A stretch of DNA of 64,000 nucleotides from an uncultured Eubacteriales bacterium (GTDB lineage Bacteria; Bacillota; Clostridia; Oscillospirales; Acutalibacteraceae): NCBI GenBank assembly GCA_949292775.1, contig CASFBL010000005.1, positions 1 to 64,000 of the forward strand. The letters are read 5' to 3'. Position 1 is the stretch's first letter. The number at the start of each line of letters is the position of its first letter. A program made the position numbers and the translations under genes. Positions 1 to 64,000 of this stretch are shown here, one piece after another. Under the pieces are notes generated by a model. That model was not told where the DNA came from. It made no database searches and saw only the letters and a program-made list of their open reading frames with translations.

Positions 1-1211
1 ACGATTTTTGTGCCGGCGCGGTGAAAAACGGTGCGTGCGCCGTCATCTGCGAGCGCGACCCGGGCGTGGAAACACCCTATGTTTTGGTCAAAAGCTGCCG
101 TCAGGCGCTTTTAGACATTGCCGGGCTTTACCGCAGCCGCTTGCAAGGCTTGCGTGTGGTGGGGCTGACGGGCTCGGTCGGCAAAACCACGACCAAGGAA
201 ATGACCTGGGCGGTTTTGTCCACACGCTACAACACCATTAAGACCGAGGGCAACCTCAATAATGAAATCGGTATGCCGAAAACCTTGTTCCGCCTTCAAG
301 ATGATACCGAAGCGGCGGTCATTGAAATGGGTATGAGCGACTTCGGCGAAATTTCCCGCATGACAAAAGCCGCCCGTCCCGATGTCGGCATCATCACCAA
401 CATCGGTATGTCCCACATTGAATTTCTAGGCTCGCGCGACGGCATTTTAAAAGCGAAAACAGAAATCCTTGAGGGAATGCCTGCGGGCGCACCGCTTGTA
501 ATAAACGGCGACGATGACAAACTGCGCGCCTATGAAAATCCAAAATTTCGGATTGTGTATTTCGGCATCGATAATCAGAATGCCGATGTTTATGCAGACA
601 ATATCCGGGAAGAAAACGGCGAAACTGTGTTTACAGTGCATTTCAGCGGTAAGACGCAAGAGGTCGTTTTGCCGACGGTGGGCAGACATAATGTTTATGA
701 CGCTCTCGCGGCGTTTTGCGTGGGTCTTCTTTTCGAAATAACGCCTGAGCAAATCGCTGTGGGGCTTTCGGCTTACACCCCTTCCGGCATGCGCCAGCGC
801 ATCCGCAAGGTGCATGGTGTTACCGTCATGGAGGACTGCTATAACGCAAGTCCTGATTCGCAAAGGGCAGCTTTACAGGTGCTCTCGTCTCTGCCCGCCA
901 AACGGAAAATCGCCGTGCTCGGCGATATGCTGGAACTTGGCAGCTTCACCAATGAAGCACACAAAGCCGTCGGCGAATTTGCGGCAGCGCAAAAAATTGA
1001 TTTGCTTTACTGCTTCGGCGAAGCGGCAAAACAGATTGCCGCGGGGGCAGGGGACGCCGTACAGTCTCGTTGCTTTGACACCCACGAAGCGCTCTTACAA
1101 GCACTGTTAGAAACTTTGCAAGACGGCGACGCCGTTTTGTTTAAGGCGAGTCACTCCATGCATTTGGAGGAAGTCATAGAAAAACTCTATGAGGAGTGGA
1201 ATGTGAAATGA
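1..1211 (+). CDS. murF: UDP-N-acetylmuramoyl-tripeptide--D-alanyl-D-alanine ligase, 5' partial
   Basis: Cytoplasmic Mur ligase that adds D-Ala-D-Ala to the UDP-MurNAc-tripeptide. The frame is open from base 3 to the left edge and reads DFCAGAVKNGACAVI, matching the region just before the central domain of MurF, so roughly the first 50-60 residues lie outside the window. The ATP-binding P-loop GSVGKTTTKE lies near base 170, EMGMSDFGEI follows, and the C-terminal domain shows LGDMLELG near base 920. A GTG at 21 can open the frame but is internal to the family alignment, so it is not taken as the start. The stop TGA overlaps the mraY start as ATGA, which indicates translational coupling. First gene of the division/cell-wall cluster seen here. 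Identity is secure; only the 5' end is missing. Confidence 0.95.
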   Translation, partial: DFCAGAVKNGACAVICERDPGVETPYVLVKSCRQALLDIAGLYRSRLQGLRVVGLTGSVGKTTTKEMTWAVLSTRYNTIKTEGNLNNEIGMPKTLFRLQDDTEAAVIEMGMSDFGEISRMTKAARPDVGIITNIGMSHIEFLGSRDGILKAKTEILEGMPAGAPLVINGDDDKLRAYENPKFRIVYFGIDNQNADVYADNIREENGETVFTVHFSGKTQEVVLPTVGRHNVYDALAAFCVGLLFEITPEQIAVGLSAYTPSGMRQRIRKVHGVTVMEDCYNASPDSQRAALQVLSSLPAKRKIAVLGDMLELGSFTNEAHKAVGEFAAAQKIDLLYCFGEAAKQIAAGAGDAVQSRCFDTHEALLQALLETLQDGDAVLFKASHSMHLEEVIEKLYEEWNVK

Positions 1212-2236
1212 ATACTGTGGCAGCAATCCTTCTTGCAATCGGTTTAAGCTTTTTAATTTCTTTCTTGTTGGGCTTTGTGCTGATTCCGTTCCTTCGGAAG
1301 CTGCACTTCGGTCAAACCATTCTCGACATTGGCCCGGCGTGGCACAAGTCGAAACAGGGCACGCCGGTCATGGGCGGCTTTATGTTCATCATCAGCACGA
1401 TTGTATCGTTTGCCGCCGTCATTTTAGGGGATTATCTGCTTGGCGGCAACCTGTTCTCGAGCGGCTCGTTTATTCCGGAATCGATTAAAGTGAAGCTTTT
1501 AAGCGGTATCATTATGGCGCTGGGCTTCGGCATCATCGGTTTTGCGGACGACTATATTAAAGTCGTCAAAAAGCGCAACCTCGGGCTTACGATTACGCAG
1601 AAATCTGTTGCGCAAATCCTTTTGATGCTGGCGTATCTCGGCTCACTGTATATGTCCGGCAACACCTATATGTCCATTCCGTTTGTCGGCAATGTGGACC
1701 TTGGCTGGTTCTTCTGGCTGTTCGGCATGGCGGTCATTTACGCCACCGTAAACGCCGTTAACTTTACCGACGGTGTCGACGGGCTTTGCGGTTCTGTCAC
1801 TTCTGTTGCGGCAATCGCATTTTTAATTGCCGCGTGCTTAAAAGGGCTTTTCGGCGTCAGCATTTTGGCAGGCGCACTGCTTGGCGGTTGTCTCGGCTAT
1901 CTCATTTGGAACTGGAACCCCTCCAAAGTCATGATGGGCGATACCGGCTCGATGTTTTTAGGCGGCATGGTTGTTGCGCTTGCCTATGCGATTGACTGCC
2001 CGCTGATTATTTTGTGCTTCGGCATCATTTATGTGATTGAAATGCTGTCTGATGTTTTGCAGATTGGTTATTTCAAAGCGACCCACGGCAAACGCATTTT
2101 CAAAATGGCGCCGATTCATCACCATTTTGAAATGTGCGGCTGGAAAGAAAAGAAAATCGTGGTCGTATTTTCACTTGTAAATCTTTTGGGCTGCGCCGTC
2201 GGCATTGCATTGTTTTATTACGGCGTAATCCGGTAA
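1208..2236 (+). CDS. mraY: phospho-N-acetylmuramoyl-pentapeptide transferase
   Basis: Integral membrane enzyme that moves phospho-MurNAc-pentapeptide onto undecaprenyl phosphate to give lipid I. The 342-residue protein has about ten hydrophobic segments and the family motifs FADDYIKVVKK, NAVNFTDGVDGL and APIHHHFEMCGW, which carry the catalytic Asp and His residues. The ATG at 1208 overlaps the murF stop and has GAGGAG at 1191; a GTG at 1196 in the same frame would lie on top of that ribosome site, so it is rejected. The next gene is ftsW only 45 bases on. In most Firmicutes murD sits between mraY and ftsW; it is absent here. Confidence 0.96.
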   Translation: MNTVAAILLAIGLSFLISFLLGFVLIPFLRKLHFGQTILDIGPAWHKSKQGTPVMGGFMFIISTIVSFAAVILGDYLLGGNLFSSGSFIPESIKVKLLSGIIMALGFGIIGFADDYIKVVKKRNLGLTITQKSVAQILLMLAYLGSLYMSGNTYMSIPFVGNVDLGWFFWLFGMAVIYATVNAVNFTDGVDGLCGSVTSVAAIAFLIAACLKGLFGVSILAGALLGGCLGYLIWNWNPSKVMMGDTGSMFLGGMVVALAYAIDCPLIILCFGIIYVIEMLSDVLQIGYFKATHGKRIFKMAPIHHHFEMCGWKEKKIVVVFSLVNLLGCAVGIALFYYGVIR

Positions 2237-2281
2237 TCCTATAACAAGAAACTCAGATTTTCCTGAAAGGAGGAAAGCGCT

Positions 2282-3523
2282 TTGACAAATACCGCTGTGC
2301 AGCGCAAAAAAGCGCCCGCCAAAAAACGAAATGATTTCTGGGCGCTTGGCAAGATTGATATTCCTTTTTTGCTGCTGGTCATCACCATTTTAACCATCGG
2401 GCTTGTCATGCTTTTCTCTGCAAGCTATACCTATGCCTATTATAACGAGGACGGCGACAGCACCTATTACTTTAAACGGCAGCTCATCTTTGCATTGGTC
2501 GGCGTGGTCGCCATGCTGCTGGTTTCCAAGGTGCGTTATGATTATTTTAAGCTGTTTGCCATTCCGGCAATTGCTGTTTCCTGGTTTTTGCTGGTGCTGG
2601 TTTTGTTCCTGCCCGCAACGCAGGGCGGTTTCCACCGCTGGATTGACTTGAAAATTTTCACATTCCAGCCCTCCGAAATCGCAAAATTAGCTATTATTTT
2701 GTTTTGCGCCTGGAGCATGGATAAAAACCATAAAAAGATTGTCGGCAAACAGTTAAGCCCGTCCAAATTTGCGCGGACGGTGAAAGAACTGTCCGGCGGC
2801 AAAATCGTGGTTTATGAATCCTTTGTCATGCTCTGCTTTTATGCGTTTGTCATTGTTGTAACTGCAGGGCTTGTTTATCTTGAAAACCACCTGTCCGGCA
2901 CATTGCTTATTTTGGCAATCGGCGTCGTAATGATGTATCTTGGCGAAATCAAACGGCATTGGTTTGTGCTTATCGGCGTGTTGGCAGTTGTAGCGTTGGT
3001 TTTCTTTGTATTAAATCCCGATTTGCTGGAAAAATACGCCGGTGAACGCATTACGGCGTGGCTCGACAAATCCTATGAGCCGCGCGGTGCACGCTGGCAG
3101 ACCAACAACTCGCTGTATGCCATAGGCTCCGGCGGGCTGTTCGGTACGGGGCTTGGCAATTCCAAGCAAAAGCACCTGTATGTGTCTGAACCGCAGAACG
3201 ACTTTATTTTTGCAATCGTTTGCGAGGAACTCGGTCTCTTACGCGCCATCGGCATCATTATTTTGTATGTACTGTTGTTGCTTCGGGGCATCGCCATTGG
3301 CCTGCGTGCCAAAGACCGTTTCGGCGCGCTGCTTTCCATGGGCATTGTTTTTCAAGTCGGTCTGCAAACCGCTTTAAATATCGCGGTTGTGACCGATGCG
3401 CTTCCGAACACCGGCATCAGCCTGCCGTTTTTCAGTTACGGCGGCACTTCGCTTATGATGTTGCTGTTCGAAATGGGTGTGGTGCTCTCTGTTTCAAGAT
3501 ATTCAAGACTTGACAAAAACTAA
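2282..3523 (+). CDS. ftsW: SEDS-family peptidoglycan polymerase FtsW
   Basis: Membrane glycosyltransferase of the SEDS (FtsW/RodA/SpoVE) family that polymerises lipid II at the septum with a class B PBP. The 413-residue product has about ten membrane segments and typical SEDS motifs: GGFHRWIDL, FQPSEIAKLA, AIGSGGLFGTGLG, PQNDFIFAIVCEELG (with the conserved Asp) and TGISLPFFSYGGTS near the C terminus. The start is TTG at 2282, with a strong AAAGGAGG about 10 bases upstream. The long N-terminal basic stretch VQRKKAPAKKRN is cytoplasmic. Its place between mraY and murG favours FtsW over RodA; a SpoVE role in sporulation cannot be excluded. Confidence 0.92.
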   Translation: MTNTAVQRKKAPAKKRNDFWALGKIDIPFLLLVITILTIGLVMLFSASYTYAYYNEDGDSTYYFKRQLIFALVGVVAMLLVSKVRYDYFKLFAIPAIAVSWFLLVLVLFLPATQGGFHRWIDLKIFTFQPSEIAKLAIILFCAWSMDKNHKKIVGKQLSPSKFARTVKELSGGKIVVYESFVMLCFYAFVIVVTAGLVYLENHLSGTLLILAIGVVMMYLGEIKRHWFVLIGVLAVVALVFFVLNPDLLEKYAGERITAWLDKSYEPRGARWQTNNSLYAIGSGGLFGTGLGNSKQKHLYVSEPQNDFIFAIVCEELGLLRAIGIIILYVLLLLRGIAIGLRAKDRFGALLSMGIVFQVGLQTALNIAVVTDALPNTGISLPFFSYGGTSLMMLLFEMGVVLSVSRYSRLDKN

Positions 3524-3545
3524 GCTGAAAAAGGAAAGGAATCCT

Positions 3546-4664
3546 ATGAAAGTTGTTTTTGCAGCCGGTGGAACCGGCGGACATATCAATCCTGCGCTTG
3601 CCGCAGCCGGAGAACTGCGCCGGCGTGAACCGGACGCGGAGATTTTATTTATCGGTACGGCGGACCATATGGAATCGCGGCTTGTACCCGCTGCCGGATT
3701 TGATTTTAAAACCATCGAAATTGCCGGCTTTCAGCGCAAGCTGACCCCGAAAAATATCGTAAAAAACATAAAGACCGTGCGCTTGCTTTTAAAGTCTTCT
3801 TCGGCAGTGAAGCGCATTCTTGCAGAGTTTTCGCCCGATGTCGTTGTAGGCTTCGGCGGTTATGTCAGCGGTCCCGTTGTGCGTACTGCGGCAAAAATGG
3901 GCATTCGCACCGCCATCCATGAGCAAAACGCTTATCCCGGCGTGACCAACAAGGCGCTTGCGAAAGTGGCGGACGCTGTCATGCTCACGGTGCCTGCCGC
4001 AGCGGAGCATTTGAGCTGCAAAAACGAGCCGATTGTCACGGGGCTTCCCGTGCGCCGTGAAATCGTAGAAGCTGACCGGGATTTTGCACGCGCGAAAATC
4101 GGTGTGCCTGAGCACTCCATGATGATTCTTTCTATGGGCGGCAGCCTCGGCGCGAAGGCCGTCAATGAAGCAATGGCTGGTGTTATCGCTGCCCGCTGTG
4201 CACAGAAAGATTTGTTCTTTATGCATGCAACCGGCAAATACGGTAAGTGGGTACCCGATGCACTCGAAAAGCAGGGCGTTCATTTAGAGAATGAAAAAAA
4301 TGTCGTGATTCGCGAATACATAGACGATATGGACACTTGCCTTGCTGCGGCGGATTTGGTTATCGGCCGTGCAGGGGCGTCGTCGCTTTCTGAAATTGAA
4401 GCAACCGGTAAAGCGTCCGTGCTGATTCCGTCGCCCAATGTTGCAGAAAATCACCAATATCACAATGCTATGGCGCTGGTTAACAACAACGCCGCGCGAA
4501 TCATTGAGGAAAAAGATTTGACCGTAGATGCGCTGCTTTCTGTTATCGACGAGCTGAAAGGCGACCGTGCGCTTTTAAAGGCGATTGGCGAAAACGCGCG
4601 GAAAATGGCGGTTTTGGATTCAGCCAAGGTCATTTGCGACAAAATCATTTCTTTGGCAAAATAA
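3546..4664 (+). CDS. murG: UDP-GlcNAc--undecaprenyl-PP-MurNAc-pentapeptide GlcNAc transferase
   Basis: Membrane-associated GT-B glycosyltransferase that converts lipid I to lipid II. The 372-residue protein opens with the glycine-rich acceptor loop AAGGTGGHINPALA, has GFGGYVSGP in the N-terminal domain, and shows the UDP-GlcNAc-binding stretches MGGSLGAKAVNEA and IGRAGASSLSEI in the C-terminal domain. The ATG at 3546 follows AAGGAAAGGA; the longer frame from GTG 3477 overlaps ftsW and adds residues foreign to MurG, so it is rejected. It follows ftsW by 22 bases and lies in the same transcription unit. Confidence 0.96.
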   Translation: MKVVFAAGGTGGHINPALAAAGELRRREPDAEILFIGTADHMESRLVPAAGFDFKTIEIAGFQRKLTPKNIVKNIKTVRLLLKSSSAVKRILAEFSPDVVVGFGGYVSGPVVRTAAKMGIRTAIHEQNAYPGVTNKALAKVADAVMLTVPAAAEHLSCKNEPIVTGLPVRREIVEADRDFARAKIGVPEHSMMILSMGGSLGAKAVNEAMAGVIAARCAQKDLFFMHATGKYGKWVPDALEKQGVHLENEKNVVIREYIDDMDTCLAAADLVIGRAGASSLSEIEATGKASVLIPSPNVAENHQYHNAMALVNNNAARIIEEKDLTVDALLSVIDELKGDRALLKAIGENARKMAVLDSAKVICDKIISLAK

Positions 4665-4748
4665 CACCTTTTAACCGTTTACAGGCATTCTGCATAGTAT
4701 GAAGCGCAGAGGGTTTTCCTTTGGCTTTGACTGTAAGGGGTGCTGATT

Positions 4749-6116
4749 TTGGAAAAATTGATTATAAACGGGCAAAAACGGCTGAACGGTGAAATTGAAG
4801 TGCACGGGTCAAAAAATAGCGCGCTTCCCATTTTGGCGGCTGCCGCGCTTGTCAACGGGGTTTCGGAAATACATAATTGTCCAAGGCTTACCGACATTGA
4901 CGCAGCCATTCACATTTTAACGCATCTCGGCTGCCGGGTCTCGCGCAGCGGGCATACCGTTACCGTAGATGCAACCGCTATGAATAACTGGGAAGTCCCC
5001 GACGAATTGATGCGGGAAATGCGCTCTTCTGTTGTGTTTCTCGGTGCAATTCTCGGCCGCGCAGGACGCGCGAAGCTTTCTGCACCCGGCGGGTGCGAAA
5101 TCGGGCTTCGTCCTATTGATTTGCACATTTCCGCTATGGAGCAGCTGGGCGCGGTTTTAGAGGAAGATGCCGGAAAACTGGATTTTCATGCGCCGAACGG
5201 TCTTGCAGGGGCGCGCATCACCTTAGCGTTTCCGAGTGTGGGTGCTACGGAAAATATTATGATTGCCGCCGCAACTGCGAAAGGGCGCACAATCATTACC
5301 AATGCGGCGCGCGAGCCGGAAATCAGCGACTTGGCTGATTTTCTGAACGGTAGCGGGGCGCGCATTCACGGGGCAGGGGACAGCACGGTTATTATTGACG
5401 GTGTGGAGCGCCTTGCCGGCACCTGCCATACCGTCATTCCCGACCGCATTGCCGCTTCCACTTATTTACTCGCCGGTGCGGTAACGCAGGGCAAAATTTG
5501 TGTGCGCGACATTGTCCCGGCGCACATCGGCGCGTTGTTGCCGGTGTTAAAAGAAGCCGGCTGTGACATTACCGCCAGCGGGCGTTGGGTGTGTTTGAGC
5601 GCACCGCCGCGGCTGCACCGCGTTAAAATGACGCGTACCATGCCCTATCCGGGCTTTCCGACCGATGTGCAGGCGCCGCTTACCGCTATGCTGACGGTAG
5701 CAGACGGCACTTCTGTTATCGTTGAAAATATTTTTGAAAGCCGCTATAAGCATGCCGCGGAACTGGTTCGCTTCGGCGCAAAAATCAGTGTGGAAGGGCG
5801 CATGGAGGTTATTGAGGGTGTGCCGTATTTGACAGGCGCCTCCGTTGTTGCACCGGATTTGCGGGGCGGATTTGCTTTGATACTTGCAGGCCTTGCGGCG
5901 CGCGGGGAAACCGTGATCACGGGGCTTGAACATATAGACAGAGGTTATGAAACGCCCGAGGCCGTTTTGTGCGCGCTTGGGGCGGATGTGAAAAGGATTC
6001 AGGAACATGGAACAGCAAAGGAATTCACAACAGAACAACCGGCAGCGGACAGGGCGAACAGCTTCGCGCCCGGCGACCGGCTCAGCGGCACGCCGCAGTC
6101 CGGCGCCGCAGAATAA
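4749..6116 (+). CDS. murA: UDP-N-acetylglucosamine 1-carboxyvinyltransferase
   Basis: First committed step of peptidoglycan synthesis: transfer of enolpyruvate from PEP to UDP-GlcNAc. The 455-residue protein has the fosfomycin-target cysteine in SAPGGCEIGLRP (about Cys116), HGSKNSALPIL near the N terminus and DIRGG/DLRGGFALILAG near the C terminus. The start TTG 4749 is preferred because AAGGGG ends at 4740; the alternative GTG at 4740 lies on that site. The family normally ends close to ALGADVKRI; here the frame runs on for about 45 residues rich in T, A and G and overlaps ftsQ by 110 bases in another frame. That tail is probably an artefact of a lost stop codon and not a domain, though a sequencing frameshift is possible. 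Confidence 0.93.
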   Translation: MEKLIINGQKRLNGEIEVHGSKNSALPILAAAALVNGVSEIHNCPRLTDIDAAIHILTHLGCRVSRSGHTVTVDATAMNNWEVPDELMREMRSSVVFLGAILGRAGRAKLSAPGGCEIGLRPIDLHISAMEQLGAVLEEDAGKLDFHAPNGLAGARITLAFPSVGATENIMIAAATAKGRTIITNAAREPEISDLADFLNGSGARIHGAGDSTVIIDGVERLAGTCHTVIPDRIAASTYLLAGAVTQGKICVRDIVPAHIGALLPVLKEAGCDITASGRWVCLSAPPRLHRVKMTRTMPYPGFPTDVQAPLTAMLTVADGTSVIVENIFESRYKHAAELVRFGAKISVEGRMEVIEGVPYLTGASVVAPDLRGGFALILAGLAARGETVITGLEHIDRGYETPEAVLCALGADVKRIQEHGTAKEFTTEQPAADRANSFAPGDRLSGTPQSGAAE

Positions 6117-7020
6117 AGGGCGCCAGCCGAGCAATAGGGAACCGCTTTCCAATGATGAACGGCGCCGCCTTCGCGCCCAGCGTGCGCGGCGAAAAAGAAG
6201 ACGCCGCAATATCTTCCTCGGCGTTTTGCTTACCGTCATTTTGCTTACCGTCGGCATTGTTTTGTCACTTACGGTGTTTTTTAAGATTTCGTCAGTAACC
6301 GTTACCGGCGATGAAGTGTATAACGCGCAGCAGGTTATTGAAGTGTCCGGCATTCACAACGGCGAAAATCTATTTTTGCTCAAGAAAAAAGAGATTTCAG
6401 CTTTGATTGAAAAAACACTGCCCTATGTGGAAACGGCAGATATTTCAACAAGCCTTTCCGGCGCGGTTACAATTCAAATTACGGCTGCAAAGGCGGTTGC
6501 CGCACTTGACAACGGCGATTCCTTTACACTGCTCAACGCTTCCGGAAAAGTACTGGAAGATGGGGTTTTAGCCGTCAATGACGGCGTTGTTATTGTGCAG
6601 GCATCCGAAGTGGTTTCCGCCATGCCGGGCGAGACTGTGGCGTTTTCCTCAGAAGAAGAATTTGAAGATATGACAGCGGCTTTTCAGGCGCTTCAAGAGG
6701 CGGGCATCACCGGCTTGACAGAGCTGGATGTGCGCGACCATTTAAACATAAAAGCCGTTTATCAGGGCAGAATAACGCTGGAACTCGGTGCCGTCAGCAG
6801 TATTCCGGATAAAGCCGCTTTTATTAAAGCGACCCTTTCCAGAAACGATGAAAGCGACCCGGAGTTTGAAGGCACAATAGATTTTACGATTGATAAAAAA
6901 GCCTATTTGCGGCAAAAAGAAGAAACGACTGTGCCTGTTACAGAACCTGCAAGCCAATCAGCTTCACAGACGGATGCGGGAACAACTTCTCCCGAATCCA
7001 CAACGGCGGCAGCAGCGTGA
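6007..7020 (+). CDS. ftsQ: cell division protein FtsQ/DivIB (POTRA domain)
   Basis: Bitopic divisome protein that helps assemble FtsL/DivIC and regulates septal wall synthesis. The 337-residue product has a long, very basic, low-complexity cytoplasmic tail (residues 1-70, ending in RARRKRRRR), one membrane helix (about 71-93), and a POTRA domain that starts FKISSVTVTGDEVYNAQQV and contains NLFLLKKKEI. A Thr/Ser/Ala-rich tail closes the protein. The ATG at 6007 lies within the last 110 bases of murA; AAAAGGA about 8 bases upstream serves as ribosome site. Position before ftsZ matches the Firmicutes dcw order. Naming as DivIB is equally valid. Confidence 0.88.
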   Translation: MEQQRNSQQNNRQRTGRTASRPATGSAARRSPAPQNKGRQPSNREPLSNDERRRLRAQRARRKRRRRNIFLGVLLTVILLTVGIVLSLTVFFKISSVTVTGDEVYNAQQVIEVSGIHNGENLFLLKKKEISALIEKTLPYVETADISTSLSGAVTIQITAAKAVAALDNGDSFTLLNASGKVLEDGVLAVNDGVVIVQASEVVSAMPGETVAFSSEEEFEDMTAAFQALQEAGITGLTELDVRDHLNIKAVYQGRITLELGAVSSIPDKAAFIKATLSRNDESDPEFEGTIDFTIDKKAYLRQKEETTVPVTEPASQSASQTDAGTTSPESTTAAAA

Positions 7021-7088
7021 TTTTTCGCCTGTAAAGACAGAGCCCTTGCCACGACAGGTAAAACACCTTTTCTTTTTGAAAAAACCTG

Positions 7089-7117
7089 TTGAAATTCAAA
7101 AAAAACTATGCTACAAT
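7089..7117 (+). promoter_or_regulatory. sigmaA promoter for ftsZ
   Basis: TTGAAA (7089-7094), 17-base spacer, TACAAT (7112-7117), lying in the 170-base gap between ftsQ and ftsZ. It gives ftsZ its own transcript in addition to read-through from the cluster. A leader of about 65 bases would precede the ftsZ start, which has AGGAGG near 7173. Confidence 0.75.
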
Positions 7118-7189
7118 AACCAAAATAGGTCTTTAGACCCGAAAATAATGTTGTGTGCAGGAAGATTTACATAGGAGGAAGTTCAAACC

Positions 7190-8290
7190 ATGTCTTACGA
7201 ATTGGATAATGATTTTCAGGAAGTAACCAAAATCAAGGTGATCGGTGTCGGCGGCGGCGGCGGAAACGCAGTGAACCGTATGGTGCAGGCCGGCCTCAAG
7301 GGTATCGACATGATCGCCGTGAATACCGATAAACAGACCCTTGCTTTTTCAAAGGCGACCCAGAAAATTCAAATCGGTGAAAAACTGACGAACGGCCAGG
7401 GCGCAGGCGCAAAACCCGAAATTGGTAAAAAGGCGGCGGAAGAGAGCCGCGACGCAATCATCGATGCGCTCAATGATACACATATGGTCTTTATCACCGC
7501 GGGCATGGGCGGCGGCACCGGCACGGGTGCGGCACCTGTCATTGCGGAAATCGCAAAAGAAAAAGGCATTTTGACGGTTGGTATTGTTACGAAGCCGTTT
7601 GCTTTTGAGGGCAAACTGCGTATGCAGCAGGCGGAAGCCGGTATTGCCGAGCTTGCCGGTCATGTGGATTCTCTTGTTGTGATTCCGAATGAACGCCTGA
7701 AACAGGTCTCCGACCAGAAAATTACCCTTGCCAATGCGTTTGAAATTGCAGATGATGTTCTGCGCTCCGGTGTAAAGAGTATTTCCGATTTGATTATTCA
7801 TCCCGCGCTCATCAATTTGGACTTTGCCGATGTAACCGCCGTTATGAAAGACGCCGGCCACGCGCACATGGGCGTTGGTACTGCGACCGGCAAGGAAAAG
7901 GCAGAAGAAGCGGCGAAAAAGGCAATTTCCAGCCCGCTGCTTGAATCCACCATTGACGGTGCAAAGGGTATTATCATCAGCATCACCGCGTCTGAAGATA
8001 TTGACCTTGACGATATCGATACCGCAGCAGGCATTGTCCGTGCGGCAGCTGACGAAGAGGCAAACATCATTTTCGGTGTGGATTTGAAGCCGGAGATGGA
8101 AGACAGCATCACCGTTACCGTTATCGCAACCGGCTTCGGCAGCGACGAAAACGGTATGCCCAAAAAGCCGAGCAGCTCTTTCTCGCTGGATGCCGACAAG
8201 CCGCTGGATGACATCTCCAGCACCAGCACCGGCTTTGACCCGGACGACGGCTATATTGATGTGCTTGACATCTTTAACGGCAGAAAATAA
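7190..8290 (+). CDS. ftsZ: cell division GTPase FtsZ
   Basis: Tubulin-like GTPase that forms the Z-ring. The 366-residue protein shows the nucleotide-binding [13 protein letters not shown], the tubulin signature [15 protein letters not shown], and the catalytic T7 loop [11 protein letters not shown] with its Asp. The C-terminal linker is short (roughly residues 318-350) and ends in the partner-binding peptide [12 protein letters not shown]. The ATG at 7190 has AGGAGG 12 bases upstream. The gene has its own promoter and is followed at once by a strong terminator, closing the cluster. Confidence 0.98.
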
Positions 8291-8301
8291 GCGTAAATTA
8301 T

Positions 8302-8337
8302 AAAACAGGCAGCACTTCGTGTGCTGCCTGTTTTTTT
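8302..8337. terminator. bidirectional terminator between ftsZ and the PHP gene
   Basis: Perfect 14-bp stem, AAAACAGGCAGCAC (8302-8315) with GTGCTGCCTGTTTT (8321-8334), five-base loop, then T7. The A-run on the left arm lets it act on the convergent minus-strand gene as well. Confidence 0.92.
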
Positions 8338-8342
8338 GTGGT

Positions 8343-9026
8343 TTACTTGGTTTCTATTCTTGTGAAACTACCGTCTTTTAATACCGAAAGCAGGTCGTTG
8401 CTGCTTTGTATCGGCACCTGCGTCTGAATGCCGCCGCGCCCCTCGTCTCCGGTCTGGTGATAATCAGAACCCGAGGTGCCCAAAAGACCGTGCAGCTGTG
8501 CCCAATGGAGCGCAATTTCGTTGCGCGAGTCGTGCCGCACACAGCCGTTAAACACTTCCACGCCATCCAAAAAATCGGGATTAACAATTTTCATATCATT
8601 GCGAAACGGGTGCGCCTGAAAAATCAAAAGTCCGTTTTTGTGCGCAAGTCTTGAAAAAGACGCCAGCCGCATTTTTAAAAGGTCGCCGTTATTGCGCAAA
8701 AAATCTTCCGTCACCCCATAGACCAAATAGTCGTTGATATTGCCCTTTGCGGCAAAGCGAAGCTCCATGCCTAAAAGAATATGGAGCCGGTCACCGGCAT
8801 AGGCTTTTGCGGCGCGGTAGCCTTTTAAGAAAATATCGACCTTTTCGTTCCATGGTGCGTCCAGCGCGTCTTTCGCCTCGAAGGTGCTTTCACTTAAATG
8901 GTCGGTGATGACCACGGTTCGAAATCCTTTTGCAAGGTAGGCGTCCACAAGCGTTTTGGCACTGTTGTGTGCGCAGCGGCTGGTTTCGGCGGTGTGGGCG
9001 TGCAGTTCGGTCAAAAAGACGGGCAT
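8343..9026 (-). CDS. PHP-domain metal-dependent phosphoesterase
   Basis: A 227-residue member of the polymerase-and-histidinol-phosphatase superfamily, which hydrolyses phosphoester bonds with a di- or trinuclear metal site. Metal ligands are visible as ELHAHTAETS near the N terminus, ITDHLSEST, FQAHPFRND and TSGSDYHQTGD near the C terminus. No DNA polymerase or other domain is attached. The substrate cannot be told from the sequence; histidinol phosphate, nucleotide phosphates and RNA ends are all known for the superfamily. It is monocistronic with its own promoter at 9061-9089 and ends at a terminator shared with ftsZ. Confidence 0.82.
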   Translation of the reverse strand: MPVFLTELHAHTAETSRCAHNSAKTLVDAYLAKGFRTVVITDHLSESTFEAKDALDAPWNEKVDIFLKGYRAAKAYAGDRLHILLGMELRFAAKGNINDYLVYGVTEDFLRNNGDLLKMRLASFSRLAHKNGLLIFQAHPFRNDMKIVNPDFLDGVEVFNGCVRHDSRNEIALHWAQLHGLLGTSGSDYHQTGDEGRGGIQTQVPIQSSNDLLSVLKDGSFTRIETK

Positions 9027-9060
9027 TTTATCATCCTCTTCGGGCAGAAATTTTGCAAAT

Positions 9061-9089
9061 ATTATACAACAACCATTGAATTGTGTCGA
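9061..9089 (-). promoter_or_regulatory. sigmaA promoter for the PHP gene
   Basis: On the minus strand TCGACA (9089-9084), 17-base spacer, TATAAT (9066-9061), about 35 bases upstream of the start codon at 9026. Confidence 0.65.
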
Positions 9090-9124
9090 GAAAATTCACA
9101 AATTTCTGTCATTTATACAATATT

Positions 9125-9159
9125 TTGAAATTGCATTTTTACTTTCAATATATTATCAT
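9125..9159 (+). promoter_or_regulatory. candidate sigmaA promoter region for the NuoE/NuoF operon
   Basis: Two overlapping choices: TTGAAA (9125-9130) with an 18-base spacer to TATATT (9149-9154), or TTGCAT (9131-9136) with a 17-base spacer to TATCAT (9154-9159). The sequence cannot decide between them. The rest of the 193-base gap between the divergent genes is AT-rich and shows no clear operator. Confidence 0.5.
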
Positions 9160-9219
9160 AGTATGCGTATACTTTTCTTTGAAATGTATGTGCTTTTTAC
9201 GGTTTAGGAGGAAAGATTT

Positions 9220-9720
9220 ATGGAATGTAACTGCAGCTGTGTACACAGCGATTTGTCGCTGATGGACGAAGTGCTCGACACTTATGCCGATGTGAAAGGC
9301 AGTCTCATCACGATTTTGCAGAAAGCACAGGACATTTACGGCTATCTGCCGATGGATGTCATCCGGCTGATTTCAGACCGCACCGGCGTAAAACCGGCGA
9401 AAATCATGGGCGTGGCTACCTTTTACACGCAGTTTCGCCTGCAGCCGGTCGGCAAATATCTGATTATGCTCTGCAAGGGCACGGCGTGCCATGTAAACGG
9501 TTCGGATTTGATTGAAAAAACCATCAACGAAACGCTCGGTATCAAAGACGGTGAAACCACGCCTGACGGGCTGTTTACGCTGAAAAATGTGGCGTGCCTT
9601 GGCTGCTGCAGCCTTTCGCCTGTGATGATGATTAACGACGAAACTTACGGCAGACTCACGCCCCAAAAGACCAAAGAGATCCTCGCGCAGCTCGCCGAGG
9701 CGGCAAAGGAGGATAAGTAA
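9220..9720 (+). CDS. NuoE-like [2Fe-2S] subunit of an NADH-dependent oxidoreductase
   Basis: A 166-residue thioredoxin-fold ferredoxin of the complex I 24-kDa (NuoE/HndA/HydC) family. Four cysteine ligands are seen as CKGTAC and, further on, CLGCC followed by SLSPV; GVATFYTQFRL precedes them as in the family. The ATG at 9220 has AGGAGG 11 bases upstream. The next gene, a NuoF-like flavoprotein, starts two bases after the stop, so the two are co-translated. The subunit would carry an electron from the FMN of its partner. The N terminus has an extra ECNCSC cysteine cluster. Confidence 0.9.
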   Translation: MECNCSCVHSDLSLMDEVLDTYADVKGSLITILQKAQDIYGYLPMDVIRLISDRTGVKPAKIMGVATFYTQFRLQPVGKYLIMLCKGTACHVNGSDLIEKTINETLGIKDGETTPDGLFTLKNVACLGCCSLSPVMMINDETYGRLTPQKTKEILAQLAEAAKEDK

Positions 9721-9721
9721 T

Positions 9722-11476
9722 ATGGCAAAAATTGTTGTCGGCGCAGGGAGCTGCGGTATTGCAGCCGGTGCGCAGAAAGTGTATGACGCATTGCAAACCG
9801 AACTTGCCGGAAAAAACGATGTGCAGTTGACCATTACCGGCTGTAACGGCATGTGCTTTTTAGAGCCGATTGTCGATTTGTATGATGACCAAAACAATCT
9901 CACAAGACTGGTCCGCGTGAAAGCACAGGACGCCGAAGCGATTGTAAAAGCGGCGGTCAGTGACGACCTTTCGGCGGTGCGCGACCTTGTCATTTCCGAC
10001 GAAGACGCCCAGTTTTTAGAAAAACAGACCCGCATTGCGCTTCGCCATTGCGGTGTAATCAATCCGGAAGAAATCGACGATTACGAAAATACCGACGGCT
10101 ATAAAGCCATTCGTAAGGCGCTTTCTCAGATGACGCCCGAACAGGTGATTGAAGAAATCAAAATATCCGGTCTTGCCGGTCGAGGCGGCGCAGGTTTCCC
10201 GACTTGGTTCAAATGGAATGCGGCGCGCGCTTCCGAGGGCGAGGAAAAATATTTGATTTGTAACGCGGACGAGGGCGACCCCGGCGCGTTTATGGACCGT
10301 GCCGTTATTGAGGGCGACCCGCATTCTCTTATCGAGGGCATGCTCATCGGCGCTTATGCCATAGGCGCGAAAGAAGCCGTGGTTTATGTCCGCGCGGAAT
10401 ATCCGCTTGCGATTAAACGCTTGGAAAAGGCAATCAAACAGGCTGAAGAAAAAGGCTATCTTGGCGAAAACATATTCGGCAGCAGCTTTTCCTGCAAAAT
10501 GCGGATTAAGGCGGGCGCAGGCGCGTTTGTCTGCGGCGAGGAAACCGCGCTGATTGAATCGTTAGAGGGCAGCCGCGGCATGCCGCGCTTAAAACCCCCG
10601 TTCCCCGCGCAGGCAGGCTATTGGCACAAGCCTTCTAATATCAACAATGTTGAAACCTTTGCCAATGTGGCATGGATTTTGAATAACGGCGGTGCGGCGT
10701 TTGCCGCAATGGGCACCGAAGGCAGCAAGGGCACCAAGGTGTTTGCGCTGACCGGTAAGGTGCGCCGTGGCGGGCTTGTCGAAATCCCGATGGGCAAAAC
10801 CCTGCGCGATGTCATTTTTGATATCGGCGGTGGTATCCGTGACGGCAAAGCATTTAAAGCCGTTCAGATGGGCGGTCCGTCCGGCGGTTGTATCCCGGCA
10901 GATTTGCTCGATACCGTCATTGACTATAAAGCGCTCGGCGCGACAGGCGCGATTATGGGCTCCGGCGGTATGGTCGTTATGGACGAGGGCACCTGCATGG
11001 TCGGCATGGCGAAGTTCTTTTTGGATTTCACCGCAAAAGAGTCCTGCGGCAAATGCGTTCACTGCCGCCTTGGCACAAAGCGTATGCTCGAGGTGCTCAC
11101 CCGCATTGTAGAGGGTGAGGGGAAATCCGGCGATATTGAGCTTTTGGAAGAGCTTTGCTATTCTGTCAAAGACGGTGCGCTTTGCGGACTCGGTCAAACA
11201 GCGCCCAACCCGGTGCTTACAACCCTTCGCTATTTCCGTGATGAGTTTGAAGCCCACATTAACGAAAAACAGTGTCCGGCAGGGGAATGCACGGCGCTGA
11301 TTACCTATTCTATCAATCCTGAAAAATGCGTCGGCTGCACCAAATGCGCGCGCAACTGCCCGGTACACGCAATTTCCGGCAGCGTCAAAGCGGTGCACAG
11401 CATTGACCCGTCCGTTTGCATCAAATGCGGCAAATGTGCGGAAAACTGCAACTTCGGCGCAGTGGAGGTGCACTAA
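9722..11476 (+). CDS. NuoF-like NADH-binding FMN/Fe-S subunit
   Basis: A 584-residue flavoprotein of the HydB/HndC type. Domains in order: a thioredoxin-like segment (about 1-90) that starts GAGSCGIAAGAQK; the NADH/FMN core with GRGGAGFPTWFKW, CNADEGDPGAFMDR and GAGAFVCGEETALIES; the [4Fe-4S] site ESCGKCVHCRLGTKRM with the distal Cys in DGALCGLGQ; and a C-terminal 2x[4Fe-4S] ferredoxin (CVGCTKCARNCPVHA, CIKCGKCAENCNFGA). These sites would pass electrons between NAD(P)H and ferredoxin. Stop and next start overlap as TAATG. Family members belong to bifurcating hydrogenases, but no H-cluster subunit is encoded here, so the electron acceptor is open. Confidence 0.92.
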   Translation: MAKIVVGAGSCGIAAGAQKVYDALQTELAGKNDVQLTITGCNGMCFLEPIVDLYDDQNNLTRLVRVKAQDAEAIVKAAVSDDLSAVRDLVISDEDAQFLEKQTRIALRHCGVINPEEIDDYENTDGYKAIRKALSQMTPEQVIEEIKISGLAGRGGAGFPTWFKWNAARASEGEEKYLICNADEGDPGAFMDRAVIEGDPHSLIEGMLIGAYAIGAKEAVVYVRAEYPLAIKRLEKAIKQAEEKGYLGENIFGSSFSCKMRIKAGAGAFVCGEETALIESLEGSRGMPRLKPPFPAQAGYWHKPSNINNVETFANVAWILNNGGAAFAAMGTEGSKGTKVFALTGKVRRGGLVEIPMGKTLRDVIFDIGGGIRDGKAFKAVQMGGPSGGCIPADLLDTVIDYKALGATGAIMGSGGMVVMDEGTCMVGMAKFFLDFTAKESCGKCVHCRLGTKRMLEVLTRIVEGEGKSGDIELLEELCYSVKDGALCGLGQTAPNPVLTTLRYFRDEFEAHINEKQCPAGECTALITYSINPEKCVGCTKCARNCPVHAISGSVKAVHSIDPSVCIKCGKCAENCNFGAVEVH

Positions 11477-14301
11477 TGAGCTTGATTCATATTACTATAG
11501 ATGGGCATAACCTTGCTGTGGAGGAGGGGACAACGCTCCTTGTCGCGGCAACCGAGAACGGGCTGAAAATCCCGAATCTCTGCTATGACGGCCGCGTCGA
11601 GCTGTACGGCGCCTGCGGGCTTTGCGTGGTGGAAGTCGAGGGTACGCCGAAGCTTCTGCGTGCCTGCTCGACCAAGGCGACGGACGGCATGGTCGTCCAC
11701 ACCGACACCGAGCGTGTTGTCCGCGCGCGTAAAGTGGCGCTCGAGCTTTTGCTGTCCGACCATGACGGCGACTGCAAAGCACCCTGCACCAAAGCGTGCC
11801 CGGCACATACCGACTGCCAGGGCTATGTCGCTTTGATTGCCAACGGCGAATACAACGAAGCCACACGCGTGATTAAAGAAAAAATTCCGATTCCTGCGTC
11901 TATCGGGCGTGTTTGCCCGCATCCGTGCGAATCCAAATGCCGCCGCCAGTTTGTTGACGAGCCGGTTTCCATTGCCGCGCTCAAGGGCTTTGCAGCCGAT
12001 ATGGATATGGCGAGCGTGACCCCTTATGTGCCGCCTGTTGAGCCGGATACCGGCAAGACCGTTGCCGTTGTAGGCGGCGGTCCCGGCGGACTTACCGTGG
12101 CCTATTTCCTGCGCCGTCAGGGGCACAGCGTTACCGTGTTTGATGCTATGCCGAAAATGGGCGGTATGCTTCGCTACGGTATTCCCGAATATCGTCTGCC
12201 GAAAGCCATTTTAGACCGCGAAATTGAGCAGATTGCAGCTATCGGCGTAAAGCTTTGCAACAATGTGAAAATCGGTAAAGATAAAACACTTGAAGATTTG
12301 CGGAAAGACTATGACGCAGTCGTGCTTGCCGCAGGCGCATGGAGCAGCAGCAAAATGCGTGTGCCGGGTGAAGATATCCCCGGAGTTTTGGGCGGCATTA
12401 ATTTCCTGCGTGCGGTTGCACTCGGAAAAGCGCCTGCAATCGGCAATGCCGTTGCCGTTGTAGGCGGCGGCAACACCGCCATGGATGCCTGCCGTACTGC
12501 AGTTCGTTTGGGCGCAGAAAATGTGTCGGTCATCTATCGACGCACACGCGACGAAATGCCCGCTGAAGAAGTTGAAATTGTCGAGTCTGAGGAAGAGGGC
12601 GTGCAGTATCGCTTCTTAACTTCGCCGATTGAATTTACAGAAGAAAACGGCAAGGTGCGCGCGGTGCTTCAGAAAATGCGCCTCGGTGCGCCGGATGCAA
12701 GCGGCCGCCGCCGTCCCGAACCGATTGAGGGCGAGACCGAAACCCTGCTTTTGGATACCGTGATTATGGCAATCGGCCAGCACCCGGACCTGACCGGCTT
12801 TGAAAGTGTGGAAACAACGGCGCGTCATACCGTTGCCGCCGATGAGGAGACTTTCCGTACTTCGTTGGACGGCGTGTTCGCTGTGGGCGATATGACCAAC
12901 AAGGGCGCTTCTATCGCGATTGCGGCGATTGGTGAAGCACAGAAAGCGGCTGTGATTGTGGATCGTTACCTTGCCGGCGAAGCGGCACGCTATAAAAAGC
13001 CGTTTTATGTGGAACGCGAACTGCCCGTGGAATTTTTCTCGAAATTCCCGAAAGCGCCGCGCGCCAAAATGCCGCAGCGCCCGGCAGAAGAGAGAAAGCA
13101 TGACTTCGGTGAGGTTGCGCTCGGCTTCTCCGAAGAGGTTGCCCAAAAGGAAGCCATGCGTTGCCTTGAATGCGGCTGCCATGACTATTATGAATGCAAA
13201 CTGATTGAATACGCCAACCAGTATGATGTTAAACCCGAACGCTTCGACGGCGAAAAGCATCACAGAAACGAAGAAGATGTCAATTCGCTGATTTCCCGCA
13301 ACACCGATAAATGTATTCTCTGCGGACTGTGCGTGCGCGTTTGCGAAGAAGCGATGGGTAAAACCAATTTGGGACTTATCGGGCGCGGCTTTGACACCAT
13401 CGTCAGCCCCGAGTTCTCTTTGCCGCTGGAAGAAAGCAGTTGTATGTTCTGCGGCCAGTGCGTCACCGTCTGCCCGACCGGCGCACTTCGTGAAAAACAA
13501 CCGGTTAGAAAGCGTCTCACGCTTCCCGAAAACAGCGTGCGGTCTGTCTGCACCGGCTGTGCGGCACTTTGCAAAACCGATGTTCGCTTTATCGGCAAGG
13601 CCGTTACGCGCGTGCTGCCTGAGGGCGAAAAAGGACTTCTTTGCAAAGCCGGTCGCTTCGGTATTTTTGAAGCTGCCGAAGAAAAACAGCCGATTTCTGA
13701 TGAGAAACTTGCCGCAATTCGCGCAAAGCTTTCCGAGTTCGGCGACAGCGCAGCGGTCGTGTTCGGTCCGACGGCGTCTTTGGAGGAAATGGCGTTTGCC
13801 AAAGCGTATTTCAAATCCGTTTACGCAGATGTCACTGAAAAATCTGCCGCTTTTGCGGGCGTCAAGCTTTTAGAAATCCCGTCCGTCAAAGATTACCGCG
13901 GCGAAAAAGCGGTCGTTTTGGTTGACTGTAAACTGCCCGCCGGTTTTGCGCCTGCATACACCGTTGCACTTTCTCACGCCGAAGCGCAAAATGTCAGTGC
14001 CCAGATATTCACCGCACCGTTTACAGCACAGGGCGGCACTTATTTGAAAGCTGAAGGCTCTGTGCGCACGGCGCAGGCGGCAATCAAGTCCGCACTTCCG
14101 ACCAAGCTTTCCGCGCTCGGGTTGCTTTGCGGACAACCTGCGGATTTGGAAGAAATGACACAGGAACTGAAAAAGACCTATTCAGCACTTGCAAATCCCA
14201 AGGATTCTGCTATAATCGAAACAGAGCTTTTGCGAATCGGCGGCGGTTATTTCCAAAACCGCACAAGCGAGGAAATCGCGCGGTTCTGCGACAAGTTCTA
14301 A
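11476..14301 (+). CDS. NuoG-type / GltD-type fused flavin and iron-sulfur oxidoreductase
   Basis: A 941-residue fusion. Visible order: a [2Fe-2S] plant-type ferredoxin domain (residues about 1-80, LCYDGRVELYGACGLC); a cysteine-rich segment (DCKAPCTKACPAHTDC) leading to a glutamate-synthase-small-subunit-like module with FAD site VAVVGGGPGGLTVAYFL (about 196), NAD(P) site VAVVGGGNTAMDA (about 325) and AVGDMTNKGASIAI (about 471); then ferredoxin motifs CILCGLCVRVCEE (about 613) and CMFCGQCVTVCPTGAL (about 656), and a molybdopterin-oxidoreductase-like Fe4S4 motif beginning CTGCAALCK (about 692). The last 200 residues look like a decayed NuoG/formate-dehydrogenase-like part without a recognisable metal site. 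The start at 11476 overlaps the previous stop; the longer frame from 11416 overlaps coding sequence. Probably the catalytic or scaffold subunit of an NAD(P)H/ferredoxin complex. Confidence 0.85.
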   Translation: MSLIHITIDGHNLAVEEGTTLLVAATENGLKIPNLCYDGRVELYGACGLCVVEVEGTPKLLRACSTKATDGMVVHTDTERVVRARKVALELLLSDHDGDCKAPCTKACPAHTDCQGYVALIANGEYNEATRVIKEKIPIPASIGRVCPHPCESKCRRQFVDEPVSIAALKGFAADMDMASVTPYVPPVEPDTGKTVAVVGGGPGGLTVAYFLRRQGHSVTVFDAMPKMGGMLRYGIPEYRLPKAILDREIEQIAAIGVKLCNNVKIGKDKTLEDLRKDYDAVVLAAGAWSSSKMRVPGEDIPGVLGGINFLRAVALGKAPAIGNAVAVVGGGNTAMDACRTAVRLGAENVSVIYRRTRDEMPAEEVEIVESEEEGVQYRFLTSPIEFTEENGKVRAVLQKMRLGAPDASGRRRPEPIEGETETLLLDTVIMAIGQHPDLTGFESVETTARHTVAADEETFRTSLDGVFAVGDMTNKGASIAIAAIGEAQKAAVIVDRYLAGEAARYKKPFYVERELPVEFFSKFPKAPRAKMPQRPAEERKHDFGEVALGFSEEVAQKEAMRCLECGCHDYYECKLIEYANQYDVKPERFDGEKHHRNEEDVNSLISRNTDKCILCGLCVRVCEEAMGKTNLGLIGRGFDTIVSPEFSLPLEESSCMFCGQCVTVCPTGALREKQPVRKRLTLPENSVRSVCTGCAALCKTDVRFIGKAVTRVLPEGEKGLLCKAGRFGIFEAAEEKQPISDEKLAAIRAKLSEFGDSAAVVFGPTASLEEMAFAKAYFKSVYADVTEKSAAFAGVKLLEIPSVKDYRGEKAVVLVDCKLPAGFAPAYTVALSHAEAQNVSAQIFTAPFTAQGGTYLKAEGSVRTAQAAIKSALPTKLSALGLLCGQPADLEEMTQELKKTYSALANPKDSAIIETELLRIGGGYFQNRTSEEIARFCDKF
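14189..14216 (+). promoter_or_regulatory. promoter of the B12-riboswitch operon, inside the upstream gene
   Basis: TTGCAA (14189-14194), 16-base spacer, and TATAAT (14211-14216) preceded by TGC, an extended -10. It lies about 85 bases before the end of the upstream coding region. A transcript would start near 14223, ahead of the cobalamin aptamer. Confidence 0.7.
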
Positions 14302-14309
14302 TCATATTT

Positions 14310-14500
14310 CCGTTTACGGGTTTTTCGGCGTACCGCGCCGGAAATGAAAAGGGAACACGGTGCAAATCCGTGACAGCCCCCGCTACTGTAATGTCTACGC
14401 TCTGCCATTTTGCCACTGGGTCACCCCGGGAAGGCGGCAGCGGCGGTTTACGGCAAAGCCAGGAGACCTGCCCGCAAATGATGCAAAAATTCTTTCGGTG
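14310..14500 (+). promoter_or_regulatory. cobalamin (B12) riboswitch aptamer
   Basis: Conserved blocks of the adenosylcobalamin-type aptamer are readable in order: AAAAGGGAA at about 14347, GGTGCAAATCC at 14359-14369, CAGCCCCCGCTACTGTAA around 14374-14391, GCCACTGG around 14412, CCCGGGAAGGCG around 14425, and AGCCAGGAGACCTGCC at about 14457-14472. Ends are approximate. It occupies most of the 367-base gap before the alpha-barrel gene. With the terminator at 14561-14591 it should lower expression of the downstream capture and ECF genes when cobalamin is plentiful. Confidence 0.95.
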
Positions 14501-14560
14501 GGAGAGAAGTATGCAGTGCAAAACTGGGGTAGCAAACTACCTTTCTTTTGTTGTGCATCG

Positions 14561-14591
14561 GGCGAAGCTCTCCAAAGCTTCGCCTTTTTTT
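14561..14591 (+). terminator. riboswitch-associated intrinsic terminator
   Basis: GGCGAAGCT (14561-14569), six-base loop, AGCTTCGCC (14576-14584), then seven T. It lies between the aptamer and the first gene, the position of an expression platform. GGAGAG at 14501-14506 can pair with CTCTCC at 14568-14573, which enters the left arm and could form a competing structure. Confidence 0.85.
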
Positions 14592-14668
14592 GCCGGAAAG
14601 GAGGCATTTTCAAAAAACAGAACAATCCGGATTTTCCGGCAAATCAACAATTGAAAGGAATTTGAGTT

Positions 14669-15847
14669 ATGAAAAAAACAGCTTTAACCATACTTTCTGT
14701 TCTGCTCGTTTTGAGCCTTTTGACCGTTTCTGCATTCGCAGCAGAAAATAACAGTGTTGCTTCTGAAAAGCAAGGGCTTTGTGCCTGGCTGCAAAACGAT
14801 GACAACACCGGCTTTGATTATTCCGAAACTTCTTTTGCCGACGGCACAGTTGATTGGTCCGCGTTCGCGTTAGCAAGAAGTTTTGCAGAAGTGCCCGAAG
14901 AATATCCGGCTTATGTAAACGCTGTTGTGAAAAACACATTCTCGGGGCTTTATCCGTCCGACCTTGCCCGCTTTACTTTAAGCGCCACGGCTTGCGGGCT
15001 TGACCCGCGTTCTGTGGGCGGTCACGATTTGCTTGCGGCGCTTTCCTCGGTCGATTACAGTGCGCAGACCTATTTAAGCAGTCTGATTTTCCCGCTTATA
15101 GCAATGAATTTCCGCTCGGATTTCGGCTTTCCGGAAGAAGTAAAAGCAGATGTTGTCAAAGCCATTTTAGCAGCACAGCTGACTGACGGCGGCTTCCCGT
15201 ACAGCACGGAAGACAGCGGTTACGGCATTACTGCCGACACCGACACCACCTCTATGGCGATTCAGGCGCTGGCGCCTTATTATAAGACCGACGACGCTGT
15301 GCGCGCGGCGGTAGATAAAGCGCTCGACTACCTGTTGACCCAACAGTTTGACGACGGCTCTTTCGGCTATACAGCATGGTCTTCGCCGAGCGGTGAATCG
15401 ACCGCGCAGGTGATTATTGCGCTGTGCGCACTGGGAATTGACCCGACAGACGCACGCTTTGTCAAAAACGGCAAAACGCCCGTGGACGCACTGAAAACCT
15501 ATATCGGTGAAAACGGCGGTGCGTGGTATGTGGATTACCAAAGCGGCCAAAAGGTTGAAAATCCGCTGTCCACCTATCAGGTTTTAATGGGTATGGACGC
15601 TTACGAACGCTTTACCGAGGGTGACTTCACCATCTACGCATATGATGAAAAGCCGCAGACACCTGAAACGACAGAACCCACAACGACACCGGAAACAACC
15701 GCACCGCAGACCACCGAGCCTGCGACTGAGAACAAAGAAAATGTTGAAATTCCGAAAACCGGTGCGGCAACCGTTCCTGTTGGTGCCGCTGTCCTCTTGG
15801 TTGGTGCGGCAGCGGCTGTCTGCTTTGTAAAAAAAGATGAACGCTAA
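14669..15847 (+). CDS. wall-anchored alpha/alpha-barrel protein, transcobalamin alpha-domain-like
   Basis: 392 residues: signal peptide (1-25, cut near SAFA-AE), an all-helical domain (about 30-315) with prenyltransferase/squalene-cyclase type repeats such as QLTDGGFPYSTED followed by DTTSMAIQALAPYY, and QQFDDGSFGYTAWSS followed by STAQVIIALCALG; then a Thr/Pro/Glu linker (about 325-360), IPKTG, a hydrophobic helix and KKDER. The tail is a sortase-type sorting signal. Animal transcobalamin and intrinsic factor have the same alpha6/alpha6 barrel with DTxxMAxLAL repeats. First gene after a B12 riboswitch and overlapping a DUF4430 lipoprotein by 11 bases, so a corrinoid-binding role is inferred. 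A true terpene cyclase is unlikely because the protein is exported. RBS GAAAGGAA at 14654. Confidence 0.8.
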   Translation: MKKTALTILSVLLVLSLLTVSAFAAENNSVASEKQGLCAWLQNDDNTGFDYSETSFADGTVDWSAFALARSFAEVPEEYPAYVNAVVKNTFSGLYPSDLARFTLSATACGLDPRSVGGHDLLAALSSVDYSAQTYLSSLIFPLIAMNFRSDFGFPEEVKADVVKAILAAQLTDGGFPYSTEDSGYGITADTDTTSMAIQALAPYYKTDDAVRAAVDKALDYLLTQQFDDGSFGYTAWSSPSGESTAQVIIALCALGIDPTDARFVKNGKTPVDALKTYIGENGGAWYVDYQSGQKVENPLSTYQVLMGMDAYERFTEGDFTIYAYDEKPQTPETTEPTTTPETTAPQTTEPATENKENVEIPKTGAATVPVGAAVLLVGAAAAVCFVKKDER

Positions 15848-16550
15848 AAAACTTCTCATTTGCTTTTTGACCCTTTGCCTGCTTCTTTGCGCCTGCGGCA
15901 AAACAGATTTGGCGCAAGGGGAGACACCGGGCAGTGAACCCCAAACAGAGCAAACCACCGGCGTGGGCGAGACTTCGTCCGCGCCGGCTTCTCAGCCGTC
16001 TAACGGAACGACCTGCACGCAAACGCCGTCCGGAAGCGCGCAGAAAGCGCAGGCGGGAACGGGGCAGGGGAATAACAGCGGCGGTGCAGGCACGGCCGGT
16101 TCGAAAGCACCCGGGAATACCTCCGGCGCGCGGAATCCGAATTCCCCGGCTGCCACTGCCGAACAGCCCCAAAAGCAAAACACAATTTCCCTGTCAATCA
16201 CCTGCAAAAATGCAATCCATAACGGCATTTTAGAAGACCCCAATTACGCGGGTGTCCTGCCGGAAAACGGTGTGATTTTTTCCTCGTCCGCTGTTCAAAT
16301 CGAGTCGGGCGATACGGTCATGCAGGTGGTCAAGTCTACGCTCAAGTCCAACAAAATTGTTTATCAAATCGCCTCCGACGGTTATATCAAAAGCATTGCA
16401 GGTCTCGGCGAATTCGACTGCGGCGCACAAAGCGGCTGGCTTTATAAGGTCAACGGCGTGCAGCCCAGCATTTCCACGCGGTATTATACCCTGCAGCCGG
16501 GCGACCAGGTCGAGCTTATCTATACCTGCAAACAGGGGGATGTTTCATGA
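15837..16550 (+). CDS. DUF4430 lipoprotein, transcobalamin beta-domain-like
   Basis: 237 residues. Lipoprotein signal with lipobox LCAC (Cys near 19), a long Ser/Thr/Gly/Gln-rich spacer (about 22-118), then a DUF4430 domain (about 120-237) containing SGDTVMQVVKSTL and the hallmark SGWLYKVNGVQPSISTRYY. DUF4430 (PF14478) is the family of the C-terminal beta domain of transcobalamin and intrinsic factor, which closes over cobalamin bound to the alpha barrel. Start ATG 15837 lies inside the end of the previous gene, and the stop overlaps EcfT as ATGA. The spacer would let the domain reach into the wall toward the anchored alpha-barrel partner. Function is inferred from family and context. Confidence 0.82.
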   Translation: MNAKKLLICFLTLCLLLCACGKTDLAQGETPGSEPQTEQTTGVGETSSAPASQPSNGTTCTQTPSGSAQKAQAGTGQGNNSGGAGTAGSKAPGNTSGARNPNSPAATAEQPQKQNTISLSITCKNAIHNGILEDPNYAGVLPENGVIFSSSAVQIESGDTVMQVVKSTLKSNKIVYQIASDGYIKSIAGLGEFDCGAQSGWLYKVNGVQPSISTRYYTLQPGDQVELIYTCKQGDVS

Positions 16551-17413
16551 AAACGGACCGTTCCTTTTTTTACCGTCTGCAAACCGCCACGCTGCTCTTT
16601 CTGCTTTTGGCGGTTTCGCTTATCACCATGCTGCGGGTGCATCCCGTGGTTTCCTTGCTTTCTGCATGTTCGGGTGCGCTTTCTCTTTTGCTGTATGGCG
16701 GCAAAAGGGAACTGCGCGCCCTTTTGCGCTTTTGCCTGCCGGTTGGGCTGTTGCTGGTGCTTTTTAATTTGGTGTTTAACCGCAACGGTGTAACCGTGCT
16801 TTTTTATATCGGCGATGCGGCGGTCACGCTTGAATCTGTTTTGTATGCGCTGTTTACAGGTTTTGCCTTTTGCGGCGCGGTGCTTTGGTTTTCGTTCTTC
16901 TGCGCGTTTTTAGACAGTGACCGCATCTATCGCTTGTTTGCACGGTTTTCAAAAGGGCTTGCCGTTATCTTTTCTCTGTCCATGGCGCTTGTGCCGAAAA
17001 TCCTGCAAAAATATGAAGAAATTAAGCTCGAAGAACGCGCAAGCGGCGATAAAAAGCATCGTTTTACGCAAAATATCTTACAGCTTTCTGCCCTGTTTTC
17101 GTGGGTGCTTGAGGATTCGTTCGAAACGGCGGTGTCCATGAAAGCCCGCGGCGCGCTGTTAAAAGGAAAACGGCAAAAAGTGCGGCAAAAGATATCTTTC
17201 GCGGATATACTGCTTTGGATTTTGTGTGTTGCCTGTGTGGCGCTTATGTTCTTTTCGCCGCCGATGCTTGCGGAAATTTACCCGAAATTCCGGCAAGAAG
17301 CCTATTTGCAAAGCAGCGTTTCCTATTTGCCGCTGTTTTTATTGTATTTTTCCCCGGTCATTTTTAAAATTTGGGAGGTGACAAAGTGGAAGTTTATCGC
17401 GCGAAAGATTTAA
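16547..17413 (+). CDS. ecfT: ECF transporter transmembrane subunit EcfT
   Basis: 288-residue membrane protein with five to six hydrophobic segments, the T component that couples ATP hydrolysis to the substrate-binding S component. The cytoplasmic coupling helices are seen: EERASGDKK (about 160), which departs from the usual Ala-Arg-Gly, and SMKARGALLKGKRQ (about 196), which has it. Start ATG overlaps the DUF4430 stop; the end overlaps the ATPase start by 28 bases. Being in the B12 operon suggests a dedicated (group I) ECF module rather than the shared housekeeping module. Confidence 0.85.
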   Translation: MKTDRSFFYRLQTATLLFLLLAVSLITMLRVHPVVSLLSACSGALSLLLYGGKRELRALLRFCLPVGLLLVLFNLVFNRNGVTVLFYIGDAAVTLESVLYALFTGFAFCGAVLWFSFFCAFLDSDRIYRLFARFSKGLAVIFSLSMALVPKILQKYEEIKLEERASGDKKHRFTQNILQLSALFSWVLEDSFETAVSMKARGALLKGKRQKVRQKISFADILLWILCVACVALMFFSPPMLAEIYPKFRQEAYLQSSVSYLPLFLLYFSPVIFKIWEVTKWKFIARKI

Positions 17414-19023
17414 AATTTACCTATGCAGGCGCCAAAGCGCCGGCGCTGCACAATATAAATTTTTCTGTCGATGAAGGCGACTTCGTTTTGCTGTACGGCG
17501 CTTCGGGAAGCGGAAAGACCACGCTTTTGCGGCTTTTAAAACAGGAGATTGCCCCAGCTGGTCACCTTTTAGGGGAATTGTCTTATATGGGCGCACCCTT
17601 GCGGGAGCTGCCTTATGAACAGTCTGTTGCTGAAATCGGTTATACCGCACAAAATCCCGACACCCAGCAGGTTTCGGAATTTGTCTGCAACGAACTGCGG
17701 TTCCTATTGGAGAACCTCGGCGTTTCTGAACAGAAAATCAGCCTGCGCGTGGCAGAAACCGTCACCTTTTTCGGAATAGAAGACTTGTTTTCCCGGCGCA
17801 TCAGCACGCTTTCCGGCGGCGAAAAACAGATTGTCAATTTACAGGCGGTTTTTGTGTCCAATCCGCGCGTGCTGCTGCTTGACGAGCCGCTGTCTCAGCT
17901 CGACCCGTTCTCGTGCGGGCGGTTTGTTGAGCTGCTCGGCCGTATCAGCCGAGAGCTCGGCGTGACGGTGTTGGTCGCCGAACACAATATCCAGCCGTTT
18001 TTGCCGCTCGTGACAAAAGTTCTGCATTTGGAAAACGGTGCTTGCACGGTGTTTGACAGTGCCGACCGATTTTTAACGGCGTTTCCGTCCGCCTCTCCCG
18101 TGACGGCGATTCCGGCGGCGCTGGGACTTTCTGTTAGCACACCTGTCCCGAAAACGGTGCCCGCGTGCCGGAATCTGTTGAAGACGCTCTCGAAGCTTCC
18201 TGTCCCTGCGGCGCATGCGGCTTTGCCGAAGCAGGAAACCGCGCTTCGGCTTTCTGATGTGTGTTTTCGATATGACCGCGACCAAAAAGATGTGTTAAAC
18301 GGTGTGTCACTTGACTTGCGGCGCGGCGAAATCTTTTCGGTTGTCGGTGCAAACGGCTCAGGAAAAACGACCCTTTTGAAAGTCCTTTCGGGCGTTTGCA
18401 AGCCGTATTCCGGCAAACGGAAAGCGGCAGATGCGCTTCGTGTAGCAAGCGTGCCGCAAAATCCGCAGACCTGTTTTTCGTTTGATACGGTGCTCGAGGT
18501 GCTCCAGTCTGCGGCACAGCCGCCTTCTCCGAAAGCCCTTTTTCATGCGCTCAATTCCGCAGTGCCTGCCGAAAACATGCAGCCGCTCGAAAGTGTGAAA
18601 GCTGTTGCACAGCGGCTCGGCCTTTCCGATGTGCTTTTGGCGAATCCGTTTGATTTGAGCAGCGGTCAGCAGCAGCGTGTCGCCATTGCCCGCGCGCTTT
18701 TGCAGTCGCCGGATGTTTTGCTGTTTGACGAAGCTACAAAAGGACTGGATGATGCTCGTAAACAAACGCTTGCCGTGCTTTTGGAAGAATTAAAAGTGCA
18801 GGGAAAAGCTGTTTTGCTTGTGACGCACGATTTGGATTTTGCCGCCGAGGTCTCCGACCGCTGTGCGCTCCTGTTTGACGGCAAGCTTGCGCTTACAGCA
18901 GACAACCGGGCGTTTTTTACCCAAAGCACAGTCTACACCTCCACTGTGGCGCGTGCATTTTCCTTTGTTCCGGCAGAGACGCGTCCGGTTTCGATGCGGG
19001 AGGTGCAAAATGCCGAAGTCTAA
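17386..19023 (+). CDS. fused ECF ATPase (EcfA1-EcfA2 in one chain)
   Basis: 545 residues with two complete ABC domains. First: Walker A GASGSGKTT (about 36-44), signature LSGGEKQ, Walker B VLLLDEPLSQLD. Second: Walker A GANGSGKTT (about 325), signature LSSGQQQR (the second Gly of LSGGQ is Ser-shifted), Walker B VLLFDEATKGLDD and the switch His in LVTHDLD. GTG 17386 is chosen as start because GGGAGGTG lies 8-15 bases before it; the longer frame from TTG 17371 would cover that site. It powers the neighbouring T and S components. The fused form is common in clostridial substrate-specific ECF loci. Confidence 0.88.
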   Translation: MEVYRAKDLKFTYAGAKAPALHNINFSVDEGDFVLLYGASGSGKTTLLRLLKQEIAPAGHLLGELSYMGAPLRELPYEQSVAEIGYTAQNPDTQQVSEFVCNELRFLLENLGVSEQKISLRVAETVTFFGIEDLFSRRISTLSGGEKQIVNLQAVFVSNPRVLLLDEPLSQLDPFSCGRFVELLGRISRELGVTVLVAEHNIQPFLPLVTKVLHLENGACTVFDSADRFLTAFPSASPVTAIPAALGLSVSTPVPKTVPACRNLLKTLSKLPVPAAHAALPKQETALRLSDVCFRYDRDQKDVLNGVSLDLRRGEIFSVVGANGSGKTTLLKVLSGVCKPYSGKRKAADALRVASVPQNPQTCFSFDTVLEVLQSAAQPPSPKALFHALNSAVPAENMQPLESVKAVAQRLGLSDVLLANPFDLSSGQQQRVAIARALLQSPDVLLFDEATKGLDDARKQTLAVLLEELKVQGKAVLLVTHDLDFAAEVSDRCALLFDGKLALTADNRAFFTQSTVYTSTVARAFSFVPAETRPVSMREVQNAEV

Positions 19024-19558
19024 ACGCTTTTTCACACTCACACGCATGGTGTCTGTTTCCGTGATGACGGCGTTTGCCGTGTTCGGGCGCATTGCCTTTG
19101 CCGCCATTCCGAATTTTAAACCGACTACCGCTGTGGTTATTTTGTCAGGGATGGCGTTCGGTCCCGCAACCGGATTTTTGACCGGCGCGCTTTCTGCGCT
19201 GCTCTCCAATTTCTATTTCGGGCAGGGACTTTGGACGCCTGTGCAAATGCTTGCCTGGGGACTTATCGGCTTTTTGTCCGGTTTGTTAACAAACTGTAAA
19301 TTCATAAACAAACTCTGGAAAATCGTGGCTTTCGGCTTGTTCTCGGCTTTGCTTTATGGTATTATGTTAGACACATGGCATGTGCTTTTTTTCGTAAAAA
19401 CCTATACGATAGAAGCCTTGTTTGCCACCGCCGGTGCTTCGGCTCTGTTTAATTTTTCACACGCGCTTTCTACGGTGTTGTTCCTGTCCTTTTTGGCAAT
19501 GCCGTTTTTGCGCCGGGCGAAGCGCATCCGGCTGAAATATATGGATTTGGAAGGATAG
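19010..19558 (+). CDS. ECF transporter S component, probable cobalamin specificity
   Basis: 182-residue membrane protein with about six helices. The stretch NFKPTTAVVILSGMAFGP followed by GFLTGALSALLSNFYFGQG and AWGLIGFLSGLL is typical of ECF S components (cobalamin/CbrT-like and related groups). ATG 19010 overlaps the ATPase by 14 bases, with GGGAGG at 18998; the frame from 18839 upstream is out-of-frame ATPase sequence. The B12 riboswitch and the transcobalamin-like genes make cobalamin or a corrinoid precursor the likely substrate; sequence alone does not prove this. Confidence 0.78.
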   Translation: MPKSKRFFTLTRMVSVSVMTAFAVFGRIAFAAIPNFKPTTAVVILSGMAFGPATGFLTGALSALLSNFYFGQGLWTPVQMLAWGLIGFLSGLLTNCKFINKLWKIVAFGLFSALLYGIMLDTWHVLFFVKTYTIEALFATAGASALFNFSHALSTVLFLSFLAMPFLRRAKRIRLKYMDLEG

Positions 19559-19561
19559 AGT

Positions 19562-20422
19562 ATGCAAATCTCTGAACAGTTAAAGGCAAAAGTGCAAACG
19601 ACCTCATTTGAGGTGTTCCCGCCGAAAAACGACGCGGCTTACGCGCCCGTGGAAGCGGCGGTGGACCGTCTTTCCGAATTCCGCCCGGATTTCATCAGCG
19701 TTACTTATGGCGCAGGCGGCGGCACCTCCGTAAATACGCCGAAAATTGCGTCTCACATTCAAAATGATTTACATATTCCCGCGCTTGCGCACCTGACCTG
19801 CGCATCCTCTACCAAAGCGCAGATTCGCGAAATTGTGCTGGATTTGAAAGCCCGCGGCATTGAAAATATTTTGGCGCTGCGCGGCGATTTGCCCGAAAAC
19901 TATCAGCCGGACGATGACCACTACCGTTACGCAGGCGAGCTTATCACCGCCATTCGTGAAATCGGCGGCTTTTCGGTCGGCGCGGCGTGCTACCCTGAGG
20001 GGCATGTTGAGTGCGAAAGCGCAGAAGCGGATTTGCGCCACTTAAAAGAAAAGGTAGACTGCGGTGCGGATTTCTTGATTACGCAAATGTTTTTTGATAA
20101 CAGCGCGCTTTACAGCTTTTTATACCGCGCTCTGAAAATCGGCATCGATGTCCCGGTCATTGCGGGCATTATGCCTGTCATTAACCAAAAGCAGATTCGT
20201 CGGTCCTGCGCGCTGTCCGGCACAACGCTGCCGTCGCGCTTTAAGGCCATGATCGATAAATTCTATGACAATCCGGAAGCGCTCCAGCAGGCAGGCATCG
20301 CCTATGCGACCGAGCAGATCATCGACCTTATCTCCAACGGCGTCAACGGGATTCATATTTACACCATGAACCGCCCCGAGGTCGCCGGCGCTATCATGTC
20401 GAATCTTTCGTCCATTTTGTAA
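19562..20422 (+). CDS. metF: 5,10-methylenetetrahydrofolate reductase
   Basis: 286-residue TIM-barrel flavoprotein that makes 5-methyl-THF, the methyl donor of B12-dependent methionine synthase or the methyl branch of acetogenesis. Family motifs: TSFEVFPPKND near the N terminus, VTYGAGGGTS, HLTCASSTKAQI, ALRGDLP, and DFLITQMFFDN. Start ATG is three bases after the S-component stop, with GGAAGG just before it, so it is part of the riboswitch-controlled operon. Coupling with B12 uptake fits the B12 need of MetH. Clostridial MetF often needs MetV; no MetV partner is seen here. Confidence 0.93.
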   Translation: MQISEQLKAKVQTTSFEVFPPKNDAAYAPVEAAVDRLSEFRPDFISVTYGAGGGTSVNTPKIASHIQNDLHIPALAHLTCASSTKAQIREIVLDLKARGIENILALRGDLPENYQPDDDHYRYAGELITAIREIGGFSVGAACYPEGHVECESAEADLRHLKEKVDCGADFLITQMFFDNSALYSFLYRALKIGIDVPVIAGIMPVINQKQIRRSCALSGTTLPSRFKAMIDKFYDNPEALQQAGIAYATEQIIDLISNGVNGIHIYTMNRPEVAGAIMSNLSSIL

Positions 20423-20436
20423 GCACGAGGGCGCTT

Positions 20437-21327
20437 ATGTTCGGCTATGTTAAGGTCTGTAAACCGGAATTGAAAATCCGCGAATATGAGGAATATAAAG
20501 CAGTCTATTGCACACTTTGCCGCGTCATCGGCAGGGATTACGGGCAAATTTCCCGCACATTGTTAAGCTATGACGCTACCTTTTATGTGCTGCTTTGCGA
20601 TTGTGCAAACAGCAGTGAAATACCGCAATATCAAAAAGGGCGGTGCCGATTTAACCCGGCAAAGACCTGTCATTATCAGGAATGTCCCGGTGAAAGCTAT
20701 TCCCGCGCGGCGGCGCTTACCGTGATTTTGTCTCACCACAAGCTGCTGGACACCCTGCACGACAGCCGGTTTTTAAAAAGAGCAGCGGCTGCAGTTTTTT
20801 ATCCGATTCTTCGCGTAAAATATAAAAAGGCGAAAGCAAGATATCCGCAGTTCGCCGAAATTGCCGAAACCGCCATGAGCCGCCAAAGTGCTTTGGAACA
20901 GGCAAAATGCGCTTCGACCGACGAAGCGGCGCATCCTTCTGCGCAGGCGCTTGCCGATCTCTTTTCGTTGTATGTGCAAGACCCGACGCAAAAACGCGTG
21001 GTTGCGCGTACGGCGTATTGCCTCGGCCGGTGGGTGTATTTAATGGACGCCTATGACGATATGCGCAAAGACTTAAATTTTGGCGAATACAATCCGTTTT
21101 TGCTGAAATACAACATCACGGATGAACAGGCGCTTTTGCAAAATGAACTGCATGAAGATATTTTGCGTTCCCTGCATATGTCCGCGAACGAAGCGGCAAT
21201 CAGTTTTGATTTATTAAACGGCACGGTGCACCGCAGCGTGCTTGAAAATATCCTTTATGACGGGCTGGAGGCGCAGTGCGCCGCTGTCCGCCGGGCTTAC
21301 ACAGAGGTGAAACAGGAACATGTCTGA
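20437..21327 (+). CDS. DUF5685 family protein of unknown function
   Basis: 296 residues, mostly helical, no signal peptide. It begins MFGYVKVCKPELKIREYEEYKAVYCTLCR, which is the start of the DUF5685 family found in Clostridia, and has several conserved cysteines (CTLCR, CHYQEC) and the stretch YCLGRWVYLMDAYDDMRKDL, which recalls helical isoprenoid-enzyme-like aspartate motifs but is not a known active site. The start codon sits 14 bases after metF with CACGAGGGCG upstream. It overlaps the J-domain gene by 8 bases. Function unknown; the constant neighbour is the J-domain protein, so a shared folding or membrane-targeting role is possible. Confidence 0.7.
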   Translation: MFGYVKVCKPELKIREYEEYKAVYCTLCRVIGRDYGQISRTLLSYDATFYVLLCDCANSSEIPQYQKGRCRFNPAKTCHYQECPGESYSRAAALTVILSHHKLLDTLHDSRFLKRAAAAVFYPILRVKYKKAKARYPQFAEIAETAMSRQSALEQAKCASTDEAAHPSAQALADLFSLYVQDPTQKRVVARTAYCLGRWVYLMDAYDDMRKDLNFGEYNPFLLKYNITDEQALLQNELHEDILRSLHMSANEAAISFDLLNGTVHRSVLENILYDGLEAQCAAVRRAYTEVKQEHV

Positions 21328-21943
21328 CCCTTACGCATTTTTAGGCGTTTCAAGAAACGCAACCGACGAACAAATAAAAGACGCTTACCGCGCGCTGGCG
21401 CGGAAATATCAGGACGACAGTTACAACACCAGTCCCCTCAACGATATTGCCGCCCAGAAAATGCGCGAGCTTGACGAGGCTTATGACGCCATTATGGCTG
21501 AACGCCGGGGGCAGGCGGGCGGTTCCGCCAACCGGCAGTATACGAATTACGGAAACGCCGCCTATGATGCATACAGCTACGGCGGTTCCCAGTTTTCCGA
21601 TATTCGCGCCAAAATCAACGCCGGCAGAATCGATGACGCAGAAACGATTTTGGACGGTATTCCGCCCACCCAGCGCAGCGCGGAGTGGTATTTCTTAAAA
21701 GGGCAGATTCAACAGCGTCGCGGCTGGTTTGACGAAGCTTATAAAAATTTCTCGTCCGCCTGTCAAATGGACCCGGGAAACCGGGAATATGCGGCGGCAT
21801 TCAACGCGCTCAATCAAAATGCGCGCGGCGGTTACCGTGAAACACGCGGTGGCGGCTGCAGCGGTTGCGATATCTGTTCGTCCTTGCTTTGTGCCGACTG
21901 CTGCTGTGAATGCATGGGCGGCGATTTGATTCCGGGTTGCTGA
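21320..21943 (+). CDS. J-domain protein with degenerate HPD motif and Cys-rich tail
   Basis: 207 residues. Residues 1-66 form a J domain (DPYAFLGVSRNATDEQIKDAYRALARKY), but the HPD tripeptide that stimulates DnaK is replaced by QDD. Then a Gly/Tyr/Ser linker (about 68-90), a TPR-like pair of helices (about 95-165), and a tail with CSGCDICSSLLCADCCCEC, nine or more cysteines in a short stretch that could bind zinc or lie at the membrane. It overlaps DUF5685 by 8 bases and is followed after 4 bases by a membrane protein. Without HPD it is unlikely to be a normal DnaK co-chaperone; it may act as a scaffold. Confidence 0.75.
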   Translation: MSDPYAFLGVSRNATDEQIKDAYRALARKYQDDSYNTSPLNDIAAQKMRELDEAYDAIMAERRGQAGGSANRQYTNYGNAAYDAYSYGGSQFSDIRAKINAGRIDDAETILDGIPPTQRSAEWYFLKGQIQQRRGWFDEAYKNFSSACQMDPGNREYAAAFNALNQNARGGYRETRGGGCSGCDICSSLLCADCCCECMGGDLIPGC

Positions 21944-21947
21944 GCTT

Positions 21948-22499
21948 ATGCAGAATTCATCTTACCGAAATTCCGCAAAAACGGCGCTCGGCGGCATTGT
22001 CGCCGCGCTGTCCGTCACATTGATGTTTTTAACCTCCGTCATTCCGACCATGACCTATGCGCTGCCCGCCGCGGCAGGTATCCTTTTGGTGCTGATGGTC
22101 ATTGATGTCGATAAAAAATGGGCGTTCGGGGTCTATGCCACCGTGAGCATTTTGTCGCTTTTGGTGCTTCCTGACAAAGAAGCCGCTGTGATGTATGTCT
22201 TTCTGTTCGGGCATTATCCCATAATCAAGGCCATTTTAGAGGGGCATTTTCGCGGCGTTCTGCTTTGGGTGCTCAAATTTTTGGTGTTCAATGTTTCCGT
22301 GGTGCTCGCTTACTGCATCATCGTGTTTGTGTTCCAGCTGCCGATTGAGGAAATGGAAGAATACGGCAAATGGGCGATATGGGGGCTTTTAGCCCTTGGC
22401 AATGTTGTATTTGTGATTTATGACATTGCGCTCTCGCGCCTTGTCACCCTTTATATGCTTAAATGGCGCAAGGCGTTTCGAAAAATCATGCGTTTTTAA
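21948..22499 (+). CDS. predicted six-helix membrane protein, unknown
   Basis: 183 residues with about six hydrophobic segments and short loops (ALGGIVAALSVTLMFLTSVI at the N terminus, basic C terminus KWRKAFRKIMRF). The overall pattern resembles small S-component or MreD-like proteins, but no diagnostic motif is seen. It is the last gene before a strong terminator and closes a run DUF5685, J-domain, membrane protein, all overlapping or tightly spaced. Not recognised by name. Confidence 0.65.
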   Translation: MQNSSYRNSAKTALGGIVAALSVTLMFLTSVIPTMTYALPAAAGILLVLMVIDVDKKWAFGVYATVSILSLLVLPDKEAAVMYVFLFGHYPIIKAILEGHFRGVLLWVLKFLVFNVSVVLAYCIIVFVFQLPIEEMEEYGKWAIWGLLALGNVVFVIYDIALSRLVTLYMLKWRKAFRKIMRF

Positions 22500-22531
22500 A
22501 AACAGGTGCATTTTTTTGCACCTGTTTTTTT
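22498..22531 (+). terminator. intrinsic terminator
   Basis: AACAGGTGCA (22501-22510), T-rich loop, TGCACCTGTT (22517-22526) followed by a T-run. Ends the operon that starts at the B12 riboswitch or at an internal promoter. Confidence 0.9.
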
Positions 22532-22540
22532 AGGATTCCC

Positions 22541-22569
22541 TTTTCAAAGCGGACGGTTTGTGTTAAAAT
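22541..22569 (+). promoter_or_regulatory. candidate promoter for pyrE
   Basis: TAAAAT (22564-22569) is a good -10 at a suitable distance from the start at 22599. The -35 (TTTTCA, 22541-22546, 17-base spacing) is poor. Confidence 0.4.
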
Positions 22570-22598
22570 AAGGAAAATCCATAGGAGGCGTGTAAAAT

Positions 22599-23183
22599 AT
22601 GATCAGTCGTGAAAGAGTAGAAGCGATTTTAAAAGAAGCCGGTGTTTTGCTGGAAGGGCATTTCCTTTTGACCTCCGGCAGACATTCCAACCGTTATCTG
22701 CAATGTGCAAAAATTTTCAGAAATACCAAATACAGTGAGGAGCTTTGTGCGGCGCTTGCTGAAAAATATCAGGACGCAGGCGTGCAGGTCGTCATCGGTC
22801 CCGCCATGGGCGCTGTGCAGATGGCTTATGAAGTCAGCCGTGCGCTGCATTGCGAAAACTTCTTCACCGAGCGTGACGAAAACGGCAAAATGACCCTGCG
22901 CCGCGGCTTTGCCGTGGAACCGGGCGAAAAGGTGCTCATTGTTGAAGATGTTGTTACAACCGGCGGTTCTGTCAAAGAAGTCATTGAACTTGTCCGCGCG
23001 GCAGGCGGCGACATTGTCGGCGTCGGCTCCATTGTGGACCGTACCGGCGGCAAAATCGACTTCGGCGTACCGTTCAAAGCGGTGTATTCCGCAGATGTGA
23101 CCTCTTGGGAAAAAGAGGATTGCCCGCTTTGCAAAGAGGGTAAGCTGGAACTGGTTAAGCCCGGCAGCCGCAAGATAAAATAA
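22599..23183 (+). CDS. pyrE: orotate phosphoribosyltransferase
   Basis: 194-residue type I phosphoribosyltransferase that turns orotate and PRPP into OMP in pyrimidine synthesis. The PRPP loop is VLIVEDVVTTGGSVKEVI; HFLLTSGRHSNRYLQCAK and FFTERDENGKMTLRRGF are typical of PyrE. A C-terminal extension has WEKEDCPLCKEGK with two cysteines, as in several Clostridia. ATG 22599 has AGGAGG 11 bases upstream. A radC gene follows after five bases. Confidence 0.94.
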   Translation: MISRERVEAILKEAGVLLEGHFLLTSGRHSNRYLQCAKIFRNTKYSEELCAALAEKYQDAGVQVVIGPAMGAVQMAYEVSRALHCENFFTERDENGKMTLRRGFAVEPGEKVLIVEDVVTTGGSVKEVIELVRAAGGDIVGVGSIVDRTGGKIDFGVPFKAVYSADVTSWEKEDCPLCKEGKLELVKPGSRKIK

Positions 23184-23188
23184 GCCTT

Positions 23189-23896
23189 ATGCAGGAAAAG
23201 CAAAGCCATGCGCACGGCGGTCACCGTGCGCGGCTGAAAGCGCGATTTGTGCGCGAAGGGCTTTCATCATTTGAAGACCACAACGCGTTGGAATTGCTGT
23301 TGTTTTATGCAATTCCGCAGCGTGATACCAACGAGCTGGCGCACCGGCTTATTTCCGAATTCGGCTCACTTTCCGGCGTTTTGGACGCGAGCGTGGAAGC
23401 GCTGATGCGTGTGGACGGCGTCGGCGAAAATACCGCGGTGCTTTTGCATATGCTCCCCGGTATGTTTGCAAAATATGAGCAGGACAAAGTCCGCACGGAT
23501 GCACTTGTGCTCAATTCCGCGCAGAAAGCGGGGGAATATCTTGTTTCCCTGTTTGTCGGAAAAACCACTGAAACGCTCATAGCCGTTTGCATGAACCACA
23601 AATGCAAGGTGACCAATACCGTGGTCATTTCTGAGGGTACGCCCGACAGCACGCAAGTGAACCTGCGCAAAATTGCCGAAGCGGCAATGCATTCGGGCGC
23701 GTCCGCAGTCATTTTGGCGCACAATCACCCTGCCGGCGTTGCGGCGCCGTCTGCCGCCGATGTGGAGGCAACGCGCCATATCGTAATGACTTTGCGAAGT
23801 CTCGGCATTACGGTCAACGACCATTTTATCGTTGCCGGAAAAGACTGGTTTTCCATGGCGACCAACAGCAAATTAAAGCGCATGTTCGGCGCTTGA
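23189..23896 (+). CDS. radC: RadC/JAB-domain protein
   Basis: 235 residues: an N-terminal UPF0758 helix-hairpin-helix part (about 10-90, with VDGVGENTAVLLHML) and a C-terminal MPN/JAB metalloprotease-like domain with the metal motif ILAHNHPAGVAAPSAADVE (HxH and distal Asp). The old link to recombination repair is not supported experimentally, so the cellular role is unknown. It is probably co-transcribed with pyrE and ends at a terminator. Confidence 0.88.
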   Translation: MQEKQSHAHGGHRARLKARFVREGLSSFEDHNALELLLFYAIPQRDTNELAHRLISEFGSLSGVLDASVEALMRVDGVGENTAVLLHMLPGMFAKYEQDKVRTDALVLNSAQKAGEYLVSLFVGKTTETLIAVCMNHKCKVTNTVVISEGTPDSTQVNLRKIAEAAMHSGASAVILAHNHPAGVAAPSAADVEATRHIVMTLRSLGITVNDHFIVAGKDWFSMATNSKLKRMFGA

Positions 23897-23897
23897 T

Positions 23898-23932
23898 AAA
23901 AAGAATCTGCGGCGGCGCTGCGGATTCTTTTT
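23898..23932 (+). terminator. intrinsic terminator after radC
   Basis: AAAAAGAATC (23898-23907) pairs with GATTCTTTTT (23923-23932), with a GC-rich inner part and a T-run. Confidence 0.75.
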
Positions 23933-23992
23933 CACTTTTCGCATATCCTGTAAACAGACGCTTTTCTTTGCGCAAAAAGTGGGGGGATGCGG

Positions 23993-24021
23993 TTGACAAA
24001 GCGCACAAAACGCGGTATAGT
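23993..24021 (+). promoter_or_regulatory. strong sigmaA promoter for uvrB-uvrA
   Basis: TTGACA (23993-23998), 17-base spacer, TATAGT (24016-24021). The predicted start of transcription falls in the LexA box at 24028-24039. Confidence 0.88.
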
Positions 24022-24027
24022 ATCAAA

Positions 24028-24039
24028 GAACAAATGTTC
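24028..24039. promoter_or_regulatory. LexA (SOS) operator, Gram-positive type
   Basis: GAACAAATGTTC, a perfect GAAC-N4-GTTC palindrome, centred about 12 bases after the -10 of the uvrB promoter. LexA bound here would block transcription, so the uvr genes should be damage-induced. Confidence 0.88.
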
Positions 24040-24073
24040 TAATAAAATCGTGTGATTTTACGGAGAATCTTGT

Positions 24074-26041
24074 ATGGAAGAACAAAGATTTAAACTGCAC
24101 GCGCCCTATAAGCCCACCGGCGACCAGCCGCAGGCGATTGCGGCGTTGAGCGAGGGCGTAGAAAAAGGCTATCAGGAACAGACGCTGCTCGGCGTAACCG
24201 GCTCGGGCAAGACATTCACCATGGCCAATATCATTGAAAAGGTGCAGCGCCCAACGCTCGTTTTGGCGCACAACAAAACCTTGGCGGCGCAGCTTTGCTC
24301 TGAGTTTAAAGAATTCTTCCCCGAAAACGCCGTGGAATATTTCGTGTCCTATTACGACTATTACCAGCCCGAAGCTTATATTCCCACCACCGATACTTAT
24401 ATCGAAAAAGATTCTGCAATCAATGATGAAATCGATAAACTCCGCCACTCGGCGACCTCCGCGCTGTCGGAACGGCGCGATGTCATCATCGTGGCGAGCG
24501 TTTCTTGTATTTACACCTTGGGCGACCCGATTGATTACCGCAACATGGTGATTTCCCTGCGGCAGGGCATGCAGAAAGACCGCGACGAGCTGTTGCGCAA
24601 GCTTGTGGAAATTCAATATGAACGCAACGACATCAACTTCGTGCGTAACAAATTCCGCGTGCGCGGTGATGTGGTTGAAATCTTCCCTGTGTATTCCAAC
24701 GACACCGCCATTCGCGTCGAATTTTTCGGCGATGAAATCGACCGTATCTGCGAAATCAACGCCTTAACGGGGCAGGTCAAAAATGTTGTGTCCCATGTTG
24801 CCATTTACCCGGCGTCGCACTATGTCGTCTCGCCGGACAAGCTCGAAAAGGCGATTGAAGAAATTTTGGCGGAAATGGAAGAGCGCGTCGCATATTTCAC
24901 CAAAGAGGGCAAGCTGTTAGAAGCCCAGCGCATCCGTCAGCGCACCGAATATGATATGGAAATGCTCCGCGAAACCGGCTTTTGCAAAGGCATTGAAAAC
25001 TATTCCCGCGTGATGTCCGGCCGCGCGCCCGGTTCTGCGCCGTTTACGCTTTTAAACTATTTCCCCGATGATTTTCTGCTGTTTGTTGACGAGTCACATG
25101 TTACATTGCCGCAGGTGCGCGGCATGTACGGCGGCGACCGTTCAAGAAAGGAATCCCTTGTGGACTTCGGCTTCCGCCTGCCGTCGGCTTTTGACAACCG
25201 GCCGCTGACCTTTGACGAGTTTTATGCGCGCGTCGGGCAAAAGATTTTTGTCAGCGCCACACCCGGCGACTTTGAACGCGAAAAGAGCGTCCAAATCGTC
25301 GAACAGGTCATCCGCCCGACCGGGCTTTTGGACCCGGAAATTTTCGTCCGCCCGACGGAAGGGCAAATCGAAGACCTCATTTCCGAAATCCGTCTGCGTA
25401 CCGAAAAAGGCGAGCGCGTGCTCGTGACAACGCTGACGAAAAAAATGGCGGAAAACCTGACCGATTTCTTAGACAGCCACGATGTCAAGGTGCGCTATAT
25501 GCATTACGACATCGATACGATTGAGCGCATGGAAATCATCCGCGATTTGCGGCTCGGCGAATTTGATGTGCTCGTCGGCATCAACCTTTTGCGCGAGGGG
25601 CTGGATATTCCCGAAGTCTCTCTTGTTGCCATTCTCGACGCAGACAAGGAAGGCTTCCTGCGTTCCGAAACTTCGCTCGTGCAGACCATCGGCCGTGCCG
25701 CGCGAAACGCCCACGGCGAAGTGATTATGTATGCCGACAGCGTCACGCCCTCTATGGAGCGTGCCGTTGAAGAAACCGTCCGCCGCCGCGAAAAACAGAT
25801 GCGTTATAATGCCGAGCACGGCATCACGCCGAAAACCATTCAGAAAGATGTGCGCGAAATCCTTGAAATTTCCACACATTCTGACGATAAGAAGCCGAAA
25901 AAGCGCCTGAGCGAACGCGAACGGCAGGAAATGATTGTCAAGCTGACGGCGGAAATGAAAGCCGCCTCCAGACTGTTGGAATTTGAGCACGCCGCCATGC
26001 TGCGCGACAGAATCAAAGAGCTCAAAGAAAGGAAACGCTGA
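24074..26041 (+). CDS. uvrB: excinuclease ABC subunit B
   Basis: 655-residue DNA-damage verification helicase of nucleotide excision repair. Walker A is [13 protein letters not shown] (about 39-51); the beta-hairpin region contains [12 protein letters not shown]; helicase motifs LFVDESHVT and [12 protein letters not shown] are intact; the C-terminal UVR domain (about 620-655) contains [15 protein letters not shown], which binds UvrC. ATG 24074 has GGAGAATC upstream. The stop overlaps the uvrA start as TGATG. Confidence 0.98.
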
Positions 26042-28872
26042 TGGCAAGCAAAGATATTATTATTAAAGGTGCGCGTGAGCACAATTTGAAAAATATAGAT
26101 GTCCGCATTCCGCGCGATAAGCTGGTGGTGCTCACCGGGCTGTCGGGTTCGGGGAAGTCGTCGCTTGCCTTTGACACCATTTACGCCGAGGGGCAGCGCC
26201 GCTATGTTGAGTCGCTGTCGTCTTATGCGCGCCAGTTTTTAGGGCAAATGGAAAAACCGAACGTCGATTCGATTGACGGGCTTTCTCCGGCGATTTCCAT
26301 TGACCAGAAAACCACCTCTAAAAACCCGCGTTCCACCGTCGGCACAGTGACGGAAATCTATGACTATCTGCGCCTTTTGTATGCGCGTGTCGGCATTCCG
26401 CACTGCCCGGTGTGCGGACGGGAAATCGTCCGCCAGTCGGTGGACAGCATCGTGGACCGTGTGCTTGCCATGGAAGCCGGGACAAAGGTGCAAATCATGG
26501 CGCCGGTCGTCCGCGGGCGGAAAGGCGAGCATCAGAAAGAACTGGACGCGGCGCGCCGTTCCGGCTTTGTGCGCGTGCGTGTGGACGGCAATCTTTACGA
26601 TTTGTCGGAAGAAATCAAACTCGAAAAAAACAATAAACACAATATTGAGGTCATCGTTGACCGCTTGGTGATTGCCCCGGAAATCCGCAGCCGCTTGGCG
26701 GATTCGATTGAAACTGCGACAGCGCTTACAAACGGCACGGTGATTGTCAATGTGCTCGACGGCGAGGACATGCTGTTTTCACAGAATTACGCGTGCCCGG
26801 AGCACGATATTTCCGTCGATGAGCTCACACCGCGGATGTTCTCGTTTAACAATCCGTTCGGCGCATGCGAAACCTGCACGGGGCTTGGCGTGTTCTTAAA
26901 AGTTGACCCCGATTTGATAATTCCGAATAAAAAGCTGTCTATCCGCGACGGCGCAATTCGCGCAAGCGGCTGGTCCAACGCCGAGGGCGGCACCATAGCG
27001 CAAATGTATTACGAAGCGCTCGGCAAAAAATACGGCTTTACGCTTGACACGCCGATTTGTGACTTCTCCAAAAAGGCGCTCGATGCGCTGCTCTATGGCA
27101 CCAAAGGGCAAAAGCTCAAAATGGTGCGTAAAAATGTTTATGGTACCGGCAGTTATGAAGCGGCGTTTGAGGGCATTGTCAACAATATGGAGCGCCGCTA
27201 TAAAGAATCCACAAGCGACTGGGCACGCTGGGAAATTGAACAAGTGATGAAAGCCTGCGACTGCCCGGACTGCCACGGTGCGCGCTTAAAGCCGGTCACG
27301 CTCGGCGTGACGGTCGGCGGCATCAATATTTATGAATTTACAAAGATGTCGATTACCAAAGAGCTTGCCTTTTTGGATACGCTGGAGTTGTCCGCGCGTG
27401 AGCAGATGATTGCCGAACAGATTTTAAAAGAAATCCGAAGCCGCCTGCAGTTCCTTTCGAGCGTCGGGCTCGAATACCTGACCCTTGCGCGCGCTTCCGG
27501 CACACTGTCCGGTGGCGAAAGCCAGCGTATTCGGTTGGCGACGCAAATCGGTTCGTCCTTAATGGGCGTTTTGTATATCCTTGACGAACCGAGCATCGGG
27601 CTTCATCAACGCGACAACGAAAAACTGCTCGGCACTTTAAAACACCTGCGCGACCTTGGCAATACGCTGATTGTCGTTGAACATGACGAAGACACGATGT
27701 ATGCCGCCGATTATATTGTAGATATCGGCCCCGGCGCCGGTGTGCACGGCGGCAATGTGGTCTGTGCCGGTACAGTTGAGGATATAAAAGCTTGCCCGGA
27801 TTCTATCACAGGGCAGTATTTAAGCGGAAAACGCAAAATCCTTGTGCCTGAAAAACGGCGACCCGGCAACGGCAAAGAGCTTGTTGTGCGCAAGGCGGCG
27901 GAAAACAACCTGAAAAATATCGATGTCCATTTCCCGTTGGGCAAATTTATTGCCGTCACCGGCGTTTCCGGCTCGGGCAAATCGTCGCTTGTCAATGAGA
28001 TTCTCTACAAACACCTTGCCAATGAATTAAACGGCGCGAAAAAGCCCATGGGCAAGCACAAAGATATTTTGGGGCTTGAAAATCTCGACAAGGTCGTCGA
28101 TATTGACCAGTCGCCCATAGGCCGTACACCGCGGTCGAACCCCGCGACTTATACCGGCGTATTCACTGACATCCGCAACCTGTTCGCCCAAACCCAAGAC
28201 GCCAAAATGCGCGGCTTTTCGCCGAGCCGGTTCTCGTTTAATGTCAAAGGCGGGCGTTGTGAAGCTTGTCAAGGCGACGGCATTGTGAAAATCGAAATGC
28301 ATTTCCTTGCCGATATTTATGTGCCCTGCGATGTTTGTAAGGGTGCGCGCTTCAACCGTGAAACGCTTGAGGTCAAATATAAAGGCAAGTCGATTTACGA
28401 TGTGCTGGAAATGACCATAGAAGAAGCCATGCAGTTTTTTGAGCCGATTCCCAAAATCTACCGCAAGCTGAAAACGATATATGATGTGGGCCTCGGTTAT
28501 GTCAAACTCGGACAGCCGGCAACCACGCTTTCCGGCGGTGAGGCGCAGCGCGTGAAGCTTTCGACAGAGCTTTCCCGCCGCGCGACAGGGCGCACGATTT
28601 ATATTTTGGATGAGCCGACAACCGGCCTACACACCGCCGATGTGCACCGCCTTATCGATGTTTTGCAGCAGCTTGTGGACGGCGGCAATACCGTGGTTGT
28701 CATTGAGCACAACCTGGATGTCATTAAGGTTGCCGACCACATTATTGACTTAGGCCCCGAGGGTGGCGACAACGGCGGCACGATTGTCGCCGAAGGTACG
28801 CCCGAAGAAGTTGCAAAATGCAAAAAATCCTACACCGGCCGCTATTTAAAACCCCTTTTAGAGAAAAAATAA
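26041..28872 (+). CDS. uvrA: excinuclease ABC subunit A
   Basis: 943-residue damage-recognition ATPase with two ABC modules: Walker [15 protein letters not shown] (about 33) and [13 protein letters not shown] (about 641), signatures [12 protein letters not shown] and [12 protein letters not shown], and zinc motifs [26 protein letters not shown] and CEACQGDG. It loads UvrB on damaged DNA. Translation is coupled to uvrB; both follow the LexA box. Confidence 0.98.
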
Positions 28873-28885
28873 AATGCCAAAATAA

Positions 28886-28925
28886 AAAGCGCACCCCGGA
28901 AGAGCAAAGCTCTAACCGGGGTGCT
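28886..28925. terminator. terminator between uvrA and the ABC permease gene
   Basis: GCACCCCGG (28891-28899) pairs with CCGGGGTGC (28916-28924), with an inner AGAGC/GCTCT stem. On the minus strand a T-rich run (TTTTTATTTT) follows, so it mainly ends the minus-strand transcript; on the plus strand the tail is weak. Confidence 0.75.
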
Positions 28926-28951
28926 ATTGTTGTGGGGGGAGTGGTTAAAAT

Positions 28952-31492
28952 TTAGTTGATTTCCGTTTTCAGCGTGTCTACAATCGTGTCTTTTTTGACT
29001 TTCGAGGTTGCGTACCACATTGACATGCCGACAATGAGGAACACTGCCAAAATTACGCCGAGGTAGATGCGCCAGTCCGGGTAAAATGCGATGTCAAATG
29101 AGCCGGAAACCAAAATCTGCTGCATCAGATAAGAACACAGAAGCCCGAGCGGCAACCCGAAAATGAGCGCTTTCAAGCCGTAAAACAGGCTTTCAAAACG
29201 GAGCATTCGGTTAAAGCCTTTCGGCGTAACGCCTACTGATTTGAGCATGGCAAATTCCTTGCGCCGCAAATCAATACTCGTCGAAACCGTGTTGAAGATA
29301 TTGGCAACGGAAATCAGCGCCATCAGTGTGATAAAGCCATAGAGGAATACCCGCATAATCAGCGTTGTGGAATTCATCATTTCTATGGAGCTTACCATAT
29401 CAAATACGCCGCTGTCTGCATAATTTCCGTTTTCCAAAAGATCTTGCAAATTCTCTGTGAGGGCTTCGTGCTTGGTGGTTTCAAAACCAAATGTATAGAT
29501 GCCGCCGAACACATCAAACCCGGTCTTTTCTGCCGCACTGACCGGCGCGAACGCCATAACATATATCGGTGCAGCTAAATTATAGACATAACTCGTGCTG
29601 CGGTAGGGGACGAGCGCGCCGACGGTGAGTTCGGTCACCGGGTCGTTGACATCTCGCGTGGAGGAAAGTTTGGTGCCGATAACGCTGCCCGAAAAGATTT
29701 TCGCTGCGTTGCTTGTGTGTTCCAGGCTGTTCATCACCACCATGGAGTCGCCTTTGTAAAACGGTTGGGGGTTGATGCCGTTTTCTTCGCACATCGCGTT
29801 GAAATCCGCATCGTCCACATAACAAAGATAGAGCACAAACCCGCCCTCATCTTTTGAAAACATATGGTCATAGCCGTTGACAAAGTTGTCTGTTGCCGTG
29901 GTGAGCCCCGTGCCGTAAACATAGTTGACGCTGTACATTTTATCAAAATAGCCGAGTGCTTCGGCTTCTTTTTGGAAATGGTCTTTGTCCTGTGTGTTGA
30001 CATAAGCATATACCTGATAGGGATTATCCGTAGAAAGTCTGGTTGCCTCTGAAAACATATCACAGAAGGAATAGACCGACAAAAACAACACAATGGAGAG
30101 CGCCAAAGAAACCGTAATCACGCGGGATTTGCGTCCGTTGCGCTTCATATTTTTATAAGCGAGCTCGCCCTCATATCCAAAGATTTTGCGAATCAAAACC
30201 GGGGCGTGCAGCTTTTTTGCCTTGACGCGCACATCGTTGTTTTGTCGCAGGGCGTCAATGGGTGTGGTACGCGAAGCGCGCCGTGCCGGGATATAGGCGG
30301 AAATCGCAATGGTGATGATGCTCAAAAGCGCGATAACCGGGATAATCCACCACGGGAAAGACAGTGTAAAATGCGTATTTTCATAGTTCAGACCGGATTT
30401 TGCAAATACCGGCTCTAACAGGCGGAAGGTGACTGCCATGCCGCCGATACCGGCCAAAAAACCGAGTGGAATGCCAAAGGCGCCGAGCACAGCCCCCTCA
30501 AAATAGACCGAGCGGCGTTTCTGTGCCTTGGTTGCGCCGACCGACGCGAGCATGCCGAGATACCTTGAGCGCTCTGAAACCGAAATGCCGAACGCGTTGT
30601 AAATCAGCATCACGGACGCAATCATGATAATCATCATAATCACGCTGCTGAAAGAGAGCAGGGTAACCATTGTCGCGTCGCTTTCCAACACAATGTAGTT
30701 GTAGCGAAACAGCTCAACATGTAGGTTGTAATCGGGCGCAATACCGGCTTTTGTCAGCGCATTTTTCAAAATATCCAGTGTGCCGCGGTCAAGCGTTTTG
30801 GCGGTCAGATAAACTTCGCCGCCTTCTATTTCTTTTTCACTAAGTCCTCGAAAAACGCTTGTGCTGCCGCTTGGCATATTGTTGCTTTCAGCAATGCCAA
30901 CCAAAGTAAACGCCGCCGACCCGCTGCTTTCAAATGCCTCGCCTACAGCGTAGGCACCGGTGATTTGCAAAGCGTTACCGGCCTCGTCTTTCACCAACCG
31001 GGAGCCGAGCTCCAGCTGTACCGTGTCGCCGATTTGCCAAGAAAGCTCGTTCTTTTCCAAAAATTCGCGGGTTACAACAATTTCGTTTTCATTGCTCGGT
31101 AAATTGCCGGTGTAGTTTGCTGTAAACATCGCGCTGAAATAGTCCCGGTTGCCTGCCAGCATATCGCCGACGCAGACAGAAGCCTTTTTGCCGGAATCTA
31201 CGCGAACGGCGGCTTTGTCGCCGAGTTCCAGTGTTTTGCAAACGCCGACATATTGCAAATCTTCGTTTTGTTCGAGTTTTTCAATTTGCCCCGCGTCGGC
31301 ATTTTCCACTTCTATGTGCCAGTTGCCGCCGGTGTAAGCTTCACTTTGCGCAAAGACATGGATAAGGGAAGTCACCGAAACACAGGTCGCCGTTATCATT
31401 GCCACGGAAATAATGATGCCGATAATGGTAATGACCGTTCGTTTTTTGTTTTCCTGTAAGTGCCGTAATGTCAGCTTGTTGATGATTTTCAT
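28952..31492 (-). CDS. FtsX/MacB-type ABC transporter permease
   Basis: 846 residues. One N-terminal helix (about 18-42), a large extracytoplasmic region (about 45-265), a three-helix FtsX core (about 270-410), a second start-like helix after EGELAYKNMKRNGRKSR (about 450-470), a second outer region (about 480-710) and a final three-helix core. Such double-FtsX permeases do not import solutes; relatives export or detach antimicrobial peptides or lipids. It overlaps the ATPase gene by one base and sits downstream of a two-component pair, a set typical of cell-envelope stress or bacteriocin resistance loci. Confidence 0.85.
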   Translation of the reverse strand: MKIINKLTLRHLQENKKRTVITIIGIIISVAMITATCVSVTSLIHVFAQSEAYTGGNWHIEVENADAGQIEKLEQNEDLQYVGVCKTLELGDKAAVRVDSGKKASVCVGDMLAGNRDYFSAMFTANYTGNLPSNENEIVVTREFLEKNELSWQIGDTVQLELGSRLVKDEAGNALQITGAYAVGEAFESSGSAAFTLVGIAESNNMPSGSTSVFRGLSEKEIEGGEVYLTAKTLDRGTLDILKNALTKAGIAPDYNLHVELFRYNYIVLESDATMVTLLSFSSVIMMIIMIASVMLIYNAFGISVSERSRYLGMLASVGATKAQKRRSVYFEGAVLGAFGIPLGFLAGIGGMAVTFRLLEPVFAKSGLNYENTHFTLSFPWWIIPVIALLSIITIAISAYIPARRASRTTPIDALRQNNDVRVKAKKLHAPVLIRKIFGYEGELAYKNMKRNGRKSRVITVSLALSIVLFLSVYSFCDMFSEATRLSTDNPYQVYAYVNTQDKDHFQKEAEALGYFDKMYSVNYVYGTGLTTATDNFVNGYDHMFSKDEGGFVLYLCYVDDADFNAMCEENGINPQPFYKGDSMVVMNSLEHTSNAAKIFSGSVIGTKLSSTRDVNDPVTELTVGALVPYRSTSYVYNLAAPIYVMAFAPVSAAEKTGFDVFGGIYTFGFETTKHEALTENLQDLLENGNYADSGVFDMVSSIEMMNSTTLIMRVFLYGFITLMALISVANIFNTVSTSIDLRRKEFAMLKSVGVTPKGFNRMLRFESLFYGLKALIFGLPLGLLCSYLMQQILVSGSFDIAFYPDWRIYLGVILAVFLIVGMSMWYATSKVKKDTIVDTLKTEIN

Positions 31493-32172
31493 TACGCACG
31501 CACCTCGTCTCTGACGATTTTACCGTCTTCAACCGAAATGATGCGGTCGGCGGAAAGGGCGATGCGCTCGTCATGCGTGATAATGACAACCGTCTGGTTG
31601 TTTTCTCGGTTGAAACGCCGCAAAAGCGCAATAATCTCGCGGCTGTTTTCGCTGTCCAAGTTGCCGGTCGGTTCGTCGGCAAGCACCAGCGCCGGATTGT
31701 TGACCAGCGCGCGGCCGATGGATACGCGCTGCTGCTGACCGCCGGAAAGCTGGTTCGGCAGGTGCCCCAGCCGCTCACCAAGCCCCAGCGTTGCAACAAG
31801 CGAACGGATTTGCTGTTTGTCAGGTTTTCGGCCGTCCAAAAGCAGGGGAAGCGTCAGATTTTCTTCCACCGTCAAAATGGGAAGCAGGTTATAAAACTGA
31901 TAGATAAGTCCGATTTGCCGTCTGCGGAAAATCGCGAGCGCGGTTTCGTCCAATTTGCTGATGTCTGTGCCGCCGATTTGCACGCTGCCGGAGGTTGGGG
32001 TGTCCACGCCGCCTAAAATATGCAGTAAAGTGGATTTGCCCGAGCCGGAAGGTCCGACGATTGCTACGAATTGCCCTTGCGGAATGCTAAAAGAAACATT
32101 GTCGAGCGCGCGGACTTCTGTGTCACCTTTGCCGTAGATTTTGGTTAAGTTTTCAACTTTTACAATTTCCAT
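31492..32172 (-). CDS. ABC transporter ATPase (MacB/LolD-like)
   Basis: 226-residue ABC ATPase of the o228/MacB type: Walker A GPSGSGKSTLLHILGG, signature LSGGQQQRVSIGRAL, Walker B LVLADEPTGNLDSENSRE, switch His in VIITHDERIA. ATG 32172 is chosen because GAAAGGAG is 8-15 bases upstream; the frame can be extended to 32208 but without support. Partner of the FtsX-type permease. A -10-like TAAGAT (32218-32213) and a box at 32237-32252 lie in front. Confidence 0.93.
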   Translation of the reverse strand: MEIVKVENLTKIYGKGDTEVRALDNVSFSIPQGQFVAIVGPSGSGKSTLLHILGGVDTPTSGSVQIGGTDISKLDETALAIFRRRQIGLIYQFYNLLPILTVEENLTLPLLLDGRKPDKQQIRSLVATLGLGERLGHLPNQLSGGQQQRVSIGRALVNNPALVLADEPTGNLDSENSREIIALLRRFNRENNQTVVIITHDERIALSADRIISVEDGKIVRDEVRA

Positions 32173-32236
32173 AATGCTTTTCTCCTTTCGATGCCTTAAA
32201 GATACCAAACCAATCTTACAGCTCGGTGAAAATCAA

Positions 32237-32252
32237 ATAACAGTTTTGTCAC
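32237..32252. promoter_or_regulatory. candidate response-regulator box before the ABC genes
   Basis: On the minus strand GTGACAAAACTGTTAT, which matches 13 of 16 positions of the box at 33967-33982 in front of the response regulator. A -10-like TAAGAT lies 18 bases downstream, so the box occupies the -35 position, as for an activator. It overlaps the end of the kinase gene. Confidence 0.55.
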
Positions 32253-33244
32253 ACAATGGTTTTATAAAATTTGATGCAAAATTCTGTGCCGACGCCCTCG
32301 CGGCTTTTCACTTCGATTTCGCCGTGCTCGCGGCCGAAAATCGTCTTGGAAAGCGCAAGCCCGATGCCTACGCTGTCTGCCGAAGCATTTTTGCCGTGAT
32401 AAAACCGCTCAAAAATGTGGGGCAGCTCATCTTTCGGAATGCCACAGCCATCATCGGTAATGCGCAGAACATCGTAAATTGTCGTGCTTTCGGTGGAAAG
32501 CGTCAGAACGCCGCCGTCTTGCATGTGCTCCAGACAGTTCTTCAAAATGTTGCCCACTGCCTCCGCGCTCCAGTTCTCGTCCCCGGTAAAAACAAAATCT
32601 TTCACACCGCTTTGCAATATTTTTATGTTGCGAAGATCGGCTGTGATAAGAAAAGGGTTCAGCGCCTTTTTAAGCACTGAAGAAATGTGTACCGGTTCTT
32701 CGCGGAATTCCGCTGTGCCGGCGTCAAGCTTGGAAATTTTCAAAAGCGTAATAATCAGCCAGTTCATTTTTTCGGTCTGGCTTTCAATGGCGCTTGTGAA
32801 TTTTTCGCACTTTTCAGGGTCGGTTTCGGTTTTCAATAAATCGCACATCATCGTAATTGATGTGAGCGGTGTTTTTAACTGGTGCGAAATGTCGGCAAGT
32901 GATTCGGACAAATAGGTTTTGTCTTTCCGAAGCGCGTCATTCTGTGAATTCAAAAGCAGCATGATTTTATACAGATTGTTTTTGAGAATGGAAAGCTCGC
33001 CCTCTGCGTTGTCGGGCACATCCAGCCGAAACACCCCGGCGCAAACATCAGAAAGATAGTTGTTTAAGCGCTCAATATCCCGATAGCGCCGGCGGGTATA
33101 GGCAGCATAAATCCCTATGGAACCCCCACCCGCCAAAAGACAAAGCCCTGCTGCCGGGAGACTGAAGAATGCGCAAAGCGCAGAAAATACAAGCGTTACA
33201 CCGCATACAAGCAAAATTGAATTTCTAAAATCCTTGTTAATCAT
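32249..33244 (-). CDS. sensor histidine kinase, intramembrane-sensing type
   Basis: 331 residues. Two close N-terminal helices (about 8-28 and 30-48) with almost no outside loop, then a HAMP-like linker, DHp domain with LADISHQLKTPLTS (phospho-His), and an ATPase domain with NILKNCLEHM (N box), DDGCGIPKDELP (G1) and GIGLALSKTIF (G2). Kinases that lack an outside sensor and sit beside an FtsX-type ABC transporter (BceS type) usually sense through that transporter. The start overlaps the response regulator by 8 bases. Confidence 0.9.
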   Translation of the reverse strand: MINKDFRNSILLVCGVTLVFSALCAFFSLPAAGLCLLAGGGSIGIYAAYTRRRYRDIERLNNYLSDVCAGVFRLDVPDNAEGELSILKNNLYKIMLLLNSQNDALRKDKTYLSESLADISHQLKTPLTSITMMCDLLKTETDPEKCEKFTSAIESQTEKMNWLIITLLKISKLDAGTAEFREEPVHISSVLKKALNPFLITADLRNIKILQSGVKDFVFTGDENWSAEAVGNILKNCLEHMQDGGVLTLSTESTTIYDVLRITDDGCGIPKDELPHIFERFYHGKNASADSVGIGLALSKTIFGREHGEIEVKSREGVGTEFCIKFYKTIV

Positions 33245-33914
33245 TTTCTATCACATACCCCATGCCGCGGACCGTCCGAATAATCGATGGATTTTCCGGT
33301 TCGTCCTCGATTTTATCCCGCAGGCGCTTAATATATACGGTCAGCGTGTTGTCGTTGACAAAGTCGCCTGCAACATCCCAAATGTTTTCCAAAAGCGCGG
33401 TGCGGGAAAGAATGTGCCCGCGGTTGTTTAAAAGAATCAGTAAAAGCCGGTATTCCATCGCAGTCAAAATGATCTCTTTGCCGTCTTTAAAAACCTTGGC
33501 TTCCCCGGTGCGGATTTCTAAATTTTTAATGTGTACGCTACCGTCCGGGCTGTCCATTTTACACCGCCGCATGACGCTTTTCATGCGTGCAAGCAGCTCT
33601 TTGATACGAAACGGTTTAGAAATATAGTCGTCTGCGCCAAGCTCCAGCCCCATGACTACATTTACTTCGTCATCATAGGCTGTTAAAAACAACACGGGCG
33701 CGTCTGTCTTTTGCCGAATTGCCTTGCAAACATCATAGCCGCTGCCGTCCGGCAAGGTCAAATCCAAAATATATAAGGAAAATGCTTTTTCTTTGACCAG
33801 CTTAAGCGCTTCTCCAACGGTTGTCGCAATCGTCGTTTGATACCCCTCGTTTTCCAGCGCGTAGGAAAGCCCCATGCCAATCGCCGCGTCGTCCTCTAAA
33901 ATAAAAACTTCCAT
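33237..33914 (-). CDS. OmpR/PhoB-family response regulator
   Basis: 225 residues: receiver domain (1-115) with acidic pocket EDD, phospho-acceptor Asp in LYILDLTLPDGSG and Lys in SKPFRIKEL; C-terminal winged helix (about 130-225) with EYRLLLILLNNRG and TVYIKRLRDKIE. ATG 33914 is chosen since GGGAGGCGAG lies just upstream; the frame reaching 34202 runs through an intergenic terminator. Probably autoregulated through the inverted repeat at 33967-33982. Confidence 0.92.
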   Translation of the reverse strand: MEVFILEDDAAIGMGLSYALENEGYQTTIATTVGEALKLVKEKAFSLYILDLTLPDGSGYDVCKAIRQKTDAPVLFLTAYDDEVNVVMGLELGADDYISKPFRIKELLARMKSVMRRCKMDSPDGSVHIKNLEIRTGEAKVFKDGKEIILTAMEYRLLLILLNNRGHILSRTALLENIWDVAGDFVNDNTLTVYIKRLRDKIEDEPENPSIIRTVRGMGYVIEND

Positions 33915-33938
33915 GCTCTCGCCTCCCATATACTTATT

Positions 33939-33982
33939 ATTGTACCACAAGGGAAGAAACGCTTCCATTACAAAACTGTAAT
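33939..33982 (-). promoter_or_regulatory. promoter and inverted-repeat operator of the response regulator
   Basis: On the minus strand an extended -10, TGGTACAAT (TACAAT at 33944-33939), has no good -35. Instead a perfect ATTACA-N4-TGTAAT repeat (33967-33982) lies 22 bases upstream of the -10. The same core, ACAAAACTGTNAT, recurs before the ABC genes. Confidence 0.55.
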
Positions 33983-33986
33983 ATAT

Positions 33987-34023
33987 AAAAAAGCCCCCGC
34001 CTGCCGAAATCGGCAGACAGGGG
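33987..34023 (-). terminator. intrinsic terminator of the FAD-oxidase operon
   Basis: On the minus strand CCCCTGTCTGCCGA, short loop, a nearly matching right arm ending in GGGGG, then CTTTTTT. Confidence 0.85.
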
Positions 34024-34042
34024 AGAAAACTGGAGGTAAATT

Positions 34043-35794
34043 TTAACGGTAATCCTTGCGCTCGTTTAAGAACTTCTTTTCTTCGGGGAGCAAATCGAGA
34101 CCAATCGTGCCGCCCGGATTCATCAAATAGTCGGGGTCGAAATATTCTTTCAGCACCTTGAATACGCCGTATTCCTTTTCGCCGATGTAGCCTTCCAGCC
34201 ACGGCGCAAACATCTTGCCGATGCCGTGGTGATGCGAAATTGCGGCGCCGGATTTTTGAATGGCGTCCAGAATGGTGGTGTGGTAGCGTTTGAATTCCGC
34301 CGCGTCGTTCATCTTGGTGATGAAAATGAAATAGAGGTTTGCGCCCTGCGGGTAGCAGTGCGACATATGCGTTGTGACCACGGTGTTCGGCAGCGCGTGG
34401 CAGACCTTGCGCACATCGCGGTGCACCTGCGCCATGTTCGACCAGTTAACTGTGCATTCCAGCGTGTCGGTAATGACGCTGAAATCCATCAGTGTGTCGC
34501 GCAGATACGGGTCGTTGAAACGGCCTTTTTCCCAGCTCTTGGTGACATAGCCGGTCATGGGCATTGCGCCGTATTTCAGTGCAATTTTGGCAATGTTCTT
34601 TGCAACATTGCGGGAGAAGCCTTTTTCACCGTCGGTAAAGCCCAAGAACATGCATCGCTCCATATCTTTGAAGCCGAATTTGTCCAAAATCGGTTCGAGC
34701 GGGGTTTCGTCGACATTGTAAAGCTTGAGCATCAGATGTGTTTCCTCGGGGTCAGACAGACGGAAAACGGAAGAGTAGCCGCATTCGCACTGCATCATTT
34801 CCCGTGCAGCTTCCATAGCGATTTCCCAGTTTTTAAACATATAGGAGAAACGCTTGCGGTTTTCAGGCATCCAGCGGAACACGCGCAGGGTGACTTCGGT
34901 CAATACGCCGAATGTGCCCTCCGAGCCCATCATGATTTGATTCAGGTTCGGACCGGTTGCCTCTCTCGGGTAGTGGCTTGTAACAATACGCCCAATCGGC
35001 GTTGCGTATTTCTGCGAAAGCACAATGTCGGTAATTGTGCCGTAATAGGTGCTGTTCTGACCGGCGCCGCGGGTGACCGTCCAGCCGCCGACGCTGCTGT
35101 ATTCAAAGGACTGCGGGAAATGGCCGCAGGTGTAAGCGCGTTTTGCACCAAACAGGGAGGGTGCGCTTTGAAGCGTCTCTTCAAGCTTCGGGCCGGACAT
35201 GCCCGCCTGCACGGTAATGGTCTGGTCAGTTTCGTTGAAACTAATTACCTTGTTAAACCGCTTGCGCATGTCAAGCGTCATGCCGCCCTTGACGGCTTCC
35301 ATGCCGCGGGTGACCGAGCTGCCGCCGCCGTAAACATAGAGCGGAATTTTATTTTCCACCGCATAGGCGACGAGCTGTTCCACCTGTTCCGTGGTGTCGG
35401 GGTAAACCACGACATCCGGAACATTTTCAATCTGTTTGTGGCGAAGCCGTAAAAGGTCATAGCCCGTGCAGCCGTAGGCAACGGCCAAACGCGGGTAATC
35501 CTCGGTTGTTACAAATTCGTCGCCGACGATTTTCTTGAGCGCTTCGACATGTTTCGGGTCGATTTTAGAAGGATAATCAGAAAGGTCAACTTTATCAAAG
35601 CCGATGTCGTCTGTGTAATCCTTAAAATCGTCGTCGGTCATTTTAAAGGTTTCTTTCATCAGCTTATAAAGCGATTCTTTGGGGTATTTGAAAAACTCCG
35701 GGTCGCCCCAGCGAAAAATAGAACGGTAGCTGCCTTCGGGCGCGGGGGTTAATACCCATTTCGGTTCAAAGCCTTTATACGGTTTGTTGCTCAT
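34043..35794 (-). CDS. FAD-binding oxidase, alkyl-DHAP-synthase-like
   Basis: 583 residues of the vanillyl-alcohol-oxidase/GlcD fold. The FAD-binding domain shows PDVVVYPDTTEQVEQLV and YVYGGGSSVTRG; the cap domain follows; near the C terminus SHHHGIGK is the histidine loop typical of alkyldihydroxyacetone-phosphate synthases, and FDPDYLMNPGG closes the fold. In eukaryotes the enzyme makes ether lipids; bacterial relatives beside glycerol-type kinases and GlpA-like dehydrogenases may oxidise a hydroxy acid or phospho-polyol. ATG at 35794 overlaps the kinase stop and has AAAGGAG upstream. Last gene of a five-gene operon. Substrate unknown. Confidence 0.82.
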   Translation of the reverse strand: MSNKPYKGFEPKWVLTPAPEGSYRSIFRWGDPEFFKYPKESLYKLMKETFKMTDDDFKDYTDDIGFDKVDLSDYPSKIDPKHVEALKKIVGDEFVTTEDYPRLAVAYGCTGYDLLRLRHKQIENVPDVVVYPDTTEQVEQLVAYAVENKIPLYVYGGGSSVTRGMEAVKGGMTLDMRKRFNKVISFNETDQTITVQAGMSGPKLEETLQSAPSLFGAKRAYTCGHFPQSFEYSSVGGWTVTRGAGQNSTYYGTITDIVLSQKYATPIGRIVTSHYPREATGPNLNQIMMGSEGTFGVLTEVTLRVFRWMPENRKRFSYMFKNWEIAMEAAREMMQCECGYSSVFRLSDPEETHLMLKLYNVDETPLEPILDKFGFKDMERCMFLGFTDGEKGFSRNVAKNIAKIALKYGAMPMTGYVTKSWEKGRFNDPYLRDTLMDFSVITDTLECTVNWSNMAQVHRDVRKVCHALPNTVVTTHMSHCYPQGANLYFIFITKMNDAAEFKRYHTTILDAIQKSGAAISHHHGIGKMFAPWLEGYIGEKEYGVFKVLKEYFDPDYLMNPGGTIGLDLLPEEKKFLNERKDYR

Positions 35795-37350
35795 TCAATA
35801 TCTCTCCTTTTTGTGATTTTTATGATTCTGCGATAAATCGGTTCCAAACGACCGAAAATCTTTCTGTAAGCGCCGTGATACAAATCCATGTAGGTTTCGT
35901 GCTCTTTTTGGCGGGGACGGAACACATCGGTTTCGTGCACCATGTTTTTGATGGCTTCGTCGTAGCTTTCAAAAACACCTTTTGCTACAAACGCCACCAT
36001 GGAAGCGCCTATTGAGCACGCCTCGTGCGTCTGAATCCGCTTGACCGGCAGCCCGAATACATCAGCTGTGATTTGACAAACCACATCGCTTCTTGCGCCG
36101 CCGCCCGCGACAAACACTTCATCAATTTGAAGCCCCGAGCGCTTCTCCATAATCCGCATGGAGTGGAACAGCTCAAAGGTGATGCCCTCAATAATCGCAC
36201 GGTATAAATGGAAGTGCGTGTGATAATCGGCGAACCCAATCACCGCGCCGCGCGAAGTCGGGTTGATGATACCCGGCGTCCAGTAGGGCTGTAACAATAA
36301 TCCCTCACAGCCCGGCGGAAGTTTTTCTATGTATTTGTCTAATAGCTGTTCGGGCGAGCAGTGCTCTTCTTCAGCGTCCATGCGCTCCTGCGCGCCGAAT
36401 TCCTTGACAAACCACGAAAGCAGCCAGAAACCGCGGTAAATTTCAATTTCCGGGTTAAACATATCATTGATGACGGCAGGGTAGGCGGGCATGTGCTTTT
36501 GCGGTTCAAAATATTTTTTGACCGCCATTTGAATGGTCGCCGTTGTGCCGAAAGAAAGCGCGGCTTTGTTTGACTGTACAACAGAAAGCCCCAGCGTTTC
36601 ACAGCCCTTGTCAGACCCCGTGGCGAAAAGCGGCAGCCCCTCCGGCACGCCGGAGCGCTCGGAAAACGCCTTGGTGATGTGCCCTATTACCTCGCCGGAT
36701 TTCACAAGCCGGCAAAGCTTTTCGTTCGGCACATCGCAAATGCATTTCGTAAGGCTGCGGTTGGTTTTCCAAACGCGGTGTTTGTAATCAAACGGAATGT
36801 GTCCGACCATGTTCGCTTCCGAGTCCGCCAAAACGCCGGTCATTTTATAATTGAGATAGGTGGGCAGCATCACAAACTTGGCAGTCTTTTTCCAAAGGTC
36901 GGGCTGGTTTTGCCGAATCCAGTTGGAGGCGGTTGCCCGATATAAAATCTTTGTGGTGTCTTCCACCCCGGCGATTTTAAATATCCATTTTTTATAGAAG
37001 GGGAAGGGGTCGTCAAAATCAGCCTGGCGTTTGTCAAGCCAAAGAATAATGTCGCGAAGCGGCTGATTGTTTTCATCTAAACAAAGCACCGTGTCGCGGA
37101 TGACTGTGACCGTAACGCCGACAATGTCCGGGAGAACTTCTTGGTTGCGCGAGCAAACGGTCCGCCCGGCTTCACAGATGCGGTCATAATAAAAATCCGG
37201 TCGCTGTTCTGCCCAACCCGGCTTGCGGGAGTAATAAGGCTCGTCGTATTTGATTTGGCAAATATCTTGAAAACTGCCGTCCGGCTTTACCAAAAGACAA
37301 CGCGCGCTTTGTGTGCCGATGTCAAAGGTCAGCACAAGAGGTGTTCCCAT
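35791..37350 (-). CDS. FGGY-family carbohydrate kinase
   Basis: 519-residue sugar or polyol kinase. N-terminal phosphate site LTFDIGTQSARCLLV, catalytic-type Asp in WLDKRQADFD, ATGSDKGCETLGL, SFGTTATIQMAV, and the C-terminal ATP site VFVAGGGARSDVVCQITADV followed by RIQTHEACSIGASM. Closest in style to xylulokinase/glycerol kinase groups, but the substrate is not clear. ATG 37350 is favoured over TTG 37356 because AAGGGGGA sits 7 bases before it. It is flanked by redox genes of a GlpABC-like type. Confidence 0.87.
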   Translation of the reverse strand: MGTPLVLTFDIGTQSARCLLVKPDGSFQDICQIKYDEPYYSRKPGWAEQRPDFYYDRICEAGRTVCSRNQEVLPDIVGVTVTVIRDTVLCLDENNQPLRDIILWLDKRQADFDDPFPFYKKWIFKIAGVEDTTKILYRATASNWIRQNQPDLWKKTAKFVMLPTYLNYKMTGVLADSEANMVGHIPFDYKHRVWKTNRSLTKCICDVPNEKLCRLVKSGEVIGHITKAFSERSGVPEGLPLFATGSDKGCETLGLSVVQSNKAALSFGTTATIQMAVKKYFEPQKHMPAYPAVINDMFNPEIEIYRGFWLLSWFVKEFGAQERMDAEEEHCSPEQLLDKYIEKLPPGCEGLLLQPYWTPGIINPTSRGAVIGFADYHTHFHLYRAIIEGITFELFHSMRIMEKRSGLQIDEVFVAGGGARSDVVCQITADVFGLPVKRIQTHEACSIGASMVAFVAKGVFESYDEAIKNMVHETDVFRPRQKEHETYMDLYHGAYRKIFGRLEPIYRRIIKITKRRDIE

Positions 37351-37364
37351 AAGCAATTCCCCCT

Positions 37365-37730
37365 TTACGCTTTGGCTTCGCGAAGCAGGTCGCTCGTCGC
37401 AATAATATCTACGCCAAGCCCCAGCACATTCTCGATAATTACATCCCCGCGCCCGACACGCGAATCGACTTTAACCTCGTTGATTTCGTGCATCACATCA
37501 AAAATGCGGTCTTTCGGAATTTCTGCGGAAACCCGAACGGGAAGCACCGGCGCGTCTTTAAAAGTTGTTCGCACCGTGGTACAAATCGTGCGCGTGGGAT
37601 TAGTAAGCTCCGACTTTGCAAACTGCGCCCCGCGTTTACAGGCGTTTCCCGAAACCTTGGTTTCCTCGCCGTCTTTTTCCACCTGCATGGTGCACCCGCG
37701 CGGGCAGACAATACAAACCAGTTCACGCAT
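37365..37730 (-). CDS. DUF1667 protein (GlpB/C-like small redox partner)
   Basis: 121 residues. Begins ELVCIVCPRGCTMQVEKDG with a Cys-x2-Cys-x3-Cys pattern, then NACKRGAQFA: four cysteines that probably hold a cluster or zinc, as in the DUF1667 family. Members regularly lie next to a GlpA-like dehydrogenase and an NAD/FAD oxidoreductase, as here, in glycerol-3-phosphate oxidising sets. Overlaps the oxidoreductase gene by 8 bases. Confidence 0.85.
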   Translation of the reverse strand: MRELVCIVCPRGCTMQVEKDGEETKVSGNACKRGAQFAKSELTNPTRTICTTVRTTFKDAPVLPVRVSAEIPKDRIFDVMHEINEVKVDSRVGRGDVIIENVLGLGVDIIATSDLLREAKA

Positions 37731-38982
37731 TTTCCGTCACCTCGATATCCAGTTCCACTTTGGAAGTTTCCGTCAGCGGATATTTTGAAAAATCAATGAC
37801 CAGTTTTTCCATTTCCGGCGGACGCAGAAACGGATATTTTTTGGAAAGGACCGTTTCGCCGTCGATTTTCAAGTGCAGGGTGCATTTTTCTAAAATCTCA
37901 CGGCTTCGGAAATAGACAATTGTCTTTGAGTTGTCCTCGTTTAAATTTAAACATTGCGGCACGGCGTAAAGCAGCGCGCCGGAACTTTCCAACGGTACCA
38001 TTTTTCGTGCACTTGTCTTGTAGTGCGCGGCGTTTTCGCCGGCAAGCTCGCCGCTTTCTGAAACATAGTCCACCAAGTCGTTGACATGCAGCGCGTTTCC
38101 GCAGGAGAAAATTCCGTCCACAGTTGTCATCAGCTGTCCGTCACAGACAGGCCCTTTGGTTTTGGGGTCGAGCTTTACGCCGAGCGATTCGGCAAGTTCG
38201 TTTTCGGGGATAAGCCCCACAGAAAGAATCAGTGCGTCACATTCCACGATTTGCTCTGTCCCTGCAAGCGGGCGCATTTTGTTGTCCACCTCTGCAATTT
38301 CCACCGCCGTTAAGCGATCCGCGCCGAACACCTGCGTCACCGTGTGCGAAAGGTACAGCGGAATGTGGTAATCGTGCAAACACTGGTGAATGTTGCGCGT
38401 AAGCCCGGAGGGGGTGGGCTTCGCTTCATAAACCCCGACCACTTCAGCGCCCTCTAAAGTCAGGCGGCGCGCCATGATAAGCCCGATGTCGCCGCTGCCG
38501 AGAATCACGCATTTTTTGGTCGGCAGCTCGCCGAGCAGATTTGTAAAATGCTGTGCTGTTCCTGCCGTAAATACGCCCGAAGGTCTCGTGCCGTGAATAG
38601 ACACTTGCTTTGCGGTGCGTTCCCGGCAGCCGGTCGCAAGCACGAGCGACCGCGCTAAAACGGTTTCAACGCCATCACGGTTGACCAAAGCCACATGAAA
38701 GCCGTCTGATTTTTTCTCGATTCTAGTCACAAAGGTAAGCGTCAGCGCGTCGATATTGGCTTTGTGAAATTCATCTATAAACCGTTCGGCATATTCCGGC
38801 CCTGAAAGCTTTTCCTGAAACCGGACAAGACCGAACCCGTCGTGAATGCATTGCTTTAAAATGCCGCCGAGTCTTGCTTCGCGCTCCACAAGAAGCGTTT
38901 TTGCGCCGGCTTTGTCTGCGGAGATTGCCGCGGCAAGACCCGCCGGGCCGCCGCCGATAACAACTACATCATATGAAAGCAT
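37723..38982 (-). CDS. NAD(P)/FAD-dependent oxidoreductase (GlpA-operon type)
   Basis: 419 residues. FAD site VVVIGGGPAGLAAAISADKAG at the N terminus, LVLATGCRERT, NAD(P) site KKCVILGSGDIGLIMARRL (about 165) and FSCGNALHVNDLVDYVSE near 300, as in pyridine-nucleotide-disulfide-type enzymes that accompany GlpA. It would pass electrons from the dehydrogenase to NAD(P) or the reverse. Of two in-frame ATGs the second (38982) is chosen: AAAGGAG abuts the first at 38991. Confidence 0.87.
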   Translation of the reverse strand: MLSYDVVVIGGGPAGLAAAISADKAGAKTLLVEREARLGGILKQCIHDGFGLVRFQEKLSGPEYAERFIDEFHKANIDALTLTFVTRIEKKSDGFHVALVNRDGVETVLARSLVLATGCRERTAKQVSIHGTRPSGVFTAGTAQHFTNLLGELPTKKCVILGSGDIGLIMARRLTLEGAEVVGVYEAKPTPSGLTRNIHQCLHDYHIPLYLSHTVTQVFGADRLTAVEIAEVDNKMRPLAGTEQIVECDALILSVGLIPENELAESLGVKLDPKTKGPVCDGQLMTTVDGIFSCGNALHVNDLVDYVSESGELAGENAAHYKTSARKMVPLESSGALLYAVPQCLNLNEDNSKTIVYFRSREILEKCTLHLKIDGETVLSKKYPFLRPPEMEKLVIDFSKYPLTETSKVELDIEVTENA

Positions 38983-39002
38983 ATTGCGCATCTCCTTTCC
39001 GG

Positions 39003-40706
39003 TTATTTCGTTCTGCCGAAGGTGATGACGGAGTCTTCGGCAGATTTTTTCACTTCACTTAACGGAACGCCTAAAAAGTCTGCGATAATCTGCGTTACCA
39101 GCGGCGAGCAGAACCCGCCCTGGCACCGCCCCATACCGGGACGCACGCGTTTTTTTACGCCGTCCACCGTGGGCACGCAAATGGGGGAGCGCAGGGCGTC
39201 TAAAATTTCGCCTTTGCTGACTTCTTCACAGCGGCAGACGATGACACCGTAATCCGGGTTTTCCCGGATTTTCGCAGCGCGTTGCTCGTCTGTCATTTCC
39301 CGAAGTACCGGCACGCCTTGACGAATCGGGGAGAAGTCCTTGTTTTCTTCCACCGGTTTTTCTTTGGAAAGCGCGCGGACGGTCATGTCGGCAATATCCA
39401 GTGCTACTGCCGGCGCCGTCGTCAGCCCCGGCGACTGAATACCCGCGCAGTGTATCAGGTTTTTGGTTTTACGGCCGGGCTCAATGATGAAATCCTCTTC
39501 AAAGGTCGGCGCGCGCACACCTGTGAAATAGGTGATGATGTCGCGCTCGGAAAGCTTCGGCATCGTCTTTTTCTGCCGCTTGAAAACCGTTTCAATGCTT
39601 TCGCGGTGCGTTTCGGTGTTTTCCTTTTCATAGGTCTCAATCGCGTCGGGACCTACCAACAGGTTGTCGTGCACCGTGTGCAAAATGCCGCCGCCTTTTG
39701 AGTGCGCCTTGTTGGCGGCAAGCTCTTTAATGGAAGCAATGGAGTGCATGAAGGCACCCGCTTTTTTGTCCAAAATGGAATTGGTTCCGCGGCGCGGATG
39801 AATTGAGAAAAACCGGTCGCCCGCCATTTTGGCAATATCTTCGGCAAATACACCTGCGGCGTTGATGACAAGCCGCGGGTAAATCGTGCCGCGGTTGGTT
39901 TCGACGCTTTGAATTTCGCCCCCTGACACTTTCATGGAAACCACCGCTGTGTTGAGCGCCACTTCGGCGCCGTTCTGCACTGCGTTTTCCGCATAGGCAA
40001 TGGTCAGCCCATAGGGGCAGACACACCCCGAAGAGGGGTTGGAAATCGCAAATTTAAAATCCTTTGCAAAGTTTGGCTCGCGGCGTTTTAGCTCCGCACC
40101 GGAAATCAGCTTCGTGTCCGAAATGCCGTCGTGCTTTTTGCGATACAGGCAGTAAAGCGCGACCAACGGCTTTGCCCAGCCGGTATTAAAGCAGACATAC
40201 TGCCCAACGCGCTTAAAAGGCACATCCAGCTCTTTGCAGACTTGCTCATACATTTCATTGCCTTTTCTTATGTAATAGTGTTTTTTCGAGCCTTTGGAAA
40301 GGTCAATGCCTGGGTGGACTTCGCCGTCGTTGCGCCCCGAAGCCTGCAAAGCGAGATCGGCTTCCTTTTCGACCAAAAGCACATCTAACTTCCAGCGGGT
40401 AAGCTCCCGCGCAATGGTTACGCCGGAAATGCCGCCGCCGATGATGAGCACATCGGGTTTTCTGCCGTCAAGCGCCTTGTCGTGAATTTTCGGCATGCGC
40501 ATCGGCTGCTCTTTGACTTCGTCACATTTCAGGTCGTTGACCACATGCACCGTTCCGTATTTTTGCGCCGCCGTCTGACAAGCTTCAATCACTTCCTGCC
40601 AGGAATGCACATGTCCGGACAGCACAATACAGCCGCCTGAAAGCTTGGCGCGCACAGCGTCACCGAAGCGTGCAGACAGTTTTTTGTTGATCTTCTGTAA
40701 ATTCAC
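39003..40706 (-). CDS. GlpA-like FAD dehydrogenase with N-terminal BON-like domain
   Basis: 567 residues. The FAD core has VLIIGGGISGVTIARELTRW (about 86), NAAGVFAEDIAKMAG, and HPRRGTNSILDK as in glycerol-3-phosphate dehydrogenases; the C-terminal part is a BFD-like [2Fe-2S] domain with CRCEEVSKGEILDAL and GRCQGGFCSP. The first 65 residues are unusual: KLSGGCIVLSGHVHSW and YGTVHVVNDL follow the BON-domain pattern, which is not normally joined to GlpA. Promoter at 40763-40791. First gene of the operon and divergent from the TetR regulator. Substrate probably a phospho-polyol, not proven to be G3P. Confidence 0.86.
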   Translation of the reverse strand: MNLQKINKKLSARFGDAVRAKLSGGCIVLSGHVHSWQEVIEACQTAAQKYGTVHVVNDLKCDEVKEQPMRMPKIHDKALDGRKPDVLIIGGGISGVTIARELTRWKLDVLLVEKEADLALQASGRNDGEVHPGIDLSKGSKKHYYIRKGNEMYEQVCKELDVPFKRVGQYVCFNTGWAKPLVALYCLYRKKHDGISDTKLISGAELKRREPNFAKDFKFAISNPSSGCVCPYGLTIAYAENAVQNGAEVALNTAVVSMKVSGGEIQSVETNRGTIYPRLVINAAGVFAEDIAKMAGDRFFSIHPRRGTNSILDKKAGAFMHSIASIKELAANKAHSKGGGILHTVHDNLLVGPDAIETYEKENTETHRESIETVFKRQKKTMPKLSERDIITYFTGVRAPTFEEDFIIEPGRKTKNLIHCAGIQSPGLTTAPAVALDIADMTVRALSKEKPVEENKDFSPIRQGVPVLREMTDEQRAAKIRENPDYGVIVCRCEEVSKGEILDALRSPICVPTVDGVKKRVRPGMGRCQGGFCSPLVTQIIADFLGVPLSEVKKSAEDSVITFGRTK

Positions 40707-40729
40707 GCGGCATCCTTCCTTTCACTTAA

Positions 40730-40751
40730 AGTCGGCTAAATGACCGACTCG
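40730..40751. promoter_or_regulatory. candidate TetR operator before the oxidoreductase operon
   Basis: Inverted repeat AGTCGG-N8-CCGACT (40730-40749) and an overlapping palindromic core CGACTCG (40745-40751), placed just downstream of the minus-strand -10, where a repressor would block initiation. A related core, CGAGTCG, lies before the first GPH transporter. Confidence 0.55.
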
Positions 40752-40762
40752 CTACACTGGGA

Positions 40763-40791
40763 ATCATACTACATTCCAATCGCTTTGTCAA
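40763..40791 (-). promoter_or_regulatory. strong sigmaA promoter of the oxidoreductase operon
   Basis: On the minus strand TTGACA (40791-40786), 17-base spacer, TATGAT (40768-40763). Confidence 0.85.
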
Positions 40792-40859
40792 TACTATATA
40801 AAAATTCGGACGAGATAAAAATTTTTTTATAAAAATTATGCACTTTCCTCAAAAAAGAG

Positions 40860-40888
40860 TAGACAACCGAACCGGTAAATGCTAATAT
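40860..40888 (+). promoter_or_regulatory. candidate promoter of the TetR gene
   Basis: TAGACA (40860-40865), 17-base spacer, TAATAT (40883-40888), about 32 bases before the start codon. Confidence 0.5.
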
Positions 40889-40919
40889 AGTTAAAAACTG
40901 TATGTAAAAGGGGACGCTT

Positions 40920-41498
40920 ATGGCAGCGCCGAGAAAAGAAAATATCAAAGATATCGTGTTGAACGCGACCACTGCGCTTTTGGAAAACCATTCCTTTGCC
41001 GAAATTTCGCTTGCGGAAATTGCAAAAGCGGCAGGCATTTCCAAAGGCACGCTGTATTATCACTATAAAACCAAAGGGGAGATTTTCTTCGACCTTGCCG
41101 ACCGTTATCTTTGTACACAGTGGGATGATTTGATCCGCTGGACGGAAAACAAGGAAAAAGATACATCGATTCAACGGCTTGTGAAATATGTTATCGAGCG
41201 CAATACGGCTTTTGCGGGACTACGCCTGCATTTGTTAAGCGAGGCGCAAATCGGTGATGAAGCGCTGCGCGAAAAGCTTGTTAAGCGCTATGACGAATTC
41301 CAAAAGCTCATTAGCGAAAAGATTGCCGAGCGCACCGACCTGCCGGCAGATTTTCTCACTTGGCTTATATTGCTTGCTTCCGACGGCATCGTCGTGCAGG
41401 AGGTTCTTCGCAATGAAAAATTCGACAAAGAAGCGTTTATTGCGCAGGCGGCACAGTATTTAAAATTCTTCAACCGCCGGCAGGATAAGGAGATATAA
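40920..41498 (+). CDS. TetR-family transcriptional regulator
   Basis: 192 residues. N-terminal HTH (about 10-55): LAEIAKAAGISKGTLYYHYKTKGEIFFDL is the TetR signature. The rest is a helical ligand domain with no class-specific motif; the pocket ligand is unknown. ATG 40920 has AAGGGGAC upstream. It is divergent from the oxidoreductase operon and upstream of the transporter operon, both of which carry CGA(C/G)TCG cores, so it probably represses both until the imported substrate or its metabolite binds. Confidence 0.93.
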   Translation: MAAPRKENIKDIVLNATTALLENHSFAEISLAEIAKAAGISKGTLYYHYKTKGEIFFDLADRYLCTQWDDLIRWTENKEKDTSIQRLVKYVIERNTAFAGLRLHLLSEAQIGDEALREKLVKRYDEFQKLISEKIAERTDLPADFLTWLILLASDGIVVQEVLRNEKFDKEAFIAQAAQYLKFFNRRQDKEI

Positions 41499-41550
41499 CA
41501 ACTTTGCAGTGTGCGTAAGCAAAGGCAATCGGATTTATAGTAAAATAGTG

Positions 41551-41598
41551 AATATGCCGGATTGCTCATAAAGGCAGTCCGGCATATTTTTCTTTTTT
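41551..41598 (+). terminator. intrinsic terminator after the TetR gene
   Basis: AATATGCCGGATTGC (41551-41565) pairs with GCAGTCCGGCATATT (41574-41588, one mismatch), followed by TTTCTTTTTTC. Confidence 0.85.
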
Positions 41599-41660
41599 CT
41601 GTTGTTTTTGTTATACTACGCGGGAATATAAAGGAATTTTCTCAACAAGATGTCTGTTAT

Positions 41661-41683
41661 CTCGCTACATTAATAACGAGTCG
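41661..41683. promoter_or_regulatory. candidate TetR operator before the first GPH transporter
   Basis: CTCGCTACATTAATAACGAG (41661-41680) is an imperfect palindrome, and it runs into ATAACGAGTCGTTTT around the core CGAGTCG (41677-41683). The piece CTCGCTACA is shared with the other site at 40748-40756. Confidence 0.45.
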
Positions 41684-41724
41684 TTTTTTTATCTAATAAT
41701 TAAAAAAATAAACGATTTTTCCAG

Positions 41725-41753
41725 TTGCAACTCCCGAAAATGTGTGTTAGAAT
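41725..41753 (+). promoter_or_regulatory. sigmaA promoter of the first GPH transporter
   Basis: TTGCAA (41725-41730), 17-base spacer, TAGAAT (41748-41753) with an upstream TGT, an extended -10. Confidence 0.75.
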
Positions 41754-41788
41754 TCTAATATATTGTATAAAAAAGCGGGAGGAATACT

Positions 41789-44188
41789 ATGAATTTTGTG
41801 GAAAAAGCAAAAGACGGTGTCTCTAAGTTTAAAACTTACTGGAAAACGCCGCCTTTAGGCAAATATGTGGCTTACAAAGAGTCCATTTCGTACGGCATCG
41901 GCGGTATGGGCGTGCAGTTCGTAATCAATTTTGCTGCACTTATCGCGCTGTCTGCCACCAGCTTCCTCGTGGGCAATACCATCGGTATTAAGCCGATGCA
42001 TTTGCAATACATGAGTGTGATTTCCACATTTATCGGCTTTGCGATTACCATAGTTCGTTCATACATCATCGATAATTCCCGCTTAAAAATGGGCAAGTTC
42101 CGTCCGTGGCTCGCGCTTATGGGTGTGCCGACCGTGGTGCTTTCTGTCGCTTTTGTCTGGCTGCCGTATGAAACCATGGCTTACATGGAAAAGGCTGCCG
42201 CGGTCTTCATTTTCTATAACCTGTTGCAATGCTGTTATCCGTTCTTCCAAAATTCCTACACAGACCTTGCCAATGTTATTTCGCCCAACTCCCATGAGCG
42301 GACGGATATCATTTCGATTTCTTCCATAATTTATTCCATGGCGCCCACGCTTACCGGCATGTTTATTCCCATGCTTTCCAAGTTTACCGGCGGCTTGAAT
42401 AACATTATGACTTACCGCATTATCCACCCCATCGTGGCGATTGTCGGCTTGGTGCTTACATATATAGCTGTCTTTGGAACAAAAGAGCGCATCATCGTTG
42501 CCAAGACGCATGTTTCGCATTTTAAGTTCTCTGACGCATTCCGCGCCGTTGCAAAGAATAAGTATTTCTGGATTACATCCCTTGCCGGCTGGCTGGGCTT
42601 TTTGGAGGGTGCTGTCGGCGTTATCATCGGCTGGACATTTATTTACGGTTACCCGGAGCGCATGACGCTTTACGGTGTGGCGACAACGCTCATCGGTAAC
42701 GCCTCTTTGTGGGCAATGATTATTTGCCCGTTTGCCATTCGCACAATCGGCAAACGCAACTTGCTGATTTGGTGCAATTTCTGCAATATTTTCTTAATCG
42801 GTCTGCTTCTGCCCCTTTACAAAAACATTTATGCGCTGATCATTCTGTATTATCTCAACGGCTTTATTAACGCCTTCTCTATCGTATACAATCCCGGCAT
42901 CAATGCGGATATGCGCGATTATCAGCAGTATTTCACCGGCGAGCGCATTGACGGTATGTTCGGTGCAGTCGGCATCATCGGCAGCTTTATCGGTATGTTC
43001 ACCGGTATGGTTCTGCCGGCCATTTATCAGAACCTGGGCTTGCAGGACAATTACAATGTTCTGGAAGTTGCATCGTTCCGCGAAGACATGTTTGAAGTGC
43101 TGATTATTGCGGCGGTCATTGGTGCGTTCCTCAACATGGTTCCGTATTTCTTCTATGATTTGACAGAAGTCAAACAGCGCGGCATAGTAAAAGTTTTAAA
43201 GATTCGCGCCATGTTTGAAGATTACGGCAACGGCGCACTGAAAGATGAAGATTTGGTGGAGACCATTGACATCATCGATGAGGCGAACCGTCTGTATGAA
43301 TTCCGCCAGACTATGACAACCAAGGACGATGTGAAGAATGCGCACCATCTGCCTGAACGCACACCGGAAGAGCGCGAATTCAAAAAGGCAGAAATCAAAC
43401 GGCTTTCGGCTGCCTACAAAACCAGCGAACAAGAAGCGAAAAATAAAATCAAACAGACGCTTGCCGAAGCCAAAGCGCTGCCGAAAGTCACCAAAACAGA
43501 AAAGGCCGCCCGGCGGAAAGCCATCAAACAGGCAAAGCGTGACAACCGGGATTACAAACATCTGTTGGAAGATATTTCGGTCTGCGACTTTGTTGTCGAT
43601 GAAATGCATAAATATGAGACCCGCCGTATTCAGGCGCAGTATGACCGCTTTGCAAGGCTGCATGCCGTCGGGGTTTCTGCGGTTTATGCAGCGGATGCAT
43701 CTGTTCTGCGGGAAGCCAAAGCCATGCCGAAAGCGACGCATGAAGAAAGGGTGCTGCGCAGCGACGCAATTGCCTATGCGCGGCAGCTGCTTGGCTGTCA
43801 TAAAAATCTGTTGAAGTTCTATCCGGATTCTCTGGTTGAGCCGGATGAAACCGCGCTGGAAAAGGCAGAAGATATGCCGGAAAACACTTTCCGTGAGCGC
43901 GTGGAAAAGAAGAAAAAAATCAAAGCGCTGGTCAACGAAAAATCGCGCTATATCCGTTCAGTCAAAATTTTATTGGATGCAAAGCGCATGCTGACAGAAA
44001 AAGAAAACTTTGCACGGCTTGATGAGATTCGGGAAAAATATGTCGAGTCCAAAGCGCGTGCCGACGCGGCCTATGAACAGCGTAAGCAGGAGATTGAAGC
44101 GCTGGAAGAACAGCGAAAGGCCGATTTGGAACGCAGAAAACAGGAACGGCTCGCAAAGAAAGGAAAGGGAGGTGACCGGCATGAATAA
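41789..44188 (+). CDS. GPH-type sugar transporter with large repeat-bearing cytoplasmic tail
   Basis: 799 residues. Residues 1-465 form a 12-helix major-facilitator protein of the glycoside-pentoside-hexuronide group; DMRDYQQYFTGERIDGMFGAV is the typical GPH loop. From about 470 a charged helical tail of some 330 residues follows, far longer than in MelB or XynB-type carriers. The tail has four copies of an A-x-x-(L/M)-P-(E/K)-x-T-x-x-E-(K/R) motif at about residues 515, 560, 641 and 691 and ends in a Lys/Glu coiled coil. No EIIA domain is present. A paralogue lies at 45467. RBS GGGAGG at 41777. Substrate unknown; probably that of the adjacent kinase/oxidase operon. Confidence 0.82.
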   Translation: MNFVEKAKDGVSKFKTYWKTPPLGKYVAYKESISYGIGGMGVQFVINFAALIALSATSFLVGNTIGIKPMHLQYMSVISTFIGFAITIVRSYIIDNSRLKMGKFRPWLALMGVPTVVLSVAFVWLPYETMAYMEKAAAVFIFYNLLQCCYPFFQNSYTDLANVISPNSHERTDIISISSIIYSMAPTLTGMFIPMLSKFTGGLNNIMTYRIIHPIVAIVGLVLTYIAVFGTKERIIVAKTHVSHFKFSDAFRAVAKNKYFWITSLAGWLGFLEGAVGVIIGWTFIYGYPERMTLYGVATTLIGNASLWAMIICPFAIRTIGKRNLLIWCNFCNIFLIGLLLPLYKNIYALIILYYLNGFINAFSIVYNPGINADMRDYQQYFTGERIDGMFGAVGIIGSFIGMFTGMVLPAIYQNLGLQDNYNVLEVASFREDMFEVLIIAAVIGAFLNMVPYFFYDLTEVKQRGIVKVLKIRAMFEDYGNGALKDEDLVETIDIIDEANRLYEFRQTMTTKDDVKNAHHLPERTPEEREFKKAEIKRLSAAYKTSEQEAKNKIKQTLAEAKALPKVTKTEKAARRKAIKQAKRDNRDYKHLLEDISVCDFVVDEMHKYETRRIQAQYDRFARLHAVGVSAVYAADASVLREAKAMPKATHEERVLRSDAIAYARQLLGCHKNLLKFYPDSLVEPDETALEKAEDMPENTFRERVEKKKKIKALVNEKSRYIRSVKILLDAKRMLTEKENFARLDEIREKYVESKARADAAYEQRKQEIEALEEQRKADLERRKQERLAKKGKGGDRHE

Positions 44189-45233
44189 AAAACTGATTTC
44201 TTGCATTTTGCTGTTTGCGTTGCTTGCCGTCACCTTGTGCGGATGTACCAAAGACGATGTTTTAAAAGCTTTTTCGATTGATACCGATACCTATGACCCT
44301 GCAACAGAAATGGCTGCAGAGGTGCTCGGCAAGACAGTGACAGAAGAAGATTTGACCGCAGGAGACTTGAATTACCTGCTGTATTCCGACGGAACGGCAG
44401 CCGTGACCGGTTATACGGGTTCGAATCCGGTTTTAGAGATTCACGAACAAATCGACGGGCACACGGTGGTGGCGCTGGAAAATAAGGCGCTGTATGACAA
44501 TGAGGTCATCACGGAACTCACACTTCCCGACAGTTTAGAAGTCGTCGGCAATTATGCCGTTATGTATTGTAAAAACCTTCAAAAAGTAACTTTCGGCAAA
44601 AACATTCGCAGCATTGGTGTCAGCGCGTTTGAAAGCGAGGGTGATGATTCCAACAGCCGCGGCAGCGGTTCGCTTACGACGCTTGAATTCCGCGGTGCAC
44701 CGGAAATTATCCGTGAAAAGGCGTTTTATTATGCCGACAAGCTGACCGAGATTGTTTTACCCGCCGGTGTCAAGACCATTGAAGAGTGGGCGTTTGCGAA
44801 ATGTATGGCAGCGCAAAGAATTGTGCTCGGTGACGGGCTGGAATTTCTCGGTGACCACGCTTTCCTGAAATGCCGCGGCGCGAAAGAAGTTGTGCTGCCC
44901 GGCTCTCTGAAGACTGTTGAGATCAGCGCGTTTTATCAGTGCACATCGCTCGAAACACTCACGCTCGGCGAAGGTATAGAGACATTAAAAAAAGGTGCGT
45001 TTGAAGAGTGCACCGCACTCAAAACTGTCACCCTGCCGGAAAGTATCGTCACCATGGAGCCGTATATTTTCTATAATTGCTCTGCGTTGGAAACTTGCCG
45101 AGCCGGTTCACCGCAGACTTTGGAAAAGGATATTTTTACCGGCGCGCCGAATGTGCATGTTTACGCGCCTGCGGGCAGCGCCCTTTTGGAATATGCCGAA
45201 TCACACGATTTGGCATATACTGCCGTTGAATAA
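44181..45233 (+). CDS. leucine-rich-repeat (BspA-type) lipoprotein
   Basis: 350 residues. Signal peptide with lipobox LCGC (Cys near 20), a short unique region (about 22-100), then BspA/LRR_5 type repeats of about 23 residues (VITELTLPDSLEVVGNYA, LQKVTFGKNIRSIG, LTEIVLPAGVKTIEEWAF, LETLTLGEGIETLKKGAF, LKTVTLPESIVTMEPYIF). Such proteins bind partners or host/plant polymers at the surface. ATG 44181 with GGGAGGTG overlaps the transporter end by 8 bases; the longer frame from 44010 is shadow. Co-transcription with the transporter suggests a binding role for its substrate, which is inference. Confidence 0.85.
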   Translation: MNKKLISCILLFALLAVTLCGCTKDDVLKAFSIDTDTYDPATEMAAEVLGKTVTEEDLTAGDLNYLLYSDGTAAVTGYTGSNPVLEIHEQIDGHTVVALENKALYDNEVITELTLPDSLEVVGNYAVMYCKNLQKVTFGKNIRSIGVSAFESEGDDSNSRGSGSLTTLEFRGAPEIIREKAFYYADKLTEIVLPAGVKTIEEWAFAKCMAAQRIVLGDGLEFLGDHAFLKCRGAKEVVLPGSLKTVEISAFYQCTSLETLTLGEGIETLKKGAFEECTALKTVTLPESIVTMEPYIFYNCSALETCRAGSPQTLEKDIFTGAPNVHVYAPAGSALLEYAESHDLAYTAVE

Positions 45234-45246
45234 TGCTTTTTGTATT

Positions 45247-45280
45247 AACTGCTTTGCGTTTTTGCAAAGCAGTTTTTTTG
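45247..45280 (+). terminator. intrinsic terminator after the LRR gene
   Basis: AACTGCTTTGC (45247-45257), six-base loop, GCAAAGCAGTT (45264-45274), T7. Confidence 0.92.
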
Positions 45281-45403
45281 TTGTGCAACTCATTTTCCAT
45301 AAAAAGCAAGTGGCGCATTTGTAAAAAAGAGAACAGGTTTTTTGTTGATTTTCACGATTTTTCAACTTTTGCTTCAATTTTGTCCGAAAAAAGCTTTTTA
45401 TGG

Positions 45404-45432
45404 TTGAAGCAGGTGGTTTTCTGTGTTAAAAT
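45404..45432 (+). promoter_or_regulatory. sigmaA promoter of the second GPH transporter
   Basis: TTGAAG (45404-45409), 17-base spacer, TAAAAT (45427-45432) with an upstream TGT. No CGA(C/G)TCG core is seen here, so its control may differ from that of the first copy. Confidence 0.72.
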
Positions 45433-45466
45433 CAATAGCGTTGTATAAAAACTGGGAGGATGCCTT

Positions 45467-47989
45467 ATGACTCTAGCACAAAAAGTAAAATCCGGTTTGT
45501 CTAAACTGCAGACATACTGGAAAACCCCACCTTTAGGACGGTATATGCCGTTCCGAGAAATCGCTGCGTATGCCGGGGGCGGCATTGGCGCCTATTTTAT
45601 CATTACAATCGGTACCGCCTGCTTGCTTGCAACCGGAAACACGCTGATTTCCAGCACACTTGGCGTAGATGCGACAGACATGTATATCTTGTATGTCATT
45701 GCCGTTCTTGCCAATATCCCGCTTACGGGTATTCGTGCAAACATCATTGACAACACACGAAGCAAGGCCGGCAAATACCGACCGTACATTGTCAGTATGG
45801 CAATACCGACGGCAATCGTCTGTATTTTGATGGTGTGGTTCCCCTATAATATTCTCGGCAATATCGTCGGGGAGGGCACATGGTTCGGCGAAAGCCGTGC
45901 GTATGTAGCAAAATGTGCACTCATCTTGATTTTTAACTTGATTTTGCACTTCTTCTACTATTTCTTCTACGACGGCTATGAAAACCTGATCCATGTGTTG
46001 TCACCCAACACACAGGAACGCGCGGACGCGTCTGCGGTTAAGAGCGTCGTGTATTCGCTCGCACCGTCTATCGTTAACCTGCTGACGCCGATCGTTGCAC
46101 AGAATATTTTCCACACCAACACGACCGACATTCGTGTTTACCGCCTTCTGTATCCGATCCTCGGTGTTCTGGGCATTTTGCTTTGCATTATTGTTTACAA
46201 ATATACAGAAGAAAAAATCGTGCAGGCGCGCACCCATGTTATCCAAATCAAATTTTCCGATGCACTGCGCGAAGTGGCAAAAAATAAATACTTCTGGATT
46301 ATTTCTCTTGCCGGCTGGATCGGCTTCTTAGAGTCCGCTTATGCCAACATTTTGTTCTGGCTTTACAACTACGGCGGTGCCTGCAGCGGTAATGTTTATA
46401 GTATTATCGTAACTGTATACGGTAATGCCTCGTTGTGGGGCATGCTGTTGGCACCCTTCTGCATCCGCCGTTGGGGCAAAAAAGCCGTTTTGGTCGTTAC
46501 CAATATTTTTAACATTGTCTTTATTTTGATGATGTTGCCTGCTACCTCTAAAATCGGCAACGCAACTATTTGGCTCGTTTTGTGCTGCCTTTATCTCAAT
46601 GCGTTTATGGGCGCGTTTGCGCACATTCTGAATCCTGCCATTCAGGCCGATATTCGTGACTACCAGCAGTACAGAACAGGTGAGCGCATTGACGGCATGT
46701 TCTCTGCTGTTTCCACCATCGGTACGGTGATTGCGCTGGTTACCTCCTCCGTGCTGCCCATCATTTACGAACGCGGCGGCATCACAAAGGAAAATGCAGC
46801 GGTCGTCACTGCGAATCCTTCCATTTTAGGCCGCATGCTCGGCGACGGTAAGACTGTCGGGCAGATTTTGAGTGAACAGCTTGCCAACGGGCAGGATAAC
46901 TACACCAACGCGTATTCTGCTTTGTATGACCCGGATATCTTGATCAGCCTTCTGCGGGTTTTGATTATTGTATCGGCGGTTGGCGCGCTTATGAATGTTG
47001 TGCCGTTTTTCTGGTACGATTTTAACGAGCGCAAGCAGAAATCCGTTGTCCGCGTGCTGAAAGTTCGTGCGCTGTTTGAAGACTATGGCAACGGTGTGCT
47101 GAATAACGGCAAATTGGTTGAAGCCATTGACATTATCCGCGAAGCCAAAACGATGTCTGCCATGCCGAAAAAAGAAGTCAGCAAGAGCGACTATAAAAAG
47201 GCGCAGGGCAAAGCCGCCAAAAAAGCAGCGAAAAAAGCTTACCGCGATGCGCTGCAATACAACGATGAAGTTGAAATTTCCAAGTTTGTCTGTGATGAGC
47301 TTAACAAGTTCTCCACGCCGCTGTTCCAATATAAGATGAAAGTTTATCGCGAAATTTATGCTTCAGGGCTTCAGGGTGTTTACAATTCTGAAATGAGCGC
47401 TATTGAGCAAAAGCTTTCCGATGCAAAAGCCATGCCGCGCACCACAAAAGCAGAAAAAGAACTGCGCAGCTTTGCAATTGAAGAAGCACGAATCGAAAAA
47501 CGTTCCCGCAAGACGATTGACAAATACTTTAAGGACTTTTCCGACTTTGTTCAGCCTGATTTTGCGGTGCTGGAAGGCTTTTATGAAAAAGAAGACAACT
47601 GTGACGAACAGTTGAAGGCCTTGTATTTGGAACTTCGTATTGCCAAGAAAGCAAAAGACGGCGCTCGGGTAAAAATGCTGAAAGAAAACATAAAAGAAAC
47701 CGCTGCCATTCGCAAGGCTGCTCGCGAAGACGGCAAAGCCGAAATGGAAAAGCACGCTTATTTCAACCGTGCAGCCAAACCTTATCTGGATGCCGAAAAA
47801 CTGATCAAACAGGAAAACAATTATCAGCATCTTGATGAGATCATCGCTATGTACGATGACGCAAAGGCAAAATATGAGCAAGAGCTTGCCGAAGCCGCCG
47901 AACAGAAAAAACGGCTGGAAGCTGAGGAAAAAGCCTACGCTGAAAAACTGAAAGCAGAAAAAGCTGCAAGAAAGAAAAAGAAACGGTAA
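45467..47989 (+). CDS. GPH-type sugar transporter with large cytoplasmic tail, second copy
   Basis: 840 residues, a diverged paralogue of the 41789 gene. The N termini match closely (KLQTYWKTPPLGRYMPFRE against KFKTYWKTPPLGKYVAYKE), the GPH loop is DIRDYQQYRTGERIDGMFSAV, and membrane helices end near 525. The tail of about 310 residues keeps one clear AKAMPRTTKAEKELRSFAI unit plus degenerate copies (EAKTMSAMPKKEVSKSDYKK), and closes with a coiled coil rich in Lys, Glu and Ala. An insertion of about 40 residues in the membrane part (ERGGITKENAAVVTAN region) is absent from the first copy. RBS GGGAGG at 45452. Own promoter and terminator. Confidence 0.82.
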   Translation: MTLAQKVKSGLSKLQTYWKTPPLGRYMPFREIAAYAGGGIGAYFIITIGTACLLATGNTLISSTLGVDATDMYILYVIAVLANIPLTGIRANIIDNTRSKAGKYRPYIVSMAIPTAIVCILMVWFPYNILGNIVGEGTWFGESRAYVAKCALILIFNLILHFFYYFFYDGYENLIHVLSPNTQERADASAVKSVVYSLAPSIVNLLTPIVAQNIFHTNTTDIRVYRLLYPILGVLGILLCIIVYKYTEEKIVQARTHVIQIKFSDALREVAKNKYFWIISLAGWIGFLESAYANILFWLYNYGGACSGNVYSIIVTVYGNASLWGMLLAPFCIRRWGKKAVLVVTNIFNIVFILMMLPATSKIGNATIWLVLCCLYLNAFMGAFAHILNPAIQADIRDYQQYRTGERIDGMFSAVSTIGTVIALVTSSVLPIIYERGGITKENAAVVTANPSILGRMLGDGKTVGQILSEQLANGQDNYTNAYSALYDPDILISLLRVLIIVSAVGALMNVVPFFWYDFNERKQKSVVRVLKVRALFEDYGNGVLNNGKLVEAIDIIREAKTMSAMPKKEVSKSDYKKAQGKAAKKAAKKAYRDALQYNDEVEISKFVCDELNKFSTPLFQYKMKVYREIYASGLQGVYNSEMSAIEQKLSDAKAMPRTTKAEKELRSFAIEEARIEKRSRKTIDKYFKDFSDFVQPDFAVLEGFYEKEDNCDEQLKALYLELRIAKKAKDGARVKMLKENIKETAAIRKAAREDGKAEMEKHAYFNRAAKPYLDAEKLIKQENNYQHLDEIIAMYDDAKAKYEQELAEAAEQKKRLEAEEKAYAEKLKAEKAARKKKKR

Positions 47990-48000
47990 TTAAATCTGTG

Positions 48001-48036
48001 CGGGCGTTCTCAGGTGGGAACGCCCGTATGTTTTTA
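48001..48036 (+). terminator. intrinsic terminator
   Basis: CGGGCGTTC (48001-48009), eight-base loop, GAACGCCCG (48018-48026), then TATGTTTTT. Confidence 0.85.
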
Positions 48037-48054
48037 TGGAAATCAGCAAAACCC

Positions 48055-48083
48055 TTGAAAAATAAGCAATTTTGTGCTATAAT
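48055..48083 (+). promoter_or_regulatory. strong sigmaA promoter of the AraC-family gene
   Basis: TTGAAA (48055-48060), 17-base spacer, TATAAT (48078-48083) with TGC before it. Confidence 0.85.
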
Positions 48084-48137
48084 TCTTTATCTTAGGGGAG
48101 AAGAAACCAACCTGTTTGGCAGAAAAGAGGGAAAACA

Positions 48138-48968
48138 ATGGAAAATGCCTGTCAGATTAAACTGAATCCGGTCAAGTTTACCGATTTTCGGCTATGCTAT
48201 TGCGGTTATGAAGAGTGCGAGCCCGGTCACAGCTTTGGTCCGGCGGTAAAAAGCCATTATGTACTGCATTATGTGTTAAGCGGAAAAGGTGTTTTTCGGT
48301 TAAATAATCAGCTGTATTCTATTTCCAAAGGCGAAGCGTTCTTGATTCCGCCGGATGTGCGCGCATATTATGCGGCCGACAATGATGACCCCTGGTTTTA
48401 TCTTTGGGTCGGGTTTGACGGCGAACAGGCACAGGCTTATTTAAAAGAAATGAAGCTTCTTGGCACCAAAAAACCGGTTTTCACTTTGACGAAAGGCATT
48501 GAGTTAAAGCAAATCGTCATGGAAATGCTCAAGCACAATACTTTGGGCATTGAAAATGAATTCGCTTTGCAGGGGCTTTTGTGCAAGTTCTTTTCCATTG
48601 TTTGCTCTGAAGTGACCCGCCGCGGCAAAAAAGCGGAGGATGACAGCAAGCAGAACTATTATATCCGCAAGGCGATTGAATATATCCGCGACAATTATTC
48701 TAACGGCATCAATGTTTCCGATATTTCCGAATATGTGGGCTTGAACCGCAGTTATTTGTTTACACTGTTTCAAGATCATCTCGGCATTTCACCGCAGAAA
48801 TATCTGAGCAATTTCCGCCTTGAGCGCGCCTGCGAGCTTTTAAAAGCGACCAATTATTCCATTGAGGATATATCTTATTCCTGCGGCTATCGTGATCCGC
48901 TGGTGTTTTCCAAGGCATTTAAAAAACTCTACGGCGTTTCTCCGCTGAAATATCGCAAAGAATGCTAA
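48138..48968 (+). CDS. AraC-family transcriptional regulator
   Basis: 276 residues. A cupin-like ligand domain (about 10-150: YVLHYVLSGKGVFRLNNQLYSISKGEAFLIPP) and a C-terminal double HTH (about 170-276: NVSDISEYVGLNRSYLFTLFQDHLGISP and IEDISYSCGYRDPLVFSKAFKKLYGVSP). Proteins of this build usually activate sugar-uptake genes. It has its own promoter and stands directly after the second GPH transporter, which it may control. RBS AGAGGGAAAA before ATG 48138. Confidence 0.92.
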   Translation: MENACQIKLNPVKFTDFRLCYCGYEECEPGHSFGPAVKSHYVLHYVLSGKGVFRLNNQLYSISKGEAFLIPPDVRAYYAADNDDPWFYLWVGFDGEQAQAYLKEMKLLGTKKPVFTLTKGIELKQIVMEMLKHNTLGIENEFALQGLLCKFFSIVCSEVTRRGKKAEDDSKQNYYIRKAIEYIRDNYSNGINVSDISEYVGLNRSYLFTLFQDHLGISPQKYLSNFRLERACELLKATNYSIEDISYSCGYRDPLVFSKAFKKLYGVSPLKYRKEC

Positions 48969-48984
48969 AGGTACTTAAACAAAA

Positions 48985-49018
48985 AGAACCCCTGTTCCGT
49001 CGGAGCGGGGGGTTTTCT
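48985..49018. terminator. terminator between convergent AraC and RluA genes
   Basis: AACCCC (48987-48992) pairs with GGGGTT (49009-49014), with a G/C-rich inner part and TTTTC after it; an A-run on the left side supports the minus strand too. Confidence 0.6.
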
Positions 49019-49031
49019 GTGCTTTGTTTTT

Positions 49032-49898
49032 TTATAGCAACGCCGCCATGTCGTTTGGCATCGGCGCGGTGATTTCTAAAACTTCTCCGGTTACGGGGTG
49101 CGCAAAGCTTACTTTTTCACAGTGGAGCGCCTGATGCGAAAGCCGGGTGTCCCGACTTCCATACATCGTGTCGCCGACCAGCGGCGCACCGAGAGAAGCA
49201 AAGTGCACGCGAATCTGATGTGTGCGCCCCGTTTCAGGGCGAACGCGCAAAAGTGTGACCGTGCCGTCTGTGCGCAAGGCCTCCCAGTTGGTCACGGCAC
49301 GCTCGCCGCCTTCGCCGACTGCCCGAAGTGTTTTTTGAGGGTCGGGACGAATAATAGGTGCGTCAATTACGCCGCTGCCGGAAAACACGCCGCCGGCAAC
49401 GGCCAGATATTCTTTATGGATTTGCCCGGCAAGCCGTGCGGCGCAGTATTTATTCCGCGCACAGATGACAACGCCCGAGGTGCCTTTATCCAGCCGCCCG
49501 ACTGCGCGGAATATTGCGGGACAGCCCTTTTCTGTGAAATAATAGGCTAACGCATTGGAAAGGGCGTCTCCCTGGTGGTTGTGCGTTTCGTGCATAGCGA
49601 TTCCCGCGGGCTTGTTGATTAAAATCAAATCATCGTCCTCATACAAAATGTCCAGCGGCATTTTTACCGGTGTCGAAACAGAAACACTGTCATCATCCGG
49701 AATCAGCAGTGCCAGCCGGTCGCCGGTGTGCAGCAGGTCAACCGTGCGAATGTGCGCGCCGTTAACAGTGATGCCGGCTTTGTCGCGCTTTAAAACACAA
49801 AGCATGCGATAAGAGACCTGCACTTCATTTTTCAGAAATTCCTTGACTTTTTTGCCCTCATAGTTTTCGGGAATTTGAAACTCCAGTCTGCGCGCCAT
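49032..49898 (-). CDS. RluA-family pseudouridine synthase
   Basis: 288 residues. N-terminal S4 RNA-binding part (about 1-70) and a catalytic domain with the active Asp in AVGRLDKGTSGVVICARN and RPETGRTHQIRVHFASLG. NKPAGIAMH is the usual substrate-side loop. It modifies uridines in 23S rRNA or tRNA; which site cannot be told. Own promoter on the minus strand, overlapping that of the PII-like gene. Confidence 0.93.
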   Translation of the reverse strand: MARRLEFQIPENYEGKKVKEFLKNEVQVSYRMLCVLKRDKAGITVNGAHIRTVDLLHTGDRLALLIPDDDSVSVSTPVKMPLDILYEDDDLILINKPAGIAMHETHNHQGDALSNALAYYFTEKGCPAIFRAVGRLDKGTSGVVICARNKYCAARLAGQIHKEYLAVAGGVFSGSGVIDAPIIRPDPQKTLRAVGEGGERAVTNWEALRTDGTVTLLRVRPETGRTHQIRVHFASLGAPLVGDTMYGSRDTRLSHQALHCEKVSFAHPVTGEVLEITAPMPNDMAALL

Positions 49899-49924
49899 CT
49901 TGATACCTCACTTTTTGAATCTCT

Positions 49925-49952
49925 TGCATTATAGCACGATTTTGTGTAAAAT
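49925..49952. promoter_or_regulatory. overlapping divergent promoters for RluA and the PII-like gene
   Basis: Minus strand: extended -10 TGC-TATAAT (TATAAT at 49933-49928), poor -35. Plus strand: TTGCAT (49925-49930), 16-base spacer, TAAAAT (49947-49952). The minus -10 lies within the plus -35, so the two cannot be used at once. Confidence 0.55.
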
Positions 49953-49982
49953 AATATCAGAAAGTTAAAAAGGAGGCAAGCT

Positions 49983-50324
49983 ATGCAGCTTTTGATTTTA
50001 ATTATACATGACCCGAAGCAAATGGAAACGATTTTGATGCGCATGATGGAGGCGGGAATACGCGGCGGTTCGCTTGTGGATTGCGAAGGCGTTTTGCAGG
50101 CCATTGGCGCAAGCGGGGGTGAAAAGCCGCCTGTGTTTGGCTCTTTACGGCAATATTTGAATCCGGACAGTGAACGAAAAAATAAAATGCTGCTGTCGGC
50201 AATGTCCGCTGAGGAAATTCAGAAAACACACGAAATCGTCGAGGAAGTCACCGGCGGGCTCCAAAAAGCCAATACCGGCATTTTCCTGAGCCTGCCCGTC
50301 GGGTTTTCAGACGGTGTGCGGTAA
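49983..50324 (+). CDS. PII-like small signalling protein
   Basis: 113 residues with the beta-alpha-beta pattern of PII/CutA-like proteins: LLILIIHDPKQMETILMRMMEAG, GSLVDCEGVLQ, and a second half ending ANTGIFLSLPVGFSDGVR. The T-loop is short and lacks the PII uridylylation Tyr. It precedes a Kef-type cation/proton antiporter by 117 bases, a pairing in which PII-like proteins bind nucleotides and gate the neighbouring transporter. ATG 49983 with AAGGAGG upstream. Ligand unknown. Confidence 0.7.
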   Translation: MQLLILIIHDPKQMETILMRMMEAGIRGGSLVDCEGVLQAIGASGGEKPPVFGSLRQYLNPDSERKNKMLLSAMSAEEIQKTHEIVEEVTGGLQKANTGIFLSLPVGFSDGVR

Positions 50325-50354
50325 AATTGCAAAATCCATAAAAACCAACTGTGA

Positions 50355-50395
50355 AGAAACCTGTGTTTGTGAAAAACGCGGGTTTCTTTTTCTTT
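50355..50395 (+). terminator. intrinsic terminator after the PII-like gene
   Basis: AGAAACC (50355-50361) pairs with GGTTTCT (50381-50387), with partial inner pairing (TGTT/AACG), then TTTTCTTT. A -10-like TATAAT at 50406-50411 without a good -35 may give the antiporter some transcription of its own. Confidence 0.65.
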
Positions 50396-50441
50396 GGAAA
50401 AAGCGTATAATACCGCCGGAAATGAAAAAGGAAGATGAAAT

Positions 50442-51647
50442 ATGGAAGCATACGCGATTTTTAAAAATCTTTGTATCATTATCGTCGCGGCAAAACTGTT
50501 TGGTATTGCCGCGCGGAAAATCAAAGTGCCGCAGGTCGTCGGTGAAATCATTGCCGGTCTGGTTATCGGGCCGAGCGTGCTGGGCATCGTTGACCAAAGC
50601 GATTTTTTAACACAGGTCGCCGAAATCGGCGTGGTGCTTTTGATGTTTACCGCAGGCCTCGGTACAAATCTCCATGACCTCGTGCGCACCGGGCCAAAGG
50701 CGTTTGCCATTGCCTGCGCCGGTGTTTTGGTTCCGCTTGTGGGCGGTACGCTTTTGTATATGGCGGTTTACGGTTTTTCGCCGTGGGGTTCGCCCGATTT
50801 TTACCGCGCGGTGTTCATCGGTGTGATTATGACCGCCACCTCTGTGAGCATTACCGTGCAGGCGCTCAAAGAACTCGGAAAACTGTCTTCTGAGGTAGGC
50901 ACCACGATTGTGAGCGCTGCAATCATTGACGATGTTATCGGCATTGTCGTGCTGACTTTCGTCATCGGTATGGCGGGCGGCGAGGTACAGCCGGTTTCCG
51001 TACTTTTAAAAACTGTCCTCTTTTTCGTGTTTGCATTTGTGGTCGGCTTTATTATCTACAAGGTGTTTCGCTGGGGCGACAAGCGTTGGCCGCACACCCG
51101 GCGCATTCCGATTATGGGCCTTGCGCTTTGCCTCGGCATGGCATATGTTGCAGAGCGCTTTTTCGGCATTGCCGACATCACCGGCGCCTATGTTGCGGGC
51201 ATCATTTTATGCAGTATTCATGACTCCGAATATATTGCCGAAAAAATGGATGTTGAGTCTTACATGCTGTTCGGCCCGGTGTTTTTCGCAAGCATCGGCT
51301 TGAAAACCACCCTCGACACGGTTTCCGGCGAACTGATTTTGTTCGCAGTGGGCTTTATAATCGTCGCGCTTGTCTGCAAGGTGCTTGGCTGCTCTTTGAT
51401 GTCAAAGCTTTGCCGCTTTAACTGGAGCGATTCCTTAAAAATCGGCGTCGGCATGATGACGCGCGGCGAAGTTGCGCTCATCGTTGCGCAAAAAGGACTT
51501 TCCTGCGGTATTATCTCTTCCGCCTATTTCACCCCGGTCATTTTGCTGATTCTGATTTCGTCCATTGTTACCCCTATCTTTTTAAAGCTGCTATTTGCAC
51601 GAGATGAAAAAAAGCTTCCGCCTGCGACGGAAACAGTAAGTGAATAG
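50442..51647 (+). CDS. CPA2/Kef-type cation:proton antiporter
   Basis: 401-residue membrane protein with 12-13 helices of the monovalent cation:proton antiporter-2 family: VPQVVGEIIAGLVIGPSVLG, GVVLLMFTAGLGT, TATSVSITVQALKELGKL, the ion-binding AAIIDDVIGIVVL (paired Asp) and MMTRGEVALIVAQKG. No C-terminal RCK/TrkA domain is attached, so regulation may fall to the PII-like protein next door. It handles Na+ or K+ against protons; which ion is open. RBS AAAAAGGAAG before ATG 50442. Confidence 0.9.
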   Translation: MEAYAIFKNLCIIIVAAKLFGIAARKIKVPQVVGEIIAGLVIGPSVLGIVDQSDFLTQVAEIGVVLLMFTAGLGTNLHDLVRTGPKAFAIACAGVLVPLVGGTLLYMAVYGFSPWGSPDFYRAVFIGVIMTATSVSITVQALKELGKLSSEVGTTIVSAAIIDDVIGIVVLTFVIGMAGGEVQPVSVLLKTVLFFVFAFVVGFIIYKVFRWGDKRWPHTRRIPIMGLALCLGMAYVAERFFGIADITGAYVAGIILCSIHDSEYIAEKMDVESYMLFGPVFFASIGLKTTLDTVSGELILFAVGFIIVALVCKVLGCSLMSKLCRFNWSDSLKIGVGMMTRGEVALIVAQKGLSCGIISSAYFTPVILLILISSIVTPIFLKLLFARDEKKLPPATETVSE

Positions 51648-51687
51648 CAAAAAACAGGTACGCCAATTCGCGTACCTGTTTTTTGCT
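51646..51687. terminator. strong bidirectional terminator
   Basis: AGCAAAAAACAGGTACGC (51646-51663) pairs with GCGTACCTGTTTTTTGCT (51670-51687), a perfect stem with A and T runs that serve both convergent genes. The left arm starts at the antiporter stop codon. Confidence 0.92.
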
Positions 51688-51729
51688 GTTTGCTTCTGAA
51701 AGCAGAGGTAAGACTTTAATTTTGTAAAG

Positions 51730-52116
51730 TTAGCTATTGTTTGCGTCGGTGTTCGAGACGGTTACAGTATACACAGTGCCGTTTTGAATGTCTTTTCGCC
51801 CGACTTCGATTTGCCCGGAATACAAGTATTCCTCTGCAAGCGCGTCATAGACGCATACCGGCTGTGCGCCATAAGAGACCGGAGAAAATTCCACTTTTCC
51901 CGCATCATCGGTGGTACCCGCTTCCGGTGGCGGCCAAGGCTCTCTCCCGTCAGGGTAGTTGCCTGCATACACCTTGACGGCGCTTACCGGCTGCCCGGCT
52001 TCGTCTAAAACCTGAATCGTCACACTGCCGGAAGGTTTTGTGAGACTGCACGCGGCAAGCGACAGCAAGAAAATTGCACAAAGCAACAGTGCCAAAATGC
52101 GTTTTGCCGATTTCAT
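51730..52116 (-). CDS. small lipoprotein with carboxypeptidase-regulatory/Ig-like fold
   Basis: 128 residues. Lipoprotein signal with lipobox LAAC (Cys near 23), then one beta-sandwich domain: GSVTIQVLDEAGQPVSAVKVYAG, GTTDDAGKVEFSPV, and a C-terminal strand NGTVYTVTVSN. The layout (turn of type D-x-x-G-x-V/x-F) is that of CarboxypepD_reg or SdrD/CNA-B type domains. Role unknown. ATG 52116 has AAAGGAGG upstream. Expressed alone from a promoter near 52246-52274, through a leader with a terminator-like hairpin. Confidence 0.75.
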   Translation of the reverse strand: MKSAKRILALLLCAIFLLSLAACSLTKPSGSVTIQVLDEAGQPVSAVKVYAGNYPDGREPWPPPEAGTTDDAGKVEFSPVSYGAQPVCVYDALAEEYLYSGQIEVGRKDIQNGTVYTVTVSNTDANNS

Positions 52117-52148
52117 CTTCTAAAACCTCCTTTGTCTCTATAAAGCAA

Positions 52149-52181
52149 AAACCATAACAGCTTTTTGGGCTGCTATGGTTT
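52149..52181 (-). terminator. terminator-like hairpin in the lipoprotein leader
   Basis: On the minus strand AAACCATAGCAGC, seven-base loop, GCTGTTATGGTTT (one mismatch), then TTGCTTT. It lies between the promoter and the ribosome site of the lipoprotein gene, so it could attenuate it or end a short RNA. On the plus strand TTTAATTTATA follows. Confidence 0.6.
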
Positions 52182-52245
52182 AATTTATATATTTTTCTAT
52201 ACATGTTTTCTGCAAGCAGCCGCAATTCCATTACCCTCTGTAAAC

Positions 52246-52274
52246 AGTATACACGAGTCAAAAGCAAAAGTCCA
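52246..52274 (-). promoter_or_regulatory. candidate promoter of the lipoprotein gene or a short RNA
   Basis: On the minus strand TGGACT (52274-52269), 17-base spacer, TATACT (52251-52246). The 400-base gap 52117-52516 holds this promoter, the hairpin at 52149-52181 and the iol promoters; I see no coding region in it. Confidence 0.5.
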
Positions 52275-52444
52275 TGTGCATAGTCTATAAAGTACGCTTG
52301 GCTTCGCTGTGCAAAATGCTTGTTGCCGAAAAGGGGATTTTTGAATCGGCACATGTGTAAATATACAACAGTTGTGTCGAAAACTATGCAATTTTTTTGT
52401 GATTTTTCACAGAATTTTGCGCGATTTTTTTCAATTCAAAATCA

Positions 52445-52486
52445 TTGAAAATTCGATTTGAAAGTGATATAAATATAGAATATATT
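52445..52486 (+). promoter_or_regulatory. two overlapping sigmaA promoters of the inositol operon
   Basis: TTGAAA (52445-52450), 17-base spacer, TATAAA (52468-52473) with TGA before it; and 13 bases further TTGAAA (52458-52463), 17-base spacer, TATATT (52481-52486). The AT-rich stretch just upstream shows no clear inositol-repressor palindrome. Confidence 0.7.
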
Positions 52487-52516
52487 TATTATGGAAAGGT
52501 GTGTTTTTCGAAATAT

Positions 52517-53356
52517 ATGGCATTGGTCACAATGAAAGAACTGCTCGACCGTGCAGACGAGCAGGGCATTGCAGTCGGTGCGTTTTCGGTCGGCAATATG
52601 GAAATGGTCATGGGCGCGGTGAAAGCGGCCGAAGAGCTTGAAACCCCGATTATTTTACAAATTGCGGAGGTTCGCTTACCCAGTTCACCGCTGGAACTTA
52701 TGGGACCGATGATGCTTGCCGCTGCAGAAAATGCTTCTGTGGATATTGCAGTGCATCTTGATCACGGGCTTCGTCCTGAAACCGTGGCGAAAGCTTTAGA
52801 TATCGGGTTTACTTCGGTCATGTTTGACGGCTCGCAAATGCCGCTTGAAAAGAACATAGAAACCGTGAAAAATATTGTGCATCTTGCAAGTGACTACGAC
52901 GCTACCGTGGAAGCGGAGCTCGGCGTAGTCGGCGGAAACGAAGGTGAGGGGAAAGCACATGAAATTTTGTGCACAAACCCTGTCGACGCCGTTCAGTTCT
53001 GCAACGAAACTGGTATCGATGCGCTGGCGGTTGCCATCGGCAATGCCCACGGCAATTATCCTGTGCTCCCGTCGCTTCGCTTTGATGTGCTCGAAGAAAT
53101 CCATAAAGCGGTCAGCGTGCCGCTTGTTTTGCACGGGGGAACAGGCATCACCGCTGAAATGTTCCGCCGATGCATCTCTTTGGGCGTTCGCAAAATCAAC
53201 ATCGCCACCGCGTCTTTCGACAGTCTTGCAGCCTACGCAAAAGCATACTGCGACAACAAGCCGCAAAAGCCAAATTATTTTGAGCTTTCTGCCTGTGAGG
53301 TCGAAGGGGTCTATCAAAATGTTCGTAAACACATTGAAATATTCAATATGAAGTGA
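52517..53356 (+). CDS. iolJ: class II aldolase, 6-phospho-5-dehydro-2-deoxy-D-gluconate aldolase
   Basis: 279-residue class II fructose-bisphosphate-aldolase-type enzyme. Zinc ligands and active-site parts: VAVHLDHGLRPE written as DIAVHLDHGL, EAELGVVGGNEGEG, NAHGNYP, and LVLHGGTGITAE with the phosphate-binding KINIATASF. Being first in an iol operon, it should split the kinase product to DHAP and malonate semialdehyde; plain FBP aldolase is the alternative. ATG 52517 starts the conserved sequence; GGAAAGG is 17 bases upstream, which is far, so the exact start is less sure. The frame open to TTG 52445 runs over the promoter. Confidence 0.87.
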   Translation: MALVTMKELLDRADEQGIAVGAFSVGNMEMVMGAVKAAEELETPIILQIAEVRLPSSPLELMGPMMLAAAENASVDIAVHLDHGLRPETVAKALDIGFTSVMFDGSQMPLEKNIETVKNIVHLASDYDATVEAELGVVGGNEGEGKAHEILCTNPVDAVQFCNETGIDALAVAIGNAHGNYPVLPSLRFDVLEEIHKAVSVPLVLHGGTGITAEMFRRCISLGVRKINIATASFDSLAAYAKAYCDNKPQKPNYFELSACEVEGVYQNVRKHIEIFNMK

Positions 53357-53367
53357 GGGAGTGTAAT

Positions 53368-54384
53368 ATGCAGTACATACAATTTGACCAAAGCAAGCCT
53401 TATGATTTAATCTTGCTCGGCCGCGTGGCGGTCGACTTTAACCCGGTCGATTATTATTGCCCGCTCAATGAAAGCACAACTTTTAAGCGGTACTTGGGCG
53501 GTTCGCCCGCCAATATCGCCGTCGGCCTTGCGCGGCTCGGTAAAAAAGTCGGCTTTTTTGCGCGCGTGTCCGACGACCAGCTCGGCACCTTCGTTACCGA
53601 CTTTTTCGAGAACGAGGGGATTGACACTTCTCACATCAAGCGCTGCACAAACGGCGAAAAAATCGGCCTGACCTTCACCGAAATCAAATCCGAAACCGAA
53701 AGCTCCATTTTGATGTACCGCAACGAAGCGGCCGACTTGAAGCTGGATGTTGCGGATATTGACGAAGACTATATCAAACAGGCAAAAGCCATTCTTATTT
53801 CCGGCACGGCGCTTGCCGAAAGCCCGTCGCGTGAAGCGGCACTCAAAGCGGTAGCGCTCGCCAAACGCAACGGCGTGCCGATTATCTTCGACATCGACTA
53901 CCGTGCCTACAACTGGAAAAATAAAGACGAAATCGCCATTTATTATTCCGCAGTTGCGAAAGAAGCAGATATTATTTTAGGCTCCCGCGAGGAATATGAT
54001 CTCACGCAAAGCCTTATAAAGCCCGGCATGACCGACGCCGAGACTGCCGCGCTGTGGCATGGCTGCAATGCGAAAATCGTCATCATCAAACACGGCAAGG
54101 ACGGCTCCACCGCCTATACCAACGACGGCGAAAGCTATTCGATTAAACCATTCCCCGTTAAGCTCTTAAAATCCTTCGGCGGCGGCGACGGCTACGCTTC
54201 CGCGTTCCTTTACGGTTTGTTTGAAGGATATGATATGATGGACGCGCTCGAATTCGGTTCGGCTTCCGCGGCAATGTTGGTTGCGTCCCATGCCTGCTCG
54301 CAGGATATGCCCACGGTCGAAGCGGTGAAAGAGTTCATCCGTAAAGAAAAGGAAGAATACGGCGAAATGGTCGCGCGCGGCTGA
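53368..54384 (+). CDS. iolC: 5-dehydro-2-deoxygluconokinase
   Basis: 338-residue PfkB-family (ribokinase fold) kinase that phosphorylates 5-dehydro-2-deoxygluconate in inositol breakdown. N-terminal ILLGRVAVDFNPVDYY and YLGGSPANIAVGLARLGKKV fit IolC. The C-terminal catalytic motif reads SFGGGDGYASAFLYGL; the usual GAGD is GGGD here but the base Asp is kept. ATG 53368 with GAGGGAGTG upstream is preferred over GTG 53353, which overlaps iolJ. Confidence 0.92.
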   Translation: MQYIQFDQSKPYDLILLGRVAVDFNPVDYYCPLNESTTFKRYLGGSPANIAVGLARLGKKVGFFARVSDDQLGTFVTDFFENEGIDTSHIKRCTNGEKIGLTFTEIKSETESSILMYRNEAADLKLDVADIDEDYIKQAKAILISGTALAESPSREAALKAVALAKRNGVPIIFDIDYRAYNWKNKDEIAIYYSAVAKEADIILGSREEYDLTQSLIKPGMTDAETAALWHGCNAKIVIIKHGKDGSTAYTNDGESYSIKPFPVKLLKSFGGGDGYASAFLYGLFEGYDMMDALEFGSASAAMLVASHACSQDMPTVEAVKEFIRKEKEEYGEMVARG

Positions 54385-54422
54385 TTTTGTCTTTACACAG
54401 TATTTTTTGGAGATGAAGCTAT

Positions 54423-55193
54423 ATGTATGATAACCCGGCATTCAACGCCCAAAATGAAAAAATCCTTTGCGAAATGGGCGGCAAAAACGCGGAAATGCTG
54501 ATGAATATCAAGGTGAAACGCCTGCAAAAAGGCGAAAGCCTGACTGTCTGCGACGCGGCAAACGAAACCGCCGTGATGCTCCTTGCGGGCGAGGTGACCT
54601 TCTCGTTTGACGGCAAAACCGAAGCTGCAAAACGCGAAAATCCGTTTGCCGAAAAGCCCTATTGCCTGCATTTTTCAAAAGGCTTGCAGGCGCAAGTGAC
54701 TGCACTTGAAGACAGCCGTATTTTAATTCAGCAGACCGATAATAATAACGACTTCGGCTATGTTTGGTATACACCAAATGATTGTATGCTCCAGGAATTC
54801 GGCAAAGCGCAGTGGAACGGTACGGCGCACCGTCAGGTGCTCACGGTGTTCGATTATGAATCGGCCCCCTATTCCAATATGGTGCTCGGTGAAGTGTTCC
54901 ACAAGCCCGGCTGCTGGTCGAGCTATCCGCCGCATTATCACCCCCAGCCCGAGCTTTATTATTACGAGTTCGACAAGCCGCAGGGCTTTGGCGTCGGCTT
55001 CAACGGCGACGAATGCTATAAGGTCGAAAACGGGGGCTGCCTTTCAATCACCCCGATGAAAACCCACCAGCAGGTTGCCGCGCCCGGCTATTCCATGTAT
55101 TATGTCTGGATGATTCGCCATTTGGACGGCGACCCGTGGCGCAAAACGCGCATTGACGCGCCGGAACACAAGTGGCTCTTAGACGCAGAATAA
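54423..55193 (+). CDS. iolB: 5-deoxy-glucuronate isomerase
   Basis: 256-residue bicupin of the KduI/IolB family that converts 5-deoxy-glucuronate to 5-dehydro-2-deoxygluconate. The metal-binding region is SYPPHYHPQPELYYYEFDKPQGFG (two His and a Glu), and APGYSMYYVWMIRHL closes the second cupin. Lies 38 bases after iolC with TTTTTGGAGATG upstream. Confidence 0.93.
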   Translation: MYDNPAFNAQNEKILCEMGGKNAEMLMNIKVKRLQKGESLTVCDAANETAVMLLAGEVTFSFDGKTEAAKRENPFAEKPYCLHFSKGLQAQVTALEDSRILIQQTDNNNDFGYVWYTPNDCMLQEFGKAQWNGTAHRQVLTVFDYESAPYSNMVLGEVFHKPGCWSSYPPHYHPQPELYYYEFDKPQGFGVGFNGDECYKVENGGCLSITPMKTHQQVAAPGYSMYYVWMIRHLDGDPWRKTRIDAPEHKWLLDAE

Positions 55194-55205
55194 GGAGGAA
55201 ACCCA

Positions 55206-57122
55206 ATGCCGTATATGACAACCGCACAAGCGCTTGTGCGCTTTTTAGATAACCAGTATGTCTCCTTTGACGGAAAAGAAACCAAGTTTGTGGAGGGCAT
55301 CTTCACCATTTTCGGCCACGGCATTGTCTGCGGTCTCGGCGAGGCGCTCGACTCGAACCGTGGGGGACTGACGGTTTTCCAGGGTAAGAATGAGCAGGGC
55401 ATGGCGCACGCCGCCACCGCCTTTGCTAAACAGAATAATCGCCGCAAAATCATTGCCTGTTCTTCTTCTATCGGTCCGGGCGCTGCAAATATGATTACTG
55501 CGGCTGCAACCGCAACGGTCAATCACATCCCGCTGCTTTTGTTCCCGGCGGATGCGTTTTCTACCCGCCAGCCCGACCCGGTGCTTCAGCAGTTTGAGCA
55601 GGTGAACTCCCTTGCGACCACCACAAACGACGCTTACAAGGCCGTTTGCCGTTATTGGGACAGAATCGCACGCCCTGAGCAGCTGATGAGCGCCATGCTC
55701 AACGCCATGCGCGTGCTGACCGACACTGCCTGCACAGGCGCGGTCTGTATTTCTATGCCGCAGGATGTCGAGGGCGAGAGTTACGACTTCCCCGAAGAAT
55801 TCCTTCAAAAACGCGTACATAAAATTACCCGCATCGCGCCTGCAAAAGAAGAGATAGAGGATGTAGCCGCTGTGCTGGCGGCCGCCAAAAAGCCGCTGGT
55901 CATCTGCGGCGGCGGTGTGCGGTATTCCGAAGCGGGCGAAGTGCTTGAAAACTTCTGCCATGCGTTCAACATTCCGTTCGCCGAAACCCAGAGCGGCAAA
56001 ACCGCCTGCCTTTCCTCCGACGAATATAATCTCGGCGGTCTTGGCGTTACCGGCAATTCCGCCGGCAACGACATTGCGAAAGAAGCCGATGTTATTTTGG
56101 GCGTCGGCACTCGCTTTTCGGACTTTACGACCGGCTCGAAATCCCTGTTCCGCGCAGATGCCAAGGTGCTGACAATCAATACTTCGCGCTTTGATGCATA
56201 CAAGCTCGGCGCAGTGAAACTGGTCTGCGATGCAAAGCTTGGTCTGCTTGCGCTGCATGAGGCGCTGGAAGCGAAAGAATACCGCTCCGGCTACACAACC
56301 GAAATCAAAGCCGCCAAAGACGGCTGGGAAAAGGAAATGCAGTTCCTCGCAGGCTACGCTTATGATGAAAACTTCAAACCGCTGATTGCGGCGGGCGACC
56401 CGCGCACGATTCCCGAATTCGCCGAGCGGTTCGGTACAATCACGCAAACCGCGGCGGTCGCGAAAGTCCGCGAACTGATTCCGGCTGATGCTGTCTGTGT
56501 GGGCGCTGCCGGTTCGCTTCCGGGGGACCTTCAAAGAATGTGGACCTCCGACAGCCGCTATTCTTACAATATGGAATACGGCTATTCCTGCATGGGCTAT
56601 GAAATTGCCGGCGCGTTCGGTTCAAAGCTCGCGTCCCCTGAAAAAGAAGTGTACGCGATGTGCGGCGACGGCAGCTACTTAATGCTCCATTCCGAGCTTG
56701 TCACCTCCATTCAGGAACGCAAAAAAATCAATGTTCTTTTGTTTGACAACAGCGGTTTCGGCTGTATCAATAATCTGGAAATGTCCAACGGCATCGGCAA
56801 CCTTGCAACGGAATTCCGCTTCCGCGACGAAAACGGCAACCTGCTCGGCAACCTTGTCCCGATTGATTTTGCCAAAGCGGCGAGCGGCTACGGGGTAAAG
56901 ACCTATACGGCACGGACGATGGAAGAACTCGAAGCGGCGCTTTTAGACAGCCAAAAGCAAACGGTGTCAACGCTTATCGACATTAAGGTCTTGCCGAAAT
57001 CCATGACCGACGGCTACGGCGCGTGGTGGAATGTCGGTGTGGCGAGCACCTCTCAAAACGAAGCGGTACGCTCGGCCTATTCCAGGAAAAAAGAAAATTT
57101 AGAGAAAGCGAGAAAATACTGA
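55206..57122 (+). CDS. iolD: 3D-(3,5/4)-trihydroxycyclohexane-1,2-dione hydrolase
   Basis: 638-residue thiamine-diphosphate enzyme that opens the inositol ring. N-terminal Pyr domain has [16 protein letters not shown] and the catalytic-type Glu in [12 protein letters not shown]; a central NAD-like domain follows; the ThDP motif is [15 protein letters not shown] followed by [25 protein letters not shown] before ATG 55206. The stop overlaps iolE as TGATG. Confidence 0.94.
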
Positions 57123-58015
57123 TGTTAGACAGAAGCAAAGTCAAACTCGGCATTGCGCCGATTGCATGGACAAACGACGATATGCCGGATCTCGGCGCGG
57201 AAAATACCTTTGAGCAGTGCATTTCTGAAATGGCGCTTGCCGGTTTTACCGGCTGCGAGGTGGGCAATAAATATCCGAAAGATGCCGTCGTCTTAAAAAA
57301 AGCGCTCGACCTTCGCGGCATGCAAATCTGCAACGCGTGGTTTTCCACATTCTTAACCACAAAGCCCTATGAGGAGACCGAACGCGACTTTATCCGCCAT
57401 ATCACTTTCTTAAAAGAAATGGGCGCAAAGGTTGTCGGCGTTTCCGAGCAGGGACACTCCATTCAGGGTACGGACAAATCCATTTTCCGCGATAAATATG
57501 TGATGAATGACGAAGAATGGGAAATGCTTTGCACAGGGCTTAACAAGCTCGGCAAAGTGGCAAAGGATATGGGCATTTCGCTTTGCTTCCATCACCACAT
57601 GGGCACTGTTGTGCAGACCGCGGCAGAAATCGACCGCATGATGGAAAACACCGACCCCGAGCTTTTCGGGCTTCTGTTTGACTCCGGTCATCTCGCTTAC
57701 TGCGGCGAGGATTATATGGCGGTTCTCAAAAAATATGCCGACCGCATTAAGCATGTTCATTTAAAAGATATCCGCCCGGAAATGGTCGAAAAGGTAAAAG
57801 CCGAGAATCTGAGCTTCCTTGACGGTGTGCGCCTCGGCACTTTCACCGTGCCCGGCGACGGCGCAATCGACTTCAAGCCGATTTTTGATGTGCTGGAAGA
57901 AACAGGTTATGAGGGCTATGTTTTGGTCGAAGCGGAGCAAGACCCCGCCAAAGCAAATCCGTTTGAATATGCACTTAAAGCCCGGCAGTATATCGCCGAG
58001 GTTTCCGGCCTTTAA
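57122..58015 (+). CDS. iolE: inosose (2-keto-myo-inositol) dehydratase
   Basis: 297-residue TIM-barrel protein of the AP-endonuclease-2/xylose-isomerase type. [18 protein letters not shown] at the N terminus, [39 protein letters not shown] and [10 protein letters not shown] supply metal ligands. It removes water from scyllo-inosose. ATG 57122 overlaps the iolD stop; the frame from 57023 is shadow of iolD. Confidence 0.94.
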
Positions 58016-58045
58016 TCCAGGAAAATAATTTGGAGGAGTAAATAT

Positions 58046-59554
58046 ATGGCAGTCGAAAAATTACAGTATTTTGTAAACGGTCAGTTCAAGGATTCCAAGA
58101 CGGATACTTGGTATGACCTGCACAATCCGAGCACCGGCGAAGTCACCGGGCAGGCGCCTTGCTGCACCAACGACGAGGTGCTCGAGGCGATTGAAGCGGC
58201 AAAAGCCGCTTATCCGGGCTGGCGTGCTGTTCCGGCAATCAAGCGTGCACAGATTCTCTACAAAATCCGTGACCTGATTATCGAAAACATGGAAGAACTC
58301 ACCATGAGCGTCGCGAAAGAAAACGGTAAGGTCTGGAGCGAAGCGGAAGGCGATGTTCTGAAAGCCAAAGAGGGGACAGAGCTTGCAACGCAAGTGCCGT
58401 CTTTGATGATGGGCGAAAGCATAATGGATGCTTCCACCGGTTATGACACCGTCAAATACCGTGAGCCGCTCGGCGTGTTCGCAGGCATCGTGCCGGTCAA
58501 CTTCCCGGCAATGATTCCGTTCGGTTGGATGGCGCCCACCTGCATTGCCTGCGGCAATACCATGGTGCTGAAAGCCGCGTCGCTGACGCCGAAAACCGCA
58601 ATGCTGTTTGCGAAAATCTATAAAGAAGCGGGCGTGCCCGACGGCGTTATCAATGTTGTGACCTGCTCGCGCAACGAGATTAACACCATTCTCGACCACC
58701 CCGATGTCAAAGGCATTACCTTTGTCGGTTCAACGCCGGTCGGCTTGAAAATTTATCAGCGTGCCGCAGCAGCAGGAAAACGCTGCCAGGCGCTTTGCCA
58801 GGCAAAGAACCACGCGCTGGTCATGGCGGACGCAGCACTCGAAAGAACCGTTGCGGGCGTTATCAACTCCGCTTACGGCTGCGCAGGGCAGCGCTGCATG
58901 GCACTTTCCTGCTGTGTGGTCGAAGAAGCGATTGCCGACAAATTTGTCGCCGAGCTTAAAAAGCAGGCTTCCAAAATCAAAGTCGGCCCGTCATGGGATA
59001 AGACCTCGAAGCTTGGTCCGATTACCTATGAAAAGCACTATAAAGAAGTGCTTGCCGACATTGACAAGGGTGTCGCCGAGGGCGCAGAGCTTGTGCTCGA
59101 CGGCAGAAACTATAAAGTCGAAGGCTACGAAAACGGCTATTTCGTAGGCCCCACCATTTTCGACCATGTTACTGAAGACATGACCATCGGCCGCGACGAG
59201 GTGTTCGGTCCGGTGCTTTGCATCAAGCGCTGCAAGGACTTCAAAGAGGGGCTTGCCATTATGAACGCCAACCCCTATGCCAACGGCTCGGTCATTTATA
59301 CCCAAAGCGGTTACTTTGCGCGTGAATTTGCGCGCCACACCGACGGCGGTCAGGTCGGCATCAATGTCGGCATTCCCGTGCCGGTCGGCTTCTTCCCGTT
59401 CTCGGGGCACAAACAGTCCTTCTTCGGCGATTTGCACTGCCTCGGCAAAGACGCTTACCGCTTCTTCACCGAAAGCAAGGCTGTCACGACCCACTGGTTT
59501 GACGAAGAAGAAAAAACGACTACGGAAGTTTCCACTTGGGACGGCACTATCTAA
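58046..59554 (+). CDS. iolA: methylmalonate/malonate-semialdehyde dehydrogenase (CoA-acylating)
   Basis: 502-residue aldehyde dehydrogenase that turns malonate semialdehyde into acetyl-CoA and CO2. FVNGQFKDSK at the N terminus, VPVNFPAMIPFGWMAPTCIACG, and the catalytic Cys in YGCAGQRCMALSCCVVE, typical of MMSDH: no catalytic Glu, in keeping with CoA-acylating members. Last step of the inositol route. RBS TTGGAGGAG before ATG 58046. Confidence 0.94.
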   Translation: MAVEKLQYFVNGQFKDSKTDTWYDLHNPSTGEVTGQAPCCTNDEVLEAIEAAKAAYPGWRAVPAIKRAQILYKIRDLIIENMEELTMSVAKENGKVWSEAEGDVLKAKEGTELATQVPSLMMGESIMDASTGYDTVKYREPLGVFAGIVPVNFPAMIPFGWMAPTCIACGNTMVLKAASLTPKTAMLFAKIYKEAGVPDGVINVVTCSRNEINTILDHPDVKGITFVGSTPVGLKIYQRAAAAGKRCQALCQAKNHALVMADAALERTVAGVINSAYGCAGQRCMALSCCVVEEAIADKFVAELKKQASKIKVGPSWDKTSKLGPITYEKHYKEVLADIDKGVAEGAELVLDGRNYKVEGYENGYFVGPTIFDHVTEDMTIGRDEVFGPVLCIKRCKDFKEGLAIMNANPYANGSVIYTQSGYFAREFARHTDGGQVGINVGIPVPVGFFPFSGHKQSFFGDLHCLGKDAYRFFTESKAVTTHWFDEEEKTTTEVSTWDGTI

Positions 59555-59556
59555 AA

Positions 59557-60078
59557 ATGAAAAACGACCTTCCGAAACGGAAGCATCCGCGGCTTAAAGG
59601 CTACAATTACAGTCAAAACGGATATTATTTCGTGACGATGTGCGCGGTGCACAGGCGATGTGTGTTCGGGACAATCCAAAGTGTAGGGCGGGGGCTTGCT
59701 CCCGCCGCGCAGGACGACAACCGTATCGTTTTAAGCGCCCGCGGTGAAATCGCAAAACAGCAGCTCGCCGCATTAGAGCAGCGGTATGATTTTGTCCGTG
59801 TAGATCGATATGTAATCATGTCGAACCATATCCATATGATTCTTGTTTTGGAAGGGAAGGCGGGAGCAAGCCCCCGCCCTACATTGCCAGACATCCTTTG
59901 TGCGTATAAATCCCTGACAACGCGTGCCTGTAACGCGGTTTTAAACACCCCCGGCGAAAAGATATTTCAAACATCGTTTTATGAAAAAGTTATCCGAAAC
60001 GATGAAGGATATTTGCAGGCGTGCCAGTACATTTCGGAAAATCCGCGCAAATGGAAAAATGACGAATACTATAAATAA
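59557..60078 (+). CDS. REP-associated tyrosine transposase (RAYT), HUH family
   Basis: 173 residues of the Y1-transposase fold. MKNDLPKRKHPRLKGYNYSQ is typical of RAYTs; the HUH metal pair is in MSNHIHMILVLE; the catalytic Tyr is probably that in NDEGYLQACQYISENP. Two in-frame REP-like elements (59682-59706 and 59859-59883) give the peptides VGRGLAPAA and KAGASPRPTL inside the chain. The gene starts 2 bases after iolA with no own ribosome site and ends 16 bases before iolG, so it was inserted between two iol genes and is read with them. Whether it is still active cannot be told; the frame is intact. Confidence 0.88.
   Translation: MKNDLPKRKHPRLKGYNYSQNGYYFVTMCAVHRRCVFGTIQSVGRGLAPAAQDDNRIVLSARGEIAKQQLAALEQRYDFVRVDRYVIMSNHIHMILVLEGKAGASPRPTLPDILCAYKSLTTRACNAVLNTPGEKIFQTSFYEKVIRNDEGYLQACQYISENPRKWKNDEYYK
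59682..59883. repeat. inverted pair of 25-bp REP-like elements
   Basis: TGTAGGGCGGGGGCTTGCTC plus CCGCC (59682-59706) and its exact reverse complement (59859-59883), 152 bases apart, inside the transposase gene. Each arm alone can fold: GGCGGGGGC, TT, GCTCCCGCC (one mismatch), as REP elements do. Confidence 0.9.
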
Positions 60079-60093
60079 TTCGGGAGGAAAGCT

Positions 60094-61107
60094 ATGTTAA
60101 ATATCGGCATCATCGGCGCCGGCCGTATCGGCAAGGTGCATTTGGAATCCATTTCCTATCATGTGAAAAACGCAACGGTCAAAGCTGTGGCGGACCCCTT
60201 TATGAACGATGAGACCAAAGCGTTTATTGAAAGCTTCGGCGTAGAAAAGATTTATACCGACTATCAAAAGATTTTGGACGACCCCGAAATCGACGCGGTG
60301 CTCGTTTGTTCTTCGACCGACACCCACGCCGACATTTCCATTGCCGCGATTGAAGCCGGCAAGCATGTGTTCTGCGAAAAGCCGGTTGACCACTCCGTTG
60401 CCAAGATTCAGGCGGTTGCTGACGCGCTCGCAAAGCATCCGGGCACAAAATTCCAGGTCGGCTTTAACCGCCGCTTTGACCATAACTTTGCCGCGATTCG
60501 CAAGGCATATGACGCGGGCAAAATCGGCGAAGCGCATATTCTGAAAATTACCTCGCGTGACCCCGAACCGCCAAACCCGGCTTATATCAAGGTTTCCGGC
60601 GGCATCTTCCTCGACATGACCATTCATGATTTTGACATGGCGTGTTTCCTTACAAACAGCGATGTTGAGGAACTGTATGTGAACTCTGCGGTTCTTGTGG
60701 ACCCGGCAATCGGCGAGCAGGGCGATGTGGACACCGCCATTATCACCATGAAAATGGCAAACGGCGCTTTGGCGGTCATTGACAATTCCCGCCGTGCCGC
60801 TTACGGCTATGACCAGCGCGCCGAGCTGTTCGGCTCAAAAGGCATGGTTGCAACTGCCAACGACACGCTGTCCTCCGCCGTCATTTCCGACGAAAACGGC
60901 GTGACCGGCGAAAAACCGCTGTTCTTCTTCTTGGAGCGCTACATGGCGTCGTTCTCTGAAGAAATGCGGCAGTTTGTCGATGCTTGTGAAAATGACACCG
61001 AAGTGCCGGTTGGTATTCACGCCGGTATGCAGTCGGTGAAAATCGGCCTCGCAGCCAAAAAGAGCGTTGCCGAGCACAGACCCGTCAAGCTCTCTGAAAT
61101 TCAGTAA
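60094..61107 (+). CDS. iolG: myo-inositol 2-dehydrogenase
   Basis: 337-residue Gfo/Idh/MocA oxidoreductase that oxidises myo-inositol to scyllo-inosose with NAD. Rossmann motif IGIIGAGRIGKVHLESI, the catalytic EKPVDHSVAKIQA (Lys in EKP), and GGIFLDMTIHDFDMACFL with the His-Asp pair. RBS CGGGAGGAAAG before ATG 60094. First enzyme of the pathway but last gene of the operon. Confidence 0.94.
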   Translation: MLNIGIIGAGRIGKVHLESISYHVKNATVKAVADPFMNDETKAFIESFGVEKIYTDYQKILDDPEIDAVLVCSSTDTHADISIAAIEAGKHVFCEKPVDHSVAKIQAVADALAKHPGTKFQVGFNRRFDHNFAAIRKAYDAGKIGEAHILKITSRDPEPPNPAYIKVSGGIFLDMTIHDFDMACFLTNSDVEELYVNSAVLVDPAIGEQGDVDTAIITMKMANGALAVIDNSRRAAYGYDQRAELFGSKGMVATANDTLSSAVISDENGVTGEKPLFFFLERYMASFSEEMRQFVDACENDTEVPVGIHAGMQSVKIGLAAKKSVAEHRPVKLSEIQ

Positions 61108-61116
61108 TATTGATTT

Positions 61117-61155
61117 TAAAAACTCCGCGAATTGTTTTCGCGGAGTTTTGTTCTT
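61117..61155 (+). terminator. intrinsic terminator of the inositol operon
   Basis: AAAACTCCGCGAA, short loop, TTCGCGGAGTTTT (right arm about 61137-61149), then GTTCTTTT. Confidence 0.9.
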
Positions 61156-61209
61156 TTCACAAAAATACATACAAGTTTTCCAATTTGTGTAAAAAAAGAC
61201 GGTAAACAC

Positions 61210-61238
61210 TTGATTTTACAGGAAAAATACACTATTAT
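61210..61238 (+). promoter_or_regulatory. sigmaA promoter of the M28 peptidase gene
   Basis: TTGATT (61210-61215), 17-base spacer, TATTAT (61233-61238), about 40 bases before the start codon. Confidence 0.7.
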
Positions 61239-61277
61239 TATTAAGTATTTGCCAATAGGCGACAAGGAGGAGAAGAC

Positions 61278-62612
61278 ATGAAAGAAGAAAACAGAAAATA
61301 TGCCGAAGAGGCCTATTCCATCGTCCGCCATGCAGCGGAAAAGATTGGCTCGCGGCTTCCCGGGTCCGACGGCGAAAAGAAATTTGCCGAGTATATGGGT
61401 GATAAGCTCAAAGAAATCGGCATCACACCGAAAAAAGAGGAGTTTGCGGTTTCTCCGCGGTCTTCCATCGGCGGCATTCCCTATGCCGGTTGGTTTGGCG
61501 TTGCGATGAGCGCGCTCGTCTACTTCGCACTCGGCATCAACTCGCTTTGGTTCGGCATGGCGCTTGCCGGCATTTGCTGCCTGTTGTGGCTTGTTTTAAG
61601 CGTATTTTTGTACAAACCTTGGTTTGACATGTTCTTTAAGCAGGAAATCTCCCAGAATACATACGGCGAGCTTGTGCCCGAAGACGGCAAATATGATTAC
61701 ACCATCATTTTGTCCGGGCATACCGATACCAGCTGGACATGGCGTCACTCCGAGCACGCTTACAAATACCGCAACAAGCCAATTCTCGGTATTCTTGCGA
61801 CCTACGGCAAAGTCGGTTTCGGCGCACTTTGTGTGTTTTTCCTGATTGGCGCTTCCATTGCTATCTCTGTAATTATCGGCGGCTGCTATGCGAATGCATC
61901 TTGGGCGCTGGAAACTTATTATTCCGCTTCCTTCCAAAACTTCCTGTTTGCTATGCACTTTTTGCCGATTGTGACCGCTATCGGCAGTGCGTTTGTCATT
62001 ATGTGGGGCGACCCGAACGAGCGCAACGCTTCCCGCGGCGCTATGGATAACGCAACCGGCTGCGCATTGAGCTATGCAGTTATCAAATACTTCAAAGAAA
62101 ATCCTGACAAAATGCCGAAAAACTGCCGCATTGTTGATTTTAACTGCGGTTCTGAAGAAGCAGGCCTGCGCGGTTCCATGGCATTTGCTGAGGAACACAA
62201 AAACGACGACATGCTTAAAAACGCGTGGAATATCAATATCGACTCCGTAGCGGATAAGGATTATTTTGAGGTCGTTATTAAAGACGACTGGCAATTCACC
62301 CGCTTTGATAAAGATATGGAGCAGATGTTTAAAGATACCTTCCAAGAACTCGGTATCGTCAGCAAAACAAACGGCTGCATCCACAACCCCGTCGGCGGCT
62401 GCGACAGCACGCCGATGACAAAAGCAGGCGTGAAATCCGTCACCTTTGCCGCACAGGACCCGGTGCTGACTTATTACTATCACACTTGGCGTGATATGCC
62501 CGACCGCTTCTCCATGGAGACTGTCGGCGACGGCTTTGATGTGGTGCTCGGCGTTATTGAAAAGATTGCGGCGTTCCAGGAAAAGAACGGCTATAACGGC
62601 CCGCAGAAATAA
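61278..62612 (+). CDS. M28-family metallopeptidase with membrane insert
   Basis: 444 residues. A di-zinc aminopeptidase core: SGHTDTSWTWR, GAMDNATGCALSYAVIKY, CGSEEAGLRGSMAFAEEH, NIDSVAD and YYYHTWRDMPDRFS give the His/Asp/Glu ligands. Between the N-terminal part and the core lie hydrophobic helices (about 66-112, two), and a further pair (about 174-200 and 220-240) is placed inside the core after the first ligand. No signal peptide. The enzyme is probably embedded in the membrane with its active site on one face; which face is unclear. Own promoter and terminator. RBS AAGGAGGAG. Confidence 0.83.
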   Translation: MKEENRKYAEEAYSIVRHAAEKIGSRLPGSDGEKKFAEYMGDKLKEIGITPKKEEFAVSPRSSIGGIPYAGWFGVAMSALVYFALGINSLWFGMALAGICCLLWLVLSVFLYKPWFDMFFKQEISQNTYGELVPEDGKYDYTIILSGHTDTSWTWRHSEHAYKYRNKPILGILATYGKVGFGALCVFFLIGASIAISVIIGGCYANASWALETYYSASFQNFLFAMHFLPIVTAIGSAFVIMWGDPNERNASRGAMDNATGCALSYAVIKYFKENPDKMPKNCRIVDFNCGSEEAGLRGSMAFAEEHKNDDMLKNAWNINIDSVADKDYFEVVIKDDWQFTRFDKDMEQMFKDTFQELGIVSKTNGCIHNPVGGCDSTPMTKAGVKSVTFAAQDPVLTYYYHTWRDMPDRFSMETVGDGFDVVLGVIEKIAAFQEKNGYNGPQK

Positions 62613-62621
62613 ACTGAACGC

Positions 62622-62664
62622 AAAAAAAAGCCCCGGCTGCTGTTGCAGCCGGGGTTCTTTTTTT
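62622..62664. terminator. bidirectional terminator between M28 and epimerase genes
   Basis: CCCCGGCTGC (62631-62640), TGTT loop, GCAGCCGGGG (62645-62654), with A8 before and T-rich TTCTTTTTTT after. The right side overlaps the last bases of the convergent gene. Confidence 0.92.
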
Positions 62665-63520
62665 ACGCTTCCTCCATTTCAGCAGACCAGCAAAATGAAA
62701 AGCTTTCGCCCGCGGGAAGCACTTCAATACCGCGTTTCTTTGAAAAATCTTCAGCCTTTTCATAACTGTCGTTGATGCCGTGCCACGGCTCAATGCAGAC
62801 AAACGGTGCGTTCGGCTTTGCCCAAATGGCTAAAAACGGAACATCGCCGAAAATGAAATGCACTTTTGTGCGGCTTTCTTCACAGTTCAGTGTAACCGAT
62901 TTCGATTGCACGCCTTCAAAAATCAGCGCATCCTTGTCAAACAGATGCTCGGTGATGACCAGTGTGTCGCTGTTTTCTAAAATCCAATCTTTTTCGCCGG
63001 TAATGACCGAATCGTGGTCGATGCGCTCGCTATAAAGCGTTTCCGGCTTTTCAAACACGAGCTTGTCACCGACGGTGCAGTTGAACGCCGGGTGCGCACC
63101 TATGGAAAAATACATGGTGCAATCATTTGTATTTTTTACAGTGTGCGTTACAGTCAAACGGTTACCGTCGAGCGAAAAGGTGATATACAGTTCATAGCGA
63201 TAGGGGTAGTTTTGAAGCGTGTCTTCGTTCTCCGTCTGCAAAAAGACCAGCTTAGTTTCCGTTTGCTGGACGCATTGGAACGCGCGGTGTCGCGCAAGCC
63301 CGTGACGGATGATGTTATAGTTCTTTCCGTCTATTGTACATTGGTCGTCTAAAAGCTTTCCGATAATCGGGAACAAAATCGGCGACTGCCCGTTCCAAAC
63401 GGTCGGGTCGCCCTGCCAAAGGAATTCATGCCCGGTCTTTTGAGTCTTCACACTCGAAAGCACCGCACCGAAGTTTTCAACCTCTATTTTTAAAAATGCA
63501 TTTTGAATTGCAGCGCGCAT
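62663..63520 (-). CDS. aldose 1-epimerase-like (LacX-type) protein
   Basis: 285-residue galactose-mutarotase-fold protein. [22 protein letters not shown] and [10 protein letters not shown] (with the conserved His) are typical of the LacX/YeaD-like branch; [10 protein letters not shown] supplies the second His, and [11 protein letters not shown] the acidic region. It should interconvert alpha and beta anomers of a sugar or sugar phosphate. ATG 63520 is preferred to 63526, since AGGAGG abuts the first ATG. Own promoter at 63548-63576. Confidence 0.86.
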
Positions 63521-63547
63521 ATGCATCCTCCTTTACTTTTCAACTAA

Positions 63548-63576
63548 ATCATAGCACCAAATGTGGGTGCCGTCTA
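63548..63576 (-). promoter_or_regulatory. promoter of the epimerase-like gene
   Basis: On the minus strand TAGACG (63576-63571), 17-base spacer, TATGAT (63553-63548) with TGC before it. Confidence 0.6.
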
Positions 63577-63615
63577 TCCTTTTTTACGAAAAAAACAAGA
63601 TGTGGTGGTTTCTTA

Positions 63616-63644
63616 TTGACACGGAACCTCGAAAGGTGTAAATT
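63616..63644 (+). promoter_or_regulatory. sigmaA promoter of the NCS2 permease gene
   Basis: TTGACA (63616-63621), 17-base spacer, TAAATT (63639-63644). The leader is only about 25 bases, too short for a purine riboswitch, and none is seen. Confidence 0.75.
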
Positions 63645-63675
63645 TATATGGAAAAAATTTAACGGGGGAGATATT

Positions 63676-64000
63676 ATGTCGAAAAAACAAAAAATCGCTG
63701 TCGGCGAGACCGGCATCTACGACGCGCGCACACTCGGCGTGCCGAAGATGATCATTCTCGGCTTCCAGCACACTTTCGCCATGTTTGGTGCTACGGTTTT
63801 GGTGCCGCTTTTAACCGGCCTTAACATGCAGACCACATTGCTTATGGCGGGTCTCGGAACTTTGTTGTTCCACTTGATTACCGGCAGACGCGTGCCGATT
63901 TTCCTCGGCTCTTCGTTTGCGTTCCTCGGCGGTTACGCCGCCGTAACGGGTATGGCGCCTGCGGGCTCTGACCCAAAAACCATGCTGCCGTACGCCTGCC
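63676..64000 (+). CDS. uracil/xanthine permease (NCS2 family), 3' partial
   Basis: The first 108 residues of a nucleobase:cation symporter; the gene leaves the window on the right. [25 protein letters not shown] is the conserved first helix, followed by [17 protein letters not shown] and [18 protein letters not shown] with the QH motif of UraA-like carriers. The start ATG 63676 has ACGGGGGAG upstream. Uracil or xanthine specificity cannot be told from this part. Confidence 0.9.

Follow-up and report, generated by a model that had tools for sequence, protein, structure and literature searches.

How vitamin B12 passes through the Gram-positive cell wall is poorly known, and the locus described here raises the question of whether the two halves of a transcobalamin-like carrier, made as separate proteins, could catch a corrinoid outside the cell and hand it to a transporter. 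The window, by which we mean the whole stretch of 64,000 nucleotides analyzed, corresponds to positions 1 to 64,000 (forward strand) of contig CASFBL010000005.1 in assembly GCA_949292775.1, from an uncultured Eubacteriales bacterium (Bacillota; Clostridia; Oscillospirales; Acutalibacteraceae). It contains, all on the forward strand, a cobalamin riboswitch followed by gene A, gene B, an EcfT-like gene, a fused EcfA-EcfA (EcfAA) gene and an S component (Table 1). Successive genes overlap by 11 (A/B), 4 (B/EcfT-like), 28 (EcfT-like/EcfAA) and 14 (EcfAA/S) bases, bearing out the tight overlaps under one riboswitch claimed in a preliminary description of this DNA. As for the parts it had named, the riboswitch, the IPKTG signal, DUF4430, the ABC domains and the S component were all recovered, while B has a noncanonical lipobox and no convincing family match backs the EcfT call. 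We consider it likely that the operon serves riboswitch-controlled capture and import of corrinoids, with A and B acting as a two-halved, transcobalamin-like clamp.

Table 1. Features of the capture operon and its flanks, in window coordinates.
Feature	Coordinates	Strand	Basis or detail
Promoter-like site	14189..14216	+	TTGCAA, 16 nt, TATAAT; TG ahead of second hexamer; within 3' end of upstream gene
Cobalamin riboswitch aptamer	14301..14489	+	RF00174, 126.5 bits, E 2.2e-31, gathering score 31.5
Intrinsic terminator	14560..14592	+	10-pair stem, then T run
Gene A, exported alpha6/alpha6 barrel protein, sortase-type tail, 392 aa	14669..15847	+	
IPKTG sorting motif of A	15749..15763	+	residues 361-365
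Gene B, membrane-tethered DUF4430 protein, 237 aa	15837..16550	+	PF14478 9.1e-16; N terminus; spacer; profile relation to transcobalamin beta domain
DUF4430 domain of B (transcobalamin C-terminal, SLBB-type beta-grasp)	16308..16526	+	PF14478, residues 158-230
EcfT-like membrane protein, 288 aa	16547..17413	+	position, conserved order
Fused EcfA-EcfA ATPase, 545 aa, GTG start	17386..19023	+	two ABC_tran stretches, PF00005 9.6e-52
CbrT-family S component (by sequence), 182 aa	19010..19558	+	PF07155 9.3e-11, PF12822 4.2e-8, 6fnp_A
metF (methylenetetrahydrofolate reductase)	19562..20422	+	PF02219 3.2e-84; TIGR00676 above cut-off

The aptamer was the sole Rfam match above gathering score within the window, and the only RF00174 match listed genome-wide under stricter filters. 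The leader downstream from it (14490 to 14600) has a folding energy of -45.3 kcal/mol (z = -4.86), and the terminator that it contains is likely the expression platform of the riboswitch; low B12 would then permit transcription past it. The promoter-like site has 10 of 12 consensus matches, a weak signal, as the region holds 6 such sites where its shuffled versions average 3.9. Neither CbiC nor CobS was detected in the host genome, which has B12-binding domains in three places; by eye, two of the frames concerned are MetH-like and corrinoid-protein-like, the latter adjoining methyltransferase-like frames. Judging from its genome, the host appears to be without B12 synthesis of its own and to rely on external corrinoids.

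Since the EcfT-like protein has no convincing transporter-family match in Pfam or NCBIfam, its assignment relies on its place, its membrane character and Ala-Arg-Gly motifs that we take to point to EcfT; a profile grown from it found homologues in 37 of 61 loci. The best NCBIfam matches of the fused ATPase were TIGR04520/04521, under their cut-offs. An S component clearly belonging to another vitamin would not fit the preliminary description, but by sequence the window protein falls in the CbrT family: its single match in the PDB was 6fnp_A (1.5e-7), and a profile of the family retrieved this chain at 6.4e-31, the next being 4hzu_S at 0.016. 6FNP is the ECF-CbrT of Lactobacillus delbrueckii, described as a transporter of cobalamin and cobinamide (PMC5997447). 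This breadth of substrate, together with the fact that the riboswitch senses the product pool and not the form imported, would suit a system devoted mainly to some corrinoid other than cobalamin (cobinamide, or a cobamide whose lower base differs). We regard that as improbable: with no detectable CobS in the genome, the usual way of completing cobinamide would be closed, which makes whole cobamides the likelier substrate. The metF gene starts 3 bases past the S component and is probably co-transcribed with it. As a fixed part of the operon it was discarded, given that outside the window only 2 metF frames appeared in 141 loci at 1e-10, both on the opposite strand; many of these loci stop soon after S, so that linkage may have been missed in some of them.

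Protein A is composed of a signal peptide, the barrel domain, IPKTG, a hydrophobic stretch and a KKDER tail. The host genome has four sortase matches, so that an LPXTG-like motif, a hydrophobic stretch, a positive tail and a genomic sortase are all present and anchoring to the wall is predicted. The predicted fold is the alpha6/alpha6 barrel of the transcobalamin alpha domain. The PF01122 search suggested in the preliminary description came out negative: the family was listed for none of 51 A proteins at E values up to 10 (HMMER, subject to its filters), against 381 bits for human transcobalamin. PDB sequence searches with the window A and with an A-B fusion profile retrieved toroids, terpene cyclases among them, and in no case transcobalamin. 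Protein A as an extracellular enzyme of terpene-cyclase or sugar-epimerase fold, acting on a corrinoid or a surface sugar and leaving transport to B, EcfT, EcfAA and S, is nevertheless very hard to credit, as A is exported, B12-regulated and predicted to be wall anchored, and in relatives it is fused to the beta domain. Of 97 A rows, 85 retain the motif DxDx[TS]x[MIV], yet the full DxDD acid motif carried by cyclases was not seen in the window A sequence.

For B the corresponding search was positive, with 58.5 bits to PF14478 against 25.0 bits for human transcobalamin with the same model, and the genome search placed the only DUF4430 of the host at the same spot. Profile comparison also related B to the beta domain of the transcobalamin family (P 9.8e-10); PDB sequence searches with the window B alone and with a B profile gave nothing relevant. 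The N terminus (...LLLCAC) is a noncanonical lipobox (LCAC, with Cys at -2), classed as TM/signal by a simple pattern scan, and the spacer comprises 94 residues rich in G, T, A, Q, S and P.

Profile-profile comparison of A with the transcobalamin alpha domain gave no signal with narrow alignments (P 0.07 and 0.12; P 0.85 for the S family as negative control). With broad alignments the score against the transcobalamin-family alpha domain was 41.1 (P 4.9e-5), whereas 150 column shuffles reached at most 21.0 and the reversed template scored 18.4; for random subsets of A, P ranged from 2.1e-5 to 6.0e-3, and A scored 21.7 against transcobalamin alone and 25.1 against intrinsic factor plus haptocorrin alone. 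However, 11 A-like barrels located away from B (out of the 16 among 64 A places that lack it) scored 36.3 (61 columns), inside the range of 19.4 to 42.0 given by ten 11-row draws of A. Specific homology was therefore dropped and, because barrels without B score alike, A is claimed only as a member of the barrel superfamily of the transcobalamin alpha domain.

The window A and B are two overlapping genes in different reading frames, not the single polypeptide of the transcobalamin family, and in 70 of the 80 contig loci kept, a frame with A alone precedes one with B alone. Natural A-B fusions exist in two types, one with a TM hairpin and the other compact (L102 and L130; 441 and 463 residues), with a short linker and the alpha-beta order of transcobalamin. 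When the L102 model was compared to the PDB with Foldseek, each of the best 13 matches was a transcobalamin, an intrinsic factor or a haptocorrin (5.3e-10 to 6.7e-7, with 440 to 479 columns aligned), and its beta domain matched 5no0 with a TMt of 0.73 and rmsd of 2.7. On the A tree (7 of 101 rows dropped from the final version: L033, L058, L059, L073, L075 and two of L164), the split or fused state changes 4 times, at least 3 of them forced by starred branches, in a direction that the tree does not give. Distances of A and B are correlated over 67 pairs (r = 0.85; partial correlation given EcfT, 0.56).

The suggested survey of the pair after B12 riboswitches covered 147 genomes. Among the 150 DUF4430 places listed (further ones exist), 65 follow a cobalamin riboswitch of their own strand at no more than 10 kb, while the control (other strand or downstream) gave 1, an association that exceeds chance. 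A riboswitch lay within 10 kb upstream of A in 31 of 64 places (opposite strand, 0). B lay no more than 3 kb from A, on its strand, in 48 of 64 places (opposite strand, 0); for the strongest 50 A places the figure is 45. Sequences were fetched for 60 of 131 DUF4430 clusters (40 with and 20 without a listed riboswitch), and an Rfam scan of 28 of the 80 contig loci found RF00174 upstream on the same strand in 15, on the other strand in 1 and not at all in 12. Similarly, B was located within 10 kb upstream of S in 80 of 116 S places (opposite strand, 0), and S was near B in 76 of the 147 genomes.

The same data could be read as corrinoid import with no single clamp, B binding the ligand and delivering it to CbrT while A is a separate wall receptor, store or spacer. 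B stands directly ahead of S (within 300 nt) in 41 of 116 places, the 7 such loci fetched contain no A, other loci have the order B-T-E-S without A, and the anchors of A and B are separate. Moreover, in animal carriers either domain, alpha or beta, can bind cobalamin when isolated, and the beta domain alone is said to serve some organisms (PMC11107200). We still judge this reading unlikely, as fusion or separation of A and B has happened at least 3 times, the compact forms keep the transcobalamin domain order and A seldom occurs without B. The split capture system first proposed is partly supported, by the separate halves, their pairing, the fusions and the CbrT relationship; A lies outside PF01122.

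Under the clamp model, the A barrel would be exported and joined to the wall by sortase, and the beta-grasp domain of B would be held to the membrane by its flexible spacer. The corrinoid would be clamped between the mouth of the barrel and B, which may carry or release it to the CbrT-like S component; EcfT and the fused EcfAA would power its entry, and inside the cell it would serve MetH, which MetF supplies, along with other proteins that use corrinoids. A broader possibility, put forward tentatively, is that Clostridia commonly catch B12 by such a two-piece clamp closed by the corrinoid, the split form, both types of fusion and the minimal form (beta half plus CbrT) being variants of one machine that also gave rise to animal transcobalamin. 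The wall barrel (anchored by sortase or S-layer homology) and the membrane half might then meet only over a corrinoid, the ligand bridging wall and membrane before going to CbrT. This is plausible because the association of the animal domains depends on cobalamin (PMC11107200).

Like transcobalamin, intrinsic factor and haptocorrin (PF01122 plus PF14478), the system combines an alpha6/alpha6 barrel with a DUF4430 beta domain. Unlike in these soluble animal carriers, its halves are two separately anchored proteins, a wall part and a membrane part with predicted corrinoid binding, and A is not PF01122 by sequence. Capture by surface lipoproteins is also found in Bacteroides, BtuG being among those that bind B12. 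BtuH (PMC8941943) and others (PMC6143338) are described as catching B12 at the surface ahead of the transporter, in a Gram-negative system as opposed to the Gram-positive one of the window; the likeness is by description. The ECF-CbrT of L. delbrueckii (PMC5997447) shares the S sequence family and the ECF ATPase module, but it is described as using the ECF module of FolT2, whereas the window operon has a dedicated EcfT, a fused EcfAA and extracellular capture proteins. A survey of micronutrient genes in gut genomes presents transport of B12 and its precursors as an open problem in numerous genomes (PMC6593275). No account of the split A/B form was found among the open-licence papers searched or in relevant sections of PMC3766115 and PMC11477304.

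Burroughs et al. 2007 (PMC1796856) described transcobalamin-like SLBB proteins of low-GC Gram-positives and proposed B12 scavenging for them. Shared with the window system are the secreted beta-grasp domain, the alpha/alpha toroid fusion, Gram-positive anchors, CbiO/CbiQ-like operon genes and hosts mostly without key enzymes of B12 synthesis. The words riboswitch, split, adjacent and permease do not occur in its running text. Its passages on these proteins present toroid and beta domain as fused, possibly together with a second SLBB protein, whereas in the window the two are separate genes; those passages do not mention a toroid encoded by itself, CbrT, a connection to a riboswitch, a division between wall and membrane, or a minimal form of B and S alone. 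The basic concept goes back to this 2007 prediction, and the two-piece wall-and-membrane form is a variant of it, now open to testing. If the clamp model is true, the extracellular capture parts of CbrT importers would be named across much of one bacterial order, the compact fusions would be bacterial proteins with the architecture of human transcobalamin, and the 2007 proposal that animal transcobalamin came from Gram-positives would become directly testable, both biochemically and structurally.

The window carries a single cobalamin riboswitch, followed by an intrinsic terminator, at the head of a packed plus-strand gene run from A to metF. Successive genes from A to S overlap by 11 (A/B), 4 (B/EcfT-like), 28 (EcfT-like/EcfAA) and 14 (EcfAA/S) bases, and metF begins 3 bases after the end of S. 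The architecture claimed in the preliminary description (riboswitch, exported barrel protein A, DUF4430 protein B, EcfT-like protein, fused ATPase EcfAA, S component) was correct. Its exported barrel protein with an IPKTG signal was also borne out: besides its barrel domain, A carries a signal peptide and the tail IPKTG...KKDER. For B, the DUF4430 domain (PF14478, 58.5 bits) and the long spacer (94 residues) held, while the lipoprotein-like N terminus has an unusual lipobox. Given its distance of 3 bases from S, metF may couple methyl-folate supply to B12 import in the window; two other metF matches were found in the fetched loci, both on the other strand. A promoter-like site for the operon sits inside the end of the second upstream oxidoreductase-like gene.

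Features of the operon in the window and of the genes upstream
Feature	Position	Strand	Remark
Upstream genes	9722-14301		read by eye as similar to subunits of the NADH-binding flavoprotein and iron-sulphur oxidoreductase kinds
Cobalamin riboswitch	14301-14489	+	RF00174, 126.5 bits
Intrinsic terminator	14560-14592	+	after riboswitch
Gene A	14669-15847	+	
Gene B	15837-16550	+	
EcfT-like gene	16547-17413	+	
Fused EcfAA gene	17386-19023	+	
S component gene	19010-19558	+	
metF	19562-20422	+	

The S component fits B12, as had been proposed, since it falls in the family of ECF-CbrT: the only PDB sequence that it matched was 6fnp_A (1.5e-7), and a profile of 21 relatives gave 6.4e-31 for the same entry, with the next match at 0.016. 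The available text on 6FNP (PMC5997447) describes it as ECF-CbrT, with demonstrated transport of cobalamin and cobinamide. The ATPase of the operon is a double ABC protein, and in 46/80 and 10/61 loci (L098, L108, L154 and others) S shares one long frame with it, giving an ATPase and S component in one chain. The EcfT-like protein had no convincing match in Pfam or NCBIfam. Its putative identity rests on its place, its membrane character, Ala-Arg-Gly motifs and a conserved gene order (37 of 61 loci contain a homologue).

The host genome (98.6% complete) contains three places with a B12-binding domain, one within a MetH-like frame and another within a corrinoid-protein-like frame adjoining methyltransferase-like frames (both read by eye). 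There was no match to CbiC or CobS, and the host therefore probably lives on imported complete cobamides. DUF4430, A, the CbrT-like S and the listed RF00174 match each occur once, beside four sortase matches and one FecCD permease, and the operon is the sole import system found in this genome under a cobalamin riboswitch.

The pairing recurs in the order. In one sample of 147 genomes, DUF4430 was present in 108, RF00174 in 91, A in 55 and the S family in 110 (among the matches listed). At 48 of 64 A places (45 of the 50 strongest), B shares the strand and is no more than 3 kb away, and S follows within 12 kb downstream at 34. Seen from S, B stands upstream within 10 kb at 80 of 116 places and within 300 nt at 41, and a riboswitch within 12 kb at 50. 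A riboswitch lies within 10 kb upstream of 31 of the 64 A places; for all of these pairings the opposite-strand counts were 0. At the 150 listed DUF4430 places, a same-strand riboswitch lay within 10 kb upstream in 65 (control, 1). Some S-family matches bear one to three in-frame stops (G020:C40, G059:C58, G087:C60, G042:C51, G024:C11, G088:C8), being either decaying copies or matches that overrun the true end.

A scan of a genome-contig collection confirmed 555 of 593 stretches among the matches listed, and 80 loci were kept, including Sporobacter termitidis, Pseudoflavonifractor phocaeensis, Cellulosilyticum ruminicola and Paenibacillus qinlingensis. An A-only frame precedes a B-only frame in 70 of them, often ahead of EcfT and EcfAA. 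Among 28 of the 80 scanned with Rfam, RF00174 was upstream on the same strand in 15, on the other strand in 1 and absent in 12; upstream of one of these 12, L102, an AdoCbl riboswitch was matched below threshold (28.7 bits against 50).

Five arrangements were found. A and B may be split, as in the window; fused with two transmembrane stretches between them (A1 alignment; L045, L047, L050, L052, L072, L074, L078, L081, L082, L084), a hairpin in the membrane that should leave both domains outside; or compactly fused through a short linker (L102, 441 aa; L130, 463 aa; L060, 482 aa). B may also stand ahead of the ECF genes without A or, in the minimal form, as a short protein directly before S, the fetched stretch containing neither A nor EcfT. 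Many split relatives have an A that ends in a tail of about 230 residues; in the one examined (L108) this tail contains three S-layer homology stretches, where A of the window has its sortase signal. Upstream of A-B, six loci (L039, L100, L120, L122, L125, L159) have very long frames, about 1,650 to 2,300 aa, that contain DUF4430, barrel domains or both, five barrel stretches sharing one frame in L159.

In the likeliest mechanism, low B12 would open the riboswitch, A would go into the wall and B to the membrane, a corrinoid would be held between them as in transcobalamin, and B would hand it to CbrT for ATP-driven import; we infer corrinoid binding and all later steps. The available text of a paper on rat transcobalamin (PMC11107200) reports that association of the alpha and beta domains depends on cobalamin, a precedent for a clamp in two pieces that closes on its ligand. 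It also reports that isolated animal domains can bind cobalamin and that some organisms have the beta domain alone, a precedent for B doing the work by itself. The minimal loci favour this alternative (7/61 by the 300-nt rule, most just behind a riboswitch; L061, L064, L065, L066, L067, L069, L076, and L063). Their DUF4430 proteins measure 128-252 aa as called, with a hydrophobic N terminus in most, and their S is CbrT-like. Against it, A and B have been joined or split repeatedly: the A tree (94 rows) shows 4 changes between split and fused, and starred branches force at least 3 of these. The observation in the preliminary description is confirmed, and its interpretation partly supported. The hairpin fusions form one group (100/95); A of the window groups with 13 of them in a starred set (17 rows, 99/93), a position that is unsure because of its long branch. 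Over 67 split pairs, A distances correlate with B distances at 0.85; once EcfT is allowed for, the value is 0.56.

As human transcobalamin matches PF14478 (334-406) and the profiles agree (P 9.8e-10 against the transcobalamin-family beta domain), B is homologous to the animal beta domain. The A profile scored 41.1 against the alpha domain (shuffles at most 21.0), but A-like barrels away from B reached 36.3. Since that signal, real against shuffles, is not specific and PF01122 matched 0/51 A proteins, A is best placed in the barrel superfamily to which the alpha domain also belongs, and no more; of the two HMMs proposed for checking the pair, only PF14478 gave a match, in B. A-related barrel proteins also occur away from DUF4430 at 11 places (L179-L189; 54-90 bits, A model).

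The available text of Burroughs et al. 2007 (PMC1796856) describes a transcobalamin-like beta-grasp domain in Gram-positives, fused to an alpha/alpha toroid, in operons containing CbiO- and CbiQ-like genes, in hosts usually without key B12 synthesis enzymes, and proposes that the domain serves to scavenge B12 and was transferred to animals. The literature searched yielded no later account of a split form with adjacent A and B genes, separate anchors, CbrT and a riboswitch. We read the operon as a variant of that system; compared with the form described there, its new element would be that two neighbouring genes encode the halves, each with an anchor of its own, and that they are linked to CbrT and a B12 riboswitch.
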